From Roseospira marina (lineage in GTDB: Bacteria > Pseudomonadota > Alphaproteobacteria > Rhodospirillales > Rhodospirillaceae), in the NCBI RefSeq assembly GCF_014197855.1, contig NZ_JACIGJ010000003.1, positions 124,001 through 188,000 on the forward strand: 64,000 bases of DNA, given 5' to 3'. Position 1 is the stretch's first letter. Each line of letters begins with the position of its first letter. The translations under genes were made by a program, and so were the position numbers. Under the pieces are notes generated by a model that was not told where the DNA came from, did not search any database, and saw nothing but the letters and a program-made list of their open reading frames with translations. Of this stretch, positions 1 to 64,000 are shown piece by piece.

Positions 1-1029
1 CGGCCAGCGGATGCCCCCGAGCAGGACGGCCGCCTGCCCGTGCGGGTCACGGTCGCGGAATCGCCGGCTCGGTCGATCGGCGCGGGCCTGCGCTACTCCA
101 CGGACGACGGTCCCGGCGCGCGTGTGTTCTGGGAGCACCGGAACCTCTTCGGCCGGGCGGAATCGCTCCGGTTCAACCTGGACGGCTCACCCACGGCGCA
201 GACGGCCGAAGCCACGTTCGACAAGCCCCGCTTTCTGCATCCCGATCAGTCGCTGCGTCTTGCAACGGAAGTCGAGCGCTCCGACCGCGATGCCTACACC
301 GGTGTCACCGGCGAGGTGGGCGCCAGCCTGGAACGGGAACTGTCGGACACATGGCGCGCCTCGGTCGGGACCACGCTCGATTATGCCGATCTGAACGACC
401 AGCTCGGCGGGCGGGACAAGAGCCTGCTGATCGGGCTGCCGGTCGGGGTCGCCCGCGACGACACCGACGACCTGCTGAACCCAACGGAAGGCAGCCGCGT
501 CGCCCTCGCCTTCACCCCCTACGCCGGGCAGATGGAGGATGCGACGATCACCTTCGGCGTGCTGGACGCCACCGGATCCGCCTACTACGCACCGCTCGAC
601 AGCGACCGGGTGGTGCTGGCCGGACGGGCGCGGGCCGCCAGCCTGTTCGGTGCCGACACCCCCGACGTGCCCGCCAACAAGCGCCTGTACGCAGGTGGCG
701 GTGGCTCCATTCGGGGTTACGGGCATCAGATGGTCGGCCCGCTGGATGACGACGGCGACCCGATCGGCGGCCGCTCCGCCCTCGAACTCGGTTTGGAGGC
801 CCGCATCAAGATCACGGAGAGCATCGGCATCGTCCCCTTCCTTGACGCCGGCACGGTCACGGACTCCCCGATGCCGGATTTCGACGAGGGCGTGCAGTTC
901 GCCGCCGGCCTCGGCGCCCGGTATTACACCGATTTCGGCCCCCTGCGTCTGGACATCGGGGTGCCCCTGAACCCACGTGATGCAGACGATTTCCTTCAGG
1001 TCTACATCAGTCTGGGACAGGCGTTCTGA
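1..1029 (+). CDS. tamA: TamA, outer-membrane BamA-family barrel protein (5' truncated)
   Basis: The reading frame is open from base 1, so the start lies outside the window; about 342 C-terminal residues are present. They look like the last POTRA segment followed by the 16-strand Omp85 barrel. The conserved RGY motif of the Omp85 family is visible in the segment GGGGSIRGYGHQ (about 715-730), and the chain ends in an aromatic residue (GQAF), as outer-membrane barrels do. TamA is the outer-membrane half of the translocation and assembly module that inserts autotransporters and other barrels and takes part in lipid transport across the envelope. The stop is one base before the ATG of tamB, which strongly supports this assignment. 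Confidence 0.9.
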   Translation, partial: RPADAPEQDGRLPVRVTVAESPARSIGAGLRYSTDDGPGARVFWEHRNLFGRAESLRFNLDGSPTAQTAEATFDKPRFLHPDQSLRLATEVERSDRDAYTGVTGEVGASLERELSDTWRASVGTTLDYADLNDQLGGRDKSLLIGLPVGVARDDTDDLLNPTEGSRVALAFTPYAGQMEDATITFGVLDATGSAYYAPLDSDRVVLAGRARAASLFGADTPDVPANKRLYAGGGGSIRGYGHQMVGPLDDDGDPIGGRSALELGLEARIKITESIGIVPFLDAGTVTDSPMPDFDEGVQFAAGLGARYYTDFGPLRLDIGVPLNPRDADDFLQVYISLGQAF

Positions 1030-1030
1030 T

Positions 1031-4000
1031 ATGGCGGATCCCGCCGACCGGCTCGCACCGCACGCGCAAAAGCCCGCGCCTCCGCCCCGCCGCCGTCGTC
1101 GCTGGCTGCGGTGGGTGGGAGCCCTGGCGCTGGTCTTTGTTGTCCTTTTGGCGGGGCTGGCCGGCGCCGCGTGGTGGGTCCTGCGCACCGAAAACGGTCG
1201 GGCGTGGCTGACCGCCACCGCGCTGGACGCGATTAACGGCAGCGGCGCGGTCACGGTGCGCTTGGGCGCCCTGGAAGGCGACCTGCCGTTCTCCCTTGTA
1301 CTGCGGGACCTGACGGTGACCGACCGCGACGGCCCGTGGCTCAGCGCGGACCGGCTGGCGCTGGCCTGGGAGCCCTGGGCCCTTCTGGGCGGCCGCCTGC
1401 ATGTGCGCGCGATCAGCGCCACCGCCCTGTCCGTCGAGCGACCGCCCAACCTGCCGCCCTCCGACACCCCGGAGGAGCCCGAGGACGACGCCGGGATGGG
1501 CTTCGATCCGCGCACGCTGGGGCTGCTTCGGGTTGACCGGATCGCGTTCGAGGGCGTGCACCTGGGCGAGGCGCTGGTCGGGCAGCCGGTGCTGCTGGAC
1601 GTCACCGGCCAGTTGGCGCCCGAGGGCACAGCCGACGCGCCTGATGCCATCACCGCCCGCCTGGACGCCCGCCGCATCGACGGTCACCCCGGGGATGCGC
1701 GGATCGGTGTGACCCTGAAGGGCCCGGATCTCGACCACCTCGCCGTGGATATCCGGGCCGCCGAGGACCAGGGCGGCATGGTGACCACCTTGGCAGGCCT
1801 GCCCGGCGCCGCCGCCTGGACCATCGGCCTCCAGGGGGACGGACCGATGGCGAACTGGCGGGGCACCCTGAGCGCCGACGCCGAGGGGCTGGCCGACCTG
1901 TCCGGCGCCCTCGCCCTGAACGTCGCCGATCTCGACGCGCCCTCCGTCACCCTATCGGCCACGGCCCAACCGCAGGAGGGTGCGCCGCCGGCATGGCAGG
2001 CCGCGCTGACGGAGCAGTTGGATCTGGCGCTCTCAGCCGCCCTGGACGACGACGGACGCATCACGCTGAGCGACCTGCGGCTGGCGAACGGCGCGCTGGA
2101 GGTCACGGGTTCGGCCACCGCGGATCCGGCCGCCGACACCGTCTCGGCCCGGCTGGAGACCGCCCTGACGCACCCCGACCGACTGGCGCCCCTGGTCGCC
2201 CTACCGCTGGACCGTGGAACCGCCATCGTCACCGCCGAGGGGCGGCTGACGGCGCCCACGGTGACGGCGCAGCTACAGACGGAGGGCCTGAGCGCCGGGG
2301 TCGGCGCCGACGCGCTGGCCCTGGACACCACCGTGACGCCGGATGGCCCCCTGGACGACGACGGGACTACCCTCGCCTTCGATCTGCGCGCCCACGCCGA
2401 GGGCCTGAGCGGTCCGCAGGTGGTGGCCGACCTGTTCCCCCACCCGCTCGACCTGACCGGCGCCGGCACGGTCGCGCTGGCGGACCGGCGCGTGACGGTC
2501 CAGACGCTGCGGCTGTCGGATGACCAGGGCGTGGCGCTGGACGTGACCGCCGAGGCTAAGCTCGCCCCGTCGCTTGACGGAACCGCCGAGGCGAACCTCA
2601 CCCTGTCCCGCCTGGACCGGCTCGGCCCCGTGCTGGGCGGGCTGTCGCCGCGGGGGTCCGGTCTGGTGACCCTGTCCGACGTCACCCTCAACGCCGACGC
2701 CGTGGTGGCGGGCGATGTCCGCCTCGCGTTGGAGAACGCGAGCCTGGGCCTTCCGCAGGCCGACGCGGCGTTGGGCCCCGCCCCCACTCTGACGGCGCGC
2801 GTGACCTTCGACCCGGCGGCCGGGCTGACGGTGCGCGATCTGGCGCTGGACGGTGGCGCCGCCACGCTCGCCGGCGAGGCGACGATTCCGGCTGATTTCG
2901 CGGCGCTGGAGGCGGTTTTCACGGCCGACCTGACCGACCTGGGCATGGTGGTGGGCGACGCCTTGCGGGGGCCGCTGACGCTGGACGCCCAGCTTTCGGG
3001 GCCGCTGGCCGATCCAAACCTGACCGCCACGGCGCGGATGGTGACCGCCACCCTGGGCGGACAGGCCTGGGACGACATCGCCCTGGAGGCCACCGCCGAG
3101 GGTCTGGCGCGTGGGCCGTCCGGGGCGCTATCGCTCACCGGCTCGGGGCCCGGGGGTGTGGTTGACCTGACCATGGACTACGCCCTGCCCCAGTATGCCC
3201 GCCTATCATTCACGGAGCTGTCCGGGCGGATCCCGGGCACCCGGCTGACCGGTCAGGTCTCCGCCGATCTGGCCACACTGCTGGCGGACGGCGCCCTGCG
3301 CCTCGCCGTGGAAGAACCGGGCCGGCTGGCGGATTGGGGAGCCCCGCCCCTGGCCGGATCGCTGACCGCCGATGTCGTGCTCACCCCGTCGCCGGAGGGC
3401 CGCCAGAGTGTTACCGTGACGGCCGCCGCGCCCACCTTGCGGCTGCCGGACGGGGACGTGACGCTGGGCGCGCTGGATGTGCGGGCGGCGCTCACCGATG
3501 CGCTGGGCACGCCGGCCCTGGACGCCACCGTGACGTCAAGCGGCGGCGGCGCGGCCGGCCTGACGTGGGAGCGCCTGACCGCGACCGCGCGGGGGCCGCT
3601 CGCCGATCTCGCGGTCACGGCCGACCTGACTGGCGACGGTCCAACCGGCGCCCTCACACTCGCCACCGCCGCCCGGGTCCAGCCGCCCGGCCTCGCGGAG
3701 ACCGCACAGGTTCGCCTGGAGCGCCTGGACCTGGAGACGCAGGGCCACGCCATCACCCTGCGCCAGCCGGGCACCCTGAGCCTCGTCGACGGCGCGCGCG
3801 TTGATCGTCTGGTGCTGGGCCTGGACGACGGCACCCTGACCGTATCGGGCGGCCAGGGCGGCAACGGTCTGGATGTTTCCGTGACGGCGGAGGGGCTGCC
3901 GCTGGCCCTGACGGACCTCGCGGCGCCGGACCTCGGCCTGGGCGGTCGCCTGGACCTGTCGGCGACGCTCTCCGGCCGCCTGCCCACCCCGCGCGGCACC

Positions 4001-5548
4001 CTCACCCTGACCGGGCGGGACGTCACCCTGGACGGCACCACCGACAGCCCGCCGCTGACGGCCGAGGTCACGGGACGCCTGGAGGGGGGCCGCCTGACGG
4101 CCGACGCCACCCTGCGCGGGCTGGCCGATACCCCCGGGCGCATAACCGCCGATGTGCCGGTGCGGCTGGGCGGTGGGACGGTGATCCCCGACTCCCAGCC
4201 GCTATCCCTGTCGGCGCAATGGAACGGCCCAATCGGCGCGGTGTGGGAGATGATTCCCATGGTCGTGGAACACCGCCTGTCGGGCGCACTGGCGTTGGAT
4301 GCCACCGTCTCCGGCACCCTGGCGGCCCCGGCCGTGAACGCCACCGTACAGCTGTCCGACGGCCGCTATGAGCATCTGTCCGCCGGCACCCTGATCGACA
4401 CCCTGTCGCTCGACGCGCGCGCCCAGGGCACGGACCACCTTGCCGTCACGCTGTCGGGAACCGATGGCGGCAACGGCCGACTTGAGGGCGACGGCGATAT
4501 CCAACTGACCCCGGACGGCCCGGTGGGCGGGGTCCACGCCCGCCTGGACGACATGATCGTCGTGCGCCGCGACGATGTCACCGCCAGCGCCGACGCCACC
4601 ATCGATGTCCGGCTGGAGGGCGACCGGGGCGCCGTCACCGGCGACATCCGCACCCGCGAGGTGCGCGTCGACCTGAACGCCATTGCCGGCGGTGGCTCCG
4701 TCACCACGCTGGATGTGGTGGAGATCGACGATGCAAACCTCGACGACCTGTCCGCGCTCGACGCCGGATCGCCCCGCCCGGACGGCGGCGGCGTCAGCGG
4801 AGACGATGCCCCGGACGAGGACACCGCCTTTCCGATCGCCCTCGACCTCACCGTGGACATGCCAAACCGGGTGTACGTCACCGGCCAGGGGCTCGACTCC
4901 GAATGGGCCGGCTCCCTGAAGATCGGCGGCACGGCGGCGATCCCGCGCGTGACGGGCACCATCGGAATCCGGCGCGGCAGTTTCGAGGCCGTGGGCAAGC
5001 AGTTGAACATCGAAACCGGAACCGTGCAGTTCGCCGGCGGCCGCCAGATCAATCCCCTGCTCGATGTGGTCGCGGTCTATCAGGCGGAGGAGATCGAAGC
5101 CCGCGTCGGCTTGACCGGCCCGGCCAACGATCCGGAGATCGTGCTGGACTCCGTGCCGCCGCGCCCGCGCGACGAGGTGCTGTCGCAAATCCTGTTCGGC
5201 AAGTCGAGCGGCGAGTTGACCACGCTGGAGACCGTACAGTTGGCCCGCGCCCTGGCCTCGCTGACCGGCGTGACCGGCGGCGGCGGCCCGGACGTTCTGG
5301 GGATGGTGCGCGGCGCGGTCGGCCTGGACGTGCTGCGCCTCGGCGGTGATGTGGCGGCCGGCGGCGCTGGGTTGGAGGCCGGACGCTACGTCAGCGACGA
5401 CATTTATGTCGGGGTCGAGCAGGGCCTGGAGCCGGGCAGCGGCGGCGTCACCGTCGAGGTGGACCTCGGCGCCGGCTTCAAGGTAGAGAGCAAGGCCGGC
5501 CGTGCCGGCGATGGTGAGGTGGGTGTGTTGTGGCGCAAGGACTATTGA
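1031..5548 (+). CDS. tamB: TamB, translocation/assembly module inner-membrane protein
   Basis: This 1505-residue protein has an N-terminal basic stretch and one membrane anchor (about residues 20-50, WVGALALVFVVLLAGLAGAA). A very long repetitive beta-rich body follows, and the C-terminal 350 residues match the TamB (DUF490) domain, with segments such as RITGTIGIRRGSFE-like and QILFGKSSGELT. The frame is open upstream to 977, but ATG 1031 directly follows the tamA stop and gives the usual N terminus. TamB spans the periplasm as a hydrophobic groove and works with TamA in barrel assembly and phospholipid transport. The tamA-tamB order and near-zero spacing are typical for proteobacteria. A short acidic insertion (about 4740-4840) falls just before the conserved domain. 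Confidence 0.92.
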   Translation: MADPADRLAPHAQKPAPPPRRRRRWLRWVGALALVFVVLLAGLAGAAWWVLRTENGRAWLTATALDAINGSGAVTVRLGALEGDLPFSLVLRDLTVTDRDGPWLSADRLALAWEPWALLGGRLHVRAISATALSVERPPNLPPSDTPEEPEDDAGMGFDPRTLGLLRVDRIAFEGVHLGEALVGQPVLLDVTGQLAPEGTADAPDAITARLDARRIDGHPGDARIGVTLKGPDLDHLAVDIRAAEDQGGMVTTLAGLPGAAAWTIGLQGDGPMANWRGTLSADAEGLADLSGALALNVADLDAPSVTLSATAQPQEGAPPAWQAALTEQLDLALSAALDDDGRITLSDLRLANGALEVTGSATADPAADTVSARLETALTHPDRLAPLVALPLDRGTAIVTAEGRLTAPTVTAQLQTEGLSAGVGADALALDTTVTPDGPLDDDGTTLAFDLRAHAEGLSGPQVVADLFPHPLDLTGAGTVALADRRVTVQTLRLSDDQGVALDVTAEAKLAPSLDGTAEANLTLSRLDRLGPVLGGLSPRGSGLVTLSDVTLNADAVVAGDVRLALENASLGLPQADAALGPAPTLTARVTFDPAAGLTVRDLALDGGAATLAGEATIPADFAALEAVFTADLTDLGMVVGDALRGPLTLDAQLSGPLADPNLTATARMVTATLGGQAWDDIALEATAEGLARGPSGALSLTGSGPGGVVDLTMDYALPQYARLSFTELSGRIPGTRLTGQVSADLATLLADGALRLAVEEPGRLADWGAPPLAGSLTADVVLTPSPEGRQSVTVTAAAPTLRLPDGDVTLGALDVRAALTDALGTPALDATVTSSGGGAAGLTWERLTATARGPLADLAVTADLTGDGPTGALTLATAARVQPPGLAETAQVRLERLDLETQGHAITLRQPGTLSLVDGARVDRLVLGLDDGTLTVSGGQGGNGLDVSVTAEGLPLALTDLAAPDLGLGGRLDLSATLSGRLPTPRGTLTLTGRDVTLDGTTDSPPLTAEVTGRLEGGRLTADATLRGLADTPGRITADVPVRLGGGTVIPDSQPLSLSAQWNGPIGAVWEMIPMVVEHRLSGALALDATVSGTLAAPAVNATVQLSDGRYEHLSAGTLIDTLSLDARAQGTDHLAVTLSGTDGGNGRLEGDGDIQLTPDGPVGGVHARLDDMIVVRRDDVTASADATIDVRLEGDRGAVTGDIRTREVRVDLNAIAGGGSVTTLDVVEIDDANLDDLSALDAGSPRPDGGGVSGDDAPDEDTAFPIALDLTVDMPNRVYVTGQGLDSEWAGSLKIGGTAAIPRVTGTIGIRRGSFEAVGKQLNIETGTVQFAGGRQINPLLDVVAVYQAEEIEARVGLTGPANDPEIVLDSVPPRPRDEVLSQILFGKSSGELTTLETVQLARALASLTGVTGGGGPDVLGMVRGAVGLDVLRLGGDVAAGGAGLEAGRYVSDDIYVGVEQGLEPGSGGVTVEVDLGAGFKVESKAGRAGDGEVGVLWRKDY

Positions 5549-6198
5549 GGAGTCGACGCCGGGGGCTTGACCTGGCGGTCGTGGGGCTTCTGTTGGCATC
5601 CGTGGCGATTCCGGCCCAAGCCGCCGTGGACCCGCGCCCGCCGGGACCGAAGCCGCCACCGCCCGGCACGTTGTCCCCGTTGCGGCCCATCGAGGGCACG
5701 ACCCTGGCCACCTTCGCCCCGGACGGCTGGGGCTACCGGCTCGAACTGCCAGCGGACTGGCTGGTGCAGACACCCGCGCCCTACACCGTGGTGGTCTCCG
5801 GCCCGGCCGGCACGGAGGCCTATTTCGCGCCCATCGCCGTGCAGAACGTGAAAGCCGCCGTGCCCGGGGATTCGGTCGCGTCCGCGTCGCAGGCGCTGGC
5901 AGACCATGTCGCGGGCATGCGCACGCGCTATGCCGGCCTGACCGTGGCCCGGGAGGAACCGTTCCGCCCGCCTGCGGGCGCCGCCGACGGCGACCGCGAC
6001 ACCTTGCCGACGGGGCGTCAGGTGGTTCTGGACTGGTCCGGTGAGTCCGGCCCGATGCGGCAATGGGTGGTCGCCCGCCCCCGCCCCCGGGCGGCAGTGG
6101 TGCACCTGTGGACCTACACGGCCGACCGCGCGCTGTTCGACGCGCTGCTGCCGGAAGCCCGGGCCGTTCTGGACGGCTGGTCGCTCATCGGGGAGTAG
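5530..6198 (+). CDS. Secreted protein of unknown function, possibly PsbP/DcrB-like
   Basis: This 222-residue protein begins with GTG inside the last codons of tamB (19-base overlap), so it is translationally coupled to it. A signal peptide is clear: an arginine-rich start, a hydrophobic core (LAVVGLLLASVAIPA) and an AQA cleavage site near residue 31. A proline-rich linker follows, then a compact domain beginning about residue 60 with the pattern GWGYRLELPADWLV. This resembles the opening of PsbP/DcrB-like (DUF1795-type) domains found in many small exported proteins; that match is from memory and weak. Tight linkage to tamAB suggests an envelope role, but no function can be assigned. TTG 5545 is an alternative start. 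Confidence 0.65.
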   Translation: MAQGLLRSRRRGLDLAVVGLLLASVAIPAQAAVDPRPPGPKPPPPGTLSPLRPIEGTTLATFAPDGWGYRLELPADWLVQTPAPYTVVVSGPAGTEAYFAPIAVQNVKAAVPGDSVASASQALADHVAGMRTRYAGLTVAREEPFRPPAGAADGDRDTLPTGRQVVLDWSGESGPMRQWVVARPRPRAAVVHLWTYTADRALFDALLPEARAVLDGWSLIGE

Positions 6199-6246
6199 GG
6201 GAACGAGTCAGGGGGGAGAAGTGAGACGCGGGACCGGAGAGAGGAC

Positions 6247-6324
6247 TGGGGCGAGTAGTCGGATTTGAACCGACGACCTCTTGGACCACAACCAAGCGCT
6301 CTAACCAACTGAGCTATACCCGCC
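6247..6324 (-). tRNA. tRNA-His (anticodon GTG)
   Basis: On the minus strand a full cloverleaf can be folded. The 7-bp acceptor stem starts with GCGGGTA, the D arm contains AGTTGGTTA, the anticodon loop TTGTGGT gives anticodon GTG, and the T arm has a TTCAAAT loop. The gene shows the tRNA-His hallmark of an extra G at position -1 facing C73, and a CCA end is encoded (6247-6249). It lies between the rightward tamB group and the leftward dehydrogenase genes. Confidence 0.95.
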
Positions 6325-6644
6325 ATCGGGGGCGATCTCACGGTCCGCGCGTCTCGCGCCGGACGAACCGGCGAAGGGCGCGTGATGTAGCCTATCCCGC
6401 GCCCGCCGTCAAGACCGTCGCGGCCTTTGAAGGGGGACCGGGGTTGAGAGGACGACGGAACCGACCGGCGCCGCCGCACCCCAGCCCTCCCCTCTTCCGG
6501 CGAGGGGAAGGGAATGCCGATCCCTCTCTATACAGATCGACGATTGACCGGACTCATCCGGTCAATCGCCTCCGCCGCTTCGCGGCGCCGGTGCCGTCGC
6601 ACCGGCCCGTCGACGCAGGACGCCTTTTCATGCGTCGACGGGTG
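6325..6644. other. Gene-free segment with four consecutive perfect stem-loops
   Basis: No credible gene is present between tRNA-His and the alcohol dehydrogenase stop. The right half (6541-6642) holds four back-to-back hairpins: an 11-bp stem (6541-6551 with 6558-6568), a 6-bp stem (6573-6578 with 6582-6587), a 6-bp stem (6588-6593 with 6600-6605) and a 12-bp stem (6606-6617 with 6631-6642). They lie immediately 3' of the leftward dehydrogenase operon, so they may end or stabilise its transcript. They could also be a REP-like repeat element. Confidence 0.6.
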
Positions 6645-7802
6645 TTACAAACACGCCTCGTACAGGTCGCGCAAGTTGTTCGGGTTCAGCGGCACCGGAT
6701 TGCCGCCCGCGCTGGGATCCTCGGCGGCCATGGCGGCCATTTCATCCAGCCGATCGCGGCCCACGCCCATGGCGCTCAGCGTGTCGGGAATGCCGAGCGC
6801 GGCCCGCAAGCCGAGCACATAATCCATGAACCCATCGAACCCGCCCGCAATGCCCAGATAGGCCGCCAGCCGCACGATCCGGTCCTCGATGGCCGCCCGG
6901 TTGAACCGCAGCACCGTCGGCATCACGCAGGCGTTGGTCGTACCGTGGTGGGTGTTGTAGATCGCGCCCACCGGGTGGGACAGCGCGTGCATGCCACCCA
7001 GCCCCTTCTGGAACGCGACCGCGCCCATGCCGGCCGCCGCCATCATGTGCGCCCGGGCCTCCAGGTCCTTGCCGTCGCTGTGGGCACGCGGCAGGTAGTC
7101 CTTGATGAGCCGCAGGGCCTCCAGCGCGATGCCCTGGGACATCGGGTGGTAGAAGGGCGAGCAATAGGCCTCCAGGCTGTGCGCGAAGGCGTCCATGCCC
7201 GTCCCGGCGGTGATCGCGGGCGGCAGGCCGATGGTCAGCTCCGGATCGCAGATCACCACGGCCGGCAGCATCTTCGGATGGAAGATGATCTTCTTGACGT
7301 GGGTCTCGCTGTTGGTGACCACGCCGGCCCGGCCGAACTCGGAGCCGGTGCCCGCCGTGGTCGGCACCGCCACGATCGGCGCGATGGCCGTCGCGTCGGC
7401 GCGGGTCCACCAGTCGCCGATGTCCTCGAAGTCCCACACCGGGCGGGTCTGGCCGTGCATGAACGCGATCAGCTTCCCCAGGTCGAGACCGGAGCCGCCG
7501 CCGAACGCCACCACGCCGTCATGCCCGCCGTCCTTAAAGGCCGCGATACCGGCGGCCATGTTGACCTCGGTCGGGTTGGGCTGCACGTCACTGAACAGGC
7601 CCGGCTTCAGCCCGGCCTCTTCCAGAACGGCCAGCGTGGCCGTCGTGATCGGCAGCGAGGCCAAGCCCGCGTCCGTCACCAGCAGCGGCCGGGTGATGCC
7701 GGCGGCGGCACAGGCGTCGGCCAGTTCCTTGATACGGCCGGCACCAAAACGGATGGCGGTCGGATAGCTCCAGTTCGCGCTCGGACTCGGAATCGGACTC
7801 AT
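6645..7802 (-). CDS. Iron-containing (group III) alcohol dehydrogenase
   Basis: This 385-residue protein is the usual length for the family. It shows the GGGSGLDLGK-type nucleotide-binding loop (near residue 100), a TTAGTGSE motif and the iron-binding region with AITAGTGMDAFAHSLEAY followed by conserved histidines (ALSHPVGAIYNTHHG). Enzymes of this family oxidise or reduce a wide range of alcohols and aldehydes with NAD(P) and usually Fe2+. ATG 7802 was chosen because it opens the conserved domain and lies 5 bp after the aldehyde dehydrogenase stop. The two genes form an operon, suggesting conversion between an alcohol, its aldehyde and the acid. The substrate cannot be read from the sequence. 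Confidence 0.88.
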   Translation of the reverse strand: MSPIPSPSANWSYPTAIRFGAGRIKELADACAAAGITRPLLVTDAGLASLPITTATLAVLEEAGLKPGLFSDVQPNPTEVNMAAGIAAFKDGGHDGVVAFGGGSGLDLGKLIAFMHGQTRPVWDFEDIGDWWTRADATAIAPIVAVPTTAGTGSEFGRAGVVTNSETHVKKIIFHPKMLPAVVICDPELTIGLPPAITAGTGMDAFAHSLEAYCSPFYHPMSQGIALEALRLIKDYLPRAHSDGKDLEARAHMMAAAGMGAVAFQKGLGGMHALSHPVGAIYNTHHGTTNACVMPTVLRFNRAAIEDRIVRLAAYLGIAGGFDGFMDYVLGLRAALGIPDTLSAMGVGRDRLDEMAAMAAEDPSAGGNPVPLNPNNLRDLYEACL

Positions 7803-7807
7803 GGGGC

Positions 7808-9190
7808 TTACGCCTTCTTCAGGTGGTAGGACTTCGGACGGGTCAGGTTGTGGAACCCGATCGGCGACAGGGCGCCGCCACGGCCGGTGTCCTTGCAGCC
7901 GGTCCAGCACAGCGCGGGGTCGAGGTAGTCGGCCCGGTTCATGAACACGGTCCCGGTCTCGATGCGCGCGCCCAGGGCCTCGGCCCGGGCCACGTCGCGC
8001 GTCCACAGCGAGGCGGTGAGGCCATACGGGCTGTCGTTCATCAGGGCCAGCGCCTCGTCGTCGTTCTCGACCTTCATGATGCCCACGACGGGACCGAAGC
8101 TCTCGTCCTTCATGACCCGCATGTCGTGGCTCACGTTGGTCAGGATCTGCGGCGCCAGATAGGCGCCGCCGTCATCAGCCGGGAAGGCCGCCGCATCCAC
8201 CATCGGCACGGCGCCGGCCGCGACGGCCTCCGCGACCTGCCCGCGCACCTCGGCGGCGAAGCGCACATTGGCCATGGGGCCGAGCGTCGTTGTCTCCTCC
8301 AGCGGATTGCCGAGCGTCAGCTTGGAGACCTCGGCCACCGCCTTCTCGACGAACGTGTCGTACAGAGAGGCGGTCACATACACCCGCTCAATCCCGCAGC
8401 AGCACTGGCCGCTGTTGAACATGGCGCCGTCCATCAGCACCGCGACGGCGGCGTCGAGGTCGGCGTCCTCCATCACATAGCCGGGGTCCTTGCCGCCCAG
8501 TTCCAGGCCCAGCCCCGTGAAGGTGCCGGCGGCCGCCTTTTCGATCGCCTTGCCGCCGTTCACCGAGCCGGTGAAGTTGATGAAGTTGAACGCGCGCGCC
8601 CCGATCAGCGCTTCGGTCGTCGGGTGATCGAGGAACAGGTTCATGAACACGTCCTCGGGCACGCCCGCCTCGACGAAGGCCCGCACCATGCGCTCGCCCA
8701 CCAGCAAGGTCTGGGTGGCGTGCTTCAGCACCACGGTGTTGCCGGCCATCAGGGCGGGCGCCACCGTGTTGATCGCCGTCATGTACGGGTAGTTCCACGG
8801 CGCGATGACGAACACCACGCCCTGGGGTTCCCGCGTGATGAAGCGGCGGAAGGCCGAGCCGTCCTCGGCCACCAACGGTGCCAGGGTCTCGGCCGCGATG
8901 CCCGCCATATAGGCCGCGCGTTCCTTGACGCCGCCGAACTCACCCCCGAAGCGCACCGGCCGGCCCATCATCCAGGCCAGTTCGGGCACCACGTCGTCGT
9001 TCATGGCGCCCAGACGCGCCACACCGGCCATCACCAGATCGATGCGCTCCTTGAGCGGACGGGCCGCCCAATCCTTCTGGGCCTTGCGAGCACGGGCCAC
9101 GGCCATGGAGGCCTCGGTTCCGGTCGCGACCGGACGTTCCGCGTAGACAGACCCGTCAACGGGAGAGATCAGCTTCAGCGTCTTGGTCAT
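7808..9190 (-). CDS. NAD(P)-dependent aldehyde dehydrogenase
   Basis: This 460-residue protein has the ALDH superfamily landmarks: APWNYP with Asn132 (oxyanion hole), FTGSVNGGK in the Rossmann region, Glu230 in LELGGKDP (general base) and the GQCCCG segment in which Cys264 fits the catalytic cysteine of the GQxC motif. It oxidises an aldehyde to a carboxylate. The gene lies just upstream of the iron alcohol dehydrogenase and 173 bp downstream of the Nfn-like flavoprotein, all reading left. The substrate is unknown. The three adjacent cysteines (263-265) at the active site are noteworthy but seen in some family members. Confidence 0.9.
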   Translation of the reverse strand: MTKTLKLISPVDGSVYAERPVATGTEASMAVARARKAQKDWAARPLKERIDLVMAGVARLGAMNDDVVPELAWMMGRPVRFGGEFGGVKERAAYMAGIAAETLAPLVAEDGSAFRRFITREPQGVVFVIAPWNYPYMTAINTVAPALMAGNTVVLKHATQTLLVGERMVRAFVEAGVPEDVFMNLFLDHPTTEALIGARAFNFINFTGSVNGGKAIEKAAAGTFTGLGLELGGKDPGYVMEDADLDAAVAVLMDGAMFNSGQCCCGIERVYVTASLYDTFVEKAVAEVSKLTLGNPLEETTTLGPMANVRFAAEVRGQVAEAVAAGAVPMVDAAAFPADDGGAYLAPQILTNVSHDMRVMKDESFGPVVGIMKVENDDEALALMNDSPYGLTASLWTRDVARAEALGARIETGTVFMNRADYLDPALCWTGCKDTGRGGALSPIGFHNLTRPKSYHLKKA

Positions 9191-9363
9191 GTGTGCCTTC
9201 TTTGGCTGGGAGTCCTCGCACGCACGGTACGGGTCCGGCGGAAGCGGTGCTCCGGCCGGCCATCCGACGGGCCGGAGTTGTACTCCCGCTGGGTCCCGTT
9301 TTCCACTCGCCGCACACGCCCGCCGGCCAACATCCTCCCGGCACGATAGCGAGACCGCGACCT

Positions 9364-12300
9364 TTACTCAGCCGCAACGCCCCGCGCACCCAGACGGTGC
9401 AGGCAGTGGTCGATCCAGGCCCGCGTCAGCTTTTCCTGGGCGGTGTTCTGCCCCAGGCGCTCATGCAGCGCCTTGAAGTCCACCGTGTCGAGCGACTGGT
9501 CCTGGTTGAAGCACGAGAACACAATGGTGCGCGCGCCGCTGACCGGATCCACATGGGGTTGCAGGCACTGGGCGCAGATTTCCTTCATCATGCACTGCAT
9601 CGGGCTGTTGATGGAGCCGATGCCCACCGTCCCCGCCTTGATCATGGGCGCCAGCACGTCGTGCCGCGCCTGCCCCACCGCCTGCATCATCCGGTCGGAG
9701 CCGATGGCGATGACGCGGTCGACATCGGCCAGCGACACCGACGCCTCGCCCAGCGACCCGTTCCCATAGGCAACCATGGCCTGGACGATGTTGCCCACGA
9801 AGGTCTTGTCCTGCGGCCGTTCCGGCGTGAAGCCGGGCGCCTCGTCGCAGCACCAGACGACCACATCGGCGGCCTCCAGGATCTCCGGCACCTTGAAGCG
9901 GTCGCGCATGGCCTTATAGCCGGCGAAGTACAACACCTTGGACCCCGCCGCCCGCAGCGCCTTGCCGATGGAGAACAGCACCGCGTTGCCGAGTCCGCCG
10001 CCGGCCAGCAGCACCGTCTCGTCGGACGGGATCTCGGTCGGCGCACCGGTCGGTCCCATCACCACGACGGGCTCCCCGGGCTTCAGCAGCGCGCACAGAT
10101 CGGACGAGCCGCCCATCTCCAGCACGATCATGGACAGCAGGCCGGCCTCCCTGTCCACCCAGGCACCGGTCAGGGCCAGACCTTCCATCGCCAGCAGGGT
10201 GTTCTCGGCATGGACCGCCAGCCGCTCGAAGTTCTGCAGCCGGTAGAACTGCCCCGGCTCGAACCGCTCGGCGGCCAACGGCGCCCGCACCACCACCTCG
10301 ATGATGGTCGGGGTCAGGCGCTCCACCGAATGCACCACCGGGCGAAGCTGCGCGTTCAGGCGGGCGAACAGGGCCTCGCGGGGTTCGGACCCGGCCGTCC
10401 GGCGCGCCAGCGCGCGGCTGATGACCGGATAGGCCCGCAGCGCCGACCCAAAGGCCGTCACCACGTTGCCGGCGAACGACGGGTGCAGGTCGCCCAGGAA
10501 GCTCATGGACGTGCCGTCGTCGTTGAGCTGCATCAGGATGTCGGTCTGCGCCGGCTTCGACCGAGGCTCCGGCGTCACCGGCTCCCCCGCCTCGTTCACG
10601 GCCTGGAAATACTTGCCGTCGAGGGCGAAGCGACCGACGTGCTCCCGCGCCAGGGTCGTATTGGGCACCGTGCCGGCGGCGACGATGATTGTGCGGGCGA
10701 GGATGGTGCGCCGTTCCTTGGTGTCGCGGTGCTCCACCACAAGCGCCTCGGCGTGACCGAACCGGTCCGGCTCGACGCGGACGGGGCTCCACAGCTCGGA
10801 AATGGAGATGCCCTCCTGCAGGGCCTTGTCCACCTCCTCGTGGTTGTTGCGATAGGCCGGCGAGTCGGTCAGCAGGCGGCGATAAACCAGGGTCGAGCCG
10901 CCCCACTCCTGCAACAGCTCGCGGATGCGCGGCGCCCGCCCCTCGGCGACGGCGGCTTCGCGTTCGGCCCGGATGGCACGACCATGGGCGAGGAATTCGT
11001 CCATGGTAGCCTGCTCTTCCTCGGTCCAGCCGGCGCGCACGGCGGCCTCGCCGCGCTCGGCGACCAGGGCCTCATGCCGGGCCAGCATCTTCTCGACCTG
11101 GACGGGGTAATACGCCAAGGCCTCCGTGCAGGCGTCCACGGCGGTCAGACCGCCGCCGATCACCACCACGGGCAACCGCACCTGGAGGTTCGCGACGCTG
11201 TCCGGCCGCGCCGCCCCGGTGAGCTGCAAGGCCATCAGGAAGTCCGACGCCTGCCGGACGCCGCGTGCCAGACCGTTTTCCATCGGCACGATGGTCGGCT
11301 TGCCCGCCCCCATGCACAGCGCAACATGGTCGAAGCCCATGGCATAGGCGTCGTCCGGCGCCAGGGTGCTGCCGTAGCGCACGCCGCCGATCATGGCGAA
11401 CTCGGCCCGGCGTTCCAGCAACAGGCGGATGACGGTCAGGAAGTTCTTGTCCCACCGCACCGTGATGCCGTACTCGGCCACGCCGCCGAAGCCGCCCATG
11501 ACGCGGCTGCCCAGCGGCTCCTTCAGCGCCTCGAAATCGCGGATCGGGCTGAACCCGACCCGCTGGCCCAGCACGTCCACGCCGGACAGAGCCGGGTCCA
11601 AAGGCTCGATCTTCAGACCGTCGATCCCGACCACATCGTGACCGTCGTTCATCAGGTGGTGCGCCAGCGAATAGCCGGCCGGCCCCAGCCCGACGACCAG
11701 CACGCGCTTGCCGGTGTCCGGGCGCGGCAGCGGGCGACGGATGTTCAGTGGGTTCCAGCGGGTCAGCAGGCTGTAGACCTCGAACCCCCAAGGCAGCGCC
11801 AGCACGTCCTTCAGCACCCGGGTCTCGGCCTGCGGGATGTTGACCGGATCGCGCTTCTGCTTCTGATAGATGCAGGCGACCATGCAGTCGTTGCAGATGC
11901 GGTGCCCGGTGCCGGCGCACAGCGGGTTGTCGATCGTCACGATGCCGAGCGCGCCGACGAAGATGCCCTTCGTCTTGGCCTCGTGCATCTCGCTGATCTT
12001 TTCCTCCAGCGGGCAGCCGAGCATATCGCGGCCCAGCGCGTTTTCCTGCACCGCGCCGGTCTTGCGGTCCTTGAGCCCGGTCGAGCAGCTGTCGTTGCCC
12101 TGGTGGTGGCAGAAGATGCAGTAGTGCGCCTCGTCCAGCCCGTGGGTCCGATCCGCGCCCGGATCGGTCAGATCGAAGCCCTCGCGCCGCCGCTGATGAT
12201 GCGCCGGCAGACGCACGCAGGGCAGCGGGCCGGCGTCATCGCCCTCCAGCGGGATCAAAGCCATCGGGTCGTTCTTCGCCGGCTGGCGGAACAGCACCCC

Positions 12301-12909
12301 GCGCGGGAAGCGGTGTCGGCCCTTCGGCGTCAGCCCCGCCCAGGCGGCGAAGCGCATGGCGAGATCGAGCGCGTCGGCATTGGCGGCCTCGTCCTCCATC
12401 CAGGCCATGACACGCGCGGCGAACACCATCTCGGTCACGGCCTCGCCCAGACGCGCGGCCAGTTCGGCCTCCAGCGCCGGGCCGTCCAGATCGGCGGCCG
12501 CCTCCGGCTTGATCTTCTTGAACGCGATCCGCTGCACGAACAGTCGCTTGCATGCAAACAATACGGCCAAACGATCATGGTCGGCGGCGGCATCGCGAAT
12601 CTCCGCCCCGATGCCGAACATCAGCCCCAGGAAGTCCTGAAGGTGTGGCGCCAGATCCAGGAGCAGCGCGGACTCGCCCTTGCGGTCGAGGCTGTCCGGC
12701 GCGCCCCGCGCCTCCGCCAGCCGGGCCTGAAGATCCGCGTCCGCCTCGCCCAGATGCCCCAGGAAGGCCGCGTCCACCTTGGCCAGACCCGGCTTGGTGT
12801 AGAGATCGGTGAACCCGAGCCCGAAGGCCAGGGGCATGTCAGAGGCGTCCGCGATGGCGCGGGAAGAGGTGGAGGGCGCGCCGTCCACGCGCGAAAGGCT
12901 GTCGTCCAT
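9364..12909 (-). CDS. Large Nfn/GltD-PyrK-like iron-sulfur flavoprotein fusion
   Basis: This 1181-residue protein has three parts. Residues 1-260 form an unrecognised, alpha-rich domain. Residues 260-830 resemble GltD/NfnB: cysteines 264, 267, 275 and 299 plus a C331/C339/C342/C346 set that fits [4Fe-4S] binding, a first dinucleotide fold (GLGPAGYS, about 405) and a second (GGGLTAVDA, about 586). Residues 840-1181 resemble the PyrK/NfnA ferredoxin-reductase subunit, with a flavin-binding PGQFYRL motif, an AGGGLGNA nucleotide motif and a C-terminal cluster (CMMKEICAQC, about 1104) fitting [2Fe-2S]. By family knowledge such parts move electrons between NAD(P)H and ferredoxin-like carriers, in some cases by bifurcation. 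The specific reaction here is inferred. ATG 12909 opens the homologous region; an upstream extension to 13125 looks non-coding. Confidence 0.75.
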   Translation of the reverse strand: MDDSLSRVDGAPSTSSRAIADASDMPLAFGLGFTDLYTKPGLAKVDAAFLGHLGEADADLQARLAEARGAPDSLDRKGESALLLDLAPHLQDFLGLMFGIGAEIRDAAADHDRLAVLFACKRLFVQRIAFKKIKPEAAADLDGPALEAELAARLGEAVTEMVFAARVMAWMEDEAANADALDLAMRFAAWAGLTPKGRHRFPRGVLFRQPAKNDPMALIPLEGDDAGPLPCVRLPAHHQRRREGFDLTDPGADRTHGLDEAHYCIFCHHQGNDSCSTGLKDRKTGAVQENALGRDMLGCPLEEKISEMHEAKTKGIFVGALGIVTIDNPLCAGTGHRICNDCMVACIYQKQKRDPVNIPQAETRVLKDVLALPWGFEVYSLLTRWNPLNIRRPLPRPDTGKRVLVVGLGPAGYSLAHHLMNDGHDVVGIDGLKIEPLDPALSGVDVLGQRVGFSPIRDFEALKEPLGSRVMGGFGGVAEYGITVRWDKNFLTVIRLLLERRAEFAMIGGVRYGSTLAPDDAYAMGFDHVALCMGAGKPTIVPMENGLARGVRQASDFLMALQLTGAARPDSVANLQVRLPVVVIGGGLTAVDACTEALAYYPVQVEKMLARHEALVAERGEAAVRAGWTEEEQATMDEFLAHGRAIRAEREAAVAEGRAPRIRELLQEWGGSTLVYRRLLTDSPAYRNNHEEVDKALQEGISISELWSPVRVEPDRFGHAEALVVEHRDTKERRTILARTIIVAAGTVPNTTLAREHVGRFALDGKYFQAVNEAGEPVTPEPRSKPAQTDILMQLNDDGTSMSFLGDLHPSFAGNVVTAFGSALRAYPVISRALARRTAGSEPREALFARLNAQLRPVVHSVERLTPTIIEVVVRAPLAAERFEPGQFYRLQNFERLAVHAENTLLAMEGLALTGAWVDREAGLLSMIVLEMGGSSDLCALLKPGEPVVVMGPTGAPTEIPSDETVLLAGGGLGNAVLFSIGKALRAAGSKVLYFAGYKAMRDRFKVPEILEAADVVVWCCDEAPGFTPERPQDKTFVGNIVQAMVAYGNGSLGEASVSLADVDRVIAIGSDRMMQAVGQARHDVLAPMIKAGTVGIGSINSPMQCMMKEICAQCLQPHVDPVSGARTIVFSCFNQDQSLDTVDFKALHERLGQNTAQEKLTRAWIDHCLHRLGARGVAAE

Positions 12910-13343
12910 GAGGGCTGTTCCGATCCCTGCCTGTCGTTCTGGAAAGGGTCCGTCGACGATGCGCGCACGACCCGGCCACCGCCCGTTTGGATTCCGGGCG
13001 CGGACTATGTCAGGTGTTCTGCCACAGGCGTTCGTCAAGGGGAACGTGGAATATAGTCGAGGGCCGGCGCGGGGCGTGCCGCCGCGCCCACCGAATAGGC
13101 CAGCTCGGCACTGGAGAAGCCCCACACTGTCGCGCCGCGGCCCGGCACTCAGGGCACCTCAAGGTCCCGCCGCTGCGCCACGATCACGTCGGCCAGCGCG
13201 TCGGCCACGGCGTGATCCGGCCAGATCGGCGTGCGTCACCAGAAGAATGGGACGCGTCATCGGACGGCCGTCCGGCGACTGCGCGGCACGACAGCGAAAC
13301 CCCGCCGACCACGCCATGAAATGCGGCAGAACCTGCGGGAGCA
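12910..13343. other. Intergenic region with a possible gene remnant
   Basis: This 434-bp gap separates the MFS gene (stop at 13344) from the Nfn-like gene start, both reading left. It should hold the promoter of the flavoprotein gene; on the minus strand a TTGACG hexamer near 13033-13038 is a candidate -35, but no convincing -10 was found. The only coding-like stretch is the frameshifted fragment at 13149-13260, described separately. Confidence 0.5.
13149..13260 (-). pseudogene. Frameshifted 5' fragment of a flavodoxin-like quinone-reductase gene (tentative)
   Basis: On the minus strand an ATG at 13260 opens MTRPILLVTHADLA and then runs into arginine-rich nonsense ending at 13159. Skipping one base after the DLA codons restores a natural-looking chain, DHAVADALADVIVAQRRDLEVP, ending at 13149. 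The joined 36 residues resemble the first strand and helix of flavodoxin-like NAD(P)H:quinone reductases (KefF/MdaB type, HP.l..S pattern). Nothing of the remaining 150 residues follows, so this would be a truncated, frameshifted remnant. The resemblance is by eye only and the stretch is short, so chance is possible. Confidence 0.25.
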
Positions 13344-14537
13344 TTACGACGGGAGCCGCCGCGCCCGCACCCCGAAGGCCAGCACAACCCCGACCGACGG
13401 CAACGCAAGGATCAGAAAGGCGGGCTGCGGGCCGATGGCGTCGATCAACGCGGCGGCGACGGCCGGACCCACAACGCTCCCCGCGGCTGCCGCGATGAGC
13501 GCCGCTGTGAACCCGGTCGATCCTCGACCGGGAAACAGCCGAAGCGTCCAAAACGAGAGGACCGCACTGATCACCATCACCGCAGCCCCATGGAGCCCCG
13601 CCGAAATGATGACGCCGGTCAGGGACCCGGGCACCAACCCCACCAACACGAGCGAGCACGCAAACGCCGCGAAGATCACCGCGACGAGCGCCGAGAGACC
13701 GATGCGCGCCTCGATCCAGGCGGTTGCAAGCCCAAGCAGTCCGACCAGCCCATAGCTGACAAAGATCACCGGCGAAGCCGCGTGGTCGGCGAAGCCGGCC
13801 CCCCCTCCGGCCGCCACGACGTGGTCCGCCGCAAAGGAGAGATAGACCGCATTCGTCGCCCCGTAGACCAGCGATGCGGCGTAGAGCGGGAGCCGGCTGG
13901 GATGCAGCAGAACGGACGCGCTGGCGGCAGCGGCGTCCGGTGTGGCGCGACCACGCGGCAGACCAATGACGGCGGCGAGCGTGGCAACCACGCCCGCGAC
14001 GCTGAACACCCCCCAGGCCGCGCGCCAACTCAGGACACCCGAACTCACGGCCAGGGCAAGGCCGCCGGCGGCCGCCACCCCGAGCGTCGTGCCCGTTGCC
14101 ACGGCCGACAGCGTCACGGTGTGGCGGGACGGCAGGACGATACGCTCGGTGGCATCGTTGAACGGGACCCAGCAGAACCCAGCACTCGTTCCCGCAAGGG
14201 CGACTCCGACCGCGAGAAGGACAGCATCGGCGCTCACGCCAACGAGTGCGAAGCCAGCGACGGCCGCCAGGACGCCCGCAACCACGGGCACGCGGGGACC
14301 GATCCGGTTCCCGAGCCACGCCGTCAGCGGCAGGGCGATGAGAAAGGCCAGAAAGCCCCCGCTGGCGATCCAACCGGCCTGGGCTGTGCTGAGGTCAAAG
14401 GCTTGGCGGAACGTGGGAAGGAACAGGCCAAACCCCATGCGGGCCGGGCCGAAAGCTATTGCCGTCGCCATGAACCCCGCCAAAGCCAGACGGCGGGCCC
14501 CCGCTGGTGCGTTGATCGTCGCAAGGAACCTTGGCAA
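13344..14537 (-). CDS. MFS transporter, YbfB/YjiJ-like
   Basis: This 397-residue protein has about twelve hydrophobic segments and a conserved opening (GFMATAIAFGPARMGFGLFLPTFRQAFDLS) typical of MFS carriers of the YbfB/YjiJ kind. The frame is open to 14669, but the extension is proline- and arginine-rich and unlike a membrane protein. A TTG at 14537 preceded six bases upstream by a clean AGGAGG fits both the family length and the expected N terminus, so it is taken as the start. It is probably an exporter; the substrate is unknown. The nearest leftward neighbour is the possible oxidoreductase remnant. Confidence 0.8.
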   Translation of the reverse strand: MPRFLATINAPAGARRLALAGFMATAIAFGPARMGFGLFLPTFRQAFDLSTAQAGWIASGGFLAFLIALPLTAWLGNRIGPRVPVVAGVLAAVAGFALVGVSADAVLLAVGVALAGTSAGFCWVPFNDATERIVLPSRHTVTLSAVATGTTLGVAAAGGLALAVSSGVLSWRAAWGVFSVAGVVATLAAVIGLPRGRATPDAAAASASVLLHPSRLPLYAASLVYGATNAVYLSFAADHVVAAGGGAGFADHAASPVIFVSYGLVGLLGLATAWIEARIGLSALVAVIFAAFACSLVLVGLVPGSLTGVIISAGLHGAAVMVISAVLSFWTLRLFPGRGSTGFTAALIAAAAGSVVGPAVAAALIDAIGPQPAFLILALPSVGVVLAFGVRARRLPS

Positions 14538-14722
14538 GGCGCCCCTCCTGTCGTTCGCGGTGAGCGCGGACGGGTGAATGGGTGGCTGCGTTTGGTGGAC
14601 GGTTGCCCGCGGGCTCACCGAGCGCGTCTCTGCGCGTTTCAGCCCGGATGTTCTACGGGGCGCGGTCACCGCTTTGGAGTAAGCGGTTTAAATGAACCGG
14701 GACGCACTGTCCTGCGGAACAG

Positions 14723-14760
14723 AAAAGGGGCGCTAAGTCTTTGACCTAGCGCCCCTTTTT
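14723..14760 (-). terminator. Intrinsic terminator of tRNA-Pro
   Basis: A perfect 9-bp stem (GGGGCGCTA at 14727-14735 with TAGCGCCCC at 14747-14755) is followed on the minus strand by TTTTCTG and on the plus strand by a run of T, so it could act both ways. It starts right after the CCA end of tRNA-Pro and would end that transcript. Confidence 0.85.
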
Positions 14761-14837
14761 TGGTCGGAGTGAGAGGATTCGAACCTCCGGCCCCTGCCTC
14801 CCGAAGACAGTGCTCTACCAGGCTGAGCTACACTCCG
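14761..14837 (-). tRNA. tRNA-Pro (anticodon CGG)
   Basis: The minus strand folds into a cloverleaf with acceptor stem CGGAGTG/CACTCCG, a D arm with AGCCTGGTA, anticodon loop TTCGGGA (anticodon CGG) and a T loop TTCGAAT. The 3' CCA is encoded at 14761-14763. The C1 start and GC-rich anticodon arm are as expected for tRNA-Pro. Confidence 0.95.
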
Positions 14838-14940
14838 TCCGGGCCCGCCGCTGTCGCGCGGGAGGGCTTCTATAATCGGTCCGGCGGCGCCTTGCAAGAA
14901 CGGATCTGCGGAAAAGCCGCCCCCGGGTCACGCAACCGGA

Positions 14941-15570
14941 TCACACATCCGCCGTCGCGTGTTCCGCGACGCGGCCCACAAGGCGGGTCGTGTGGGCGAC
15001 ACCCCAATGCGCCAGCCCCTCCTCCAGAGACTCCTCGCCGTCTTCGAGAACGTCGAACGCCAGCAGGCCGTCGAAGTCCGCCCGCAGCGTCGCGACCTCG
15101 TACATCATCGCCGGATCCGGCGGCCCGCCCGAGCCAAGCTCCCGCTGACGGGGATGAAAGGCCTCCAGGATCAGCACCCCGCCGGGCTTGAGCGCGCGGG
15201 CCATGGCCCGGTGCACGGCCGTGCGGTGCTCCGGCGCCAGATGGAGAAAGAGGGACACGACAGCATCATACTGCCCCACCGGCCAGTCCCAGGTGGTCAG
15301 GTCGGCGCAGGTCGTGCGCAGAGTCGTGCCCCGGTCGAGCGCCAGGCGCATCGCCTTCTGCAACCCCACGGCGGAGATATCCACGGTGTGCACCCGGAGC
15401 CCCTGCCCGGCCAGCCACACACCGTTGCGGCCCTCGCCATCCCCGACGGCCAGCACGGATTGCCCGACGTCCAGCCGGAACCGCTGCCGCACCAGAAAGG
15501 CGTTGGGCTCGACGCCATAGATGTGACGCGCGCTCGACCCGTAGCGGTCGTCCCAAAAGTCTGCGTCCAT
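14941..15570 (-). CDS. Class I SAM-dependent methyltransferase
   Basis: This 209-residue protein begins MDADFWDDRYG and has the SAM-binding motif I (SVLAVGDGEGRNGVWLAGQG, about residues 44-62), an acidic motif II end (VHTVDIS) and a motif near YDAVVSLFLHL. The opening WDDRYG and the overall size place it with the TehB/thiopurine-like small-molecule methyltransferases; the substrate is unknown. ATG 15570 starts the conserved domain; the upstream extension to 15648 is not conserved in character. It is divergent from the RND efflux genes, sharing a 210-bp promoter region. Confidence 0.82.
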   Translation of the reverse strand: MDADFWDDRYGSSARHIYGVEPNAFLVRQRFRLDVGQSVLAVGDGEGRNGVWLAGQGLRVHTVDISAVGLQKAMRLALDRGTTLRTTCADLTTWDWPVGQYDAVVSLFLHLAPEHRTAVHRAMARALKPGGVLILEAFHPRQRELGSGGPPDPAMMYEVATLRADFDGLLAFDVLEDGEESLEEGLAHWGVAHTTRLVGRVAEHATADV

Positions 15571-15781
15571 AAGTAACCGGCTCCCACGTTGGTGTCCGTC
15601 GCCGGCTGCCGGACCACAGACGGTGACGCATGGCGGTGCCTCGGCCATACTTTGTCACACCGTGGCGCTCGCCTGTCGCACATGGGGTGTAACCCTGCGC
15701 GGGTCCACCCCTGTCTGGGTCCCCCCCTGTCCTGTCCGCCCGCCGCCGCCCTTCCGACCGACCGAGCCAGAAGGTCCCACC

Positions 15782-17212
15782 ATGCTCCGATCCGTTGCCG
15801 CCGCCGGGCGCCGCCATTGGCGCAAGGCCCTGTTCGCCCCACCGCTCGCGCTGGGCGTGCTGCTGATCCTGGTTCTCGCGGGCGGCAAAGCGCCGCCGGT
15901 GCACGCCGACGGCGCGGCCGAAGCCGCCCGGCCGGCGCGGTTCATCGTGGTGCCGGAGGTCGCCCTGGTGCCGCGCGCCAGCGGATTCGGCCAGGTCAGC
16001 CCGCAGGACATCTGGCAGGCGGTGGCCCAGGTGGCCGGGCGCGTGGTGGCGGTGAACGACAACCTCAAACGCGGCGCCATCCTGCCGGAAGGCGCCGAGA
16101 TCGCCCGGATCGACCCGGCGACCTACGCCCTGACGGTGCGTCAACGCGAAACCGACCTGCGCGAACTGGAGGTACGAGAGGAGAACGCGCGCGCCTCCAT
16201 CGCCATCGAGGAGCGCACCCTGGAGGTCGCCCGGCGGGATCTGGCGCGCCAGCGCGACCTGCGGCGATCCGGGGCGGCCTCCCAGGCGACACTGGATCAG
16301 GCCGAACGCACCGTCCTGACCGGCGAGCAGAGCCTCCAGAACCTGCGCAACACGCTGAACCTGTTGCCGGCGCAACGCGCCCTGGCGGAGGCCAAGCTGG
16401 AGCAGGCCCGGCTCGACCTGACCAACACCAGCATCACGGCCCCGTTCGCCATCCGGATCTCTCAGGTCAATGTGGCCGAGTCGCAGTTCGCCACCGTCGG
16501 GCAGGTCCTGGCGGAGGGCGACAGCATCGCCGTGTCCGAGGTGGAGGCGCAATTCACCTATGGCGAACTTCTGCCGCTGATCGGCGGCGTCAGCGGCGAC
16601 GCGATCCGGCGCGCGGTCCGTGAGGACCGGATGGGCGCGGCCGCCGGCATCACCGCCACCGTGCGCCTTCAGACCGGCGGCACCGTGAACCGCGTCATGA
16701 CGTGGCCGGGCCGGGTGGTGCGGGTGTCCGACACCATCGACCCGAAAACCCGCACCGCCGGGATCATCGTCGCGGTCGAGGACAGCTACGAGCGCGCCAT
16801 ACCCGGCGTCCGCCCCCCGCTGGTCAAGAACATGTTCGTCGAGGTGGAGCTGACCGGCCCGGTCATCCCCGGCGCCGTCGTGATCCCGCGCCTCGCGATG
16901 CACGGCGGCGCGGTCTACCTGCTGGACGCGGACGACCGGCTGGTGAAGCGCCCCGTCACCATCCGCTTCACGCAAGGCGACCTCGCGGTGATTGAACAGG
17001 GCCTCGCGCCCGGCGACCGCTTGGTCGTCACCGACCTGATGCCTGCCGTGGCCGGCATGCTGCTCGACCCCCGCCGCGACGACGCCGCCCGCGACCGCCT
17101 GATCGCCGCCGCCGAGGCATCCGGACCGGGGGCATCCGGACCGGGGGTGTCCGGACCGGGGGTGTCCGGACCGGGGGCGGACCACACACCGGCCGGGGAG
17201 GCGCGCCAGTGA
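15782..17212 (+). CDS. RND efflux system periplasmic adaptor (membrane fusion protein)
   Basis: This 476-residue protein has an N-terminal membrane anchor (ALGVLLILVLAGG), a lipoyl-like half, a long alpha-helical hairpin (about residues 120-215, rich in Glu/Arg/Leu), the second half with AVSEVEAQF, and a beta-barrel domain. This is the HlyD/AcrA adaptor plan. It bridges an RND pump to an outer-membrane channel. Its stop overlaps the GTG of the pump gene by four bases (GTGA), so the two are co-translated. The last 25 residues are unusual: four ASGPG/VSGPG units encoded by a 15-bp tandem repeat (17117-17176). No outer-membrane channel gene is adjacent. ATG 15782 is chosen; the upstream open frame looks non-coding. 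Confidence 0.9.
   Translation: MLRSVAAAGRRHWRKALFAPPLALGVLLILVLAGGKAPPVHADGAAEAARPARFIVVPEVALVPRASGFGQVSPQDIWQAVAQVAGRVVAVNDNLKRGAILPEGAEIARIDPATYALTVRQRETDLRELEVREENARASIAIEERTLEVARRDLARQRDLRRSGAASQATLDQAERTVLTGEQSLQNLRNTLNLLPAQRALAEAKLEQARLDLTNTSITAPFAIRISQVNVAESQFATVGQVLAEGDSIAVSEVEAQFTYGELLPLIGGVSGDAIRRAVREDRMGAAAGITATVRLQTGGTVNRVMTWPGRVVRVSDTIDPKTRTAGIIVAVEDSYERAIPGVRPPLVKNMFVEVELTGPVIPGAVVIPRLAMHGGAVYLLDADDRLVKRPVTIRFTQGDLAVIEQGLAPGDRLVVTDLMPAVAGMLLDPRRDDAARDRLIAAAEASGPGASGPGVSGPGVSGPGADHTPAGEARQ
17117..17176 (+). repeat. Four tandem copies of a 15-bp unit in the adaptor C terminus
   Basis: The unit GCATCCGGACCGGGG occurs twice, then twice as GTGTCCGGACCGGGG, in frame, giving ASGPG, ASGPG, VSGPG, VSGPG. 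Near-identity of the copies suggests recent slippage, so the copy number probably varies between strains. Confidence 0.95.
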
Positions 17213-20200
17213 TCGCCTTCTTCGCCCGCCACCCCACCGCCGCCAACCTGCTGATGATCGGAATCCTGGTGCTTGGGCTGGCCGCCCTGCCCAGCCTGCA
17301 ACGCGAGACCTTCCCCAAGCTGTCGCTCGATGAAGTGCAGGTCACCGTGGTCTACCTCGGCGCCACCGCCGACGAGGTCGAAACCGCTATCTGCCAGCGC
17401 CTGGAAGAGGCCGTTTCGGGCATCAACGATCTGAAGGAACGCCGCTGCGAGGCCGTGGAAGGGGTCGGCACCCTGACCGCCGAAATGCTGGACGACGGCG
17501 ACATCCGACGGTTCGAGGACGACATCAAGACCGAGGTCGACGCCATCGACAGCTTCCCGGAGGACACCGAGGATCCCGTGGTCCGCACCCTGGGGCGCAG
17601 CGACTTCGTCGCCTCCGTCGCCATCACGGGCGAGATGCCGGCGACCGACCTGAAAGCCTACGCCGAGGAGCTCAAGAACCGCCTGAACGCCGCCGGCCTG
17701 GGACAGGTCGAGATCAACGGCTTTTCCGACCGGCAGATCCGCATCGAGGTCGCGATGGAAACGCTGCGGCGCTTCGGCCTCAGCCTGTCCGACTTCGCAA
17801 CCCTGATCGAACGCCAGAGCCAGGACCGCCCCTCCGGCCGGGTGGAGACGCGCGACGGCGACGTCATCGTCCGGTTCGCCGACGAACGGCGCTCCGCCGC
17901 CGCCTTTCGCGATCTGGTCATTGTCGCCTCCACCACGGGGGGCGAGCTGCGGCTGGGGGACATCGCGCGGGTCACCGACCTGTTCGAGCGCGCGGAAGAG
18001 AAGGTGCTGTTCAACGGCACCCGGGCGGCGCTGCTCGACATCACCAAGACCCGCGCCCAGGACACGCTGGTGGTCATGGACCGCCTGAACGCCTTTCTCG
18101 ACGAGGAACGGGCCCGAGCGCCGGCGGGCGTGGCGCTGACGGTGACCCGCGATTCGGCCTCCATCGTGCGCGACCGCCTGACCATGCTGCTGGACAACGG
18201 CGTTCAGGGCCTCGTGCTGGTGTTCCTGACGATGTTCCTGTTCTTCTCGCTGCGCTTCAGCTTCTGGGTGGCGATGGGCCTGCCGGTGTCGTTCATGGGC
18301 GGCCTGTTCCTGATGGGCGCGTTCGGCCTGACCATCAACATGATCACGATGGTGGCCCTGCTGATCGCCGTCGGCCTGCTGATGGACGACGCCATCGTGA
18401 TCTCGGAGAACATCGCCCGCCACCTGAAGCGCGGCAAGGCGCCCTACGACGCCGCCATCGACGGTGCGCGGGAGGTGTTTCCGGGCGTTGTCTCGTCCTT
18501 CGTGACCACGATCTGCATTTTCGGCGCGCTGGCGTTCCTGGCGGGCACGCTGGGGCAGATCCTGCGGGCGCTGCCGGTCGTGTTGCTGCTGGTGCTGGCG
18601 GTCAGCCTCATCGAAGCCTTCATCATCCTGCCGCACCATCTGGCGCACGCGCTGGAAAAGCATACGGAAAAGGACCCGGCGAGCTGGCGGCGCCGGTTCG
18701 AATCCGGGTTCGACTGGGTGCGCGAGCGGCTGATGGGCCGCCTGGTCGATGTGGCGGTCTCCTGGCGCTACCTCGCCTTTGGGCTGCTGATGCTGGCGTT
18801 TCTGAGCACGGTCGCGCTGGTGGCCGGCGGATTCGTGAAGTTCCGCGCCTTTCCGCACATCGACGGCAACACGATCCAGGCCGAGATCTTGATGCCGCAG
18901 GGCACCCCGCTGGCGGAGACCGAGGCCGCCGTGGCCCATGTGACGGCGGCCCTCGATTCGCTCGGGCGCCGCCTGTCGGAAGATCTTCCGGCGGATGCCG
19001 CGGCGCGCGACCCCGACGCGGCGGCCACCATAGGCGGCCCCCTGGTGCGCAACGTGGTGACGCTCTATTCGGTCAACACCACGGCGGCGGAAAGCGGCGC
19101 CCACGTCGCCACGGTCAGCGCGGACCTGATCGACTCCGACCAGCGCCCGGGGCTGCCGTCCAAGGCCGTCGCCGCTGCGTGGCGCGCGGAAGCCGGTGTG
19201 ATTCCGGATGCGATCAGCCTGCGGTTCGCCGAACGCCAGCTCGGCCCCGCCGGGCGCGCGGTCGAGATCCGCCTGCGCGGGCGGGATACGGACTCGCTCA
19301 AGGCGGCCGCCCTCGACCTGCGGCGGTGGCTGGAGGGCTACGCCGGCGTGTACGACGTCATGGACGACATGCGGCCCGGCAAGCCCGAGGTGAGCCTGTC
19401 CCTGCGCGACGGCGCCAGCGCCCTGGGCGTGCGGGCCGACACGGTGGCCCGGCAGATCGCCGCCGCGTTCCAGGGTGTGACCGTGGACGAGTTGCAGATC
19501 GGCGACGAGGCGGTCGAGATCGACGTCCGCCTTCTGGCCGAGGATCGCGATTCCCTGGCCGACCTCGACCGCTTCATGGTGACCACCGAGGACGGGGCGT
19601 CGATCCCGTTGACCAACGTCGCCACCCTGGAAGGAACGCGCGGCTGGGCGCGGATCGCCCGGGTCGACGGCTCGCGCACCATCACCGTGATCGGCGATGT
19701 GGATGATTCGATCGCCAATGCCCAGCAGATCGTCGCGCACACAAAGGCGGTGTTCCTGCCCCAGCTTCTGGAGCGTCATCCCGACGTGCGGCCGGACTTC
19801 GAGGGCCAGGCCAAGGAAATGGCCGAGACGATGATGTCCCTCGGACGCAACATGCTGATCGGGTTGATCGGCGTGTTCCTGCTGCTGTCGTTCCAGTTCC
19901 GCAGCTATGCCGAACCCGTCATCGTCATGACCGCCATCCCGATGGCCCTGATCGGCGCCATCCTGGGCCATCTCGCGCAGGGCCTCGAGCTGTCGATGCC
20001 CTCCATGATCGGTCTGGCCTCGCTGGCCGGCGTGGTGGTCAACGACTCAATCCTGCTGGTCATGTTCATCAAACAACGCCGCCTGGAGGGGATGAGCGCA
20101 CCCGACGCCGCCCGGCGCGCCGCCCGCGAGCGGTTCCGGCCCATCCTGCTGACCTCGCTGACCACCATCATGGGTCTGGGGCCGCTGCTGCTGGAGACCA

Positions 20201-20382
20201 GCCTTCAGGCGCAGGCGATGATTCCGCTGGCCACCAGCCTCGCCTTCGGCCTGACGTCGGCCACCGTGCTGGCGCTGGTCCTGGTGCCGGTGGTGTACGT
20301 CATCCTGGACGACCTGGGGGTTGCGCGACGGGTCCGCCACGACGACGTGTCCTCGGTAGGCCGCGATCCCGTCCCCTCCTGA
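17209..20382 (+). CDS. RND efflux transporter permease (AcrB/CzcA superfamily)
   Basis: This 1057-residue protein has the standard RND layout: an N-terminal helix ([15 protein letters not shown]), a large periplasmic loop (about 35-330), helices 2-7, a second periplasmic loop (about 560-870) and helices 8-12. The segment [14 protein letters not shown] in TM4 matches the proton-relay motif with adjacent aspartates. The absence of a CzcA-type metal motif and general similarity to the HAE group favour drugs, lipids or other hydrophobic substrates. It starts with GTG overlapping the adaptor stop, so adaptor and pump form one inner-membrane complex. Confidence 0.92.
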
Positions 20383-20474
20383 CCGGGCGCGGCGCGGCCC
20401 CCGTCTCTCACACCAGCGGAGGCGTGCCCCGTGGGCGCGCCGTCCGTTTCCAAGACGCAGAGGGAAATGCCATC

Positions 20475-20693
20475 ATGAGCGACCATGTGTACAAGATCGT
20501 CGAGGTTGTCGGCTCGTCCAGCACCAGCATCGAGGATGCCGTCCAGGGCGCCGTGGCCCGCGCCAGCCAGACGCTCGACAATCTGCGCTGGTTCGAGGTG
20601 CTGGAAACACGCGGCCACATCGAGAACGGCAAGGTCGGCCACTATCAGGTCCGCCTAAGGATCGGATTCACGCTGGACAGTGTCGAGGCCTGA
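20475..20693 (+). CDS. Dodecin, flavin-storage protein
   Basis: This 72-residue protein beginning [15 protein letters not shown] is a clear dodecin: the strand [11 protein letters not shown], the helix [17 protein letters not shown], the conserved W of LRWFEV (flavin stacking) and the G-x-Y-Q-V-x-L strand are all present. Dodecins form hollow dodecamers that bind riboflavin, FMN or coenzyme A derivatives and buffer free flavin. ATG 20475 gives the family length; an upstream ATG at 20424 would add 17 atypical residues. It sits alone between the RND pump and the yej operon. Confidence 0.92.
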
Positions 20694-20793
20694 CGGCGCG
20701 CCCCTCCGTTTTCCGCCTCCGCCGTGCGGACGCGGATTCGGGCGCCGTGCCTTGATCGTGCCACGCAACGTCCGCACTATCTCTCAGGAGACC

Positions 20794-20826
20794 TCTCGGG
20801 GAGGGTCCACGCGGCGCTCCCCGAGA
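20794..20826 (+). other. 10-bp perfect stem-loop in the yejA leader
   Basis: TCTCGGGGAG (20794-20803) pairs with CTCCCCGAGA (20817-20826), 34 bases before the yejA ATG. There is no U-tract, so it is not an obvious terminator for dodecin; it may stabilise or regulate the yejA mRNA leader. Confidence 0.5.
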
Positions 20827-20860
20827 ACGTTCGTGCCCGCATCCCGACCGGAGTGCCCCC

Positions 20861-22705
20861 ATGCGTCGACGTGGCCTGTTCGCCCGCCTGTCCGCCCTGC
20901 CCCTCATCCTCCTGCTGGGTCTGTCCGCCCCCCACGCCCTTGCCGCGCCCAGCCACGCCATCGCGATGCACGGGGCGCCCAAATACGGGCCGGAGTTCAC
21001 GCACTTCGACTACGTCAACCCGGAGGCGCCCAAGGGTGGAACGCTCAAGCTGGCCTGGGTGGGCAGTTACGACAGTCTGAACCCCTTCATCATCAAGGGC
21101 CGACCGGCCATCGGCCTGGGGTTGGTCTACGACACGCTGATGGTGGCATCGTCGGACGAGCCGTTCAGCCATTACGGGCTGGTCGCCGAGAGCGTGGAGA
21201 CCCCGAACGATCGCTCCTGGGCCATCTTCCGGCTGAATCCGAAGGCACGGTTTCACGACGGTCACCCCATCACGGCCGAGGATGTGCTGTTCAGCTTCGA
21301 CATCCTGCGCACCGAGGGCGCCCCCCTGTACCGGTTCTACTACGCCGACGTGTCCGAGGCAGTCGCCCTGGACGACCACACCGTGAAGTTCACATTCTCG
21401 ACCAACCGGAACCGCGAGCTGCCGCTGGTGCTCGGCCAGTTGCCGGTGCTGCCGAAACACGCCTGGGAAGACCGGACCTTCAGCGACACCACTCTGGAGC
21501 CGCCGGTGGGCAGTGGCCCCTACCGGGTCGCCGCGTTCGAGCCGGGCCGGTATATCCGCTACGAGCGGGTCAAGGACTACTGGGGCGCCGACCTGCCGGT
21601 CATGGTTGGGATGTATAATTTCGATGCCATCCAGTACGACTACTACCGGGATTTCACCGTGGCGGTGGAGGCGCTGAAGGCCGGCGAATACGACTTCCGC
21701 TCCGAGAACATCGCCAAGAACTGGGCCACGGCCTATGAGGGCGAGAACAAAAACAAGGGCCTGCTGATCCAGCATGCCTTTAAACACAGCCGGGTCGCAC
21801 CCACCCAGGGCTATGTCATGAACATGCGTCGGCCGCCCTTCAACGACCCGGCCGTGCGGGAAGCGCTGGCCTATGCCTTCGATTTCGCCTGGGCCAACCA
21901 AAACTTGTTTTACGACGCCTACGCCCGCACCCGCAGCAACTTCGACAACAGCGAACTGGCCGCGACCGGCGTGCCGGAGGGCGATGAACTGGCGCTGCTG
22001 GAACCCTACCGCGACCAGTTGCCGCCGCGCCTGTTCACCGAAGAATACAATCCACCCTCGGTCCCGGCACCGGGCGAAATCCGTCAGAACCTGCGCACCG
22101 CGCTCACCATCCTGAACAAGGCCGGTTGGGAGATGAAGGACGGGGTCATGACCCAGACGGAGCGGGGCGACACCCTGCGCTTCCAGATCCTGCTGGACAA
22201 CCCGTCGCTGGAGCGGGTGACCCTGCCCTATGTGCAGAACCTGAAGCGGCTGGGCGCCGACGTCGACGTGCGGGTGGTCGACACGGCGCAGTACACCAAC
22301 CGCATCAACAGCTTCGACTTCGACATGATCGCCGAGATCTGGGCGCAGTCGGACAGCCCGGGCAACGAGCAGCGCGAATTCTGGAGCCGCGACACGGCCA
22401 ACGTGGAGGGCAGCCGCAACCTTACCGGTGTCTCCAGCCCCGTGGTGGACGCCCTGATCGACGATATCGTCCGCGCCGACAGCCGCGAGGACCTGGTGAC
22501 CGCCGTCCATGCCCTCGACCGGGTGTTGCAATGGACCTTCTACCTTGTGCCCATGTACCACTCAGAGGCCGACCGGTTCGTCTATTGGAACCGCTTCGGC
22601 ATGCCGGAGATTACGCCCGACAGCGGCGCCAGCGTGATGACGTGGTGGATCGACCCGGAGAAGGATGCCGCCCTGCGCGCCGCTGGCGTACTGACCGACC
22701 GTTAA
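20861..22705 (+). CDS. yejA: YejA, peptide ABC transporter substrate-binding protein
   Basis: This 614-residue protein has a signal peptide ([21 protein letters not shown]) and a family-5 solute-binding domain, with typical segments such as [15 protein letters not shown], the VYDTLM strand, [16 protein letters not shown] and a long C-terminal lobe. The adjacent yejB, yejE and yejF genes identify it as YejA, the periplasmic receptor that in Escherichia coli takes up microcin C and in other species oligopeptides. The four genes are closely spaced and should be one operon. It is long for a family-5 receptor but normal for YejA. Confidence 0.92.
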
Positions 22706-22721
22706 GGGCGGAACGCCGATC

Positions 22722-23834
22722 ATGCTGGCCTATATCATCCGCCGCCTGCTGCTGATTCCCTTGACGCTGCTGGGCATCATCACCGTCAACTTCTTCATCG
22801 TGCAGATCGCCCCCGGCGGCCCGGTGGAGCAGATGCTGGCCCAGATTCAGGGCTCCGACGTCAGCGCGACGGCCGCCTTCTCCGGCGGCGGCGGCGATAT
22901 GGGCGGCGGCGGAAACGGGGGAGTATCCGGAGGGGGCGGCGGCGACGGCAGCGCCTATGCCGGAGCCCGCGGTCTGGACCCCGCCTTCATCGCGGAGATC
23001 GAAAAACAGTTCGGGTTCGATAAGCCGATCCACGAGCGCTACCTGAAGATGCTCAAGGACTACGCCACCTTCGATCTGGGGGAGAGCTATTACCGCAGCA
23101 CCGGCGTCATGGCCCTGATCTGGGAGAAGATGCCGGTCTCCGTCTCCCTGGGGGTGTGGAGCACGCTGATCATCTATCTGGTCTCCATCCCGCTCGGCAT
23201 CGGCAAGGCGGTGCGGGACGGCACCCGCTTCGACATGGTCACGAGTTGGATCGTCATCGTCGGCTACGCCGTGCCGGCCTTCCTGTTCGCCATCCTGCTC
23301 ATCATCCTGTTCGCCCACGGCGGCGTGTTCGATCTGTTCCCGCTGCGTGGGCTGACGTCGGAGAACTGGGCGGACCTGTCCCCGCTCGGTAAGGTCGCGG
23401 ACTACGCTTGGCATCTGGTGCTGCCGGTGACGGCGATGGTGATCGGCGGGTTCGCCAGCCTGACCATGCTGACCAAGAACTCCTTCCTGGAGGAGATCAA
23501 CAAGCAGTACGTGGTCACCGCCCGCGCCAAGGGCCTGACGGAGCGGCGCATTCTCTACGGCCACATCTTCCGCAACGCCATGCTGTTGGTGGTAGCCGGG
23601 TTCCCCGCCGCGCTGGTGGGTATGCTGTTCACCGGCTCCCTGCTGATCGAAGTGATCTTCAGCCTGGATGGTTTGGGTCTGCTGGGTTTTGAATCCGTCA
23701 TCAACCGGGACTATCCGGTGATGTTCGGCACCCTGTACGTCTTCGGGCTGCTGGGCCTTGTGCTGAACCTGATCTCCGACGTGACCTATCATGTCATCGA
23801 CCCGCGCATCGACTTTGAAAGCCGGGAGGTCTGA
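22722..23834 (+). CDS. yejB: YejB, peptide ABC transporter permease
   Basis: This 370-residue protein starts [19 protein letters not shown], typical of DppB/YejB permeases, and has about six membrane segments with the EAA-like loop ([20 protein letters not shown]) that contacts the ATPase. A glycine-rich stretch (about residues 52-80) lies between helix 1 and the conserved GARGLDP segment; E. coli YejB also has a glycine-rich insert here, so it is a family trait. It pairs with YejE to form the membrane channel. Confidence 0.93.
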
Positions 23835-23840
23835 CCGCGC

Positions 23841-24929
23841 ATGACTGACAGCGGCCTGCTTTCCGCCTCCGACACCGGCACCCCATCCGAGACGCCGCAG
23901 CGTCGGGGCCCGAACCCGATCTGGCGCCGCCGGTTCGCCAACTTTCGGGCCAACCGCCGGGGGTTCTGGTCCCTGTGGATCTTCCTGCTGATATTCGGCG
24001 CCAGCCTGTTCGCCGAGTTGATCGCCAACGACCGGCCCCTGTTGGTCTGGTACGACGGCGCGCCCTATTTTCCGGTCGTGGTCGACTATCCGGAAACGAC
24101 GTTCGGCGGCGACTTTCCGACCCCGGCGGCCTACCGCGACCCGTTCGTCGCCGACCTGATCCAGGAGAAAGGGTTCATGGTCTGGCCGCTGGTCGAATTC
24201 TCGTACCAGACCGTCAACCAGCAGCTTTCCACGCCCGCCCCGGCCCCGCCGAGTGCCGAGAACATCCTGGGCACCGACGACCAGGGCCGCGACCTGTTCG
24301 CGCGCCTGCTGTACGGCTTCCGGCTGTCGGTGCTGTTTGGGCTGGCGCTGACGGTCCTGTCCTCCGTCATCGGCGTGGCCGCCGGCGCGGTGCAGGGCTA
24401 TTTCGGCGGCCTGCTGGACCTGTTCTTCCAACGCTTCATCGAGATCTGGTCCGGCCTGCCCCAACTGTTCATTCTCATCATCGTCTCGTCGGTGCTCGTG
24501 CCCGGCTTTTGGACCCTGCTCATCGTGCTGATGCTGTTCTCCTGGACCACCCTGGTCGGCCTGGTGCGCGCCGAGTTCCTGCGTGCCCGCAATTTCGATT
24601 ACGTGCGCGCCGCCAAAGCGCTGGGCATGTCCGACGGTCTGGTGATGGTCAAGCATGTGCTGCCCAACGCCATGGTGGCCACCCTGACCTTCCTGCCGTT
24701 CATCCTGGCCGGCTCCCTGGTCGCGTTGACCTCGCTGGACTTCCTGGGGCTTGGGCTGCCACCGGGCTCGCCGTCGCTGGGCGATCTGCTGCGCCAGGGC
24801 AAGGACAACCTGCAAGCGCCCTGGCTCGGCATCGCCGCCTTCCTGGTCATCTCCATCATGCTCAGCCTGCTGGTGTTCATCGGCGAGGCGGTGCGCGACG
24901 CCTTCGATCCGCGCAAGGGGACGCACTGA
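23841..24929 (+). CDS. yejE: YejE, peptide ABC transporter permease
   Basis: This 362-residue protein has the N-terminal RRFANFRANRRGFWSLWIF segment, a periplasmic stretch containing the invariant LGTDDQGRDLFARLLYG motif of DppC-like permeases, and an EAA loop (VRAAKALGMSDGLVMVKHVLPN). It is the second channel subunit. It begins 6 bp after yejB and its TGA overlaps the ATG of yejF by one base. Confidence 0.93.
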   Translation: MTDSGLLSASDTGTPSETPQRRGPNPIWRRRFANFRANRRGFWSLWIFLLIFGASLFAELIANDRPLLVWYDGAPYFPVVVDYPETTFGGDFPTPAAYRDPFVADLIQEKGFMVWPLVEFSYQTVNQQLSTPAPAPPSAENILGTDDQGRDLFARLLYGFRLSVLFGLALTVLSSVIGVAAGAVQGYFGGLLDLFFQRFIEIWSGLPQLFILIIVSSVLVPGFWTLLIVLMLFSWTTLVGLVRAEFLRARNFDYVRAAKALGMSDGLVMVKHVLPNAMVATLTFLPFILAGSLVALTSLDFLGLGLPPGSPSLGDLLRQGKDNLQAPWLGIAAFLVISIMLSLLVFIGEAVRDAFDPRKGTH

Positions 24930-26554
24930 TGGCGCAGCCCCGTACGAACGAGACCGTGCTGGAGGTCCGGGATCTGGCGGTCACCTTCGGCCAGCCGCCG
25001 CGGACGGTGGAGGCGGTCAAGGGTGTCTCCTTCGCCATCCGGCGCGGCGAGACCCTGGCCCTGGTGGGCGAAAGCGGCTCCGGCAAGTCGGTGTCCGCCC
25101 TGTCGGTGCTGCGCCTGCTGCCCTACCCGCTGGCGCGGCACCCGTCCGGCTCCATCCGCTTGGGCGGCACGGAGATGATGACCGCCCCGGACGCGACCCT
25201 GCGCCAGATGCGCGGCGGCACGGCGGCCATGATCTTTCAGGAGCCCATGACCTCGCTGAACCCGCTGCATTCGATCGAAAAGCAGATCGGCGAGATCCTG
25301 GCCGTGCACAAAGGCCTGACCGGGCGGGCCGCCCGCGACCGCATCCGGGAGTTGATGGGCCTGGTCGGGCTCGCGGACGCCACCGACCGCCTGGGCGCCC
25401 TGCCCCACGAATTGTCCGGCGGCCAGCGCCAGCGCGTGATGATCGCCATGGCGCTCGCCAACGAACCCGACCTGCTGATTGCCGACGAGCCCACCACCGC
25501 GCTCGACGTGACCATTCAGGCGCAGATTCTCGACCTGCTGGCGGACCTGCGCGACCGCTTCGGGATGGCGCTGCTGTTCATCACCCACGACCTCAGCATC
25601 GTGCGCCGCATCGCCGATACGGTCTGTGTGATGAAGGACGGCGTGATCGTGGAGCGCGGGCCGGTCGTCCGCCTGTTCACCGCGCCGGAGCACCCCTACA
25701 CCCGCGCCCTGATGGCCGCCGAGCCGTCGGGCTCCCCGCGTCCGCCGCGTCCGAATGCCGAAACGGTGGTGACGACGGAGGCCTTGAAGGTCCACTTTCC
25801 GATCAAGACGGGCGTCATCCGCCGCACCGTCGGCCATGTGAAGGCCGTGGACGGCGTGACCCTGACGGTGAAGGAGGGCCACACCGTCGGCGTTGTGGGC
25901 GAAAGCGGCTCCGGCAAAACCACGCTCGGCCTCGCGCTGTTGCGGCTGATCTCCTCCGACGGACCGATCACGTTCGAGGGCACCCGCATCGACGGCCTGA
26001 AGTCGCGCGCCCTGCGGCCGCTGCGCCGGCGCATGCAGGTCGTGTTCCAGGACCCCTTCGGCTCCCTGAGTCCGCGCCTGTCGATCGGGCAGATCGTCGG
26101 CGAGGGCCTGGAGGTGCACAGGATCGGCGACCGCGCCGAACGCGAGGCCATGGTGGTGGAGGCCCTGACCGAGGTCGGCCTGGACCCGGACACGCGCCAC
26201 CGCTTCCCGCACGAGTTCTCCGGCGGGCAGCGCCAGCGCATCGCCATCGCCCGCGCCCTGGCGTTGAAACCGCGCTTCCTGGTGCTCGACGAGCCGACCA
26301 GCGCGCTCGATGTCTCGGTGCAGGCGCAGATCGTGGACCTGCTGCGCGATTTGCAGGACCGGCACCGGCTGGCGTACCTGTTCATCAGCCACGACCTGCG
26401 GGTCGTGCGCGCCCTGGCCGATGATATCCTGGTCATGAAGAACGGCGTGGTGGTGGAATCCGGCCCGGCGGCGCAAATCCTGGACGCCCCGGAGCAGGAC
26501 TACACAAAGGCGCTGATGGCGGCCGCGCTGGGGGATGCGACACGCCCAGCGTAA
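24929..26554 (+). CDS. yejF: YejF, fused two-domain ABC transporter ATPase
   Basis: This 541-residue protein contains two complete ABC ATPase domains in tandem. Each has a Walker A (GESGSGKSVSAL, about residue 47; GESGSGKTTLGL, about 325), an LSGGQRQR or FSGGQRQR signature and a Walker B (LLIADEPTTALD; FLVLDEPTSALD). YejF energises uptake by YejABE. The frame is open far upstream within yejE, but ATG 24929, overlapping the yejE stop, begins the conserved region. The operon ends here, facing the leftward lar genes. Confidence 0.94.
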   Translation: MAQPRTNETVLEVRDLAVTFGQPPRTVEAVKGVSFAIRRGETLALVGESGSGKSVSALSVLRLLPYPLARHPSGSIRLGGTEMMTAPDATLRQMRGGTAAMIFQEPMTSLNPLHSIEKQIGEILAVHKGLTGRAARDRIRELMGLVGLADATDRLGALPHELSGGQRQRVMIAMALANEPDLLIADEPTTALDVTIQAQILDLLADLRDRFGMALLFITHDLSIVRRIADTVCVMKDGVIVERGPVVRLFTAPEHPYTRALMAAEPSGSPRPPRPNAETVVTTEALKVHFPIKTGVIRRTVGHVKAVDGVTLTVKEGHTVGVVGESGSGKTTLGLALLRLISSDGPITFEGTRIDGLKSRALRPLRRRMQVVFQDPFGSLSPRLSIGQIVGEGLEVHRIGDRAEREAMVVEALTEVGLDPDTRHRFPHEFSGGQRQRIAIARALALKPRFLVLDEPTSALDVSVQAQIVDLLRDLQDRHRLAYLFISHDLRVVRALADDILVMKNGVVVESGPAAQILDAPEQDYTKALMAAALGDATRPA

Positions 26555-26665
26555 GGACCGGCTTACGGGGCCCTCCCTCAGGGTCGGGCGCCACGCGCCC
26601 GAAGAACCGTCAGAAGCGGGCGCGCGCCCGAAGAACCGTCAAGAGCGGGCGCCACGCGCCCGCAG
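26555..26665. repeat. Palindromic direct repeats between yejF and larB
   Basis: After a small CGTAAG/CTTACG hairpin at the yejF stop, a unit of about 30 bp (GGGCGCCACGCGCCC plus GAAGAACCGTCA) occurs at 26586-26617, again slightly shortened at 26618-26646, and a third partial copy (26647-26663) runs into larB. Each copy contains a GGGCGC/GCGCCC stem. The repeats lie between convergent operons and supply the stop and last codons of larB. Confidence 0.75.
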
Positions 26666-27292
26666 GGCGGCGCAGGCGGCGCCATAACCGTTGTCGATGT
26701 TGGTCACCAACAGGCCGGGCGCGCAGCTTGACAGCGCGGCGTTCAGGGCGACCTGACCGCCCGCCGCCACGCCATAGCCCACGGATGTCGGCACGGCGAT
26801 CAGCAGGCCGGGGAGCAGCCCGCCCGCCACCGTGAACAGCGCGCCTTCCATGCCGGCCACCAGAATCACGGTCGAGAAGGCGGCCAGGGACTCCCGGATT
26901 TCCATCAGGCGCCAGAGGCCCGCCACCCCGACATCCGCGTACAGCACGGCGGGGCAGCCGGAAAAGCGCAGGGTGCGCAGGGCCTCCGTCGCCACCGCGA
27001 GATCGGCCGTCCCCCCGGTGACGATCGCCACGGGATCCGTCGCGTCCGCTGATGGCATGTCTCCCAACACCGCCGTGCGCGACAGGGGATCGTAGTCCAG
27101 CGCCTCGCGCAGATCCTGGGGCAGCGCGGCCCGCGCGGCGGCGTCCAGGCGCGTCAGCAGGCAGCGGCCGTGCGCCGCCCGCGCGGCCCCGGTCGCCGTG
27201 GCGATCTGGATGGGGGTTTTGCCGGTGCAGAACACCGCCTCCGGCAGCCCGATGCGGCGCACCCGGTCGGCATCGAACCGAACGTCCGGCAT
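26639..27292 (-). CDS. larB: LarB, nickel-pincer cofactor biosynthesis carboxylase/hydrolase
   Basis: This 217-residue protein has the C-terminal AIR-carboxylase (PurE-like) fold of LarB, with VTGGTADLAVATEA, YADVGVAGLWRL, VAGMEGALFTVAGGL and VPTSVGYG. LarB carboxylates nicotinic acid adenine dinucleotide and releases AMP, the first step of nickel-pincer cofactor synthesis. The frame is open to 27586, but ATG 27292 overlaps the larE stop (TAATG) and gives the expected N terminus (RIGLPEAVFCTGKT). It is somewhat shorter than Lactobacillus LarB (about 246). Its last codons lie in the downstream palindromic repeat. Confidence 0.9.
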   Translation of the reverse strand: MPDVRFDADRVRRIGLPEAVFCTGKTPIQIATATGAARAAHGRCLLTRLDAAARAALPQDLREALDYDPLSRTAVLGDMPSADATDPVAIVTGGTADLAVATEALRTLRFSGCPAVLYADVGVAGLWRLMEIRESLAAFSTVILVAGMEGALFTVAGGLLPGLLIAVPTSVGYGVAAGGQVALNAALSSCAPGLLVTNIDNGYGAACAALRARGARS

Positions 27293-28104
27293 TACTCGGC
27301 GGCCTTCAGCGCGGGATGGGCGGCACTGCCCATGGCGTAGCGCGCCAGGGTGACCGGACGTCCCGGCGCCCGCACCCGCAGCCCGGCCAGCAAGGCCGTG
27401 CGCCCGCCGACATCCAGCGCATCCAGCGCCGCCGCGTCCAGCTCCACCACCAGGCCCGCGCGGCGCACCCGGCAGCGCACCGTTTGCGGCCGCAGCCAGT
27501 CGCGGATCCAGCCCTCGACCGTATGGGCTAGGGCGAGGTCTTCGGCCTCGACCCGCAAACCGGTCTCGATCCGGCTCGACAGGCACGGCGCCGCCGGCAG
27601 CGTCGCCACGTCCCCCAGGCCAAGCGCGGCGGCCAGGGCCCGCACGGCCGCCTTGTCCAGGCCGGCCTCGACGAAGGGGTGACGCACGCCGCGTTCCCCG
27701 GCCGCCGTCAGGCCAGGGCGGATGTCGTTCAGGTCATCGAAGTTGGTGCCGGATAGGATCGTCCGCCCGGGCGCGGCGTGCGCGGCCGCATCGTACAGAT
27801 GGCCCTTGCAGATATAGCAGCGGTCGGCGCCGTTCCGGCGGTAGCGCGGATCGGCGAATTCCCCGGAGTCCAGCACGATCAGGGACCAGCCGTGCGCCGC
27901 CGCCAAGGCGCGGGTGCGGGCCGTGGCCTCCGCCGGCACCGCCGGTGAGGTCGCATGCACGCACAACAGATCGACGCCCACCCGGGCCGCCGCCGCCGCC
28001 AGGGTCAGGCTGTCCACGCCCCCGCTGACCGCCACGGCGCAGGGCGACACGGCCCGAAGCACCGTCGCGAGAGCGTGCGGAACAGGGGCGCCGTCTCGAG
28101 TCAT
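27292..28104 (-). CDS. larE: LarE, ATP-dependent sulfur insertase for the nickel-pincer cofactor
   Basis: This 270-residue protein belongs to the PP-loop ATPases: SGGVDS at 27-32, then DRCYICK (Cys96, Cys99) and a conserved Cys174 in PCLSSR. Cys174 aligns by position with the sacrificial cysteine (Cys176) of Lactobacillus plantarum LarE, so this is probably the single-turnover type that gives up its own sulfur; that alignment is by eye. LarE converts the LarB product into the bis-thiolated pincer. ATG 28104 overlaps the larC stop by four bases (ATGA). Confidence 0.92.
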   Translation of the reverse strand: MTRDGAPVPHALATVLRAVSPCAVAVSGGVDSLTLAAAAARVGVDLLCVHATSPAVPAEATARTRALAAAHGWSLIVLDSGEFADPRYRRNGADRCYICKGHLYDAAAHAAPGRTILSGTNFDDLNDIRPGLTAAGERGVRHPFVEAGLDKAAVRALAAALGLGDVATLPAAPCLSSRIETGLRVEAEDLALAHTVEGWIRDWLRPQTVRCRVRRAGLVVELDAAALDALDVGGRTALLAGLRVRAPGRPVTLARYAMGSAAHPALKAAE

Positions 28105-29486
28105 AGGGGCTCCTCCTTGTCATCCACATCGCTCAACGCCTCAGCTCCCGCCGTGTGGCGGTGGCGCGCCCGATGGCTGGCCCCGCTGATACCGGCCAGC
28201 GCGTCCGCCTCCAGCTTGACGGAGGACACCCCGCCGGGCCGAGCCGCCACTTTCACCGGCCCGACCGAGGTGCCGCGCGCGCGGCGCGCCAGGATGGTGC
28301 GATCCATGATCTGGTGCCGCACCCCCAGCGTCGTCGTCTCATGCAGGCAAGCGGAAACGACGTCGGCGTACGTTTCGGGCCGGCAGAGCACCTGCACCTG
28401 AGTCGCCAGCCGGCCCTTCTTCAGATAGGCGGGCGCTTGCAGCACGTCCAGGACACCGGTCGTGCGGCGCAGGTGGTCGAGGCCCAACGCCAGATCCTCC
28501 GGCGACTGGTCGTCGACCTCGAAGGTCAGCACGGCCACGCGGTCGGTCGGCAGAGCCGGCGCGTCGGTCTGGTCCCCAGCCTCGCGCTCCAGCACCAGCG
28601 CACGCAGAACATTGCTGCGGCCCGGAAGGCGCCGGGTGCCGAACCCGGTTCCGACACCGCTGATCGTGAGCAACCCGGCGGGCCGCATCGACGTGGGCGC
28701 CAGATGCCGCATCAGCGCGGCGCCCGTGGGCGTCACGCGCTCCCCATCGATGCCGTCGTCGATCACCGGCAGGCCCGCCAGCAGCAACGCCGTCGCGGGT
28801 GCAGGCACCGGCACCGGTCCGTGCGCGGTGTTCACCAAACCGCTGCCCAGCGGCAAGGGTGCCAGAGACCATGTGGTCGGTCCCAGCGCCTCGATCACCG
28901 CCGCGGCGCCGACCACGTCGGCGATGGAGTCCCAATCGGCGATCTCGTGAAAGCTCACATCTTCGACCGCCTTGCCGTGCACCCGTGCTTCGGCTTCGGC
29001 AATCAGCGTGAAAATCGCAATGGCCCGCGCGCGCACGCCCGCCGCCAAGGGCGCGGCTTCCAGCCGGGCCCGGATGTCCGCCCAGCGGCCCGTCGCGTGC
29101 GTGTGTGCATGAGTCTCGGTGTGCGCGTGGGTGTGCGCGCGGGTGTGCGTGTGGGCGTGTGCCTCCGCATGGGCATGACCATGGGTATGCGCGTGAGCAT
29201 GCCCATGAGCGTGATGATGATGGTGGTGATGGTCGGCATGCTCCGACTCGGCGGCCATCTCCGGTCCCCGCACCTGAAAGCGCCGCCCGGTCAGCACGCC
29301 GTCGCCGTACGCCTCAACGTGCAAAACCCACCCCTCGGGCAGACCGGCGGCGGCCACCGCCGCGCGCATGGCGGACTCGTGTTCCGGGAAAGCGTCCAGC
29401 AGGGCAGCGATCAGCATGTCGCCGGCCACGCCACCGACCGGATCGAGATGGATGTGCCGCGTCGGGCTCGTCACGGACTCCGTCAC
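28101..29486 (-). CDS. larC: LarC, nickel insertase with a very His-rich loop
   Basis: This 461-residue protein starts with GTG 29486, overlapping the larA stop (GTGA). The N-terminal motif HLDPVGGVAGDMLIAALLD is the LarC signature. Residues 83-130 contain 24 histidines, many in His-Ala or His-Thr alternation, far denser than needed for catalysis and likely to hold Ni2+. The C-terminal half carries the CTP-dependent cyclometallase region. In L. plantarum the two halves are split and joined by a programmed frameshift; here they are one frame. LarC inserts nickel into the LarE product using CTP. The frame continues upstream to 29696, antisense to nothing useful and within larA, so the internal start is preferred. 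Confidence 0.92.
   Translation of the reverse strand: MTESVTSPTRHIHLDPVGGVAGDMLIAALLDAFPEHESAMRAAVAAAGLPEGWVLHVEAYGDGVLTGRRFQVRGPEMAAESEHADHHHHHHHAHGHAHAHTHGHAHAEAHAHTHTRAHTHAHTETHAHTHATGRWADIRARLEAAPLAAGVRARAIAIFTLIAEAEARVHGKAVEDVSFHEIADWDSIADVVGAAAVIEALGPTTWSLAPLPLGSGLVNTAHGPVPVPAPATALLLAGLPVIDDGIDGERVTPTGAALMRHLAPTSMRPAGLLTISGVGTGFGTRRLPGRSNVLRALVLEREAGDQTDAPALPTDRVAVLTFEVDDQSPEDLALGLDHLRRTTGVLDVLQAPAYLKKGRLATQVQVLCRPETYADVVSACLHETTTLGVRHQIMDRTILARRARGTSVGPVKVAARPGGVSSVKLEADALAGISGASHRARHRHTAGAEALSDVDDKEEPL
29097..29240 (-). repeat. Low-complexity DNA encoding the LarC histidine stretch
   Basis: On the plus strand the segment is an alternation of GTG and GCG/GCA-like triplets (for example GTGTGCGCGTGGGTG). 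It encodes seven consecutive histidines followed by His-Ala, His-Thr and His-Gly pairs. The repetitive composition suggests growth by slippage. Confidence 0.85.
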
Positions 29487-30766
29487 GCGGCACCCCCCAG
29501 CACCGGGATCACATACGGCCCCTCCGGCACCACGGCCACCGACGTATCCCCGTGGCGCGCCACACTGGCGTGCACGGCGGCGGTCAGGTCGGGCACGCTC
29601 TCCACCCCTGTCAACTCCAGAGCGTCGCCCAGCCGGGGCGCGTACAATCGAATGGTGCCGCGTCGCATGGTGCGGATCTGCATCTGGGTCTGCCACTCAT
29701 CGATGTCGGCGAAGTCCTTGCGGGCGATATCCTCCAGGAAGCCGTCCACGCCACGGTCGAGCAGGCGGCGCTGCGCCTCCACATAGGCGCCCGAGCCCAT
29801 GCCCTCGCTGCAATCCGAGGCGATGATGAGGTCGCCGCCCTCCTCCAGGATGTCCAGCGGCCCGACCATGCCCTTGACGGTCTGATAGTACGTCTTGTCG
29901 AGCGGATAGCCCGCCGCCGAGGTCACCACGGTGTGGAACCGACGCGGCACCGAGACGGCCGCGTAGGCGCGCACGAAGTCCACGGCCTTCAGATGGCTTT
30001 CGACGATCTCGCCGTAGGTCACGGTGCAGGGCCGGCGGTGGTCATCGATCACCACGTTGAGCGCCAGAGCGCCGCCCACCTTCTCCACGATCGCCAGTTG
30101 CTCCCGGTGCAGCGGGTTGCCGTCCAGAACGCAGTTCGCCGCACGCGGGTGCGCCATGAAGGCGTGATTGTGAAACGTCGTGATCGTGTCCCGGTGCGCC
30201 ACGCCGGGGGCGATCACCTTGCGGCCCCCGGACCAGCCGGCCATGAAGTGCGGCTCCACCAGCCCGGTCGCGATGCGCACATCGGCCTCGACGAAGCGGC
30301 GGTCGATGCGCACCGGCGTGCCATGGGCCGTCGGCCCCAGATCCACATGGGCGTCGTCGTCCAGGGCGAAGTGGTTCTCGACCCGCACCGTCTCCAGGAC
30401 CCAGGGGTCGCCCACCACCTCGGCCAGTTCGTCGTCGAGGTTCGGGCGATGCAACCCGGTCGCCACCAGGATCGTGATGCCGTCCGCCGGGACGCCAGCG
30501 TCCAACAGCGTCCGCACAAGGGGCGGCAACAAGAGCCCGTTGGGCACCGGGCGAGTGACATCGCAGATCAGGATGCAGGCGGTGCGGGCACCGCGCGCGC
30601 TTTCGATCAGCGGAGCGGCGCCGGTGGGCTGCCCCAACACGCGCTCGACCGCGCCGACCGGATCGGCCAGCACCGGCATGGCGGCCTTTTCGATCACCGT
30701 CACGTCCCAGGTGTCGGGCAGGTCCAGCGGCACCGTTGCCTTACCGTACAGCAGTTCGATGCGCAT
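29483..30766 (-). CDS. larA: LarA-family nickel-pincer 2-hydroxyacid racemase/epimerase
   Basis: This 427-residue protein keeps the key residues of L. plantarum lactate racemase at nearly identical positions: DVTRP (Arg72, cf. Arg75), ATGLHRPN (His106, cf. His108), EPHFMAGWSGGRK (His173 and Lys183, cf. His174 and the pincer-bound Lys184), TFHNH (His199, cf. nickel ligand His200) and TYYQTVKG (Gln295 and Lys298, same numbers). The fold removes and returns a hydride at the alpha carbon. LarA homologues act on lactate, malate, phenyllactate, hydroxyglutarate or sugar acids, so the substrate must come from context. Here a glycerate kinase and a TRAP importer precede it and no lactate dehydrogenase is present, which points to glycerate. 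Confidence 0.9.
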   Translation of the reverse strand: MRIELLYGKATVPLDLPDTWDVTVIEKAAMPVLADPVGAVERVLGQPTGAAPLIESARGARTACILICDVTRPVPNGLLLPPLVRTLLDAGVPADGITILVATGLHRPNLDDELAEVVGDPWVLETVRVENHFALDDDAHVDLGPTAHGTPVRIDRRFVEADVRIATGLVEPHFMAGWSGGRKVIAPGVAHRDTITTFHNHAFMAHPRAANCVLDGNPLHREQLAIVEKVGGALALNVVIDDHRRPCTVTYGEIVESHLKAVDFVRAYAAVSVPRRFHTVVTSAAGYPLDKTYYQTVKGMVGPLDILEEGGDLIIASDCSEGMGSGAYVEAQRRLLDRGVDGFLEDIARKDFADIDEWQTQMQIRTMRRGTIRLYAPRLGDALELTGVESVPDLTAAVHASVARHGDTSVAVVPEGPYVIPVLGGAA

Positions 30767-30834
30767 GACCTCACCTCCGATTGGGATCGTGCGTCCCCCT
30801 GTCTCGGGGGGACTTGACGCTCAGGATGGGGCGC

Positions 30835-32001
30835 TCAGGATCGGGCGCCGGGTTCCGTCCGGATCCGGGCACCCACCGCCAGGACGCGAACCATCTGTTC
30901 CACCGTGTCCGTCATCAGCCGCCCCGCTTCGGCCATGGCGGCCTCCAGCGTCATCGGCCCCGGCACGATGGGAAACACAGCCTCCAGTCCGGCCGCATGC
31001 ACGGCGGACAGATCGTCCGCGCGGCTGCCCGCCAGACAGAGGCAGGGAATGCCGCGCGCGCGGGCGCGGCGGGCGGCGGCGGCGGGCGCCTTGGCGTAGG
31101 CCGTCGAGGCATCGACCCGCCCTTCGGCGGTCAGCACCAGCGCGGCCCCGTCCAGCGCGGCATCGAAGCCGACCAAGTCCAACACCAGCTCGGCCCCCGG
31201 CTTGAGCGTCGCGCCCAGGAACACCCGCAGGCCCATGCCCAGGCCACCGGCCGCGCCCGCGCCGGGTTCATCGCGCACGTCCACGCCCAGGTCCCGCGCC
31301 GCCACATCGGCGAGATGCGCCAGACCGGCGTCGAGGGTTGCGACCATCTCCGGGTCCGCCCCCTTTTGCGGGCCGTAGACCGCCGAGGCCCCGTTCGGCC
31401 CCAACAAGGGATTGTCGACGTCGCAGACCACTTCGATCCGCAGGTCCTGCAGGCGCGGGTCCAGACCCGAGACGTCCACGCTCTCAATCGCGGACAGGCT
31501 GGCGCCCACCGGCTCCAGCGGCTGCCCGGCCGCATCCAGGAAGCGGACGCCGAGGGCGGCGGCCATGCCGATCCCGCCCTCGTTGGTGGCACTGCCCCCG
31601 ATCCCGACCACGAGATGCTCAATCCCACGGTCGAGCGCGGCGGCGATCAGCGCGCCCGTGCCCTGGCTCGACGTCCGCAATGGGTTGCGCTGGGACGGCG
31701 GCACCAACGCCAGACCGCTGGCCGCCGCCATCTCCACCACCGCCAGTCGGCGGTCGGGCACGAGACAGTAGGCGGCCTCCACCGTTTCGCCGAGCGGACC
31801 GGGCACCGCGACCCGCTCCATCCGCCCGCCCATGGCCTCGCGGGCCACCTCGGCGAGGCCGTCGCCCCCGTCCGCGATGGGCAGGGGGACGGTCTCGGCG
31901 TCGGGCCAGACCCGCCGCACGCCCTCGGCCATGGCCGCCGCCGCCTGGGCGGCGCTCAGGCTTTCCTTGAGAGCGTTGGGGGCCAGAACCACCTTCGTCA
32001 T
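30835..32001 (-). CDS. glxK: Glycerate 2-kinase (GlxK/GarK family)
   Basis: This 388-residue protein starts MTKVVLAPNALKESLSA and shows the family motifs ADGGDG, GIGGSATNEGG, YGPQKGA and EGRVDAST. GarK/GlxK enzymes phosphorylate D-glycerate to 2-phosphoglycerate, feeding it into lower glycolysis. It lies 25 bp after dctM and 68 bp before larA, in one operon. The stop falls in the second copy of a 14-bp tandem duplication (CGCTCAGGATGGGG at 30818-30831 and a one-mismatch copy at 30832-30845). Its presence between importer and racemase is the main reason to propose glycerate as the pathway substrate. Confidence 0.92.
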   Translation of the reverse strand: MTKVVLAPNALKESLSAAQAAAAMAEGVRRVWPDAETVPLPIADGGDGLAEVAREAMGGRMERVAVPGPLGETVEAAYCLVPDRRLAVVEMAAASGLALVPPSQRNPLRTSSQGTGALIAAALDRGIEHLVVGIGGSATNEGGIGMAAALGVRFLDAAGQPLEPVGASLSAIESVDVSGLDPRLQDLRIEVVCDVDNPLLGPNGASAVYGPQKGADPEMVATLDAGLAHLADVAARDLGVDVRDEPGAGAAGGLGMGLRVFLGATLKPGAELVLDLVGFDAALDGAALVLTAEGRVDASTAYAKAPAAAARRARARGIPCLCLAGSRADDLSAVHAAGLEAVFPIVPGPMTLEAAMAEAGRLMTDTVEQMVRVLAVGARIRTEPGARS

Positions 32002-32026
32002 CGTCGACCCTCCTTCCCCGGGCGCC

Positions 32027-33592
32027 CTACAGACCGGACCCGTAGGCCAGCTCCGGCAGCCAGAGCACCAACCGCGGGAACAGCACGCAGAGGGTCAGGA
32101 CCACCACCTGCAAGGCCAGGAACGGCAGGGTCGACTTCAGGATGGTCGCGGTCGGGATCTCCTCCGGCGTGACGCCGCGCAGGAAGAAGATAGCGTAGCC
32201 GAAGGGCGGCGACAGGAAGCTCATCTGCATGTTGACGAGATAGATGACGCCGAACCACAGGGCCACCTCGGATCCCGGCACGCCCGGCAGACCGAACACC
32301 CCGTTGAACTCCAGCGACGTGATGATCGGCAGGAAGATGGGCACCGCGAGAAGCAGAATGCCGACCCAGTCCAAGAACATGCCCAGCACGACCAGGATCA
32401 CCATCATGATGCACAGGATGGTGTACGGCCCAAGGCCGGTGCCCAGGATCATGTCGGAGACGAACTGCTGCCCGCCCTGAAGGACATAGAAGCCGACGAA
32501 GATGCTGGCGCCGAACATGATCCACAGGACCATGGCGACCTGCTTCATGGTGCTGATGCAGGCTTGGCTGATGCCGGCCAGGGTCAAGCGGCGATGAATG
32601 GCGGCGACGATGATGGCGCCCAGGCTGCCCACGCCAGCGGCCTCCACGGGGGTCGCCAGGCCGGTGAAGATCACACCCAGCACGGTGACGATCAGGATGA
32701 TCGGTGCCAGCATCTTGCGCAGCAGAACAAGCTTCTCGGCGAACGTGACCCGCTCGTGCTCGTCCAGCGCCGGCCCCATCTCGGGATGCAGCCAGCAGCG
32801 CAGGGTGACATACAGCACATAGCAGCCGGACAGCAGCAGGCCGGGCACGACCGAGCCGGCGTACAGCTCTCCCACGGACTCCTGCGCCACGACGGCGTAG
32901 ATGATGGCCAGGATCGACGGCGGGATGAGGATACCCAGCGTGCCGCCGGCCATGATCGAACCCAGGGCGATCTTGTGGTCGTAGTTGCGCTTCAGCATCG
33001 CCGGCAGGGCGATCAGGCCCATGGTGACCACGGCGGCGGCGATGATGCCCACCATGGCGGCCAGGATGGTCGAGGCGACGATGGCCGCCGCCGCCAGACC
33101 GCCGCGAATGCCGCCCAGCCACTTGTAGATCACATCGAACATCTCGTCGATGAGACCGGCGCGCTCCAGCATCGAGGCCATGAAGATGAACAGCGGAATG
33201 GCCGAAAGCTGGTAGTTCGTCATCATCGGGAAGACGCGCGACGGGATGATGTTCAGCATATACTGGTCACCGACCAGATAGATGAACACCACCGCCAGAC
33301 TGCCCGTGACGAAGGCGAGTGGCATGCCCAGCATCAGGAACAGCAGCAGCGCGCCGAACATCAGCACGGACAGCCACGAGATATCCACGCCTTGCAGACT
33401 GGACTGCAGGGTCCACAGGAACGGCTCGTCCTGATACGGGTCCAGGAACAGGATGTTGACGAGTTCCACGAAGACGGGGATCGCCAGGATCACCGTGCCC
33501 AGCACGACCAGCCAGGCGAACCGGCGCGATCCGCGCTTGGGGGCCGTGGGCACGTCCGCCCGCGGCGTGGTGTTTGCCAGGGCATCAGTCAT
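32027..33592 (-). CDS. dctM: TRAP transporter large permease (DctM)
   Basis: This 521-residue, strongly hydrophobic protein carries DctM landmarks such as LGMPLAFVTGSLAVVF near residue 70, SAIPLFIFMASMLERAGLIDEMF, the repeated GGTLGILIPPSILAIIYA and the C-terminal FLSPPFGYAIFFLRG. The large subunit is the Na+-driven elevator that moves substrate delivered by the periplasmic receptor. It is longer than the usual 425-440 residues, with extra material after residue 240 and at the C terminus. The ATG overlaps dctQ by 8 bp. Confidence 0.92.
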   Translation of the reverse strand: MTDALANTTPRADVPTAPKRGSRRFAWLVVLGTVILAIPVFVELVNILFLDPYQDEPFLWTLQSSLQGVDISWLSVLMFGALLLFLMLGMPLAFVTGSLAVVFIYLVGDQYMLNIIPSRVFPMMTNYQLSAIPLFIFMASMLERAGLIDEMFDVIYKWLGGIRGGLAAAAIVASTILAAMVGIIAAAVVTMGLIALPAMLKRNYDHKIALGSIMAGGTLGILIPPSILAIIYAVVAQESVGELYAGSVVPGLLLSGCYVLYVTLRCWLHPEMGPALDEHERVTFAEKLVLLRKMLAPIILIVTVLGVIFTGLATPVEAAGVGSLGAIIVAAIHRRLTLAGISQACISTMKQVAMVLWIMFGASIFVGFYVLQGGQQFVSDMILGTGLGPYTILCIMMVILVVLGMFLDWVGILLLAVPIFLPIITSLEFNGVFGLPGVPGSEVALWFGVIYLVNMQMSFLSPPFGYAIFFLRGVTPEEIPTATILKSTLPFLALQVVVLTLCVLFPRLVLWLPELAYGSGL

Positions 33593-34280
33593 GACGAGCC
33601 TCCACGGGCGCTTCGACCAGAAACAGGCGTTGCAGATCCTTGATGAACTGGGCGGCGCCCTGGAGCAGCAGCAGGATCGCGCCGATCACCATGGTGGCCT
33701 TGATGGGCGCGTAGCTGATGCGCCACTCGCTGGACGACATGTCGTTGCCGTAGCCCTGACCGAAGAAGTACTGCGACTGGTCCACGGCCTGGGCGAAGAA
33801 GGTCCAGGACGTGCTCAGGAAGACGACCATGTAGAACAGGAACAGGACCGAGGTCAGCACGTCGATCGCCGCCTGCCCCTGGGGCGACAGCTTGACGTAG
33901 ACCACATCGACGCGCACGTGGGCGTGGGTCAGCAGCCCGTAGGCGCCCGCCATCACGTACATCATGCCGAACATCAGGAACGAAGCTTCATGCGCCCAAT
34001 TGGTCGGGGCGTTGAAGAAGTAGCGCGCCGTGACCTCGAACACGTAGTACCCGACCGCGATGACGGTCCAGTAGCTGGCGAATACACCGCACACGTGGGA
34101 GACCCGGTCCATGATCCGGGTGAACGCATTGCCCGGCACCGGCGAGGGCGCCGCCGCCGGCATCGGGGTTCCATGATCGCGGCTGGGGAACAGGGCCACC
34201 GCCCCCATGATTAGAAGCGGAACCGCCACCAACAGGCCCCAGTAGAGCCAGTGTGGCAGGACGAAGCCAGACTGCACCAT
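33585..34280 (-). CDS. dctQ: TRAP transporter small permease (DctQ)
   Basis: This 231-residue protein has four membrane helices of the DctQ type with the EVTARYFFNAPTNWAHEASFLMFGMMYVMAGAYGL-like core (about residues 80-115), the EA/W cluster that packs against the large permease. An extra N-terminal hydrophobic segment (LYWGLLVAVPLLIMGAVALF) makes it longer than average. It lies between the receptor and DctM genes of the same TRAP system. Confidence 0.88.
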   Translation of the reverse strand: MVQSGFVLPHWLYWGLLVAVPLLIMGAVALFPSRDHGTPMPAAAPSPVPGNAFTRIMDRVSHVCGVFASYWTVIAVGYYVFEVTARYFFNAPTNWAHEASFLMFGMMYVMAGAYGLLTHAHVRVDVVYVKLSPQGQAAIDVLTSVLFLFYMVVFLSTSWTFFAQAVDQSQYFFGQGYGNDMSSSEWRISYAPIKATMVIGAILLLLQGAAQFIKDLQRLFLVEAPVEARHD

Positions 34281-34376
34281 GATCGCCTCCGCGATCCGAA
34301 CGGATAGGGAAAGGCCGCCGGCGGCGGGATCCCACAGACCGTGGATCCGCGCCGGCCGGCGGCAGAGCGAGACCGC

Positions 34377-35531
34377 CTAGAGCTTCAGTTCGAAGCCTTC
34401 GATATCGGCCGGGTCGATCAGGGCGACGGTCGGATCCTGCATCAGCGCCAGATGCTTCTGGAAGATGCGGGCGGCCATCGGATCGGCGTTGGCCCACTTG
34501 AACCACAGCGGAATGGAGACCTTGCGGAACGCCGTGGCGTCCTCTTCCGGCAGGCGGGTGACGGACACGCCGGCCTCGGCGTACTTCGCCCAACTGGCGG
34601 CGTTGGCCTCCTGGATTCCTGTGTAGTGCACACGCGAGTAAGCGTTGACCATGTCGGTGAGCAGTTCCTGCATCTGCGGGCGCAGGGAATCCCAAACGCG
34701 GCGGCTGAAGGCCACGTCCATCGGGTCCACGGCCTGATGCAGACAGGGCGACGAGGTCGGTCCCATCACGATATACTTGGCGACCTGCTGGAAGCCCAGG
34801 TCATAGTCCACGGCTGGCCCGACATAGTCGGCAGCGTCGATGGTGCCCTTCTCCAGCGCCGGATAGACCTCGGAGCCGGGAAGCAGGGTGGTGCGTGCGC
34901 CGATGGCCGCGAAGCATTCGGCGATGATGCCGCCGGGCATGCGGATCTTCAGGCCCTCGAAGTCCTTCAGCGAGCTGATCGGCTTCTTCGAGTGGATCAC
35001 GTTCATGTCGTGATGCACGAGGCCGACCCACTCCAGACCCTGCTGGCGGTACAGCTCGCGGGCGATGTCGGCGACGCCGAAGGAGTAGAACAGCATGTCC
35101 CAGTGGTGCGGATGCGGCGGGCCCATCGGGAAGCCGGTCAGGAACACCGCCGCCGGCATGCGGCTGACCCAATAGGTCGTGAACAGGTTCATGGCGTCGA
35201 GCACGCCGTTGCGCACGGCGTCGAACAGTTGGAAATCACCGGAGACGGACCCGGCCGGAAACGGCTGAAAGGCCAACTCGCCGCCCGTCACCTCTTTCAC
35301 ACTGGCGCACCAGGTTTCGAAAATCTTGTATCCCGTCGTCCCGGGCTGCCACGAGGTCTGGATACGGATGTTCCGCGTCTGCCCGGCGGCCGTGGCGAGG
35401 CTCGGCATCGACAGGCCGGTCGCGGCCACCGCCGCGCCACCGACAGCGGCGGAGGACAGGAACCGACGGCGCGACGCAACGCGGTCGTCGGTGGGAGGCG
35501 AGGCAGTCGTCTTGCGCGTATCACCGGACAT
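34377..35531 (-). CDS. dctP: TRAP transporter substrate-binding protein (DctP/TakP-like)
   Basis: This 384-residue protein has a twin-arginine signal (SRRRFLSSAAVGG then AATGLSMPSLATAAG), so it is exported folded. The mature part begins IRIQTSWQPG and contains FPAGSV, the conserved arginine segment LKIRMPGG (carboxylate binding in TRAP receptors) and the FEVWDS-like C-terminal half. The overall pattern resembles the TakP group, whose members bind 2-oxo or 2-hydroxy monocarboxylates, sometimes with Ca2+ or Na+; this is a judgement by eye. It would hand a small hydroxyacid to DctQM. It is the first gene of the operon, preceded by the candidate GntR operator. Confidence 0.9.
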   Translation of the reverse strand: MSGDTRKTTASPPTDDRVASRRRFLSSAAVGGAAVAATGLSMPSLATAAGQTRNIRIQTSWQPGTTGYKIFETWCASVKEVTGGELAFQPFPAGSVSGDFQLFDAVRNGVLDAMNLFTTYWVSRMPAAVFLTGFPMGPPHPHHWDMLFYSFGVADIARELYRQQGLEWVGLVHHDMNVIHSKKPISSLKDFEGLKIRMPGGIIAECFAAIGARTTLLPGSEVYPALEKGTIDAADYVGPAVDYDLGFQQVAKYIVMGPTSSPCLHQAVDPMDVAFSRRVWDSLRPQMQELLTDMVNAYSRVHYTGIQEANAASWAKYAEAGVSVTRLPEEDATAFRKVSIPLWFKWANADPMAARIFQKHLALMQDPTVALIDPADIEGFELKL

Positions 35532-35639
35532 GGGGCTTCCTCCTTTTTATGGCCCTGCCGAAGCGGTTGTGATCACGCCCGGCCGGACGAATGACGAGGA
35601 TGGTAAGCCCGCCGTCAGCGGAATGACAATCACGTGATC

Positions 35640-35650
35640 TGTATTACAAC
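35640..35650. promoter_or_regulatory. Candidate FadR-type GntR operator
   Basis: The 11-bp sequence TTGTATTACAA is a perfect palindrome and fits the FadR-subfamily consensus t.GTa.tAC.a at every fixed position. It lies about 110 bp upstream of dctP, in an AT-richer gap, next to the gene of a FadR-type regulator. An imperfect second copy (TTTGTATGATC, near 35670) and a separate 10-bp palindrome (ATCACGTGAT, 35629-35638) flank it. Confidence 0.65.
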
Positions 35651-35802
35651 AACACAACTACCGCCGAAATTTGTATGATCCTTTCGACGGCGCACCTAAT
35701 GAACTTACAGGCTTTCCGCCACTGCGTGCGACCAATCGAAATGCGTTCGCATTGATCTGTCTTGAAGTATGACAACCAGACATCTTCGGCGGGTGTCGCG
35801 AA

Positions 35803-36501
35803 TCAGGCGGCGGCGCCGGACCCGAAAATGCGGTGGCGGGCGTTCATCAGGTGCGCGCGCATGGTCGCGCGGGCCGTCGTGGAGTCCCCGGCCTGGATGG
35901 CGTCGAGCACGCGGGCGTGTTCCTCGACGCTGCGGGTCAAGTGTTCCTCCGCAAAGGCGGGCGCGAGGTTGCGGCTCAAGTTGATGCCGAACAGGACATG
36001 CACCTCGATCGACCGCAGCATGCCCCCGAAGAACTGGTTGCGGGCGGCGGCGGCCACGGCGAGGTGAAACGCCATGTCTTCTTCGCCACCCGTGGATTCC
36101 ATCGCCACGGCGTCACGAAACGACAGATGGGCCTGCCGCAGCGTCGGCAGCGTGGTGGCGTCGCGCCGCTCGGCGGCCAGAAACGCCGCCTCCCCTTCCA
36201 TGGAAATGCGAAACTCGAAACAGCGGTTGAGGTCGGCGATGGAGGACACCGGCCCGAAGGTGGGCGGGGCCGACGCACCGGTGGGCCGCTGCACGAAACT
36301 GCCCGCACCGCGCCGCGAGACCACATACCCCTTCTCGCGCAGGCGGAACAGGACCTCGCGCACCACCGTGCGAGAGACGGCGTAGGACGAACATAGGTCC
36401 GCCTCGCTCGGCAGCCGCTGCCCCACCGTGAACTGGCCGGAGATGATCCGTCCGACCATCTCGTCGTAAATCTGATCGCTCAGGGTCGCGCGTCTGGACA
36501 T
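35803..36501 (-). CDS. GntR-family regulator, FadR/FCD subfamily
   Basis: This 232-residue protein has an N-terminal winged helix (residues 8-70: LPSEADLCSSYAVSRTVVREVLFRLREKGYVVSRRGAGSFV in pattern) and an all-helical FCD ligand-binding domain. The FCD metal site residues are visible: Asp142, His146, His195 and His217. Regulators of this group often sense organic acids such as lactate, glycolate or malonate. It is upstream of and co-directional with the TRAP-glxK-lar operon and most likely represses it until the acid is present. ATG 36501 is chosen; the frame extends to 36561 without family similarity. Confidence 0.9.
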   Translation of the reverse strand: MSRRATLSDQIYDEMVGRIISGQFTVGQRLPSEADLCSSYAVSRTVVREVLFRLREKGYVVSRRGAGSFVQRPTGASAPPTFGPVSSIADLNRCFEFRISMEGEAAFLAAERRDATTLPTLRQAHLSFRDAVAMESTGGEEDMAFHLAVAAAARNQFFGGMLRSIEVHVLFGINLSRNLAPAFAEEHLTRSVEEHARVLDAIQAGDSTTARATMRAHLMNARHRIFGSGAAA

Positions 36502-36625
36502 CGTGGGGTGCCTTGGAGGAGTTCTGCCCCGGGCCTCGTGCCCTGGTCCCCACAGTGCCACGGCGCCGCCCCCCAGAAAACAAGATCCGGGAACGCGGCA
36601 TCCGACCGCTCCGGCGTGCCGACGC

Positions 36626-37654
36626 TCAGCGCACCGCCTGCACGCCGATCGCCAGGCCGTACAGCCCCAGCATGGCCACGCTCTCGAACCCGATGCCGGC
36701 GATGCCGCGACGCTCCCGCACCACCAGGCCCAGAAGCAGGACCGCCGTCATGGCTGCCCCCAACGCGACCCAGAACAGGTCGCCGCCGCCCACCGCGTGG
36801 TACAGCGACCCGTCCCGGTAGGCGATATCCGAGGCGGACAGGAACAACACGTCGAAAATGTTGCCGCCGATGATGCCGCCGATGGCCAGTTGCAGCGCCC
36901 CACGCCGCACCGCCGCCAGCGTCGTGATGAGTTCCGGCAGCGAGGTCGCCACGGCGGTCAACAACGCGCCGATGGCCGTTTCGGAGATCCCCAACTCGTC
37001 GGCCAGCCGACCGCCGGTCTTGGAAATCACCCAGCCCGACACGCCCAGAAGCAGCGCCAACACAAGGAACTGGGCCAGCAGGGGCCAAGGGCCCCCGCCG
37101 CTGTCCGGGCTTTCGTCCGGCGTGTCGTGGCGCGTCTCGCGGGTCGTGACGGGGTGCCACATCGGGTCCTCGCGCACGCGGGCGGTGGTGCGCATGCCCA
37201 ACACATAAACCACCACCAGCACCACGGACACCGGATGCACACCCCAGAGGGTGAAATCCGGCCCGGTCGCGGCCAGCATGGGCAAGGCAAGCATGAACGT
37301 CAGCACCGCCGCCTGCACCACACTGGCAATCTCGGCGGCGGCGTGCTCCATGTTGGCGCGGCGAAACAGCAGATCCGCGATGGCCAAAAACGCCGTCTGC
37401 GCGGCGATGCCCCCGACCGCGTTGGCGAACGCCAGCGAGGGCCGCCCGTCCACCGCCGCCGTCACGGACACCACGACGCCTGACAGCGACGTCGCCAGCC
37501 CGAGCAGGATCCCGCCGATCAACGCCTCCCCCAGACCGGTGCGGTCGCCCAGACGGTCGGCCAGATCGGCCATGCGCACACCAAGCAGCGCGATGAGGAG
37601 GCCAGCGCCCCCGAACAGGCCGAAGGTCACCGGTAACGAGAGGGTGTCGATCAT
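36626..37654 (-). CDS. Sodium/calcium exchanger-family membrane protein
   Basis: This 342-residue protein has ten or so membrane segments in two inverted halves, each with the CaCA alpha repeat: GEALIGGILLGLATSLSGVVVS (about residue 41) and ETAIGALLTAVATSLPELITTLAAVRRG (about 227), followed by GGIIGGNIFDVL. Such proteins exchange Ca2+ or other cations for Na+ or H+. In the first repeat the usual acidic residue of the GT(S)LPE motif is replaced by Gly (TSLSG), so ion selectivity may differ. A hydrophilic loop of about 35 residues separates the halves. Confidence 0.87.
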   Translation of the reverse strand: MIDTLSLPVTFGLFGGAGLLIALLGVRMADLADRLGDRTGLGEALIGGILLGLATSLSGVVVSVTAAVDGRPSLAFANAVGGIAAQTAFLAIADLLFRRANMEHAAAEIASVVQAAVLTFMLALPMLAATGPDFTLWGVHPVSVVLVVVYVLGMRTTARVREDPMWHPVTTRETRHDTPDESPDSGGGPWPLLAQFLVLALLLGVSGWVISKTGGRLADELGISETAIGALLTAVATSLPELITTLAAVRRGALQLAIGGIIGGNIFDVLFLSASDIAYRDGSLYHAVGGGDLFWVALGAAMTAVLLLGLVVRERRGIAGIGFESVAMLGLYGLAIGVQAVR

Positions 37655-37702
37655 GAACGGGGTCTCCCCGTGGGATGGACTGGGTCAGGGGCCGCCGGGC
37701 CT

Positions 37703-37738
37703 CGGTGCGGGGCGGCGGAGACGCGCCGCCCCGCACCG
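37703..37738. terminator. Perfect 15-bp GC-rich hairpin (possible terminator)
   Basis: CGGTGCGGGGCGGCG (37703-37717) pairs perfectly with 37724-37738 around a GAGACG loop. It lies in the 168-bp gap between the OmpA-family gene stop and the exchanger start. No T-tract follows on either strand, so it is an atypical terminator or an RNA-stabilising element for the leftward OmpA-family transcript. Confidence 0.5.
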
Positions 37739-37822
37739 ATCCGGATCCACCACACAGGGACGGGCCTGGACCGATGCGGGGCGCATCGCACGGGATGAAC
37801 CGATGTCAGGACGACGGCGGCC

Positions 37823-38776
37823 TTACCAGAGGTCGGATTCCAGAACCACGTCGCCGGCCGAGGCCATCGCCACCGGATGGTCTGCGGCCTCGCGCCACAC
37901 GGCCTGCACCACCACGCGCCGGTTGCGGGGTTCCCGCACACCATCGCCCGTTTCCACCGCCGGCGCCGTCTCGCCCGCGCCCGCCATGGCGAGCGTATCG
38001 ATCTGGTCGACGCGCAGGCCCATATCCGTCAGGGCCTCGGCCACGGCCACGGCCCGCCGTTCGGAGAGATCCCGGTTGTAGTCCGCCGGCCCCGCCCGGT
38101 CGGCATGCCCGATCACGCGCAGGGACACCGCATCCGGATCATCAAGTTGGGTTTCCAACGCGCGCAGGGCGTCCTGTGCGTCCGACGTCAGGGTTGCCTG
38201 ATCGAACCCGAAGTACACCACCGTCTCGGCGACCACATCGGGCGTCGCACCCGCGTCATAGGCCGCGATCACCGTCATGGCGTCGCGGAACTGGCTGCGG
38301 CAGGCCTGAATATGCGCCGCCTGATGGCCTTCCTGCACCTGCTCCACCCAGCAGTCGTAACTGACCAGGGCGTACGCGGAGGCCTTGGGCGCGATGGCCG
38401 GTCCGTCCGTCTCCAGCACGCGGATCAGGGCGGCGCGCGCCCGTTCAAGGCGGGTCCGCTCAAGGCCCGGCTCGATCCCCTGGTCTTCGACGGTCTCGGG
38501 CGCGATCGGCTCGCCGTGCGCGAGCGCAACCCCCTTTTCGGCGAAATACTCGGCATCATACCAGTCCGCCATCTCATCCGCCTCGAACAGGCTGAACTGC
38601 TTGTAGTACCGGATCGCCTGCTCGCGGAAGGTGGGCGCGTCGGCGGAAATGTCGACGGACCGCATCGCATCCACGGCGCCAAAGCCCCACTGGCTATGAG
38701 CCGGCGACGCCAGACCAAGGCAGACAACAGCGACGCCGGCGGCCACCGGCGTGAGAGACATCGTGTTCAGCGGCAT
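37823..38776 (-). CDS. OmpA-family peptidoglycan-associated protein
   Basis: This 317-residue protein has a signal peptide (PVAAGVAVVCLGLASPAHS, cleavage after about residue 26), a helical middle region with two cysteines, and a C-terminal OmpA domain (about 200-305: VVYFGFDQATLTSDAQ, then VIGHADRAGPADYNRDLSERRAVAV). The aspartate and arginine of the NxxLSxRRA-like motif that grip diaminopimelate are present. It probably tethers the outer membrane or periplasm to peptidoglycan. ATG 38776 has GGAGG seven bases upstream. It is monocistronic in appearance. Confidence 0.86.
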   Translation of the reverse strand: MPLNTMSLTPVAAGVAVVCLGLASPAHSQWGFGAVDAMRSVDISADAPTFREQAIRYYKQFSLFEADEMADWYDAEYFAEKGVALAHGEPIAPETVEDQGIEPGLERTRLERARAALIRVLETDGPAIAPKASAYALVSYDCWVEQVQEGHQAAHIQACRSQFRDAMTVIAAYDAGATPDVVAETVVYFGFDQATLTSDAQDALRALETQLDDPDAVSLRVIGHADRAGPADYNRDLSERRAVAVAEALTDMGLRVDQIDTLAMAGAGETAPAVETGDGVREPRNRRVVVQAVWREAADHPVAMASAGDVVLESDLW

Positions 38777-38966
38777 TGTAGGCCTCCGTTGCGCCAGACT
38801 CGCCGGCAGCCGGACGCGCGCCATGCGCCGCGTCGGCCACCGGGTGAAGGTCGCGAGTGGTGGAGGGAAGTCGGAGCGACATGTCGTGCCAGCATCGTCC
38901 ACCCGAAGGGCATGCTGGCCGACACGTCACGGCGAAGGGACGCGCTGGAGGGAATCCCCCCGCGCC

Positions 38967-39194
38967 TTAGTCGTTGAACTCTTCCTTCAGGAACCCGGCC
39001 GCCGCGCCAGCCGCACCGCCGAGCGCCGCGCCGCCAGCCGCCGAGCCACCCACAATCGCAGCCCCCAGGGCACCGGCACCCGCGCCGATCGCACCGCCGC
39101 TTACGGTGCTCTGCTGCTGGCGATTCATATTCGAGCAGGCTCCCAGGGCCAGCGGCGCCGCGACGGCCAGAGCCAAAGTCGTTCGCATCATCAT
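38967..39194 (-). CDS. Glycine-zipper lipoprotein
   Basis: This 75-residue protein has a lipobox (LALGAC, cysteine about residue 20) after a short hydrophobic signal and then two glycine-zipper stretches (GGAIGAGAGALGAAIVGGSAAGG in pattern), the arrangement of osmotically inducible OsmB-like lipoproteins. Three ATG codons occur in a row (39194, 39191, 39188). An EcfG-type promoter lies about 90 bp upstream (39286-39311), so it is probably induced by general stress. Confidence 0.8.
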   Translation of the reverse strand: MMMRTTLALAVAAPLALGACSNMNRQQQSTVSGGAIGAGAGALGAAIVGGSAAGGAALGGAAGAAAGFLKEEFND

Positions 39195-39285
39195 GGGTGA
39201 ATCTCCATTCCGGTGACTCAGGATGTTGACCGGTGCGAGCCCCGCCACCCCAAAGCCGGATGGCCAGTTCGCATCTTGCGAAACC

Positions 39286-39311
39286 AACGTCGCACCCCGC
39301 GCCGGGGTTCC
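39286..39311 (-). promoter_or_regulatory. EcfG-type promoter for the glycine-zipper lipoprotein
   Basis: On the minus strand GGAAC (39311-39307) and CGTT (39289-39286) are separated by 17 bases, matching the general stress response consensus. It lies between the ecfG stop and the lipoprotein start and points at the latter. Confidence 0.75.
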
Positions 39312-39335
39312 CGAGCGATCACGGAATTCGGAGGC

Positions 39336-39908
39336 TCATCCGGCGCCAAGGCCCACCTGACGGTCAAACTCCGCCATCATCCGACGCTGTTTCGGGCTGC
39401 GGGCAGCCGCGCCGCGCGGTTCGGTGAGGGCGTTCCCATCAAGGTACGCCTTCACATCCCGGCGCCCCCGGGACACACGGCTTTTGATGGTTCCGGGCGC
39501 GCAGCCGACGATCTCTGCCGCCTGCTCGTACTCGAACCCGCAGGCCCCGACGAGCACCATGGCCTCGCGCTGCTCATGCGGCAGATGGGCGAACGCGCGC
39601 TTGAAGTCGTCCAGCTCCAATTGGGCATGCTGACCGCTCGGCTCCCCGAAGGCCAGCATCGCCTCCTCGTCGGACTGCTCGCTTTTGCGCCATTTGCGAC
39701 GGTGTTCCGAGTAGAACGCGTTGCGCAGGATGGTGAACACCCAGCCGCGAAAGTTCGTGCCGGCCTGATAGGCGTCCTTGTTGGCAAGGGCTCGGGTCGC
39801 CGCCTCCTGCGCCAGATCGTCGGCCAGAGCCCGGTCGTTCGTCAGCGAGTGCGCGAAGGCCCGCATGTGCGGCAAGGCCTCGATAAGTTCCTGATTGAAG
39901 GATGACAT
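39336..39908 (-). CDS. ecfG: EcfG-type ECF sigma factor of the general stress response
   Basis: This 190-residue protein has sigma region 2 (RAFAHSLTNDRALADDLAQEAATRAL then NFRGWVFTILRNAFYSEHRR) and region 4 (FAHLPHEQREAMVLVGACGFEYEQAAEIVGCAPGTIKSRVSRGR). This pattern, together with the nepR gene immediately upstream, identifies the alphaproteobacterial stress sigma factor. It directs RNA polymerase to GGAAC/CGTT promoters when NepR is removed by phosphorylated PhyR. It has about 25 residues after region 4, longer than many ECFs. At least five matching promoters surround it. Confidence 0.93.
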   Translation of the reverse strand: MSSFNQELIEALPHMRAFAHSLTNDRALADDLAQEAATRALANKDAYQAGTNFRGWVFTILRNAFYSEHRRKWRKSEQSDEEAMLAFGEPSGQHAQLELDDFKRAFAHLPHEQREAMVLVGACGFEYEQAAEIVGCAPGTIKSRVSRGRRDVKAYLDGNALTEPRGAAARSPKQRRMMAEFDRQVGLGAG

Positions 39909-39998
39909 ACGAGCCTCCTTTTCCTGCTGATCGTCTCGGTCGAACCGGCCGGGCGTGGGGCGGGCGACGGAACGACCAACAGGAAAGGAAAGCGCCGG

Positions 39999-40172
39999 CT
40001 AAGACGTTTCGGCCCCGTTTTCGTCCCTATCGGTCTCCCGCAGCCGCTGCAACAATCCCTGGAAGCTCTCGGGCAGCGGTTCGTTCACCACGTCCCCGTA
40101 CGCCTTCCGCAGATGCACGGCCAACCAGTAGTCGTTCGGTCCGTCCGGATAGAGAGGCCTTTCGGCCCCCAT
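39999..40172 (-). CDS. nepR: NepR anti-sigma factor
   Basis: This 58-residue protein contains the NepR core: two helices around LAVHLRKAYGDVVNEPLPESFQGLLQRLRE. The VVxEPLP turn and following F..LL..L are the parts that bind EcfG and PhyR. ATG 40172 gives the family length; the frame is open to 40280, but the added residues are arginine-rich and unconserved. It lies 90 bp before ecfG in the standard nepR-ecfG order. PhyR, normally divergent and next to nepR, is absent here. Confidence 0.85.
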   Translation of the reverse strand: MGAERPLYPDGPNDYWLAVHLRKAYGDVVNEPLPESFQGLLQRLRETDRDENGAETS

Positions 40173-40442
40173 TCCGGAGCGCGGTGCCGTTTCATTGGCG
40201 GGGCGATCGTCCCTACCCCGCCGGCCCGTCCTGCCGCCACGTGTCGCGTGGAGAGCGCGGGCTTTCAGTACCTGCCACATCGGCTTGCTCCGCCCGTCTG
40301 GCGATGCCAGCGGATCGGGGCCTCGCTCGGTCCGGTGTTCGTCCCGCCCCGCAGAGATGTCTCTTGCCCCGAGCCAACGGCATACGCCGTGGTCCTCTAA
40401 TCATCCTCCCGCGCCATCGTACCGCACGGGGTGTAGGGCGGA

Positions 40443-40468
40443 AACGTCTAGGGGCACCGGCCCGTTCC
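40443..40468 (-). promoter_or_regulatory. EcfG-type promoter towards nepR-ecfG
   Basis: GGAAC (40468-40464) and CGTT (40446-40443) on the minus strand are 17 bases apart. It would make nepR-ecfG autoregulated, as in other alphaproteobacteria, but is unusually far (about 270 bp) from the nepR start. Confidence 0.7.
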
Positions 40469-40576
40469 ATACAGGCGCATTGTCCAACCGACGGGACGTC
40501 ACCCTTGCAACAGATCTGGGATGTTTTCGGTTGGCGTAAACCCCTTCACTCGAAAGAAGGAGACCGCCGCCCTCTC

Positions 40577-40601
40577 GGAACTCGCGGCGGCGATGCGCGT
40601 T
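40577..40601 (+). promoter_or_regulatory. EcfG-type promoter for the psiE-like gene
   Basis: GGAAC (40577-40581) and CGTT (40598-40601) are separated by 16 bases. The predicted start of transcription is about 130 bp before the ATG at 40738. Confidence 0.72.
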
Positions 40602-40737
40602 GCCGTCGTCGACGCCTATTATGGGACCATGCCCAACGCACCCGATTTTGGTCTGTCCGTCGGCACACGCACAAAGCCACCCCTGTCCGCTTGTTCCGGC
40701 CCGGATCGGGCCCCCCATCGAAGGGAGGAGGTCACCC

Positions 40738-41244
40738 ATGACCCCATTGCGCCTGACCCCGACGTCCCTGATCGGGACCGCTGAGCGCATTCTTTTGGGC
40801 CTGGTCGTGCTGATGACGATTGCGGCGGTCGGCCTGGAAATCTGGTCGGTCGTGCAGAGCCGAACCGTGGTCCTGGCGGATATCCTGTTGCTTTTCCTGT
40901 ATGCCGAGGTTCTCAGCATGGTGAAGGTCTATTATGCGCGGGAGCGCGCGGCCTTCCTGTACCCCATCCTGATCGCCATGACGGCGCTGTCCCGGCTGAT
41001 CGTGCTGCAGAGCAAGGAGATGGATCCGCGCACGATTTTTTTCGAGGCCACGGCCATCCTGATCCTGGCCGTCGGATTGGTCCTGATGCGCTCACCCGTC
41101 CTGCGCGGGCTGGTGGATCGAGGCCTCGGCGACCGCCCCACGGGACAACCGACAATGCGCGATGGAGACGCCGAGACCGAAGAAGCCTCCGCGGACGGCA
41201 CGGCCGACATCGATCCGGCGACCGGACCGGTCAAACACAAATGA
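40738..41244 (+). CDS. PsiE-family membrane protein
   Basis: This 168-residue protein has four membrane segments in the PsiE (phosphate-starvation-inducible E) pattern: ERILLGLVVLMTIAAVGLEIW, the DILLLFLYAEVLSMVKVYY segment, FLYPILIAMTALSRLIVL and ATAILILAVGLVLM. The acidic C-terminal tail (about 135-168) is hydrophilic. The biochemical role of PsiE is unknown. A strong ribosome site (GGGAGGAGG) precedes ATG 40738. The EcfG-type promoter upstream places it in the general stress regulon rather than a phosphate regulon. Confidence 0.85.
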   Translation: MTPLRLTPTSLIGTAERILLGLVVLMTIAAVGLEIWSVVQSRTVVLADILLLFLYAEVLSMVKVYYARERAAFLYPILIAMTALSRLIVLQSKEMDPRTIFFEATAILILAVGLVLMRSPVLRGLVDRGLGDRPTGQPTMRDGDAETEEASADGTADIDPATGPVKHK

Positions 41245-41294
41245 TCGGATGGTGGATTGTTATTCCGACAGAGGAACGGTATGCGACGCAGGCG

Positions 41295-42758
<1,464 letters not shown>

Positions 42759-42804
42759 AGGCAGTCGGCTCCGTTGGGGCTCCGATGAGATCGCAGGTGA
42801 CGGT

Positions 42805-43608
42805 CTACGACCGGACGGTCGGACGCAGGCTGTAGACGTGCAGGCCGCCCGGTTGCCCGGTGTCGGTGTGGCGGTTGGTCGTCTCCTCCCAGGCCGATGG
42901 CCCAGAGGCCGGCGCGTGCGTGATGGCGCGGAGCACACGGCCGATGGTGGCGTCGCCATCCGCGCCCAAGGCCAGATCGGTCAGGGACAGGATGCCGACC
43001 AAACCGCCGCCGTCATCCACCACGCACAGGCGGCGCAGCCCCTCGCGGGCCATCAGGTCGGCCGCCTCGGTCAGGGGCGTCGAGTGCGCGCAGGCCACCA
43101 CACGGTTGGTCATGATATCGGCGATGGCATGGGCGCCGGGGTTCAGCCCGGCCGCGACGGCCCGGATCGCGATGTCGCGGTCGGTGACCACGCCAACGGC
43201 AGCATCACCATCAAGCACCACCAGAAGGCCGACATTGTCCTCGCGCATCTGGGTCGCAACCTCGCCGATGCGGTTGTCCGAATGCACGGTGCGGACCGAA
43301 GTGGACATGACCTCGCCAGCCGTGGCGCCGCTCGGGCCGGAGCCCTCGCCGCCGGAGGATGGAGCGTACTGATCGCGCAGCGCCCGGATCGCGTCGCGGA
43401 TCTCGGACAGGGGCGGAGGATTGCCGCCTCCCATGTTCTCCTCTTCCGCCACCATCAGTTCGACGGCGTCGTACTCCCACTGGCGCAGCACGGCGAGCTT
43501 GTCGCGCTCGGACAGCTCGGACCGATTCAGCAGTTCGGCCGGCGCGCAATCGCCCAGCTTGTAACTGAGCAGGGTTGTCGGATGCGTTTGGGCGTCGTGC
43601 GTAGACAT
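42805..43608 (-). CDS. CBS-domain protein
   Basis: This 267-residue protein has an N-terminal region (1-85) rich in charged residues with no recognised fold, then a pair of CBS domains (about 98-220: VMSTSVRTVHSDNRIGEVATQM, then IMTNRVVACAHSTPLTEAADLM), each with the GVVTDRDI/GILSLTDL strand. CBS pairs bind adenosyl ligands such as AMP, ATP or NAD. No catalytic domain is attached. It lies 79 bp downstream of exoD, reading the same way, and is probably co-transcribed from the EcfG promoter in front of exoD. Confidence 0.82.
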   Translation of the reverse strand: MSTHDAQTHPTTLLSYKLGDCAPAELLNRSELSERDKLAVLRQWEYDAVELMVAEEENMGGGNPPPLSEIRDAIRALRDQYAPSSGGEGSGPSGATAGEVMSTSVRTVHSDNRIGEVATQMREDNVGLLVVLDGDAAVGVVTDRDIAIRAVAAGLNPGAHAIADIMTNRVVACAHSTPLTEAADLMAREGLRRLCVVDDGGGLVGILSLTDLALGADGDATIGRVLRAITHAPASGPSAWEETTNRHTDTGQPGGLHVYSLRPTVRS

Positions 43609-43687
43609 TAGACTTATCCCTTCGCTGTCGTGGCGCGTGTCTTTTGGACAGACACGGGGGCCGACGGAGCGCCGTACGCGCACGGCT

Positions 43688-44263
43688 CTACAGGAAAACC
43701 CAGCCGGCAAAGACGAAAGCGGCCACGGCCAGAACCAGCGCCATCAGCATCAGCAGCCCGTCCTCGACCGTCAGCGATAGGCCGAACACGGTGATCGCCA
43801 GAGACGGCGGTCCCGCCCCGCCCGGAATCACGGCCAAGGGGACCATGGTCAGTGCGGTCGCGATGATCGCCAGAATGGCCAGGGCCCGCCATGGCGGGCC
43901 CGTGACAGCGCGCAGGCGTGGCCGGGCCACGACCGCCAGCCGTTGCGCCCAGGGCCGGACACGGTGCACGGCGCGCCGCGCCCGCTCCGCATCGACCGAG
44001 AGGCGCGACAGTCGCGCGGGAATCCAGGGGGGCCCGGACCGGAACAGGGTCTGGGCCAGCAGCAGGGTCAGCACCGTCGCCAAAACGATACCGGCCCCCG
44101 GGATCCAGTTGATCGGGGACAGCATGACCAGCCCGATCGCGAACACCAGAGGCCCGTACGCCCGCCGGCCGACCGCACCCAGCAACGTGTCGACGGTCAC
44201 CGTCTCGCGCTGCTCGGTGCTGCGTTCCAGGGTGTCTAGGACATGTTCGACCGTCTGAGCCAT
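43688..44263 (-). CDS. exoD: ExoD-family membrane protein
   Basis: This 191-residue protein has the ExoD pattern: a cytoplasmic N terminus (TVEHVLDTLERS), GRRAYGPLVFAIGLVMLSPINWIPGAGIVLA, and a C-terminal hydrophobic half with three helices. ExoD was described in rhizobia as needed for exopolysaccharide synthesis and alkaline tolerance; its biochemical role is unknown. The EcfG-type promoter 36 bases upstream is the best positioned of the set in the window. Confidence 0.85.
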   Translation of the reverse strand: MAQTVEHVLDTLERSTEQRETVTVDTLLGAVGRRAYGPLVFAIGLVMLSPINWIPGAGIVLATVLTLLLAQTLFRSGPPWIPARLSRLSVDAERARRAVHRVRPWAQRLAVVARPRLRAVTGPPWRALAILAIIATALTMVPLAVIPGGAGPPSLAITVFGLSLTVEDGLLMLMALVLAVAAFVFAGWVFL

Positions 44264-44298
44264 GCAGCAGGAATCTCCGTCGGAGGGTGTTGCCTGGG

Positions 44299-44323
44299 AA
44301 CGCCGCGCGCTGCGTTTGGTTCC
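44299..44323 (-). promoter_or_regulatory. EcfG-type promoter for exoD
   Basis: GGAAC (44323-44319) and CGTT (44302-44299) on the minus strand are 16 bases apart; the -10 element ends 36 bases before the exoD ATG. It would also serve the CBS-domain gene and possibly fumC. Confidence 0.8.
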
Positions 44324-44405
44324 GAAAAAGACGCGGGGAGCACGCCAGCGGCGCCCCTCCCCTTCGCAACGTCACCGGGGCGACGCGACGCAGCCCGCGA
44401 ACGAA

Positions 44406-44432
44406 ACGGCCGGGGACAGTGTCCCCGGCCGT
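44406..44432 (-). terminator. Hairpin after the hydrophilic stress protein gene
   Basis: A perfect 13-bp stem (ACGGCCGGGGACA at 44406-44418 with 44420-44432) lies 60 bases after the stop of the leftward gene 44493-44768. On that strand it is followed by TTCGTT, a weak T-tract, so it probably ends that transcript. Confidence 0.7.
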
Positions 44433-44492
44433 CCGCTGAAACCGGCGCTGGCCTGTGACCCCGCCAACGCCCGCGCCGGATATCACCCGGGA

Positions 44493-44768
44493 TCAGGCCC
44501 GGTTGTAAGAATCCATCACCCGGTGCAGTTTTTCTCGCGAGGCCTCGTAGCTGCCCCGCAGTTCGTCCGAGGCGGTGGAGCCGGCCGCCTGGAGCTTTTC
44601 CGACTGCTCCTTGAAGTCGGCCCACGCGGTTTCCGCCAATTCCGACTGGGATTCCGTGTCGCTCTTTTCGTCCGACTTCATGCGGTCCCGCATGGCGTTC
44701 CACTTGTCCTTCAAGGTCTGGTAGTCGTCCTGTGCGGCCTGCGCATAGCGATTGTCCGAGGTAGCCAT
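44493..44768 (-). CDS. Small hydrophilic helical stress-type protein
   Basis: This 91-residue protein is strongly hydrophilic (rich in Lys, Glu, Asp, Ser, Gln), lacks cysteine and appears fully helical, with a heptad-like pattern in ETAWADFKEQSEKLQAA and SYEASREKLHRV. It resembles small cyanobacterial-type coiled-coil stress proteins (sll1863-like) or hydrophilin-like proteins, but no family can be named firmly. Two ATG codons are adjacent; 44768 gives better spacing to GGGAGG than 44771. No canonical EcfG promoter was found in front of it, although it sits within the regulon; a 26-bp tandem repeat occupies its upstream region instead. Confidence 0.7.
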   Translation of the reverse strand: MATSDNRYAQAAQDDYQTLKDKWNAMRDRMKSDEKSDTESQSELAETAWADFKEQSEKLQAAGSTASDELRGSYEASREKLHRVMDSYNRA

Positions 44769-44777
44769 CATGACCTC

Positions 44778-44829
44778 CCTTTGGTTCCGACCCTTCGGTC
44801 TGGCCTTTGGTTCCGACCGTTCGGTCTGG
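44778..44829. repeat. Two tandem 26-bp repeats upstream of the hydrophilic protein gene
   Basis: CCTTTGGTTCCGACC followed by [C/G]TTCGGTCTGG occurs at 44778-44803 and 44804-44829 with one mismatch. Each copy has, on the minus strand, a GGAAC half of an EcfG promoter and a small GACC/GGTC inverted repeat. It begins ten bases before the start codon. Confidence 0.85.
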
Positions 44830-44976
44830 TGGGAACGTTGGGGCGCGCCATCCGGACCCAAATCAGGTTGGGACGGACGGCGCGCGGCCAAACGTTCTTA
44901 GCGAGTGTTCTCCGTGTGCGGCCTCACTGGGCCACTTACGTCGTCGTCCGGACTGGATCCGAGGGAACGCTTGGCC

Positions 44977-45156
44977 TCACGGAACCGGGGGACGACGCCC
45001 ACTGATCGCGGAGGCAACCAGAGACAGGGCAAATAGCACCAGGAACACGATGAACAGAATCTGTGCGATGCCAGCCGCAGCCCCGGCGATACCACCGAAT
45101 CCAAGCACACCGGCAATCAGCGCGATGATGAAAAAGGTAATGGTCCACCCAAGCAT
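44977..45156 (-). CDS. DUF1328 (YtjA-like) small membrane protein
   Basis: This 59-residue protein starts [42 protein letters not shown] in pattern and has two membrane helices around a glycine-rich turn, the DUF1328/YtjA layout. The function is unknown; such peptides are often stress-induced. ATG 45156 has an excellent AGGAGG upstream. An EcfG-type promoter lies about 48 bp before the start. Confidence 0.85.
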
Positions 45157-45672
45157 GATGACCTCCTGAATTGTCACGGGATGAACTGGGTGTTCGCTGG
45201 ACTAACGCAGGGCCGAAGGGTCCGTTCCATAGGAGATCGCATTCAATGCAGTGCGGCGCATTTTTTCGCGGTGACCGCGACCGCCGTGACGGGCCGAACT
45301 TTCCCCTTCCCCTACGCGGTGTATTGGCCTAACATTTTGATATAGAAATGGGATGAGGGGAGAGTCGATCATCCCCGCCCATGGTTCGCGCTTATCCCGG
45401 CACGCCCGCCAACGGGGACGTTGAACACGGGATTGGATGCGGCAACACGACGCCGAAACAGAACGGCGGCCCCGCCAAACTCGAACGCGCGACCACCCTT
45501 TGTCGCCAAGCTTTGTCGCCAACGTCTGGTAACAGGGGTGCCCGCATGGCGCTTTCTGAGCACCGCCCTATGACGCATGCCGGTGACAGCCGCTGGTAAG
45601 ACACCCCAGGCGAGACGCTTCCTGGCACGTCAGGGGAGCACCTGTCGCCCCCGATGCGAGGGAGTACACACC
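45157..45672. other. Intergenic region with an EcfG promoter
   Basis: This 516-bp gap lies between divergent genes. It holds the EcfG-type promoter of the DUF1328 gene (45204-45228). No ORF here has convincing coding character. It includes a short AT-rich patch (45325-45350) that may hold a promoter for the rightward small membrane protein, for which no GGAAC/CGTT pair was found. Confidence 0.55.
45204..45228 (-). promoter_or_regulatory. EcfG-type promoter for the DUF1328 gene
   Basis: GGAAC (45228-45224) and CGTT (45207-45204) on the minus strand are 16 bases apart, with the -10 element 48 bases before the ATG at 45156. Confidence 0.78.
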
Positions 45673-45915
45673 ATGATCAAGAGCATCGTAACCGGGCTGG
45701 TTATGCTGGTGGCCCTCGTGTTCGCCCTGTACGCCGGCATGGCCTTGATCGGACCGGAGACACCCCCGGCCCAGCAGGCCGCCGAAGACGCCGACGAAGC
45801 GATGGACACGGTCGGCGAGTCTCTCGGTCCCATGGGGGAGCCCCTTGATGCGGCAGCCGACGCCGCCGGCCGGACCGTGGACCGCCTCGGGATGAGCAGA
45901 CCGACGATGTCCTGA
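45673..45915 (+). CDS. Small single-span membrane protein of unknown function
   Basis: This 80-residue protein has one N-terminal membrane helix (IVTGLVMLVALVFALYAGMALIG) and then an acidic, alanine-rich tail (AEDADEAMDTVG, AADAAGRTVDRLG) likely to lie in the periplasm. ATG 45673 follows a GAGGGAGT ribosome site; the frame extends to 45577 without coding character. No family was recognised. It lies at the edge of the stress island, and its small size and composition fit the other members. Confidence 0.65.
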   Translation: MIKSIVTGLVMLVALVFALYAGMALIGPETPPAQQAAEDADEAMDTVGESLGPMGEPLDAAADAAGRTVDRLGMSRPTMS

Positions 45916-46054
45916 ATCGCCTGGACGGCCAGGTTCCGGACACCCGGACACCCGGCCCGCCGGGACCGGCCCGACCTAACGGACACATTCGTAACGGACA
46001 CGTCGCCGGACAGCGCGGTGCGCGACGGTGCGGGGGCCCCTCGTGCAAGAGCCG

Positions 46055-48400
46055 CTAGGGCCCGGAGGGCCCCGGGATTCCCCCCTCTCCCTGAGGCGGG
46101 AACCATACAGTGAACACACTGCCCACACCCGGCGTGCTTTCGAGCGAGACGTGCCCGGCGTGCATCTCCATGAGCGACTTCACCAGCGCGAGGCCGAGTC
46201 CCGTGCCCTCGATGGCGCGGCGCTCAACATCGACCGCGCGGGTGAACGGTTCAAACAGGCGCTTCTGATCGGCGGCGGCAATCCCGATGCCGGTATCCGC
46301 CACCGCGATCGCCACCCCGCCGTCCGATGCGGGCCGCGCGGAGACCGTAATCCGGCCACCCTTCGGCGTGTACTTCAGCGCGTTGGCCAGGAGATTAAAC
46401 AGGACCTGGCGCACCGCGAGGCCGTCCGCCACCAGTGCCGGGGTGTCCGAAGCGACGGACCACACCAGCGTGAGCCCCCCGCGCGCCGCCGGCTGACACA
46501 CCATCTGCACCGCCGCCGCAATCACGTCGGCGACATCAAGGGCCGCAAGCGCCAGTTCCCGACGGCCGGCCTCGATCTTGGCCAGATCCATCAGGCTGTT
46601 GATAAGATCGATCAGATGCCGGCCGCTGGCGTGTATGTCGGCGGCGTACCGCCGGTAGGTCTCGTGGCCGATGGGGCCCAGAATCTCGTCCTTGATGATC
46701 TCGGAAAAACCCAGAACGGCGTTCAGGGGCGTGCGCAACTCGTGACTCATCGCGGCGAGAAAGCGGGATTTGGCCTCGTTCGTCCGTTCCGCCGCGATCC
46801 GGGCCTCGACCTCGGCCAGTTCGTGTCGCTTCCGGGCGTCGATGTCGGTGGCCGCCCCAACGATGCGGGTGATGCGGCCGTCCCCATCCCAGGCCACCGG
46901 TCGCGCCCGGTCCCAAATCCACAGCCAGGAACCGTCGGCCCGGCGCAGACGGTATTCCGCCTCGAACACCACCTGCGTAGCCAGTGTTTCTTTCGCCGCC
47001 CGGCGCACCCGTGCCCGGTCCGCGGGATGGATGCGCGCCATCCAACTCTCGACCGTTGTCTCGAAGGCCCCCGGCTCATGGCCCAGCATACGGAAAAAGC
47101 GGGCGTTCCACGTGACGGCGCCCGTGGCCACACAGAAATCCCAGATCCCGTCGTCGGCCACCTCGATGACCAGCCGCAACGTCTCCTCGCTGGCGCGCAA
47201 CGCATCCTGAGCTTGCTTCAGGCCCGTGATATCCTGAATGGTACCATGCACCACATGGCCCGCCGGCCCGACCCGAGGGTCGGGCTCGCCGATGACATGG
47301 AGCCACTGGGGCGGCCCCGCGGCGTGGCTCAGGCCCAGGGTTAGATCGAACGGCGTGCCGTGCGTGATCGCCGCCGTCAGGGCGCTCTGAAGCCGCGCCC
47401 GGTCCGGCTCCGCCAGATGGGCCAGGAACTCCGGGGGCACGGGATCCGTCGGGGGCAGGCCCTGGATCCGATAGAGTTCGTCCGAGCACACCGGGACCCC
47501 CGTGCCCGGATCCAGCGACCAGTTCCCCACGCGAGCCAGCCGCTGCGCGCGCTCCAGATCGGCCACGGTCCGGGCCAACGCCCGTTTGGTTTCGGTCTGG
47601 GCCGTGATATCGCGCGCCACCTCGACCACGCCGGCCAGCGTGCCGTCGCCGCGCCGCATGGGAAAGGCCCGTAACGCCCACATTCGGCCATCCGGCTTGA
47701 GGGTTTCGACCTCGGCGGGGCGCCCGGTCTCAAAGGCCGTCCGCACCGGGCAGACCGGACAGGACGACGAAAGGCCAAACAACACCTCGTGGCACCGGAG
47801 GCCGGGTAACATGTCGACTGGCCGGTTCGCCATCTCGGCCATCGCCCGATTGGCCCACGCGATGCGCATGTCCGGCGCGCCGAAGCTGAGCACCGCATCG
47901 GACAGGCTGGACAGAATGAGATCCTTGGCGCGTTCCGCATCCCCCAGGGTCCGCGCCGCCCGCACCCGGTGCGTGGCGTCATGGAGCGAGACGATCAGAG
48001 TCTCGACAGACCCGTCGTCCCCGCGCACCGGATCAATGGTCACGTCCCAGACGGGCGCCCCGTCACCCCCCAAACCGGGGCTGACACACGACCGCGCGGG
48101 AAGAACGGCCGGCTCCCCCGACACCAGCACCCGCCGCAAGACGGCGGTGACCTCGGGCTCAACCCCAACATCCGGAGGCGTACGGCCGATGACCTCCGAC
48201 GCTGGCCGGCCGGTCACGCGGGCCCAGACGGGGTTGATGCGCACGAAGGTCAGCGCGCGGTCGAGGACGGCCAAGCCGAACACCGTTTGACCGAACATGT
48301 GATCCAGGACCCGGGAGTCGCGCGAGACCGCGGCGGACCCGGTGGGGGCGTCCACCGCCGGGCTTGCACCCTCTCGTCCACACCCGTTGTCCGCGTCCAT
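46055..48400 (-). CDS. Multi-PAS sensor histidine kinase
   Basis: This 781-residue cytoplasmic kinase has about four PAS domains (roughly 28-140, 150-275, 285-400 and 405-525), then HisKA with the phospho-acceptor His553 in AAMSHELRTPLN and a complete HATPase with N box (NLLANALKYTPKG), DTGIGI and GTGLGLALV. The second PAS has four cysteines in its core (CHEV, SSCPVCP), which may hold a metal or sense redox state. There are no membrane segments, so the signal is intracellular. There is no receiver domain or adjacent response regulator. It reads left, next to a second PAS kinase; links to the stress system are possible but unproven. Confidence 0.9.
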   Translation of the reverse strand: MDADNGCGREGASPAVDAPTGSAAVSRDSRVLDHMFGQTVFGLAVLDRALTFVRINPVWARVTGRPASEVIGRTPPDVGVEPEVTAVLRRVLVSGEPAVLPARSCVSPGLGGDGAPVWDVTIDPVRGDDGSVETLIVSLHDATHRVRAARTLGDAERAKDLILSSLSDAVLSFGAPDMRIAWANRAMAEMANRPVDMLPGLRCHEVLFGLSSSCPVCPVRTAFETGRPAEVETLKPDGRMWALRAFPMRRGDGTLAGVVEVARDITAQTETKRALARTVADLERAQRLARVGNWSLDPGTGVPVCSDELYRIQGLPPTDPVPPEFLAHLAEPDRARLQSALTAAITHGTPFDLTLGLSHAAGPPQWLHVIGEPDPRVGPAGHVVHGTIQDITGLKQAQDALRASEETLRLVIEVADDGIWDFCVATGAVTWNARFFRMLGHEPGAFETTVESWMARIHPADRARVRRAAKETLATQVVFEAEYRLRRADGSWLWIWDRARPVAWDGDGRITRIVGAATDIDARKRHELAEVEARIAAERTNEAKSRFLAAMSHELRTPLNAVLGFSEIIKDEILGPIGHETYRRYAADIHASGRHLIDLINSLMDLAKIEAGRRELALAALDVADVIAAAVQMVCQPAARGGLTLVWSVASDTPALVADGLAVRQVLFNLLANALKYTPKGGRITVSARPASDGGVAIAVADTGIGIAAADQKRLFEPFTRAVDVERRAIEGTGLGLALVKSLMEMHAGHVSLESTPGVGSVFTVWFPPQGEGGIPGPSGP

Positions 48401-48614
48401 TCCGTGACCTCAATCCGCAGACAGAACCGTGTCGCCCTTTACGAGGCCGCGTCCCTCATGGCCCTCGCGCCGCGGTCGTTCCCACCCCGACCGTCGCCGC
48501 CCGCACCCTTCACACCCGTGTCTCGGGGTGACCCGCGACGCCTCATGGTAGACGCACGAGCTCCCTCCATCGCGCCACCCTCCGCCGTATCGTACCCCTT
48601 CGGGACCGCCACGG
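48401..48614. other. Gap between the two PAS kinases
   Basis: This 214-bp segment contains no gene. It should include the promoter of the left kinase; no clear -35/-10 pair or EcfG element was found. Confidence 0.4.
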
Positions 48615-51149
48615 TCACCGTCCGGACGCGCGCATGGTTGGACGCCCCCGCAGCGCGCCGCCCCCGTCGCCCGGACCGCTCCCGGGCAGGGACGACCGGT
48701 CCCCGCTGGGGAGCATGACGCAGAACACAGTGCCCCCGCCTTGATTGTCCTCAATCCATATACGCCCGTCATGGACATCAACGATCCGTTGACACAGCGT
48801 CAGTTCCAGCTCCCGGCCGTCCCCAGTCCGCCGCCCCCCCGGACGCTGAAAGGCCGTGGCCAACCATGCGCGCGCGTCTCCCGATACGCCGCCCCCATTG
48901 TCGGAGACCGTCAGAACCCAGCCCTGCGCCGTGATCGACCGGCAGGCGACCCGCACCTCCGCCACGCGCTCATTCGGCACGGACGCAAGCGCGGCACCGA
49001 TCAGGGTCCGAAACAGCCGCACCATCTGACGGCGGTCGGCGGGCACGGTGGGCAAAGGGCGCGCGACGGTCACTTGCGCCCCACGCTGACCGATGTCCGA
49101 CCGCAAAGGGTGCAACGCCTCCGTGACGGCCTCATCGAGCGGAACGGCCTCGCGCCGGTGGTCCGCCGCCCCGAGCCGCGCAACGTCCATCAGATCGAGA
49201 ACCAGGGTGTTCATGCGCCCGGTGGCGTCCATCGCAAAGGCCACCCAGTCCAGGGTTTCCGTGGCGCTGGCGGGCAAATCCTTCTCGACGCGCTCCAGAA
49301 AATCGGTCACCAGACGCAAGGGGCCGCGCAGATCGTGAAACACGGCGTGCGCGAACTGCGCCAACTCGCTGTTGGACCGTGCAAGCCGCTCCTCAAGCCG
49401 GTTGCGTTCCGACAGATCGTGCAGCACGCAATGGAGCAGAACGAACCCGCCCCCGGCATCCCGTTGCACCCGGCCGAGCAATCGCACGGTCACGTCCTGT
49501 CCCTCGGGATGCGTGAACACGATGTCGCAGCCGTGCGTGGCCACCTCGCCCACCTCGGACAGCAGCGCGCGCAAGCACCGGACCCCGATCTCCCGATCCT
49601 CTTCCGCCAGAAACGTCTTCAGCTTCTGGCCGATCAAGGCCGCGCTGGCCCGTCCCATCAGGGTGCGGAACGGCGCGTTCAGGTCACGGATCCGCCCGTC
49701 GCGATCCAAGGCCACATAGGGAACCGGCGATTGGTCATGCAGCCTACGGAACCGGCTCTCGCTGTCCTGCAGAGCCATCTCCAGCGATTTTCGCGCTGAG
49801 ATATCAACGTTGGTGCCGGTCATCCGCACCGGGCGATCCCCGCGCCGCTCCAGCACCCGACCGCGGGTTTCCACCCACAGCCAGTCACCCCGGCCGGTGC
49901 GGAACCGGATCTCCAGCGCGAACGTGTCTCCGCGCGCGATCTGCCGCCCCATCATGTCCCAGACCACGGCGGCTTCGTCGGGATGCATGAGGTCAAGCCA
50001 CGTCTCGACCGTCAGCCGGAACGCCTGCGGCAGGTAGCCGAGCATCTCGAAAAACCGGTCGTCGACATCGAACAGACCCGCCCGAAGGTCGAGTGTCCAC
50101 GTCCCATAACGCAAATCCTGGGCGACGACGCGGGACTGGTCCCGCAGGACCCGCAACGCCTCCTCCTGCTCCACCCGTTCGGTCGCATCCAGGAACATCC
50201 CATGCCACAGAATGCTGCCGTCCGCCGCGACCGTCGGTTCCGCGCGCCCTTCGATCCAGAGAAGACCGCGATCGGGATGGCACACGCGGAACGTCTCCTC
50301 GAACCGCCCGAGCGTGCGCGCCGAGTGCCGGATGGCGTCGGTGACCCGGTCGGCATCGTCCGGGTGCAGCACCTCCATGACGGGGCGGGCATCCGTCCGC
50401 ACGACGTCGGGGGATAGACCGAAGATGGCGCGCAACCCCTCGGTGGCGTGCGGGAACGCCGCGCGGCCGTCCGGCCACACCTTATATTGATACAGAACAA
50501 TGGGAACCTGGGCGGCGGCGCGGGCCAGCGGTCCCTCGGCCACCGGGGTCGTCCACGCCAGGGACCGCGACCGCTCCCGCAGCACGGCGCGCGACTCCGC
50601 GTCCAGACGACGCCCGATCTCCCGCGCGGTTTCCCGCAGGAATGGCAGCGCGCGTTTCAGACGCTCGGCATCCGCCGAAGGCGCCTCCGCCGGAACCGGC
50701 CCGGCAACCAGATTGCCGATATAGGCCTCGCTCACGTACACGCGGATCGCCCAGGCCGCCGGGCCGCCCGGATCATCCGCCCAGGCCTCGATGGTGCCGT
50801 CCCGCGTCAGCCGGTCGGCGAGCGCCGCTAGAACCGCTTGGCTCTCGTCCGCACGTGGCACGGCGCCGAACGGACAGCCGAGACGGTCGGTCACAGCAAC
50901 GGGTTGCCCAATCAGGGTTTGCAGAGACTCCAGCCAAGGAGTCAGGGTGTCGAGACAGGCGCGCACCACCGCCCCGGGTTCCGACTCGACCGCCTTTTGA
51001 ACGGCCGCATGCCGGCCGCTGTCCTCGGATCGGACGCGCGCCTTCTCGGCGACCGGCGATGGCAAGGCCCCACCCGCCTCGGCGCCCTCTGAGTCCGGGG
51101 CCGTGGCGCGCGCCGCAAACCGGCGCGGATCAACGAACTTCTGCCCCAT
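48615..51149 (-). CDS. PAS/phytochrome-like sensor kinase with a degenerate ATPase domain
   Basis: This protein of about 844 residues has an N-terminal sensor region (about 60-190, GAF-like, AVTDRLGCPFGAV), three PAS domains (about 215-580) and a kinase core. The core has His605 in FAHAVFHDLRGPLR, typical of phytochrome-type kinases. The HATPase keeps SDNGGGVSG and a C-terminal GGGTVF, but the N box reads RTLIGAALAS, lacking the asparagines that normally hold Mg-ATP. Activity is therefore doubtful, and it may act as a regulator of another kinase. The start is uncertain: ATG 51149 is used here, and GTG 51242 would add 31 residues. No response regulator gene is adjacent. Confidence 0.8.
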   Translation of the reverse strand: MGQKFVDPRRFAARATAPDSEGAEAGGALPSPVAEKARVRSEDSGRHAAVQKAVESEPGAVVRACLDTLTPWLESLQTLIGQPVAVTDRLGCPFGAVPRADESQAVLAALADRLTRDGTIEAWADDPGGPAAWAIRVYVSEAYIGNLVAGPVPAEAPSADAERLKRALPFLRETAREIGRRLDAESRAVLRERSRSLAWTTPVAEGPLARAAAQVPIVLYQYKVWPDGRAAFPHATEGLRAIFGLSPDVVRTDARPVMEVLHPDDADRVTDAIRHSARTLGRFEETFRVCHPDRGLLWIEGRAEPTVAADGSILWHGMFLDATERVEQEEALRVLRDQSRVVAQDLRYGTWTLDLRAGLFDVDDRFFEMLGYLPQAFRLTVETWLDLMHPDEAAVVWDMMGRQIARGDTFALEIRFRTGRGDWLWVETRGRVLERRGDRPVRMTGTNVDISARKSLEMALQDSESRFRRLHDQSPVPYVALDRDGRIRDLNAPFRTLMGRASAALIGQKLKTFLAEEDREIGVRCLRALLSEVGEVATHGCDIVFTHPEGQDVTVRLLGRVQRDAGGGFVLLHCVLHDLSERNRLEERLARSNSELAQFAHAVFHDLRGPLRLVTDFLERVEKDLPASATETLDWVAFAMDATGRMNTLVLDLMDVARLGAADHRREAVPLDEAVTEALHPLRSDIGQRGAQVTVARPLPTVPADRRQMVRLFRTLIGAALASVPNERVAEVRVACRSITAQGWVLTVSDNGGGVSGDARAWLATAFQRPGGRRTGDGRELELTLCQRIVDVHDGRIWIEDNQGGGTVFCVMLPSGDRSSLPGSGPGDGGGALRGRPTMRASGR

Positions 51150-51410
51150 GCGGTGGTCACCCTGATAGAACCCGTCGCCCCGCCCGCGATACCGTGCGCC
51201 CGCCACGCACCCCCAAAACACAACCTTCGCTTTGGTTGCCACTCCAAAAGACTACCCTAAGATAGTTTACTCTCCCAGTCGGCCATTTGCCATCCCGGAT
51301 CAAAGTCCCGGATGGGGGCGGGGAGAGCCCACGGAACCCCGCCAAACAGAAGACACCCGACGCCGGTCTGTGCGACCCTCATACGGTCACCGTCCGGAGA
51401 TGCCCAGCCC

Positions 51411-52580
51411 GTGCCGTACACCTTGCCCCTGCTGAGCGCCCACCCCGTCACCCACATCGCGAACCCGCGCGCCGCCGACCCTGCACGCCCCATCGGCCCG
51501 CGCGAACGCGCGGTGCTGACGGTCGAAGGCATGACGACCGCCCGCGACGCCATCCGCGCCTGGGAGGGCTACGCGCCCACGCCGTTGCGCCGCCTGGACG
51601 GACTGGCCGCCGCCGCCGGGCTCGCCGCCCTGTACCTGAAGGACGAAAGCACGCGCTTAGGTCTCGGCAGCTTCAAGGCCCTTGGGGGCGCGTACGCCGT
51701 GGAGCGTCTGGTCGGCCGCCGGGGCGCCGAGGGCCTGACGGTCTGCTGCGCCACCGACGGCAACCATGGCCGCTCGGTCGCCTGGGGGGCCCACCGGCAG
51801 AACTGCGGCTGTGTGATCTATGTCCATGGGACGGTCAGTCCGGGACGCTGCGAAGCCATCGCGCGGTGGGGCGCGGACGTCCGCCGCGTGCTCGGGACCT
51901 ATGATGATTCGGTACGGGCCGCCGCCGAGGATGCGGTGGCGCATGGGTGGGTCGTCGTCTCGGACACGTCGTATCCCGGCTACATGAACATCCCGCGCGA
52001 CGTGATGCAGGGCTATACGGTCATGGCGGACGAGATCGTCACCCAGATCGACCGGCCGCCCACCCACATCTTCGTGCAAGGGGGCGTCGGCGGGCTCGCG
52101 GCCGCCGTGACGGCCCAGACCTGGGAGGCCTGGGGCACGGATCGGCCGCGCATCGTTGTCGTGGAACCGGACCGCGCCGCCTGCCTGCTGGCCAGCGCCC
52201 GGACGGGCCGGCCGGTCATGGCGCTGGGCGCCCTCGACACCGTCATGTCCGGGCTGGCCTGCGGGGCGCCGTCGCTGCTGGCGTGGGAGGTCTTGGACGA
52301 GGGCGCGCACAACTTCCTGGCCGTACCGGACGCGCCGGCGGTGGAGGTTATGCGTCTGCTGGCGTCGGGACGGTACGATGCGCCGGTGGTGGCCGGCGAT
52401 AGCGCGACCGCCGGACTGGCCGGATGCCTTCTTGCGCTCGCGAACCCCACCCTGCGGGGGGCGCTGGGCCTGGACCGCGACAGCCGCGTGCTCGCCCTGT
52501 CAACGGAGGGCGCCACCGATCCGGACGTCTACGCCGAACTGGTCGGACGCCCCGCTGCGTCGGTCGTCGCGGCGAGTTAG
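51411..52580 (+). CDS. dpaL: Diaminopropionate ammonia-lyase
   Basis: This 389-residue PLP enzyme of fold type II has Lys89 in GLGSFKALGGAYA (Schiff base), the TDGNHGRSVAWGA loop, SDTSYPGYMNIPRDVMQGYTVMADE and the GGVGGLAAAV glycine motif, matching diaminopropionate ammonia-lyase, which cleaves 2,3-diaminopropionate to pyruvate and ammonia. GTG 51411 with GGAGA upstream is used; the open frame continues to 51312. It stands alone, convergent with ftsY. Confidence 0.88.
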   Translation: MPYTLPLLSAHPVTHIANPRAADPARPIGPRERAVLTVEGMTTARDAIRAWEGYAPTPLRRLDGLAAAAGLAALYLKDESTRLGLGSFKALGGAYAVERLVGRRGAEGLTVCCATDGNHGRSVAWGAHRQNCGCVIYVHGTVSPGRCEAIARWGADVRRVLGTYDDSVRAAAEDAVAHGWVVVSDTSYPGYMNIPRDVMQGYTVMADEIVTQIDRPPTHIFVQGGVGGLAAAVTAQTWEAWGTDRPRIVVVEPDRAACLLASARTGRPVMALGALDTVMSGLACGAPSLLAWEVLDEGAHNFLAVPDAPAVEVMRLLASGRYDAPVVAGDSATAGLAGCLLALANPTLRGALGLDRDSRVLALSTEGATDPDVYAELVGRPAASVVAAS

Positions 52581-54127
52581 AGCCCCATAAGGCTGCTGGC
52601 GAATTCGTCGGCGCGGAACGGCCGCAGGTCCTCGACCGCCTCGCCGATGCCGACGAAGTGGATCGGCAGCGCGAACTCCTGCGCCAGCGAGATCACCACG
52701 CCGCCCTTGGCGGTGCCGTCCAGCTTGGTGACCGCCAGCCCGGTGACGCCCACCATCTCCTGGAACACCTTGACCTGTTGCAGGGCGTTCTGACCGACCG
52801 TGGCGTCGATCACCAACAGCACGGTGTGGGGTGCGGTCTCGTCCAGCTTCTTGATAACGCGGACGATTTTCTTCAGCTCCTCCATCAGCTCGGTGCGGTT
52901 CTGCAACCGTCCAGCCGTGTCGATGAGCAGCACATCATCGCCGCGCGTGCGGGCCTCCTGGATGGCATCGAAAGCCAGCCCGGCCGCGTCCGCTCCGGTC
53001 TGACGGGCCACCACGGGCGCGCCCGTCCGATCCCCCCAGATCTTGAGCTGTTCGACAGCCGCGGCGCGGAAGGTGTCGCCGGCGGCCAGCGACACCTTGA
53101 TGTTCCAGTCCACGAGCTGGCGGGCGATCTTGCCGATGGTGGTGGTCTTGCCGGAGCCGTTGACGCCCACGACCAGCACGATGTGCGGCTTGGGGTTCTT
53201 GCGGATCTGAAGCGGATGAGCCACCGGCTCGATCAGCTTGGCCAGTTCCCCGGCGAAGTGCTCGCGCACCTCCTGCTCGGTCGGATTGGCGCCGAACCGC
53301 GCGTGCGACAGGGACTGAATCAGGTCCGAGGCCGTGGAGACGCCCAGATCCGACTGGATCAGCACATCCTCCAAGTATTCCAGCGCTTCGTCGTCCAGGC
53401 GGGCCGTGACCATGTGGTCGGTGATGCCCTTGGAAATCTTGGTGGACGACCGCGTCAGCCCCTCGCGCAGGCGGGCGAACAACCCGCCCGAGCCCTTCTT
53501 CTTGCGCGGGGTTTCGCCCCATTCGATGGCGTGCAGGTTGGGGTCCCGGACCTCGTCGGGCTCCTCCGCCTCCTGCCCCTTGCCCCGGGCGGCGGCGCGC
53601 TGGCGGTCCTGCTCCTCGGCCTTGCGACGAGCCTCGTCCTCCGCCTTGCGACGGTCAGCCTCTTCAGCCTCGCGGCGCTGACGCTCCTGCTCCTGGGCTT
53701 GCCGACGGGCCTCCTCTTCCGCCTGACGACGAGCAGCCTCTTCGGCTTCGCGACGCTGACGGTCCTGCTCCTCGGCTTGCCGACGGGCCTCCTCTTCCGC
53801 CTGACGACGAGCGGCCTCTTCGGCCTCGCGGCGCTGGCGGTCCTGCTCTTCGGCCTGACGGCGGGCCTCGTCTGCGCGCCGCCGCTGCTCCTGCGCGTCC
53901 GCGCGGGCCTGGGCTTCCGCTTCGACCAGCAGGCGCGCGGCGTCACGGCGCGTGAGCGTTTCGTCCTCTTCGGCGCGGCGGCGTTCCTCCGCCTCGGCGG
54001 CCTCACGCTGGCGGACCTCTTCCGCCGCCCGGGCCTGTTCCGCCGCCTGAGCGTCCTCTTCCGCGCGTTGGCGCGCCTCGTCCTCGTCGCGCTGCTGTTT
54101 CTTTTTGCGTCCAAAGCCCCAGATCAC
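52577..54127 (-). CDS. ftsY: FtsY, signal recognition particle receptor
   Basis: This 516-residue protein has three parts. The start MIWGFGRKKKQQ is the membrane-targeting helix. Residues 13-190 are a highly charged coiled coil with a 26-residue unit repeated about 3.4 times (residues 89-177). Residues 215-516 are the SRP GTPase NG domain: GVNGSGKTTT (321-330), DTAGRL, TKLDGTAKGG and the final GIGEAVEDLRPF. It receives ribosome-nascent chain complexes from SRP. GTG 54127 overlaps the mtaB stop by four bases and gives the classical short N terminus. ATG 54151 is less likely. Confidence 0.95.
   Translation of the reverse strand: MIWGFGRKKKQQRDEDEARQRAEEDAQAAEQARAAEEVRQREAAEAEERRRAEEDETLTRRDAARLLVEAEAQARADAQEQRRRADEARRQAEEQDRQRREAEEAARRQAEEEARRQAEEQDRQRREAEEAARRQAEEEARRQAQEQERQRREAEEADRRKAEDEARRKAEEQDRQRAAARGKGQEAEEPDEVRDPNLHAIEWGETPRKKKGSGGLFARLREGLTRSSTKISKGITDHMVTARLDDEALEYLEDVLIQSDLGVSTASDLIQSLSHARFGANPTEQEVREHFAGELAKLIEPVAHPLQIRKNPKPHIVLVVGVNGSGKTTTIGKIARQLVDWNIKVSLAAGDTFRAAAVEQLKIWGDRTGAPVVARQTGADAAGLAFDAIQEARTRGDDVLLIDTAGRLQNRTELMEELKKIVRVIKKLDETAPHTVLLVIDATVGQNALQQVKVFQEMVGVTGLAVTKLDGTAKGGVVISLAQEFALPIHFVGIGEAVEDLRPFRADEFASSLMGL
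53597..53863 (-). repeat. Tandem 78-bp repeats in the FtsY charged domain
   Basis: About 3.4 copies of a 78-bp unit encode RRQAEEQDRQRREAEEAA plus RRQAEEEA with few changes. The first two copies are nearly identical in DNA, so the domain length probably varies between strains. Confidence 0.9.
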
Positions 54128-55395
54128 GCCGACATCCTCTCTTTCGTGCAACCGGTCAGGCGCAGCCCGTCCGTGCCGGTCAGGCGGACACGCACCACGG
54201 TTCCGGGGGCCACGCCGTCGGCGTCCCCCACATCCACCGGAAGATAGTCTTCGGTATGACCCACGCCGGGCGTTTCCAGCAGCACATCCGCCACGCCACC
54301 AACGCGCGCCGCGAGCCGCCCCGCCAAGCGCCGCTCCCCCGCCTCGCGCAGGGCCGCCGCGCGCGCCCGGGCCACGTCGCCCGGCACCGGAGGCATGCGG
54401 GCCGCCGGGGTGCCCGGCCGTGCGGAATAGGGAAAGACGTGCAGGTGGGTCAGATCGGCCTCGTCCACCAACGCCAGAGTGTTCGCGGCGTGGGCCTCGG
54501 TTTCGGTCGGGAAGCCCGCGATCAGGTCGGCGCCCAAGGCCAGCCCAGGCCGCAGATCGCGCAACCGCGCCGCCAGATCGACCACATGATGGCGCAGATG
54601 GCGGCGCTTCATGCGCTTCAGGATCAGGTCGTCGCCGGCCTGCACCGACAGGTGCAGGTGGGGCAGCAGGCGCGGTTCCTCCGCCACCAGCCGCAGGAGC
54701 GTTTCGTCCACCCCGACGGGATCAAGCGAGGACAGCCGCAGCCGGGGTAGGTCCGGCACCAACGCCAGCAGGCGCGCCACCGTCTCGCCCAGCGTCGGAC
54801 GCCCGGGCAGATCGGCGCCATACGACGTGATATCGACACCCGTCAGCACGACCTCTTGCGTGCCGCCCTCCACCAGCGTGCGCACCTGCTCCACCACACG
54901 GCCGAGCGGCACGGAGCGGTTCGGCCCACGCGCGAACGGGATGATGCAGAAGGTGCACCGGTGGTCGCAGCCCTGCTGCACCTGAACGAAGGCGCGGGTG
55001 CGGGTCTCGAACCCGGTGATGAGGTGCCCGGCCGTCTCCCGCGCCTGCATGATGTCGTCGACCAGCAGGGGCGCGGCATCGTCTCGGTAGCTTTCGGGCC
55101 GCAGCTTCTCGTCGTTGCCCAGAACGCGGTCGACCTCCGGCATGGCCGCGAAGCGCGCCGGGTCGAGCTGCGCCGCGCAGCCGGTCACAATCAGGCGGAT
55201 CCCGGGATTCTCGCGCCGCAGCTTGCGGATGGCTTGGCGGGCCTGACGCTCCGCCTCCTTGGTGACCGCGCAGGTGTTGACGATGACTGCGTGGTCCAGG
55301 CCGGCCGCACGGGCGTGTTCGCGCATTACCTCGCTTTCGTAGCCGTTCAGGCGGCATCCGAAGGTAACGAGTTGGGGGTCCGGCCCGTCGGTCAT
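54124..55395 (-). CDS. mtaB: MtaB, tRNA t6A methylthiotransferase
   Basis: This 423-residue radical-SAM enzyme has the N-terminal UPF0004 cluster cysteines 14, 42 and 73, the radical-SAM triad Cys143-x3-Cys147-x2-Cys150 in QQGCDHRCTFC, and a C-terminal TRAM domain (about 360-423). The N-terminal sequence TFGCRLNGYESEVM is typical of MtaB rather than MiaB or RimO. It adds a methylthio group to t6A at position 37 of tRNAs reading ANN codons. Start and stop overlap dapF and ftsY, so the three form an operon. Confidence 0.93.
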   Translation of the reverse strand: MTDGPDPQLVTFGCRLNGYESEVMREHARAAGLDHAVIVNTCAVTKEAERQARQAIRKLRRENPGIRLIVTGCAAQLDPARFAAMPEVDRVLGNDEKLRPESYRDDAAPLLVDDIMQARETAGHLITGFETRTRAFVQVQQGCDHRCTFCIIPFARGPNRSVPLGRVVEQVRTLVEGGTQEVVLTGVDITSYGADLPGRPTLGETVARLLALVPDLPRLRLSSLDPVGVDETLLRLVAEEPRLLPHLHLSVQAGDDLILKRMKRRHLRHHVVDLAARLRDLRPGLALGADLIAGFPTETEAHAANTLALVDEADLTHLHVFPYSARPGTPAARMPPVPGDVARARAAALREAGERRLAGRLAARVGGVADVLLETPGVGHTEDYLPVDVGDADGVAPGTVVRVRLTGTDGLRLTGCTKERMSA

Positions 55396-56243
55396 GGCAG
55401 CAAGCCTCCGTCCAGGACCCCCGTAAACGCGGTGGCCACCGGGCCGGTCATCAGAACGTGGTCGTCGGCCACGCGCCAGTCGATGGTGAGCGGGCCGCCG
55501 TCCAGCAGCACCGTGACCGGGCCGCGCGGTACCAACTCACGGCGCATGGCCGCGACTGCGGCCGCGCAGGCGCCGGTGCCACACGCGCGGGTGATGCCCG
55601 AGCCCCGCTCCCACACCCGCATGCGCAGGCGGCCGTCCTCACGGACGGTGACAATCTCCACGTTGACGCGGGCCGGGAACAGGGCGTGGCGCTCCACCGA
55701 CGGACCGAACACCGCGAGCCCCTGGGCCTCGGCATCGCAGACGAAGGCCACGACGTGCGGATTGCCCATGGACACCGCCACGGCGTCCGTGAACGGCGCG
55801 ATCCCCACGTCCAGGTGCAGCGTGTCTCGCGCTTCCGCCAGCGGGATCTGGTCCCAGCCGATGCGGGCGGGCCCCATGTCCACGCGGACTTCGTCGGCGC
55901 CGGCCCGGTTCGCGACCACCACCCCGGCGAGGGTTCCGATCGTCACCGTGTCTGTCCCCGCCTCTTCCATCAGAAGATGGGCGACGCAGCGAGTCGCATT
56001 GCCGCAGGCCTCCACCACGCACCCATCCGCGTTGCGGATGCCCATGAAGGCAACGCTACCCGGATCCTCCGGACGCGGCGGTTCGATGGTGACAAGCTGG
56101 TCGCAGCCCACGCCCTCGCGGCGGTCCGCGATGCGGAGCGCCAGAGCGGTCGTCAAGGCAAGCGGACGCGCCCGGGTATCAATGACCACGAAGTCATTGC
56201 CCAGACCATGCATCTTTCGGAACGGAACACCGGGACCCTGCAT
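55392..56243 (-). CDS. dapF: Diaminopimelate epimerase
   Basis: This 283-residue protein is DapF: KMHGLGNDFVVID at the start, Cys80 in EACGNATRC and Cys221 in ITRACGTGACA, the two catalytic cysteines of the symmetric halves. It converts LL- to meso-diaminopimelate for lysine and peptidoglycan. It is the first gene of the dapF-mtaB-ftsY operon, each joined by a 4-bp overlap, an order common in alphaproteobacteria. Confidence 0.96.
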   Translation of the reverse strand: MQGPGVPFRKMHGLGNDFVVIDTRARPLALTTALALRIADRREGVGCDQLVTIEPPRPEDPGSVAFMGIRNADGCVVEACGNATRCVAHLLMEEAGTDTVTIGTLAGVVVANRAGADEVRVDMGPARIGWDQIPLAEARDTLHLDVGIAPFTDAVAVSMGNPHVVAFVCDAEAQGLAVFGPSVERHALFPARVNVEIVTVREDGRLRMRVWERGSGITRACGTGACAAAVAAMRRELVPRGPVTVLLDGGPLTIDWRVADDHVLMTGPVATAFTGVLDGGLLP

Positions 56244-56287
56244 GGCGGGGTTATAGGCCGCGCCACGGCCGGGAGCAAGAGCGCGCG

Positions 56288-57649
56288 TCAGGACGCGCCG
56301 TCCTCGGCCTCGGTCGCGGCCCTCACCGCCTTTTCCGGGAACACCAGGTCGACCCGCAGGCCCGGCGCGTTGTCGAGCAGATCCAGCCGTGCCCCGTGCA
56401 GATCCGCGACCGCTGCCACCAGACTCAGCCCCAGACCGGTGCCCGCGGTGTGGCGACTCTGTTCCAGACGAACGAAGCGGTTCAGCACCGCGCCCCGGAA
56501 CTCCTCCGGTATGCCAGGACCACTGTCCGCAACCACAAGCCGCACCGAATCGCGCGCGGGGTCCACCCAGACCCGGATGCGCCCGCCCTCCGGCGTGTAC
56601 TTGATGGCGTTGTCCACCAGATTGGCGGCGGTCTGGGTCAGCAGATGCCGGTCCCCGTTCACCACGGCCGCCTTACCAAAGTCGGGCGGCGTGAAGGTCA
56701 GGGTCTGCCCGCGTTCCTCCGCCACCGGCTCGTACAGTTCCACCGTCCCGGCGGCCAGATCGGTCAGATCGACCGGCTCGAAGGTTTCGGTCGCGTTGCG
56801 GCCCTCGATCCGCGCGATGGACAGCAGCGCGTTGAAGGTGTGCAGGATGGCGTCCGTATCCTCCAGCGCGCCTTCCAGGGACTTGCGGTATTCGTCGGGA
56901 TCGGGCGTGCCGACCAGGGTGATCTCCAGCCGGGAGCGCATGCGGTTCAGCGGGCTGCGCAGATCGTGGGCGATGTTGTCCGTCACCTCGCGCATGGCCG
57001 AGACCAGCTTTTGGATCCGGTCGAGCATGCTGTTGAGGTTGAGCGCCAGCCGATCGAACTCGTCGCCGCTGCCCGACACCGGCACGCGGCCCGACAGGTC
57101 GCCCTCCAAGATAGTCCGGGCGGTCCGGTTGACCTGATCGATGCGGCTGAGCAGGTTGCGGCTCATCACGATGCCGCCAATCACGCCCAGGATCAGGGCG
57201 GCGCCGAGCGCAAACGCCAGCGACTGCTCCATGATGCGGGCGAAGCCGGTGCGCTCCGTCATGTCGCGACCGACCATCAGCCACAGGCCGCTGGACAGGT
57301 GGACGATGCGCGCCTGTGCCGGCCAGACCTGCCGCCGGCCCTCGGACTCCGCCTCGACCGAGAAGTGCAGCCAGCCGTTCCGGTCCGGCGGCACGGTCGG
57401 CCATTCCCGCAGGTTGCCCACCACCGACGGCCCCTCGCGCGGCGCCAGGATGTAGATGTGGTGATAGCCCTGATACCCGGTCACGCGATTCTCGATCGCG
57501 GCCACCAGCGAGGCCGTCCCGCCCCGCTCGTAGATGTCCTGAAGGCCCGCCATTTCCGTGTTGATGGCGGTGACGGTCTGGCGGTCGATCAGGGCGGCCG
57601 TGGTCCAGTACACCAGCCCGAGCACGAAGCTCGACAGCAGCGCGAACAC
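56288..57649 (-). CDS. Two-component sensor histidine kinase (start uncertain)
   Basis: This protein has a first membrane helix (VFALLSSFVLGLVYWTTAALI), a periplasmic region of about 130 residues, a second helix (FALGAALILGVIGGIVMSRN), HAMP, HisKA with DNIAHDLRSPLNRMR, and a HATPase with NLVDNAIKYTPEGG and GTGLGLSLV. It is 453 residues from GTG 57649. The homologous pattern continues upstream in frame (LFRTTVFRLALISAI) to the response-regulator stop, but no ATG, GTG or TTG occurs there; CTG 57694 or ATT 57715 are the only options. The coupled regulator is immediately upstream. Confidence 0.88.
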   Translation of the reverse strand: MFALLSSFVLGLVYWTTAALIDRQTVTAINTEMAGLQDIYERGGTASLVAAIENRVTGYQGYHHIYILAPREGPSVVGNLREWPTVPPDRNGWLHFSVEAESEGRRQVWPAQARIVHLSSGLWLMVGRDMTERTGFARIMEQSLAFALGAALILGVIGGIVMSRNLLSRIDQVNRTARTILEGDLSGRVPVSGSGDEFDRLALNLNSMLDRIQKLVSAMREVTDNIAHDLRSPLNRMRSRLEITLVGTPDPDEYRKSLEGALEDTDAILHTFNALLSIARIEGRNATETFEPVDLTDLAAGTVELYEPVAEERGQTLTFTPPDFGKAAVVNGDRHLLTQTAANLVDNAIKYTPEGGRIRVWVDPARDSVRLVVADSGPGIPEEFRGAVLNRFVRLEQSRHTAGTGLGLSLVAAVADLHGARLDLLDNAPGLRVDLVFPEKAVRAATEAEDGAS

Positions 57650-57716
57650 GATGGCGGAGATCAGCGCCAGTCGGAAAACCGTCGTGCGAAACAGGCGCCC
57701 AGTGGCGATCGCCGGC

Positions 57717-58394
57717 TTAATCGGCTTCCCGCAAGCAGTAGCCCGCGCCCCTGACGGTGTGGATCAGTGCCTTTTCGAAGTCCTTATCCACCTTCTGGCG
57801 CAACCGGCTGACGTGCACGTCGATCACGTTGGTCTGCGGGTCGAAATGGTAGTCCCAGACGTTTTCCAGCAACATGGTCCGGGTCACGACCTGCCCGGCG
57901 TGGCGCATGAGGTATTCCAGCAGCCGGAATTCGCGCGGTTGCAGGGCGATCGGCTTGCCCGACCGGGTCACCTGCCGCGCCAGCAGGTCCATCTCCAGGT
58001 CGCCCACCGTCAGGCGGGTCTGCTGCGTCGGCCCCTCGCCCCGGCGCAGCAGCGCCTCCAAGCGGGCCAGCAGTTCGGAGAAGGCGTAGGGCTTGGCGAG
58101 GTAGTCGTCGCCACCGGCCCGAAGGCCCTGCACGCGCGCATCGACCTCGCCCAACGCCGACAGGATCAGCACCGGGGTCTGCTTGCCCGCCTTGCGCAGG
58201 GTCTCCACCACCGCCAGCCCGTCCAGCCGGGGCAGCATGCGGTCGAGCACGATGGCGTCATAGGGTTCGTTCGTGGCCATGTAGAGGCCGTCCATGCCGT
58301 TGTCGGCATGGTCCACCACATAGCCGCTTTCGCGCAGGCCTTTGGCCAGATAAGCCGCCGCCTCGGCATCGTCTTCGACAACCAGGATTCGCAT
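57717..58394 (-). CDS. OmpR-family response regulator
   Basis: This 225-residue protein has a receiver domain with VVEDD at residues 5-9, the phosphorylated aspartate near residue 51 in DAIVLDRMLP, and Lys101 in the switch, followed by a winged-helix DNA-binding domain (LQPREFRLLEYLMRHAG, then DVHVSRLRQKVD). It is the partner of the kinase just downstream. The pair resembles many short alphaproteobacterial sensors of unknown signal. Confidence 0.93.
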   Translation of the reverse strand: MRILVVEDDAEAAAYLAKGLRESGYVVDHADNGMDGLYMATNEPYDAIVLDRMLPRLDGLAVVETLRKAGKQTPVLILSALGEVDARVQGLRAGGDDYLAKPYAFSELLARLEALLRRGEGPTQQTRLTVGDLEMDLLARQVTRSGKPIALQPREFRLLEYLMRHAGQVVTRTMLLENVWDYHFDPQTNVIDVHVSRLRQKVDKDFEKALIHTVRGAGYCLREAD

Positions 58395-58678
58395 GAGCGG
58401 GACTATACCGGTTCGGCGCCGAACGGCAACAGGGACCGTAACCGGGGTGTGCGGAAGGGGTGGAGTCGGCCCCCGAAACGACCGCCTGAGGGCGTCGTGC
58501 GCGAGCCGTCACGACACCCCGACACCCCCGACGCCCGGCCGGGACTCCCACCGGCGTGCGCGCCAACGCCTTGGACTCGCGCCCGGTTTATTCGGTTGCG
58601 CATCGATCCGGCGCGACGCACCGCCCCTCTAACCTTTGGCCAGCTTGCGTCACCATGCCAATCGCGCGATCACTGCGC

Positions 58679-58771
58679 CATGAGAGATCAGGTCCTCCGA
58701 CCGTGTCGAAGAGACATTTCCTCATGCTGGGATTGACCCCGCCGAGCGACCTCGGCGGGGTCTTTTTTTTT
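58679..58771 (+). ncRNA. Candidate small RNA ending in an orphan terminator
   Basis: Upstream of the terminator the sequence can form an outer CATGAG/CTCATG stem (58679-58684 with 58721-58726) enclosing a GGTC-CTCC-GACC hairpin (58691-58702). The exposed CUCC loop is complementary to ribosome-binding sites, as in several alphaproteobacterial trans-acting small RNAs. The 5' end is not defined and no clear promoter was found, so this is an inference from structure and the orphan terminator. Confidence 0.4.
58735..58771 (+). terminator. Strong intrinsic terminator, rightward
   Basis: A perfect 12-bp stem (GACCCCGCCGAG at 58735-58746 with 58751-58762) with loop CGAC is followed by nine T. It is the best rho-independent terminator in the window, ending about 65 bp before moaC. 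Confidence 0.9.
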
Positions 58772-58835
58772 CGCTGGCACCGCCCCAATACGCCGTACTG
58801 ATAGGCTGTTCTGTGATTATGAAAGGCCGACGCGC

Positions 58836-59309
58836 ATGCCCCTCACGCACTTCGACGAACATGGCAACGCCGTCATGGTGGACGTGTCCGCCAAGCCCGA
58901 AACGACGCGCACCGCCGTCGCCAAGGGCCGCGTTCTCGCCGCGCCCGAGACCCTCCGCCGCATTCGCGATCACGGCCTATCGAAGGGCGACGTGCTGTCC
59001 GTCGCGCAACTCGCCGGGATCATGGGCGCCAAGCGCACGCCCGACCTGATCCCGCTGTGCCACCCGCTGCCCCTGACCAAGGTCACGGTCGACCTGCGGC
59101 TGGACGAGGCGGACCACGCGGTGGAGATCACGGCCACCTGCGCCCTGACCGGGCGGACGGGCGTGGAGATGGAGGCGCTGACCGCCGTCTCCGTGGCGGC
59201 ACTGACGGTCTATGACATGTGCAAGGCCGTCGACCGGAGCATGCGGATCACCGACGTCCGGCTGGTCCACAAGTCCGGGGGGAAATCCGGAACCTACGAC
59301 GCCGATTGA
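58836..59309 (+). CDS. moaC: MoaC, cyclic pyranopterin monophosphate synthase
   Basis: This 157-residue protein is Moa[21 protein letters not shown], the [12 protein letters not shown] segment and [26 protein letters not shown], all typical. It completes the second half of the first step of molybdenum cofactor synthesis, converting 3',8-cyclo-GTP to cPMP. No other moa gene is adjacent. It is convergent with the peroxiredoxin gene. Confidence 0.96.
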
Positions 59310-59371
59310 TCCGGCGACGCAACGCGGCGGAGGCCCTGAAACGGATCCGTCCGTTTCAGGACCGAGCCGGA

Positions 59372-59857
59372 TCAAAGATGCGCCAGTACATTCTCGGCGC
59401 TGGAGGCTTCGAACTGGCCGGCGGGGTCCAGGAAGAACTGCTCCACCGTGCCGTCCCGCACGATCATGGCGTACCGCTGGGATCGGGTGGCCATGGCCGC
59501 CTTGCTGGCGTCCATCTGGGTGCCGGTGGCCTCGGCCAAGGCGCCGTTGCCGTCGGAGATCATCAGCACCTTGCCGTCGGCGCCGGCGCTGGCGCCCCAG
59601 GCGGCCATCACGAACGGATCGTTGACCGCGACGCAGGCGACCGCGTCCACACCCTTGGCCGCGAAGGCGTCGATGTGCTCGACGAAACCCGGCAGGTGGC
59701 GCGCCGAACAGGTCGGCGTGAAGGCGCCCGGCACCGCGAACAGCACCACGGTTTTGCCGGCGAACAGCTCGTCGGTGGGTACGGGCTTGATGCCGTCGTC
59801 GGTCAGCATGTGCAACGTCACTCTCGGCATGCGGTCGCCCGCCTGGATCATGGACAT
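59372..59857 (-). CDS. Peroxiredoxin (Prx5/hybrid type)
   Basis: This 161-residue protein matches the Prx5-like group: PGAFTPTCS with peroxidatic Cys50, the VNDPFVMAAWG segment and YAMIVRDGTVEQFF. It reduces hydroperoxides, with electrons from thioredoxin or glutaredoxin. There is no fused glutaredoxin domain. It lies 36 bp downstream of the DsbD-like gene in the same direction, suggesting joint thiol metabolism. Confidence 0.94.
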   Translation of the reverse strand: MSMIQAGDRMPRVTLHMLTDDGIKPVPTDELFAGKTVVLFAVPGAFTPTCSARHLPGFVEHIDAFAAKGVDAVACVAVNDPFVMAAWGASAGADGKVLMISDGNGALAEATGTQMDASKAAMATRSQRYAMIVRDGTVEQFFLDPAGQFEASSAENVLAHL

Positions 59858-59893
59858 GAAGCCTCCCTTGTTTTCGTGATGGTGTCGGTCCGC

Positions 59894-62200
59894 TCAGGAG
59901 CCGGCCGCGGTGGTCCGCGCGCCGGCCCGGTCGAGGGCGTCGAGAACGACGCCCTCGGTCAGCAGTTCGGGTAGAATCAGGCCGTCGGGCGCCCCCGGGC
60001 CATACACCGCGTTGAACGGAATGCCATAGCGCCCGTGACGGGCGAGATAGGCCGCGATCCCGCTGTCGGGACGGGTCCAGTCGCCGCGCATGCGGACAAG
60101 GCCGTCGGCCGCAAGCCGCGTCGCCACGGGATCCCGGTCCAGCACCACGCGCTTGTTGACCAGACAGGTGACGCACCAATCGGCCGTGACGTCGACGAAC
60201 ACGACCCGGCCCTCGGCGACGAAATCGGGAATGGCCGCAACGTCGAGCGCTTGCCAGTCCCCGGACTCGGCCGGTCCCAGGCCGCCGTTCCGAACGGCCT
60301 CCCCGCCGACCGTCTCCGCGCCGGGCAGGAAGCCGGCCCACGCCGGCACCGCGAGCGCCGCCACAGCCGCCAGCCCCGCCAACACGGCCCGGCCCGGAAG
60401 CCGCTCCCGCGGCAGGACGAACGCCAGCACCATCAGCGCCATCAAGCCGGCCACCACGGCGGCGGCCAGGGGCGGCACCTGCGCCGCCAGGACCGTCAGC
60501 AGCCACACGGCGGTTCCGGCCAGGGCGACGCCGAGCACGGCCTTCAGCCACACCATCCAGCGGCCGGGCCGGGGCAACCGCGTCGCCAGTCCGGGCCGCG
60601 CGGCGACCAGCAGATAGGGCAGCGCCATGCCGATCCCCAGCGCCAGGAAGATCAGCGCGATCTCCATCCAGCCCCGCGACAGGGCGAAGCCGACCGCCGT
60701 ACCAAGGAACGGGGCGGAACAGGGCGTGGCCAGTAGGGTCGCCAGCGCGCCGGTGCCGAACGCCCCCCACAGGGAGTGCGGATCGTCGCCGCCCGCGCGC
60801 ACCGCGCCCGCATGGGCCGCTCCAGTGAGCCAACTCGGCAGGGACAGCTCGAACAGGCCCCACAGGTTGGCCGCGAACAGCGACAACAGGACGATCATCG
60901 CCACCAGGAACACCGGCTGCTGAAACTGGATGCCCCAGCCGACGGCGATGCCCGCCGCCTTCACCCCGATCGCCACCGCGCCGAGCACCGCGAAGGACGC
61001 CACGATGCCGGCCGCACTCATCAGGAAACTGGCGCGGGCGCGGGCGGGTGCTCCGCCACCGTGCCCGACGAGGCCCAGCACCTTCAGCGACAGCACGGGC
61101 AACACGCAGGGCATCAGATTGAGGATCAGGCCCCCCAGCAGCGCGAAGCCGACCATGCCCAGCAGCGTTCCGGCGGCCACCGGCGCGGCGGGTTCGGCGC
61201 CCCTGACCGGGTCCGGAATCGCGGCCCCGGCGGCGACCGGTTCGGCTTGGGCGGCCAGGGGGTGCGGTCCCGCCACCGGATCGGGCGCCACCGCGGCCTC
61301 CAGACCGCGCACGCCGTCCGCCACGGTGATGGTCAGGGGCACGCCGGCCAGGCTCTCAAGGCCGCCGGCCTTCGCCCACAGAACCGTGGTGCCGTCGTCG
61401 CCCGATGCCACGGTGGGCGGATCGAACCAGCTTCCCTCCGGCCCCTCGATGAACAGATCCGGGTGGGTCAGCGGTGGCTCGCCACGCACGGTCACCCGCA
61501 GTACCGGGCCATCTGGCCCGGTCTCCGTCACCGCCTCCGTCAGGGTCAGGCCGTGGGCCGCCCCATCCCCGGGCACGGCGGATTCGGCGCGGTTGATGGT
61601 GTGCGCGTGCGCGGTCGGCGCGCCCGGCCCGGCCGGCAGATCCATGGTGAGATTGACGGTGCGGGGAATGCACACCTCGGCGCAGGTCAGATAGTCCACC
61701 GACGCCGCAAGCCGCAGGCCCCGGGACGGGTCCGCGACCGTCGCATGGATCGGGTAGACCACGCCGTGCTTGTAGCCCAGCGTCTGGATGCCCAGGACAG
61801 AAAAGCGCTCCGGCGCCGGCCAGAGCATCTCCGTCCCGGCCAGGTTCGCGCTGCCGGTCCAGTCGATGGTCGGCGGATAGCCGGCGTCCCCTGGCGAGCG
61901 CCAGTAGACCTTCCAGTCGTCCTTCATCTCGAACTGAAGGCCGAGCCGCGCGGTCTCGGCATCGTTCAGCGCCCCACGCGCGGCAATCAGGCGCACGCGG
62001 CCTTCCGGCGTTTCGGCCCAGGCGCTCGTGCCCGGCGGCGCCCACGCCCCAAGGTCCGCACGGGCCGCGCCGGACGGGGCGACCAACCCCATGGCCATAG
62101 ACAGAAAAAACAGGCCGACAACCGCCGTCCACGATCCGGGCACACATGCATGCCGGGCCGGAGCGGATCGGTCGGGCCGATCAGGGTCAGAGTGACTCAT
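59894..62200 (-). CDS. DsbD/ScsB-family thiol:disulfide reductase
   Basis: This 768-residue protein has a signal-type N-terminal segment, a periplasmic domain (about 50-330) with Cys217/Cys222-like LTCAEVCIP, a membrane domain of about eight helices with LNLMPCVLPVLSLKVL and LATPCSAPFLGTA (the two membrane cysteines), and a C-terminal thioredoxin-like domain with DWCVTCLVNKR (about 675-678). This order carries electrons from cytoplasmic thioredoxin to periplasmic partners. The long N-terminal domain resembles ScsB/DsbD-beta proteins linked to copper tolerance or protein repair. The partner is unknown. Confidence 0.87.
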   Translation of the reverse strand: MSHSDPDRPDRSAPARHACVPGSWTAVVGLFFLSMAMGLVAPSGAARADLGAWAPPGTSAWAETPEGRVRLIAARGALNDAETARLGLQFEMKDDWKVYWRSPGDAGYPPTIDWTGSANLAGTEMLWPAPERFSVLGIQTLGYKHGVVYPIHATVADPSRGLRLAASVDYLTCAEVCIPRTVNLTMDLPAGPGAPTAHAHTINRAESAVPGDGAAHGLTLTEAVTETGPDGPVLRVTVRGEPPLTHPDLFIEGPEGSWFDPPTVASGDDGTTVLWAKAGGLESLAGVPLTITVADGVRGLEAAVAPDPVAGPHPLAAQAEPVAAGAAIPDPVRGAEPAAPVAAGTLLGMVGFALLGGLILNLMPCVLPVLSLKVLGLVGHGGGAPARARASFLMSAAGIVASFAVLGAVAIGVKAAGIAVGWGIQFQQPVFLVAMIVLLSLFAANLWGLFELSLPSWLTGAAHAGAVRAGGDDPHSLWGAFGTGALATLLATPCSAPFLGTAVGFALSRGWMEIALIFLALGIGMALPYLLVAARPGLATRLPRPGRWMVWLKAVLGVALAGTAVWLLTVLAAQVPPLAAAVVAGLMALMVLAFVLPRERLPGRAVLAGLAAVAALAVPAWAGFLPGAETVGGEAVRNGGLGPAESGDWQALDVAAIPDFVAEGRVVFVDVTADWCVTCLVNKRVVLDRDPVATRLAADGLVRMRGDWTRPDSGIAAYLARHGRYGIPFNAVYGPGAPDGLILPELLTEGVVLDALDRAGARTTAAGS

Positions 62201-62393
62201 GGGTGGGGATCCTCGCGCCGGGCGCGGTCATCCGGGACGCGCCACGCCGCCTACACGGGTTGCGGCTCTTCCCATATCGGCGAAAGCGCGCCGGAGCGCA
62301 AGAGTGCCACCGCGTATGGTTTGTCTTGGAATTCCAGCCCGGACGTGGTCGAATCGCTCCTCTTTCCCGGGCGGTAAGGGAGGCACGAGGATC

Positions 62394-62981
62394 ATGGTGG
62401 ACGCATTCGCAAGCGTCGGCGCCGCGGAGGGCTTTCTGACCGGCAAGTGTCTGGTGGCTATGCCGGGCATGAGCGATCCGCGCTTCGTCCGGGCCGTCAT
62501 TTATCTGTGCGCGCATACCTCCGAGGGCGCGATGGGTCTGGTGGTCAACCGCGCCATCCCGGATTTCAGCTTCACCGACCTGCTGGAACAACTCAGCATT
62601 TCGGCCACGCCCCGCTGTGAGCAGATCCAAGTGCAGTTCGGTGGCCCGGTGGAAAGCCAGCGCGGCTTCGTGCTGCATTCGGCCGACTACATCCACGAGG
62701 GCACGCTGGTCGTCGACGACACGGTCGCGCTGACCGCCACGCTGGAGGTGCTGCGCGACATGGCCGTCGGCACCGGCCCGACCCGCACCCTGATGGCGCT
62801 GGGCTATGCCGGATGGAGCGCCGGGCAGCTCGACGACGAACTGCGCCGGAACGTCTGGCTGACCGTGGACGCGGACCCCAACGTCGTGTTCGCCGGCGAC
62901 CTGGACTCCAAATACGACCTCGCGCTGCGCAGCCTCGGCGTCGATCCCTCGCTGTTGTCGAGCGAGGGCGGACACGCCTGA
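62394..62981 (+). CDS. yqgE: YqgE/AlgH (UPF0301) family protein
   Basis: This 195-residue protein shows the UPF0301 pattern: GKCLVAMPGMSDPRFVRAVIYLCAHTSEGAMGLVVNR, then QVQFGGPVESQRGFVLHS and ALGYAGWSAGQLDDE. The biochemical role is unknown. ATG 62394 follows GGGAGG; the long upstream open frame to 62199 is antisense to the DsbD-like gene and looks non-coding. Its TGA overlaps the xerC ATG by one base. Confidence 0.92.
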   Translation: MVDAFASVGAAEGFLTGKCLVAMPGMSDPRFVRAVIYLCAHTSEGAMGLVVNRAIPDFSFTDLLEQLSISATPRCEQIQVQFGGPVESQRGFVLHSADYIHEGTLVVDDTVALTATLEVLRDMAVGTGPTRTLMALGYAGWSAGQLDDELRRNVWLTVDADPNVVFAGDLDSKYDLALRSLGVDPSLLSSEGGHA

Positions 62982-64000
62982 TGGGCGCAACGCCGGACCG
63001 GACACCGCCGCCCCACGATCCCGCGCCGGGCCCCGCCGTCGCGCTCGCCGGAGACGAGGGGCTATGCGCCGCGGTCGATCGCTGGCGGGCCTGGATCTGG
63101 GGCGAGCGGCGGGTCAGCCGGCACACGCTCGACGCCTATGTGAGGGATCTTGCGGGCTTTCTCGGCTTTCTCGCCGAGCATCTGGGCGGCCCGCCGACCC
63201 TGACCGATCTGGCCACGCTCCAGACCGCCGACATCCGGGCGTGGCTCGCCTGGCGGGGCGCCGCCGGAGTCGGCCGCACCTCCCAGTCGCGCGGCCTGTC
63301 CACCCTACGCGGCTTCTTCCGCTGGCTCGACCGCGAGGGCATCGCCCACAACCCCGCCATCGGGCTGGTGCGCGGGCCGCGTGGCACAAAGGCCGTACCC
63401 AAGGCCCTGGACGAAGAGGAAGCGCGCGAGGCACTCGACACCATCGCCGACCTTCAGGAGGAACCCTGGCTGGCAAAGCGGGACGTGGCCCTTCTGACGC
63501 TGCTGTACGGCGCCGGCCTGCGTTTGGGCGAGGCTTTGGCCCTGAACCAACGGGACGCGCCGAACGGCCCGACCATGGTCGTGACCGGCAAAGGCCGCAA
63601 ACAGCGCATGGTTCCGGTCCTGCCGGTGGTGATCGAGGCGGTGGATGCCTACCGCGCCGCCTGCCCGATGACGTTGGGGCCGGACGCTCCGCTGTTCGTG
63701 GGCGCGCGGGGCGGGCGCCTCAACCCCGGGGTCGTTCAGCGGCAGGTGCGGACCTTGCGCGACCGCCTGGGTCTACCGGAGAGCGCAACGCCGCACGCCC
63801 TGCGGCACAGCTTCGCCACGCATCTGCTGGGGCGCGGGGGCGATCTGCGCACCATCCAGGAACTGCTGGGGCATGCGTCTCTGTCCACCACCCAGCGCTA
63901 CACCGCCGTGGACGTGGCCCGCCTGAAGCGGCTGCACGACGCCGCCCATCCGCGCGCCCACGGCGTGGGAAGGGATGACCGAGGCGGGGACGAGCGGTAA
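62981..64000 (+). CDS. xerC: Tyrosine recombinase XerC
   Basis: This 339-residue protein has the N-terminal core-binding domain (about 25-130) and a catalytic domain with the arginine of GAGLRLGEAL, the lysine of GKGRKQRMVP, HALRHSFATHLL, the LGHASLSTTQRYT segment and its tyrosine. XerC works with XerD at dif to resolve chromosome dimers at division. The pattern GRGGDLRTIQELLGHASLSTTQ is that of the chromosomal enzyme rather than a phage integrase. The stop codon is the last base triplet of the window, so the gene is complete. Confidence 0.93.
   Translation: MGATPDRTPPPHDPAPGPAVALAGDEGLCAAVDRWRAWIWGERRVSRHTLDAYVRDLAGFLGFLAEHLGGPPTLTDLATLQTADIRAWLAWRGAAGVGRTSQSRGLSTLRGFFRWLDREGIAHNPAIGLVRGPRGTKAVPKALDEEEAREALDTIADLQEEPWLAKRDVALLTLLYGAGLRLGEALALNQRDAPNGPTMVVTGKGRKQRMVPVLPVVIEAVDAYRAACPMTLGPDAPLFVGARGGRLNPGVVQRQVRTLRDRLGLPESATPHALRHSFATHLLGRGGDLRTIQELLGHASLSTTQRYTAVDVARLKRLHDAAHPRAHGVGRDDRGGDER

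Follow-up and report, generated by a model that had tools for sequence, protein, structure and literature searches.

A nickel-pincer racemase cassette of Roseospira marina predicted to supply a linked glycerate kinase

On the minus strand of the window analyzed here, a 64,000-nucleotide stretch of the Roseospira marina genome, positions 26639-36561 contain a regulator gene of the FCD-GntR type, genes for a TRAP importer (dctPQM), a class I glycerate kinase gene, and larA, larC, larE, and larB. The individual features are as follows.

35803..36501, minus strand: FCD/GntR-family transcriptional regulator (PF07729, 82.9 bits; PF00392, 66.9 bits)
35767..35775, minus strand: second candidate operator, TTGTCATAC (conservation in locus L100 partial only)
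35641..35649, minus strand: candidate operator, TTGTAATAC, in the regulator-dctP gap (copy conserved in locus L100)
34377..35531, minus strand: dctP, solute-binding protein of a TRAP transporter, TTHA0766 (calcium-lactate) family (PF03480, 155.6 bits; homology to TTHA0766)
33585..34280, minus strand: dctQ, TRAP small permease subunit (PF04290, 73.9 bits)
32027..33592, minus strand: dctM, TRAP large permease subunit (PF06808, 260.9 bits; TIGR00786 above cut-off)
30835..32001, minus strand: glxK, class I glycerate kinase (PF02595, 472.3 bits; TIGR00045, 450.5 bits)
29483..30766, minus strand: larA, nickel-pincer nucleotide 2-hydroxyacid racemase (PF09861, 192.7 bits; PF21113, 56.9 bits; residues)
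28101..29486, minus strand: larC, nickel insertion into cofactor (PF01969, 315.4 bits; TIGR00299 and NF052512 above cut-off)
27292..28104, minus strand: larE, sacrificial sulfur transferase (TIGR00268, 233.4 bits; cut-off, 150)
26639..27292, minus strand: larB, nickel-pincer cofactor biosynthesis, carboxylase/hydrolase (NF033503, 227.9 bits; cut-off, 175)

Open frames for the regulator and all eight operon genes lie on the minus strand. A gap of ∼271 bp separates the regulator from dctP, and the genes that follow are closely packed: gaps of 96 bp (dctP-dctQ), 25 bp (dctM-glxK), and 68 bp (glxK-larA) and overlaps of 8 bp (dctQ/dctM), 4 bp (larA/larC and larC/larE), and, given the larB start at 27292 taken from the coding-score caller, 1 bp (larE/larB). 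Genes were called by codon score, and the 47% G+C loci L120 and L169 were read from open reading frame lists instead; calling from simple open reading frames or GC3 was abandoned because it gave antisense frames and missed genes. The regulator may start at 36501, as the coding-score caller has it, or at 36561. The three makers of the nickel-pincer cofactor, LarB, LarC, and LarE, are all encoded within the operon, and each scores above NCBIfam cut-offs. A Na+/Ca2+-exchanger gene lying upstream (36626-37654) was excluded from the cassette because it is absent beside the cassette of the congener.

That congener, R. visakhapatnamensis, has the identical nine-gene content and order, including an 83% identical regulator gene in the same position. 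Comparison by blastn gave matches at 26651-30766 and 30878-36513 and nothing else; tblastx gave many short, weak pieces (20-54 residues) outside the cassette, which were taken for GC-rich noise. DNA similarity stops at the cassette borders, and the flanking genes differ between the two species; the cassette behaves as a unit. Open frames, family profiles, and gene order in the congener confirm the proposal of a leftward dctP-dctQ-dctM-glxK-larA-larC-larE-larB operon behind an FCD regulator. Among 60 genomes (own included), homologues of LarA (84%), GlxK (84%), and DctP (87%) occurred together only in R. visakhapatnamensis; in genome G045, LarA (63%) and DctP (56%) homologues lie on separate contigs, and GlxK has no match. 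The expectation that relatives would keep glxK and larA together held for the congener but for no other of the 80 nearest loci (the top 80 among 489 confirmed LarA loci). Wide conservation of the pair among the nearest LarAs is ruled out by this count (1/80); one further locus in the same set has a distant, nonoperonic MOFRL kinase.

LarA belongs to the LarA superfamily, with Lar_N and LarA_C profiles both above cut-off. It retains R72, H106, H173, K183, H199, Q295, and K298, plus Y294; the two catalytic histidines, the cofactor lysine and histidine ligand, and the substrate arginine, glutamine, and lysine are thus all in place, as originally claimed for the nickel-pincer and catalytic residues, and every residue checked agreed. 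It falls short of every NCBIfam equivalog cut-off examined: it scores 339.6 bits against the 460 needed for nickel-dependent lactate racemase (NF033504) and remains under the cut-offs of the malate models (286.9/500 and 267.7/462), LarAH10 (233.4/540), and LarAH14/15/16 (58.8/740). The closest solved protein is LarAIp (structure 9eid; 336.5 bits); LarA, the kinase, and DctP each have solved relatives. The pocket is formed by F174, M175, W358, and Q359, and this F-M-W-Q combination is found in 98 of 115 LarAs, including some with lldP in reach (loci L030, L052, and L056) or with lutABC-like genes (L180 and L183). Since the combination is generic and also occurs beside lactate genes, the pocket does not single out glycerate and was discarded as proof of glycerate specificity. 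The LarA sequence by itself is no pointer to glycerate; the pocket would permit that substrate but has no diagnostic value.

The catabolic context is more specific. Besides LarA, the sole catabolic enzyme in the cassette is the class I glycerate kinase. GlxK matches PF02595 over its full length, and in NCBIfam it exceeds cut-offs at the subfamily level only, without reaching those of equivalogs. Its gene is the sole PF02595 gene in the genome, and a profile search covering the class I and MOFRL classes found no MOFRL glycerate kinase gene there; GlxK may therefore also serve other glycerate routes. Class I glycerate kinases are D-specific, and D-glycerate is the presumed substrate here. Enzymes of this class yield either 2- or 3-phosphoglycerate, according to PMC2063504, and the product of GlxK is probably 2-phosphoglycerate.

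With DctP, DctQ, and DctM all encoded and DctP homologous to TTHA0766, the importer is a TTHA0766-type TRAP transporter. DctP is 53% identical to TTHA0766, 55 residues are invariant over 15 family members, and its best PDB match is 2zzv (405.6 bits), which binds L-lactate (PMC8648760). Homology and gene neighbors predict that DctP binds a 2-hydroxy monocarboxylate with calcium. In 4 of 10 loci of DctP relatives, representing two families, the importer lies ahead of glcD/glcE plus glcF or glcB, and loci L111, L115, L116, and L117 have a GntR-like regulator (29-32% identical to that of the window) and the dctPQM layout. Some DctP residues differ in the alignment from those of the glycolate-linked relatives. 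The importer family is tied to 2-hydroxyacids, which lends independent comparative support to a glycerate substrate. The FCD/GntR protein is likely the local regulator of the cassette. The motif TTGTNATAC, picked after inspection of the regulator-dctP gap, occurs twice in the 64 kb, both times in that gap (expected, 0.15), and TTGTAATAC and TTGTCATAC are candidate operators.

Operons combining larA with a glycerate kinase were also found elsewhere. Genome G224 has larA-glxK-larC-larE-larB, with a LarA 28% identical to that of Roseospira; a Rhodovastum plasmid has kdgT-larA-larC-larE-larB followed by a class I kinase; and a Rhizobium ruizarguesonis plasmid has larA-larC-larE-larB followed by a MOFRL kinase, a kinase class unrelated to GlxK. 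This operon type is rare as well: of 345 genomes from the order of G224, 2 matched its LarA (G224 itself and, weakly, one other). Plasmid glycerate kinases amounted to 256 records. Among 42 loci not selected by their neighbors, a glycerate kinase lies ≤5 kb from larA in 4, of which 3 are operon-like; at L077/L169, a MOFRL kinase gene on the strand opposite larA, 4.3 kb upstream of it, was scored as nearby and not as an operon. A crude random model predicts 0.11 to 0.21 such loci in 42, and the Poisson tail is 5e-6 to 7e-5 for 4 loci and 2e-4 to 1e-3 for 3, estimates that assume random gene placement, which catabolic genes do not follow. The n in an earlier estimate was 44 and 115, and the later one uses the recounted 42, of which 10 have <5 kb on one side and 9 share their LarA with a locus among the 80 nearest. 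The 42 leave out weak matches (2/6 and 12/37 non-own), L188 (no tblastn larA match), and the plasmid records H3 and H16 (2/16). In a LarA tree built by a quick method, with long branches that include L120, L169, and L127, 5 label changes accounted for 6 kinase-linked rows, and as few sufficed in 44 of 500 shuffles.

Racemization of glycerate by LarA homologues is itself known. PMC11770544 reported it in 2024, and PMC11851776 lists L-glycerate as a substrate of LarAIp, so the original view of this kind of glycerate racemase as undescribed was wrong, and novelty of the reaction falls with it. According to the former source, LarAH43 of Enterocloster asparagiformis slightly prefers glycerate over lactate, a preference attributed to Gln at the LarA1 T359 position, and the physiological role of LarAH43-type activities was left open; Roseospira LarA also has Gln at this position. 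The words “glycerate kinase” are absent from the main text of PMC11770544. In the open-licence PMC literature, the term “glycerate racemase” was not found, nor was a description of bacterial growth on L-glyceric acid with glycerate kinase or of lactate racemase together with glycerate kinase; the neighbor table of PMC7583248 (Table S1) may include such a kinase association.

The best explanation of the cassette, and one that we consider likely, is L/D-glycerate racemization feeding the glycerate kinase, with glycerate racemase activity of LarA as the best-supported prediction. The cassette would form a regulated unit that catabolizes both glycerate enantiomers. The FCD regulator would sense the substrate and DctPQM would take up glycerate; LarB, LarE, and LarC would build the nickel-pincer cofactor that charges LarA; and LarA would interconvert L- and D-glycerate, its cofactor accepting and then returning a hydride. 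GlxK would phosphorylate D-glycerate, probably to 2-phosphoglycerate, and so drain the racemic pool into lower glycolysis. Lactate is probably a LarA substrate as well. Of the originally proposed sequence of import, racemization, and phosphorylation, the pairing with a kinase in three other lineages and the importer family speak in favor, but the sequence of LarA is nondiagnostic.

Alternatively, LarA could be mainly a racemase of lactate or short-chain 2-hydroxyacids, with lactate imported, an FAD-linked dehydrogenase encoded elsewhere performing oxidation, and glxK serving independently, e.g., in D-glycerate salvage. The lactate-binding PDB relative of DctP and the identical pocket of LarAs near lldP or lutABC-like genes are consistent with such a role, as is the preference of LarAIp for lactate and 2-hydroxybutyrate over glycerate (PMC11851776). 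The genome further has three full-model FAD-oxidase_C matches and one short one, possibly D-lactate or glycolate oxidases; FMN_dh gave partial matches only, the strongest scoring 56.4 bits across model positions 205-310. The earlier claim that there is no lactate dehydrogenase therefore holds for the operon but not for the genome, and a genome devoid of lactate oxidation is not supported. Nevertheless, the cassette contains neither a lactate dehydrogenase nor an lldP-type permease, operons of larA with a glycerate kinase recur in unrelated forms, and a glycerate kinase is not known to use lactate productively. We regard a mainly lactate-directed cassette as unlikely.

Somewhat less probable again is broad scavenging, in which importer and LarA treat lactate, glycerate, and other 2-hydroxyacids alike and the kinase captures the glycerate share only. 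LarA homologues are promiscuous (PMC11770544 and PMC11851776), the pocket is generic, and relatives of the importer adjoin glycolate oxidase and malate synthase genes; however, the only linked enzyme is glycerate specific, and glycolate cannot be a LarA substrate because it is achiral. It would be very surprising if LarA acted on another 2-hydroxy or 2,3-dihydroxy acid (e.g., 2,3-dihydroxybutyrate epimers) with a kinase shifted to the same acid. Weak epimerization of 2,3-dihydroxybutyrate-type acids by LarA homologues (PMC11770544) and the subfamily-level NCBIfam placement of the kinase would allow this, but the kinase matches PF02595 and TIGR00045 with 472 and 450 bits, and the cassette holds no supporting gene.

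Returning to glycerate as the shared substrate of LarA and GlxK, we narrowly favor the wider proposal that such cassettes represent dedicated nickel-dependent glycerate assimilation, in which LarA racemizes in vivo and the kinase pulls the equilibrium. This would have arisen independently several times, in different LarA subgroups and with two unrelated kinase classes and TRAP or KdgT-type importers, and would move between species as a cassette. Glycerate racemization has been known in vitro, and the cassette supplies a likely natural role and a concrete pathway. As pocket residues are uninformative here, unassigned LarA homologues may instead be assigned via linked kinases.

Among known systems, LarAIp, also termed SAR (LarAH2; Isosphaera pallida; 9eid and 9eia), shares with Roseospira LarA the catalytic and cofactor residues and the pocket Met175, Trp, and Gln but has Leu174 in place of Phe174. 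LarAH43 is a LAR-group enzyme, unlike Roseospira LarA, although both have Gln at the LarA1 T359 position. Lactobacillus larABC(D)E operons likewise provide LarA with its own LarB, LarC, and LarE makers but have a Crp/Fnr regulator, an aquaporin-type transporter, and Thr in the pocket, with no kinase and no TRAP importer. In glycolate-linked TRAP operons, glcD/glcE with glcF or glcB occupy the place taken by glxK-larACEB in Roseospira. Finally, the GlxK proteins of Escherichia coli and Roseospira both match PF02595 in full and are 47% identical, but the E. coli gene sits with allantoin/glyoxylate genes, whereas that of Roseospira sits with a racemase gene.

The cassette is a LarA racemase set within a regulated unit, probably for glycerate import and phosphorylation. 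The leftward operon predicted to run from dctP to larB behind an FCD regulator was confirmed in its gene order on the minus strand:

35803-36501 (start possibly 36561), minus strand, FCD-GntR regulator, first in transcription order
Down to 26639, minus strand, in transcription order: dctP, dctQ, dctM, class I glycerate kinase (glxK), larA, larC, larE, larB

Alignment bears out the prediction that LarA has all cofactor and catalytic residues: the cofactor lysine K183, the nickel ligand H199, and the catalytic histidines H106 and H173 are intact, and R72, Q295, and K298 are likewise kept. LarB, LarC, and LarE passed NCBIfam cutoffs. LarA fell below the cutoff of all five listed NCBIfam equivalog models, reaching 339.6 bits of the 460 needed for lactate racemase and less for the malate and other models. 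Among solved proteins, its best match at 336.5 bits is LarAIp, a broad-spectrum enzyme from Isosphaera pallida. LarC (larC, 28101-29486) contains a long His-rich run (HADHHHHHHHAHGHAHAH...), possibly a nickel store.

The sole catabolic enzyme linked in the cassette is the glycerate kinase, the genome's only PF02595 gene, and a profile search of the genome found no gene for a MOFRL kinase, another glycerate kinase class. Because glycerate fits both LarA chemistry (chiral 2-hydroxyacids) and the kinase, it is rather likely to be the main LarA substrate. Lactate use is a possible alternative, in view of three full FAD-oxidase_C profile matches elsewhere in the genome, outside the cassette. On its own, LarA looks like a generalist, with glycerate indicated by the operon alone, since its pocket is common, some relatives have lldP or lutABC neighbors, and kinase pairing is rare among them. 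The F-M-W-Q pocket (F174, M175, W358, Q359) occurs in 98 of 115 LarA sequences, including those of L030, L052, and L056, loci with lldP within reach, and of L180 and L183, loci of an alphaproteobacterial subclade with lutABC-like genes. The expectation that glxK and larA would be conserved together in relatives was only partly borne out: among the best 80 of 489 LarA loci, this kinase lies beside larA only in the congener Roseospira visakhapatnamensis, and neighborhoods among the others included larBCE alone, lldP within reach, or unrelated genes. larA itself is uncommon: of 398 genomes searched in Pseudomonadota, 7 gave a Lar_N match, as did 28 of 385 from alphaproteobacteria.

Across 126 compared loci (larA matched by tblastn in all but L188), seven had a glycerate kinase in the stretch around larA; two pairs are duplicates, leaving five distinct places besides the window. 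These are R. visakhapatnamensis; genome G224 (larA-glxK-larC-larE-larB); Rhodovastum atsumiense (KdgT-type permease, larA, larC, larE, larB, class I kinase); Rhizobium ruizarguesonis, with the same lar order closing with a MOFRL kinase; and L077/L169, where a MOFRL kinase lies 4.3 kb from larA on the opposite strand. MOFRL kinases are reported to be unrelated to class I (PMC2063504). The G224 LarA is 28% identical to the window LarA and has an F-F-W-Q pocket; its type occurred in only 2 of 345 genomes of the taxonomic order of G224 (G224 itself and one weak match), and no near match to the operon was found in the E. coli collection. In a neighbor-blind set of 42 loci (L118-L121, L124-L134, L164-L187, L189-L191), a kinase lay ≤5 kb from larA in four, operon-like in three, against 0.11 to 0.21 expected under a crude random model. 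The pairing probably arose more than once, as the kinase-linked label changes five times for six rows on a LarA tree made by a quick method and having long branches.

The cassette appears to be gained and lost as a whole, given its shared order, alignment ending at its borders, differing flanks, and patchy presence in congeners. R. visakhapatnamensis carries all nine genes in unchanged order, and blastn aligned 26651-30766 and 30878-36513 and nothing outside. Its flanks are a DeoR-type regulator on one side and a tRNA-editing-domain gene and P-type ATPase on the other, unlike the Na/Ca exchanger and peptide-type ABC transporter of the window. Close homologues of LarA (84%), GlxK (84%), and DctP (87%) coincide only in R. 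visakhapatnamensis among 60 genomes searched, the window's own genome included. Four of five Roseospira congeners lack a LarA match; two of these four have kinases (43 to 45% identical), around which no lar gene matched in stretches of 12 to 19 kb. The regulator-dctP gap contains two TTGTNATAC sites, a motif picked after inspection of that gap. They are the only copies in the 64-kb window, against 0.15 expected; one is kept in R. visakhapatnamensis, and they are candidate operators.

Other larA neighborhoods differed in content:

L012:3070-4404, also L027, L030, L035, L038, L041, L052, L056, and L081: second LarA-like protein, one cluster
L118:8847-9968, L119:8640-9746, L133:2656-3663: KdgT-family permeases (PF03812) adjoining larA

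At these nine loci the second, divergent protein adjoins or lies near an F-M-W-Q-type LarA; the one scanned, from L012, scores 520 bits against the NCBIfam model for NPN isomerase group 22. The KdgT-family permeases may carry glycerate-like acids, and one of their three loci also has a glycerate kinase. A TPP-dependent enzyme, 23 to 27% identical to glyoxylate carboligase, is close to larA in L033, L034, L060, L063, L079, L176, and L178; the one scanned of these seven (L034) fits subfamily PRK08199 (863 bits). On Rhizobium and Phyllobacterium plasmids (L128, L132, L189, L190, L191), a GarR/3-hydroxyisobutyrate-type dehydrogenase, scanned in L128 only, lies near larA; L128 and L132 also have an annotated ABC importer. 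In the LarA-like proteins of L186 and L187, from alphaproteobacterial genomes, V and N align at the two catalytic histidine positions; both proteins form very long tree branches, and the alignment at these positions may be poor.

The original prediction also held that no glycerate racemase of the LarA type had been described, a novelty claim that fails because the reaction is published. Glycerate was named earlier as a possible LarA substrate (PMC7583248) and is racemized by LarA homologues, with LarAH43 giving (114 ± 20) × 10^3 M−1 s−1 for glycerate and (83 ± 9) × 10^3 M−1 s−1 for lactate (PMC11770544); LarAIp acts best on L-lactate and 2-hydroxybutyrate, with L-glycerate next (PMC11851776). 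The authors of PMC11770544 left the physiological significance of these activities open. Within the open-licence literature, supplements aside, neither the term “glycerate racemase” nor a paper combining “lactate racemase” and “glycerate kinase” was found. With the enzyme activity already published, the cassette makes the physiological role of LarA directly testable.

The importer also has known counterparts. DctP is 53% identical to the lactate-binding TRAP protein TTHA0766, which, together with the glc-linked relatives described below, supports uptake of a small 2-hydroxyacid. Ten other close DctP relatives (E up to 1e-100) were found in 398 Pseudomonadota genomes. Six of their loci showed no glc genes, and seven neighbor proteins scanned from these six gave nothing informative. 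At the other four, from two families and with three from one genus, the importer precedes glcD and glcE, with glcF or glcB, adjoining a GntR-like regulator. In these glcDE-linked TRAP operons, oxidase genes occupy the place held by glxK-larACEB in the window cassette.
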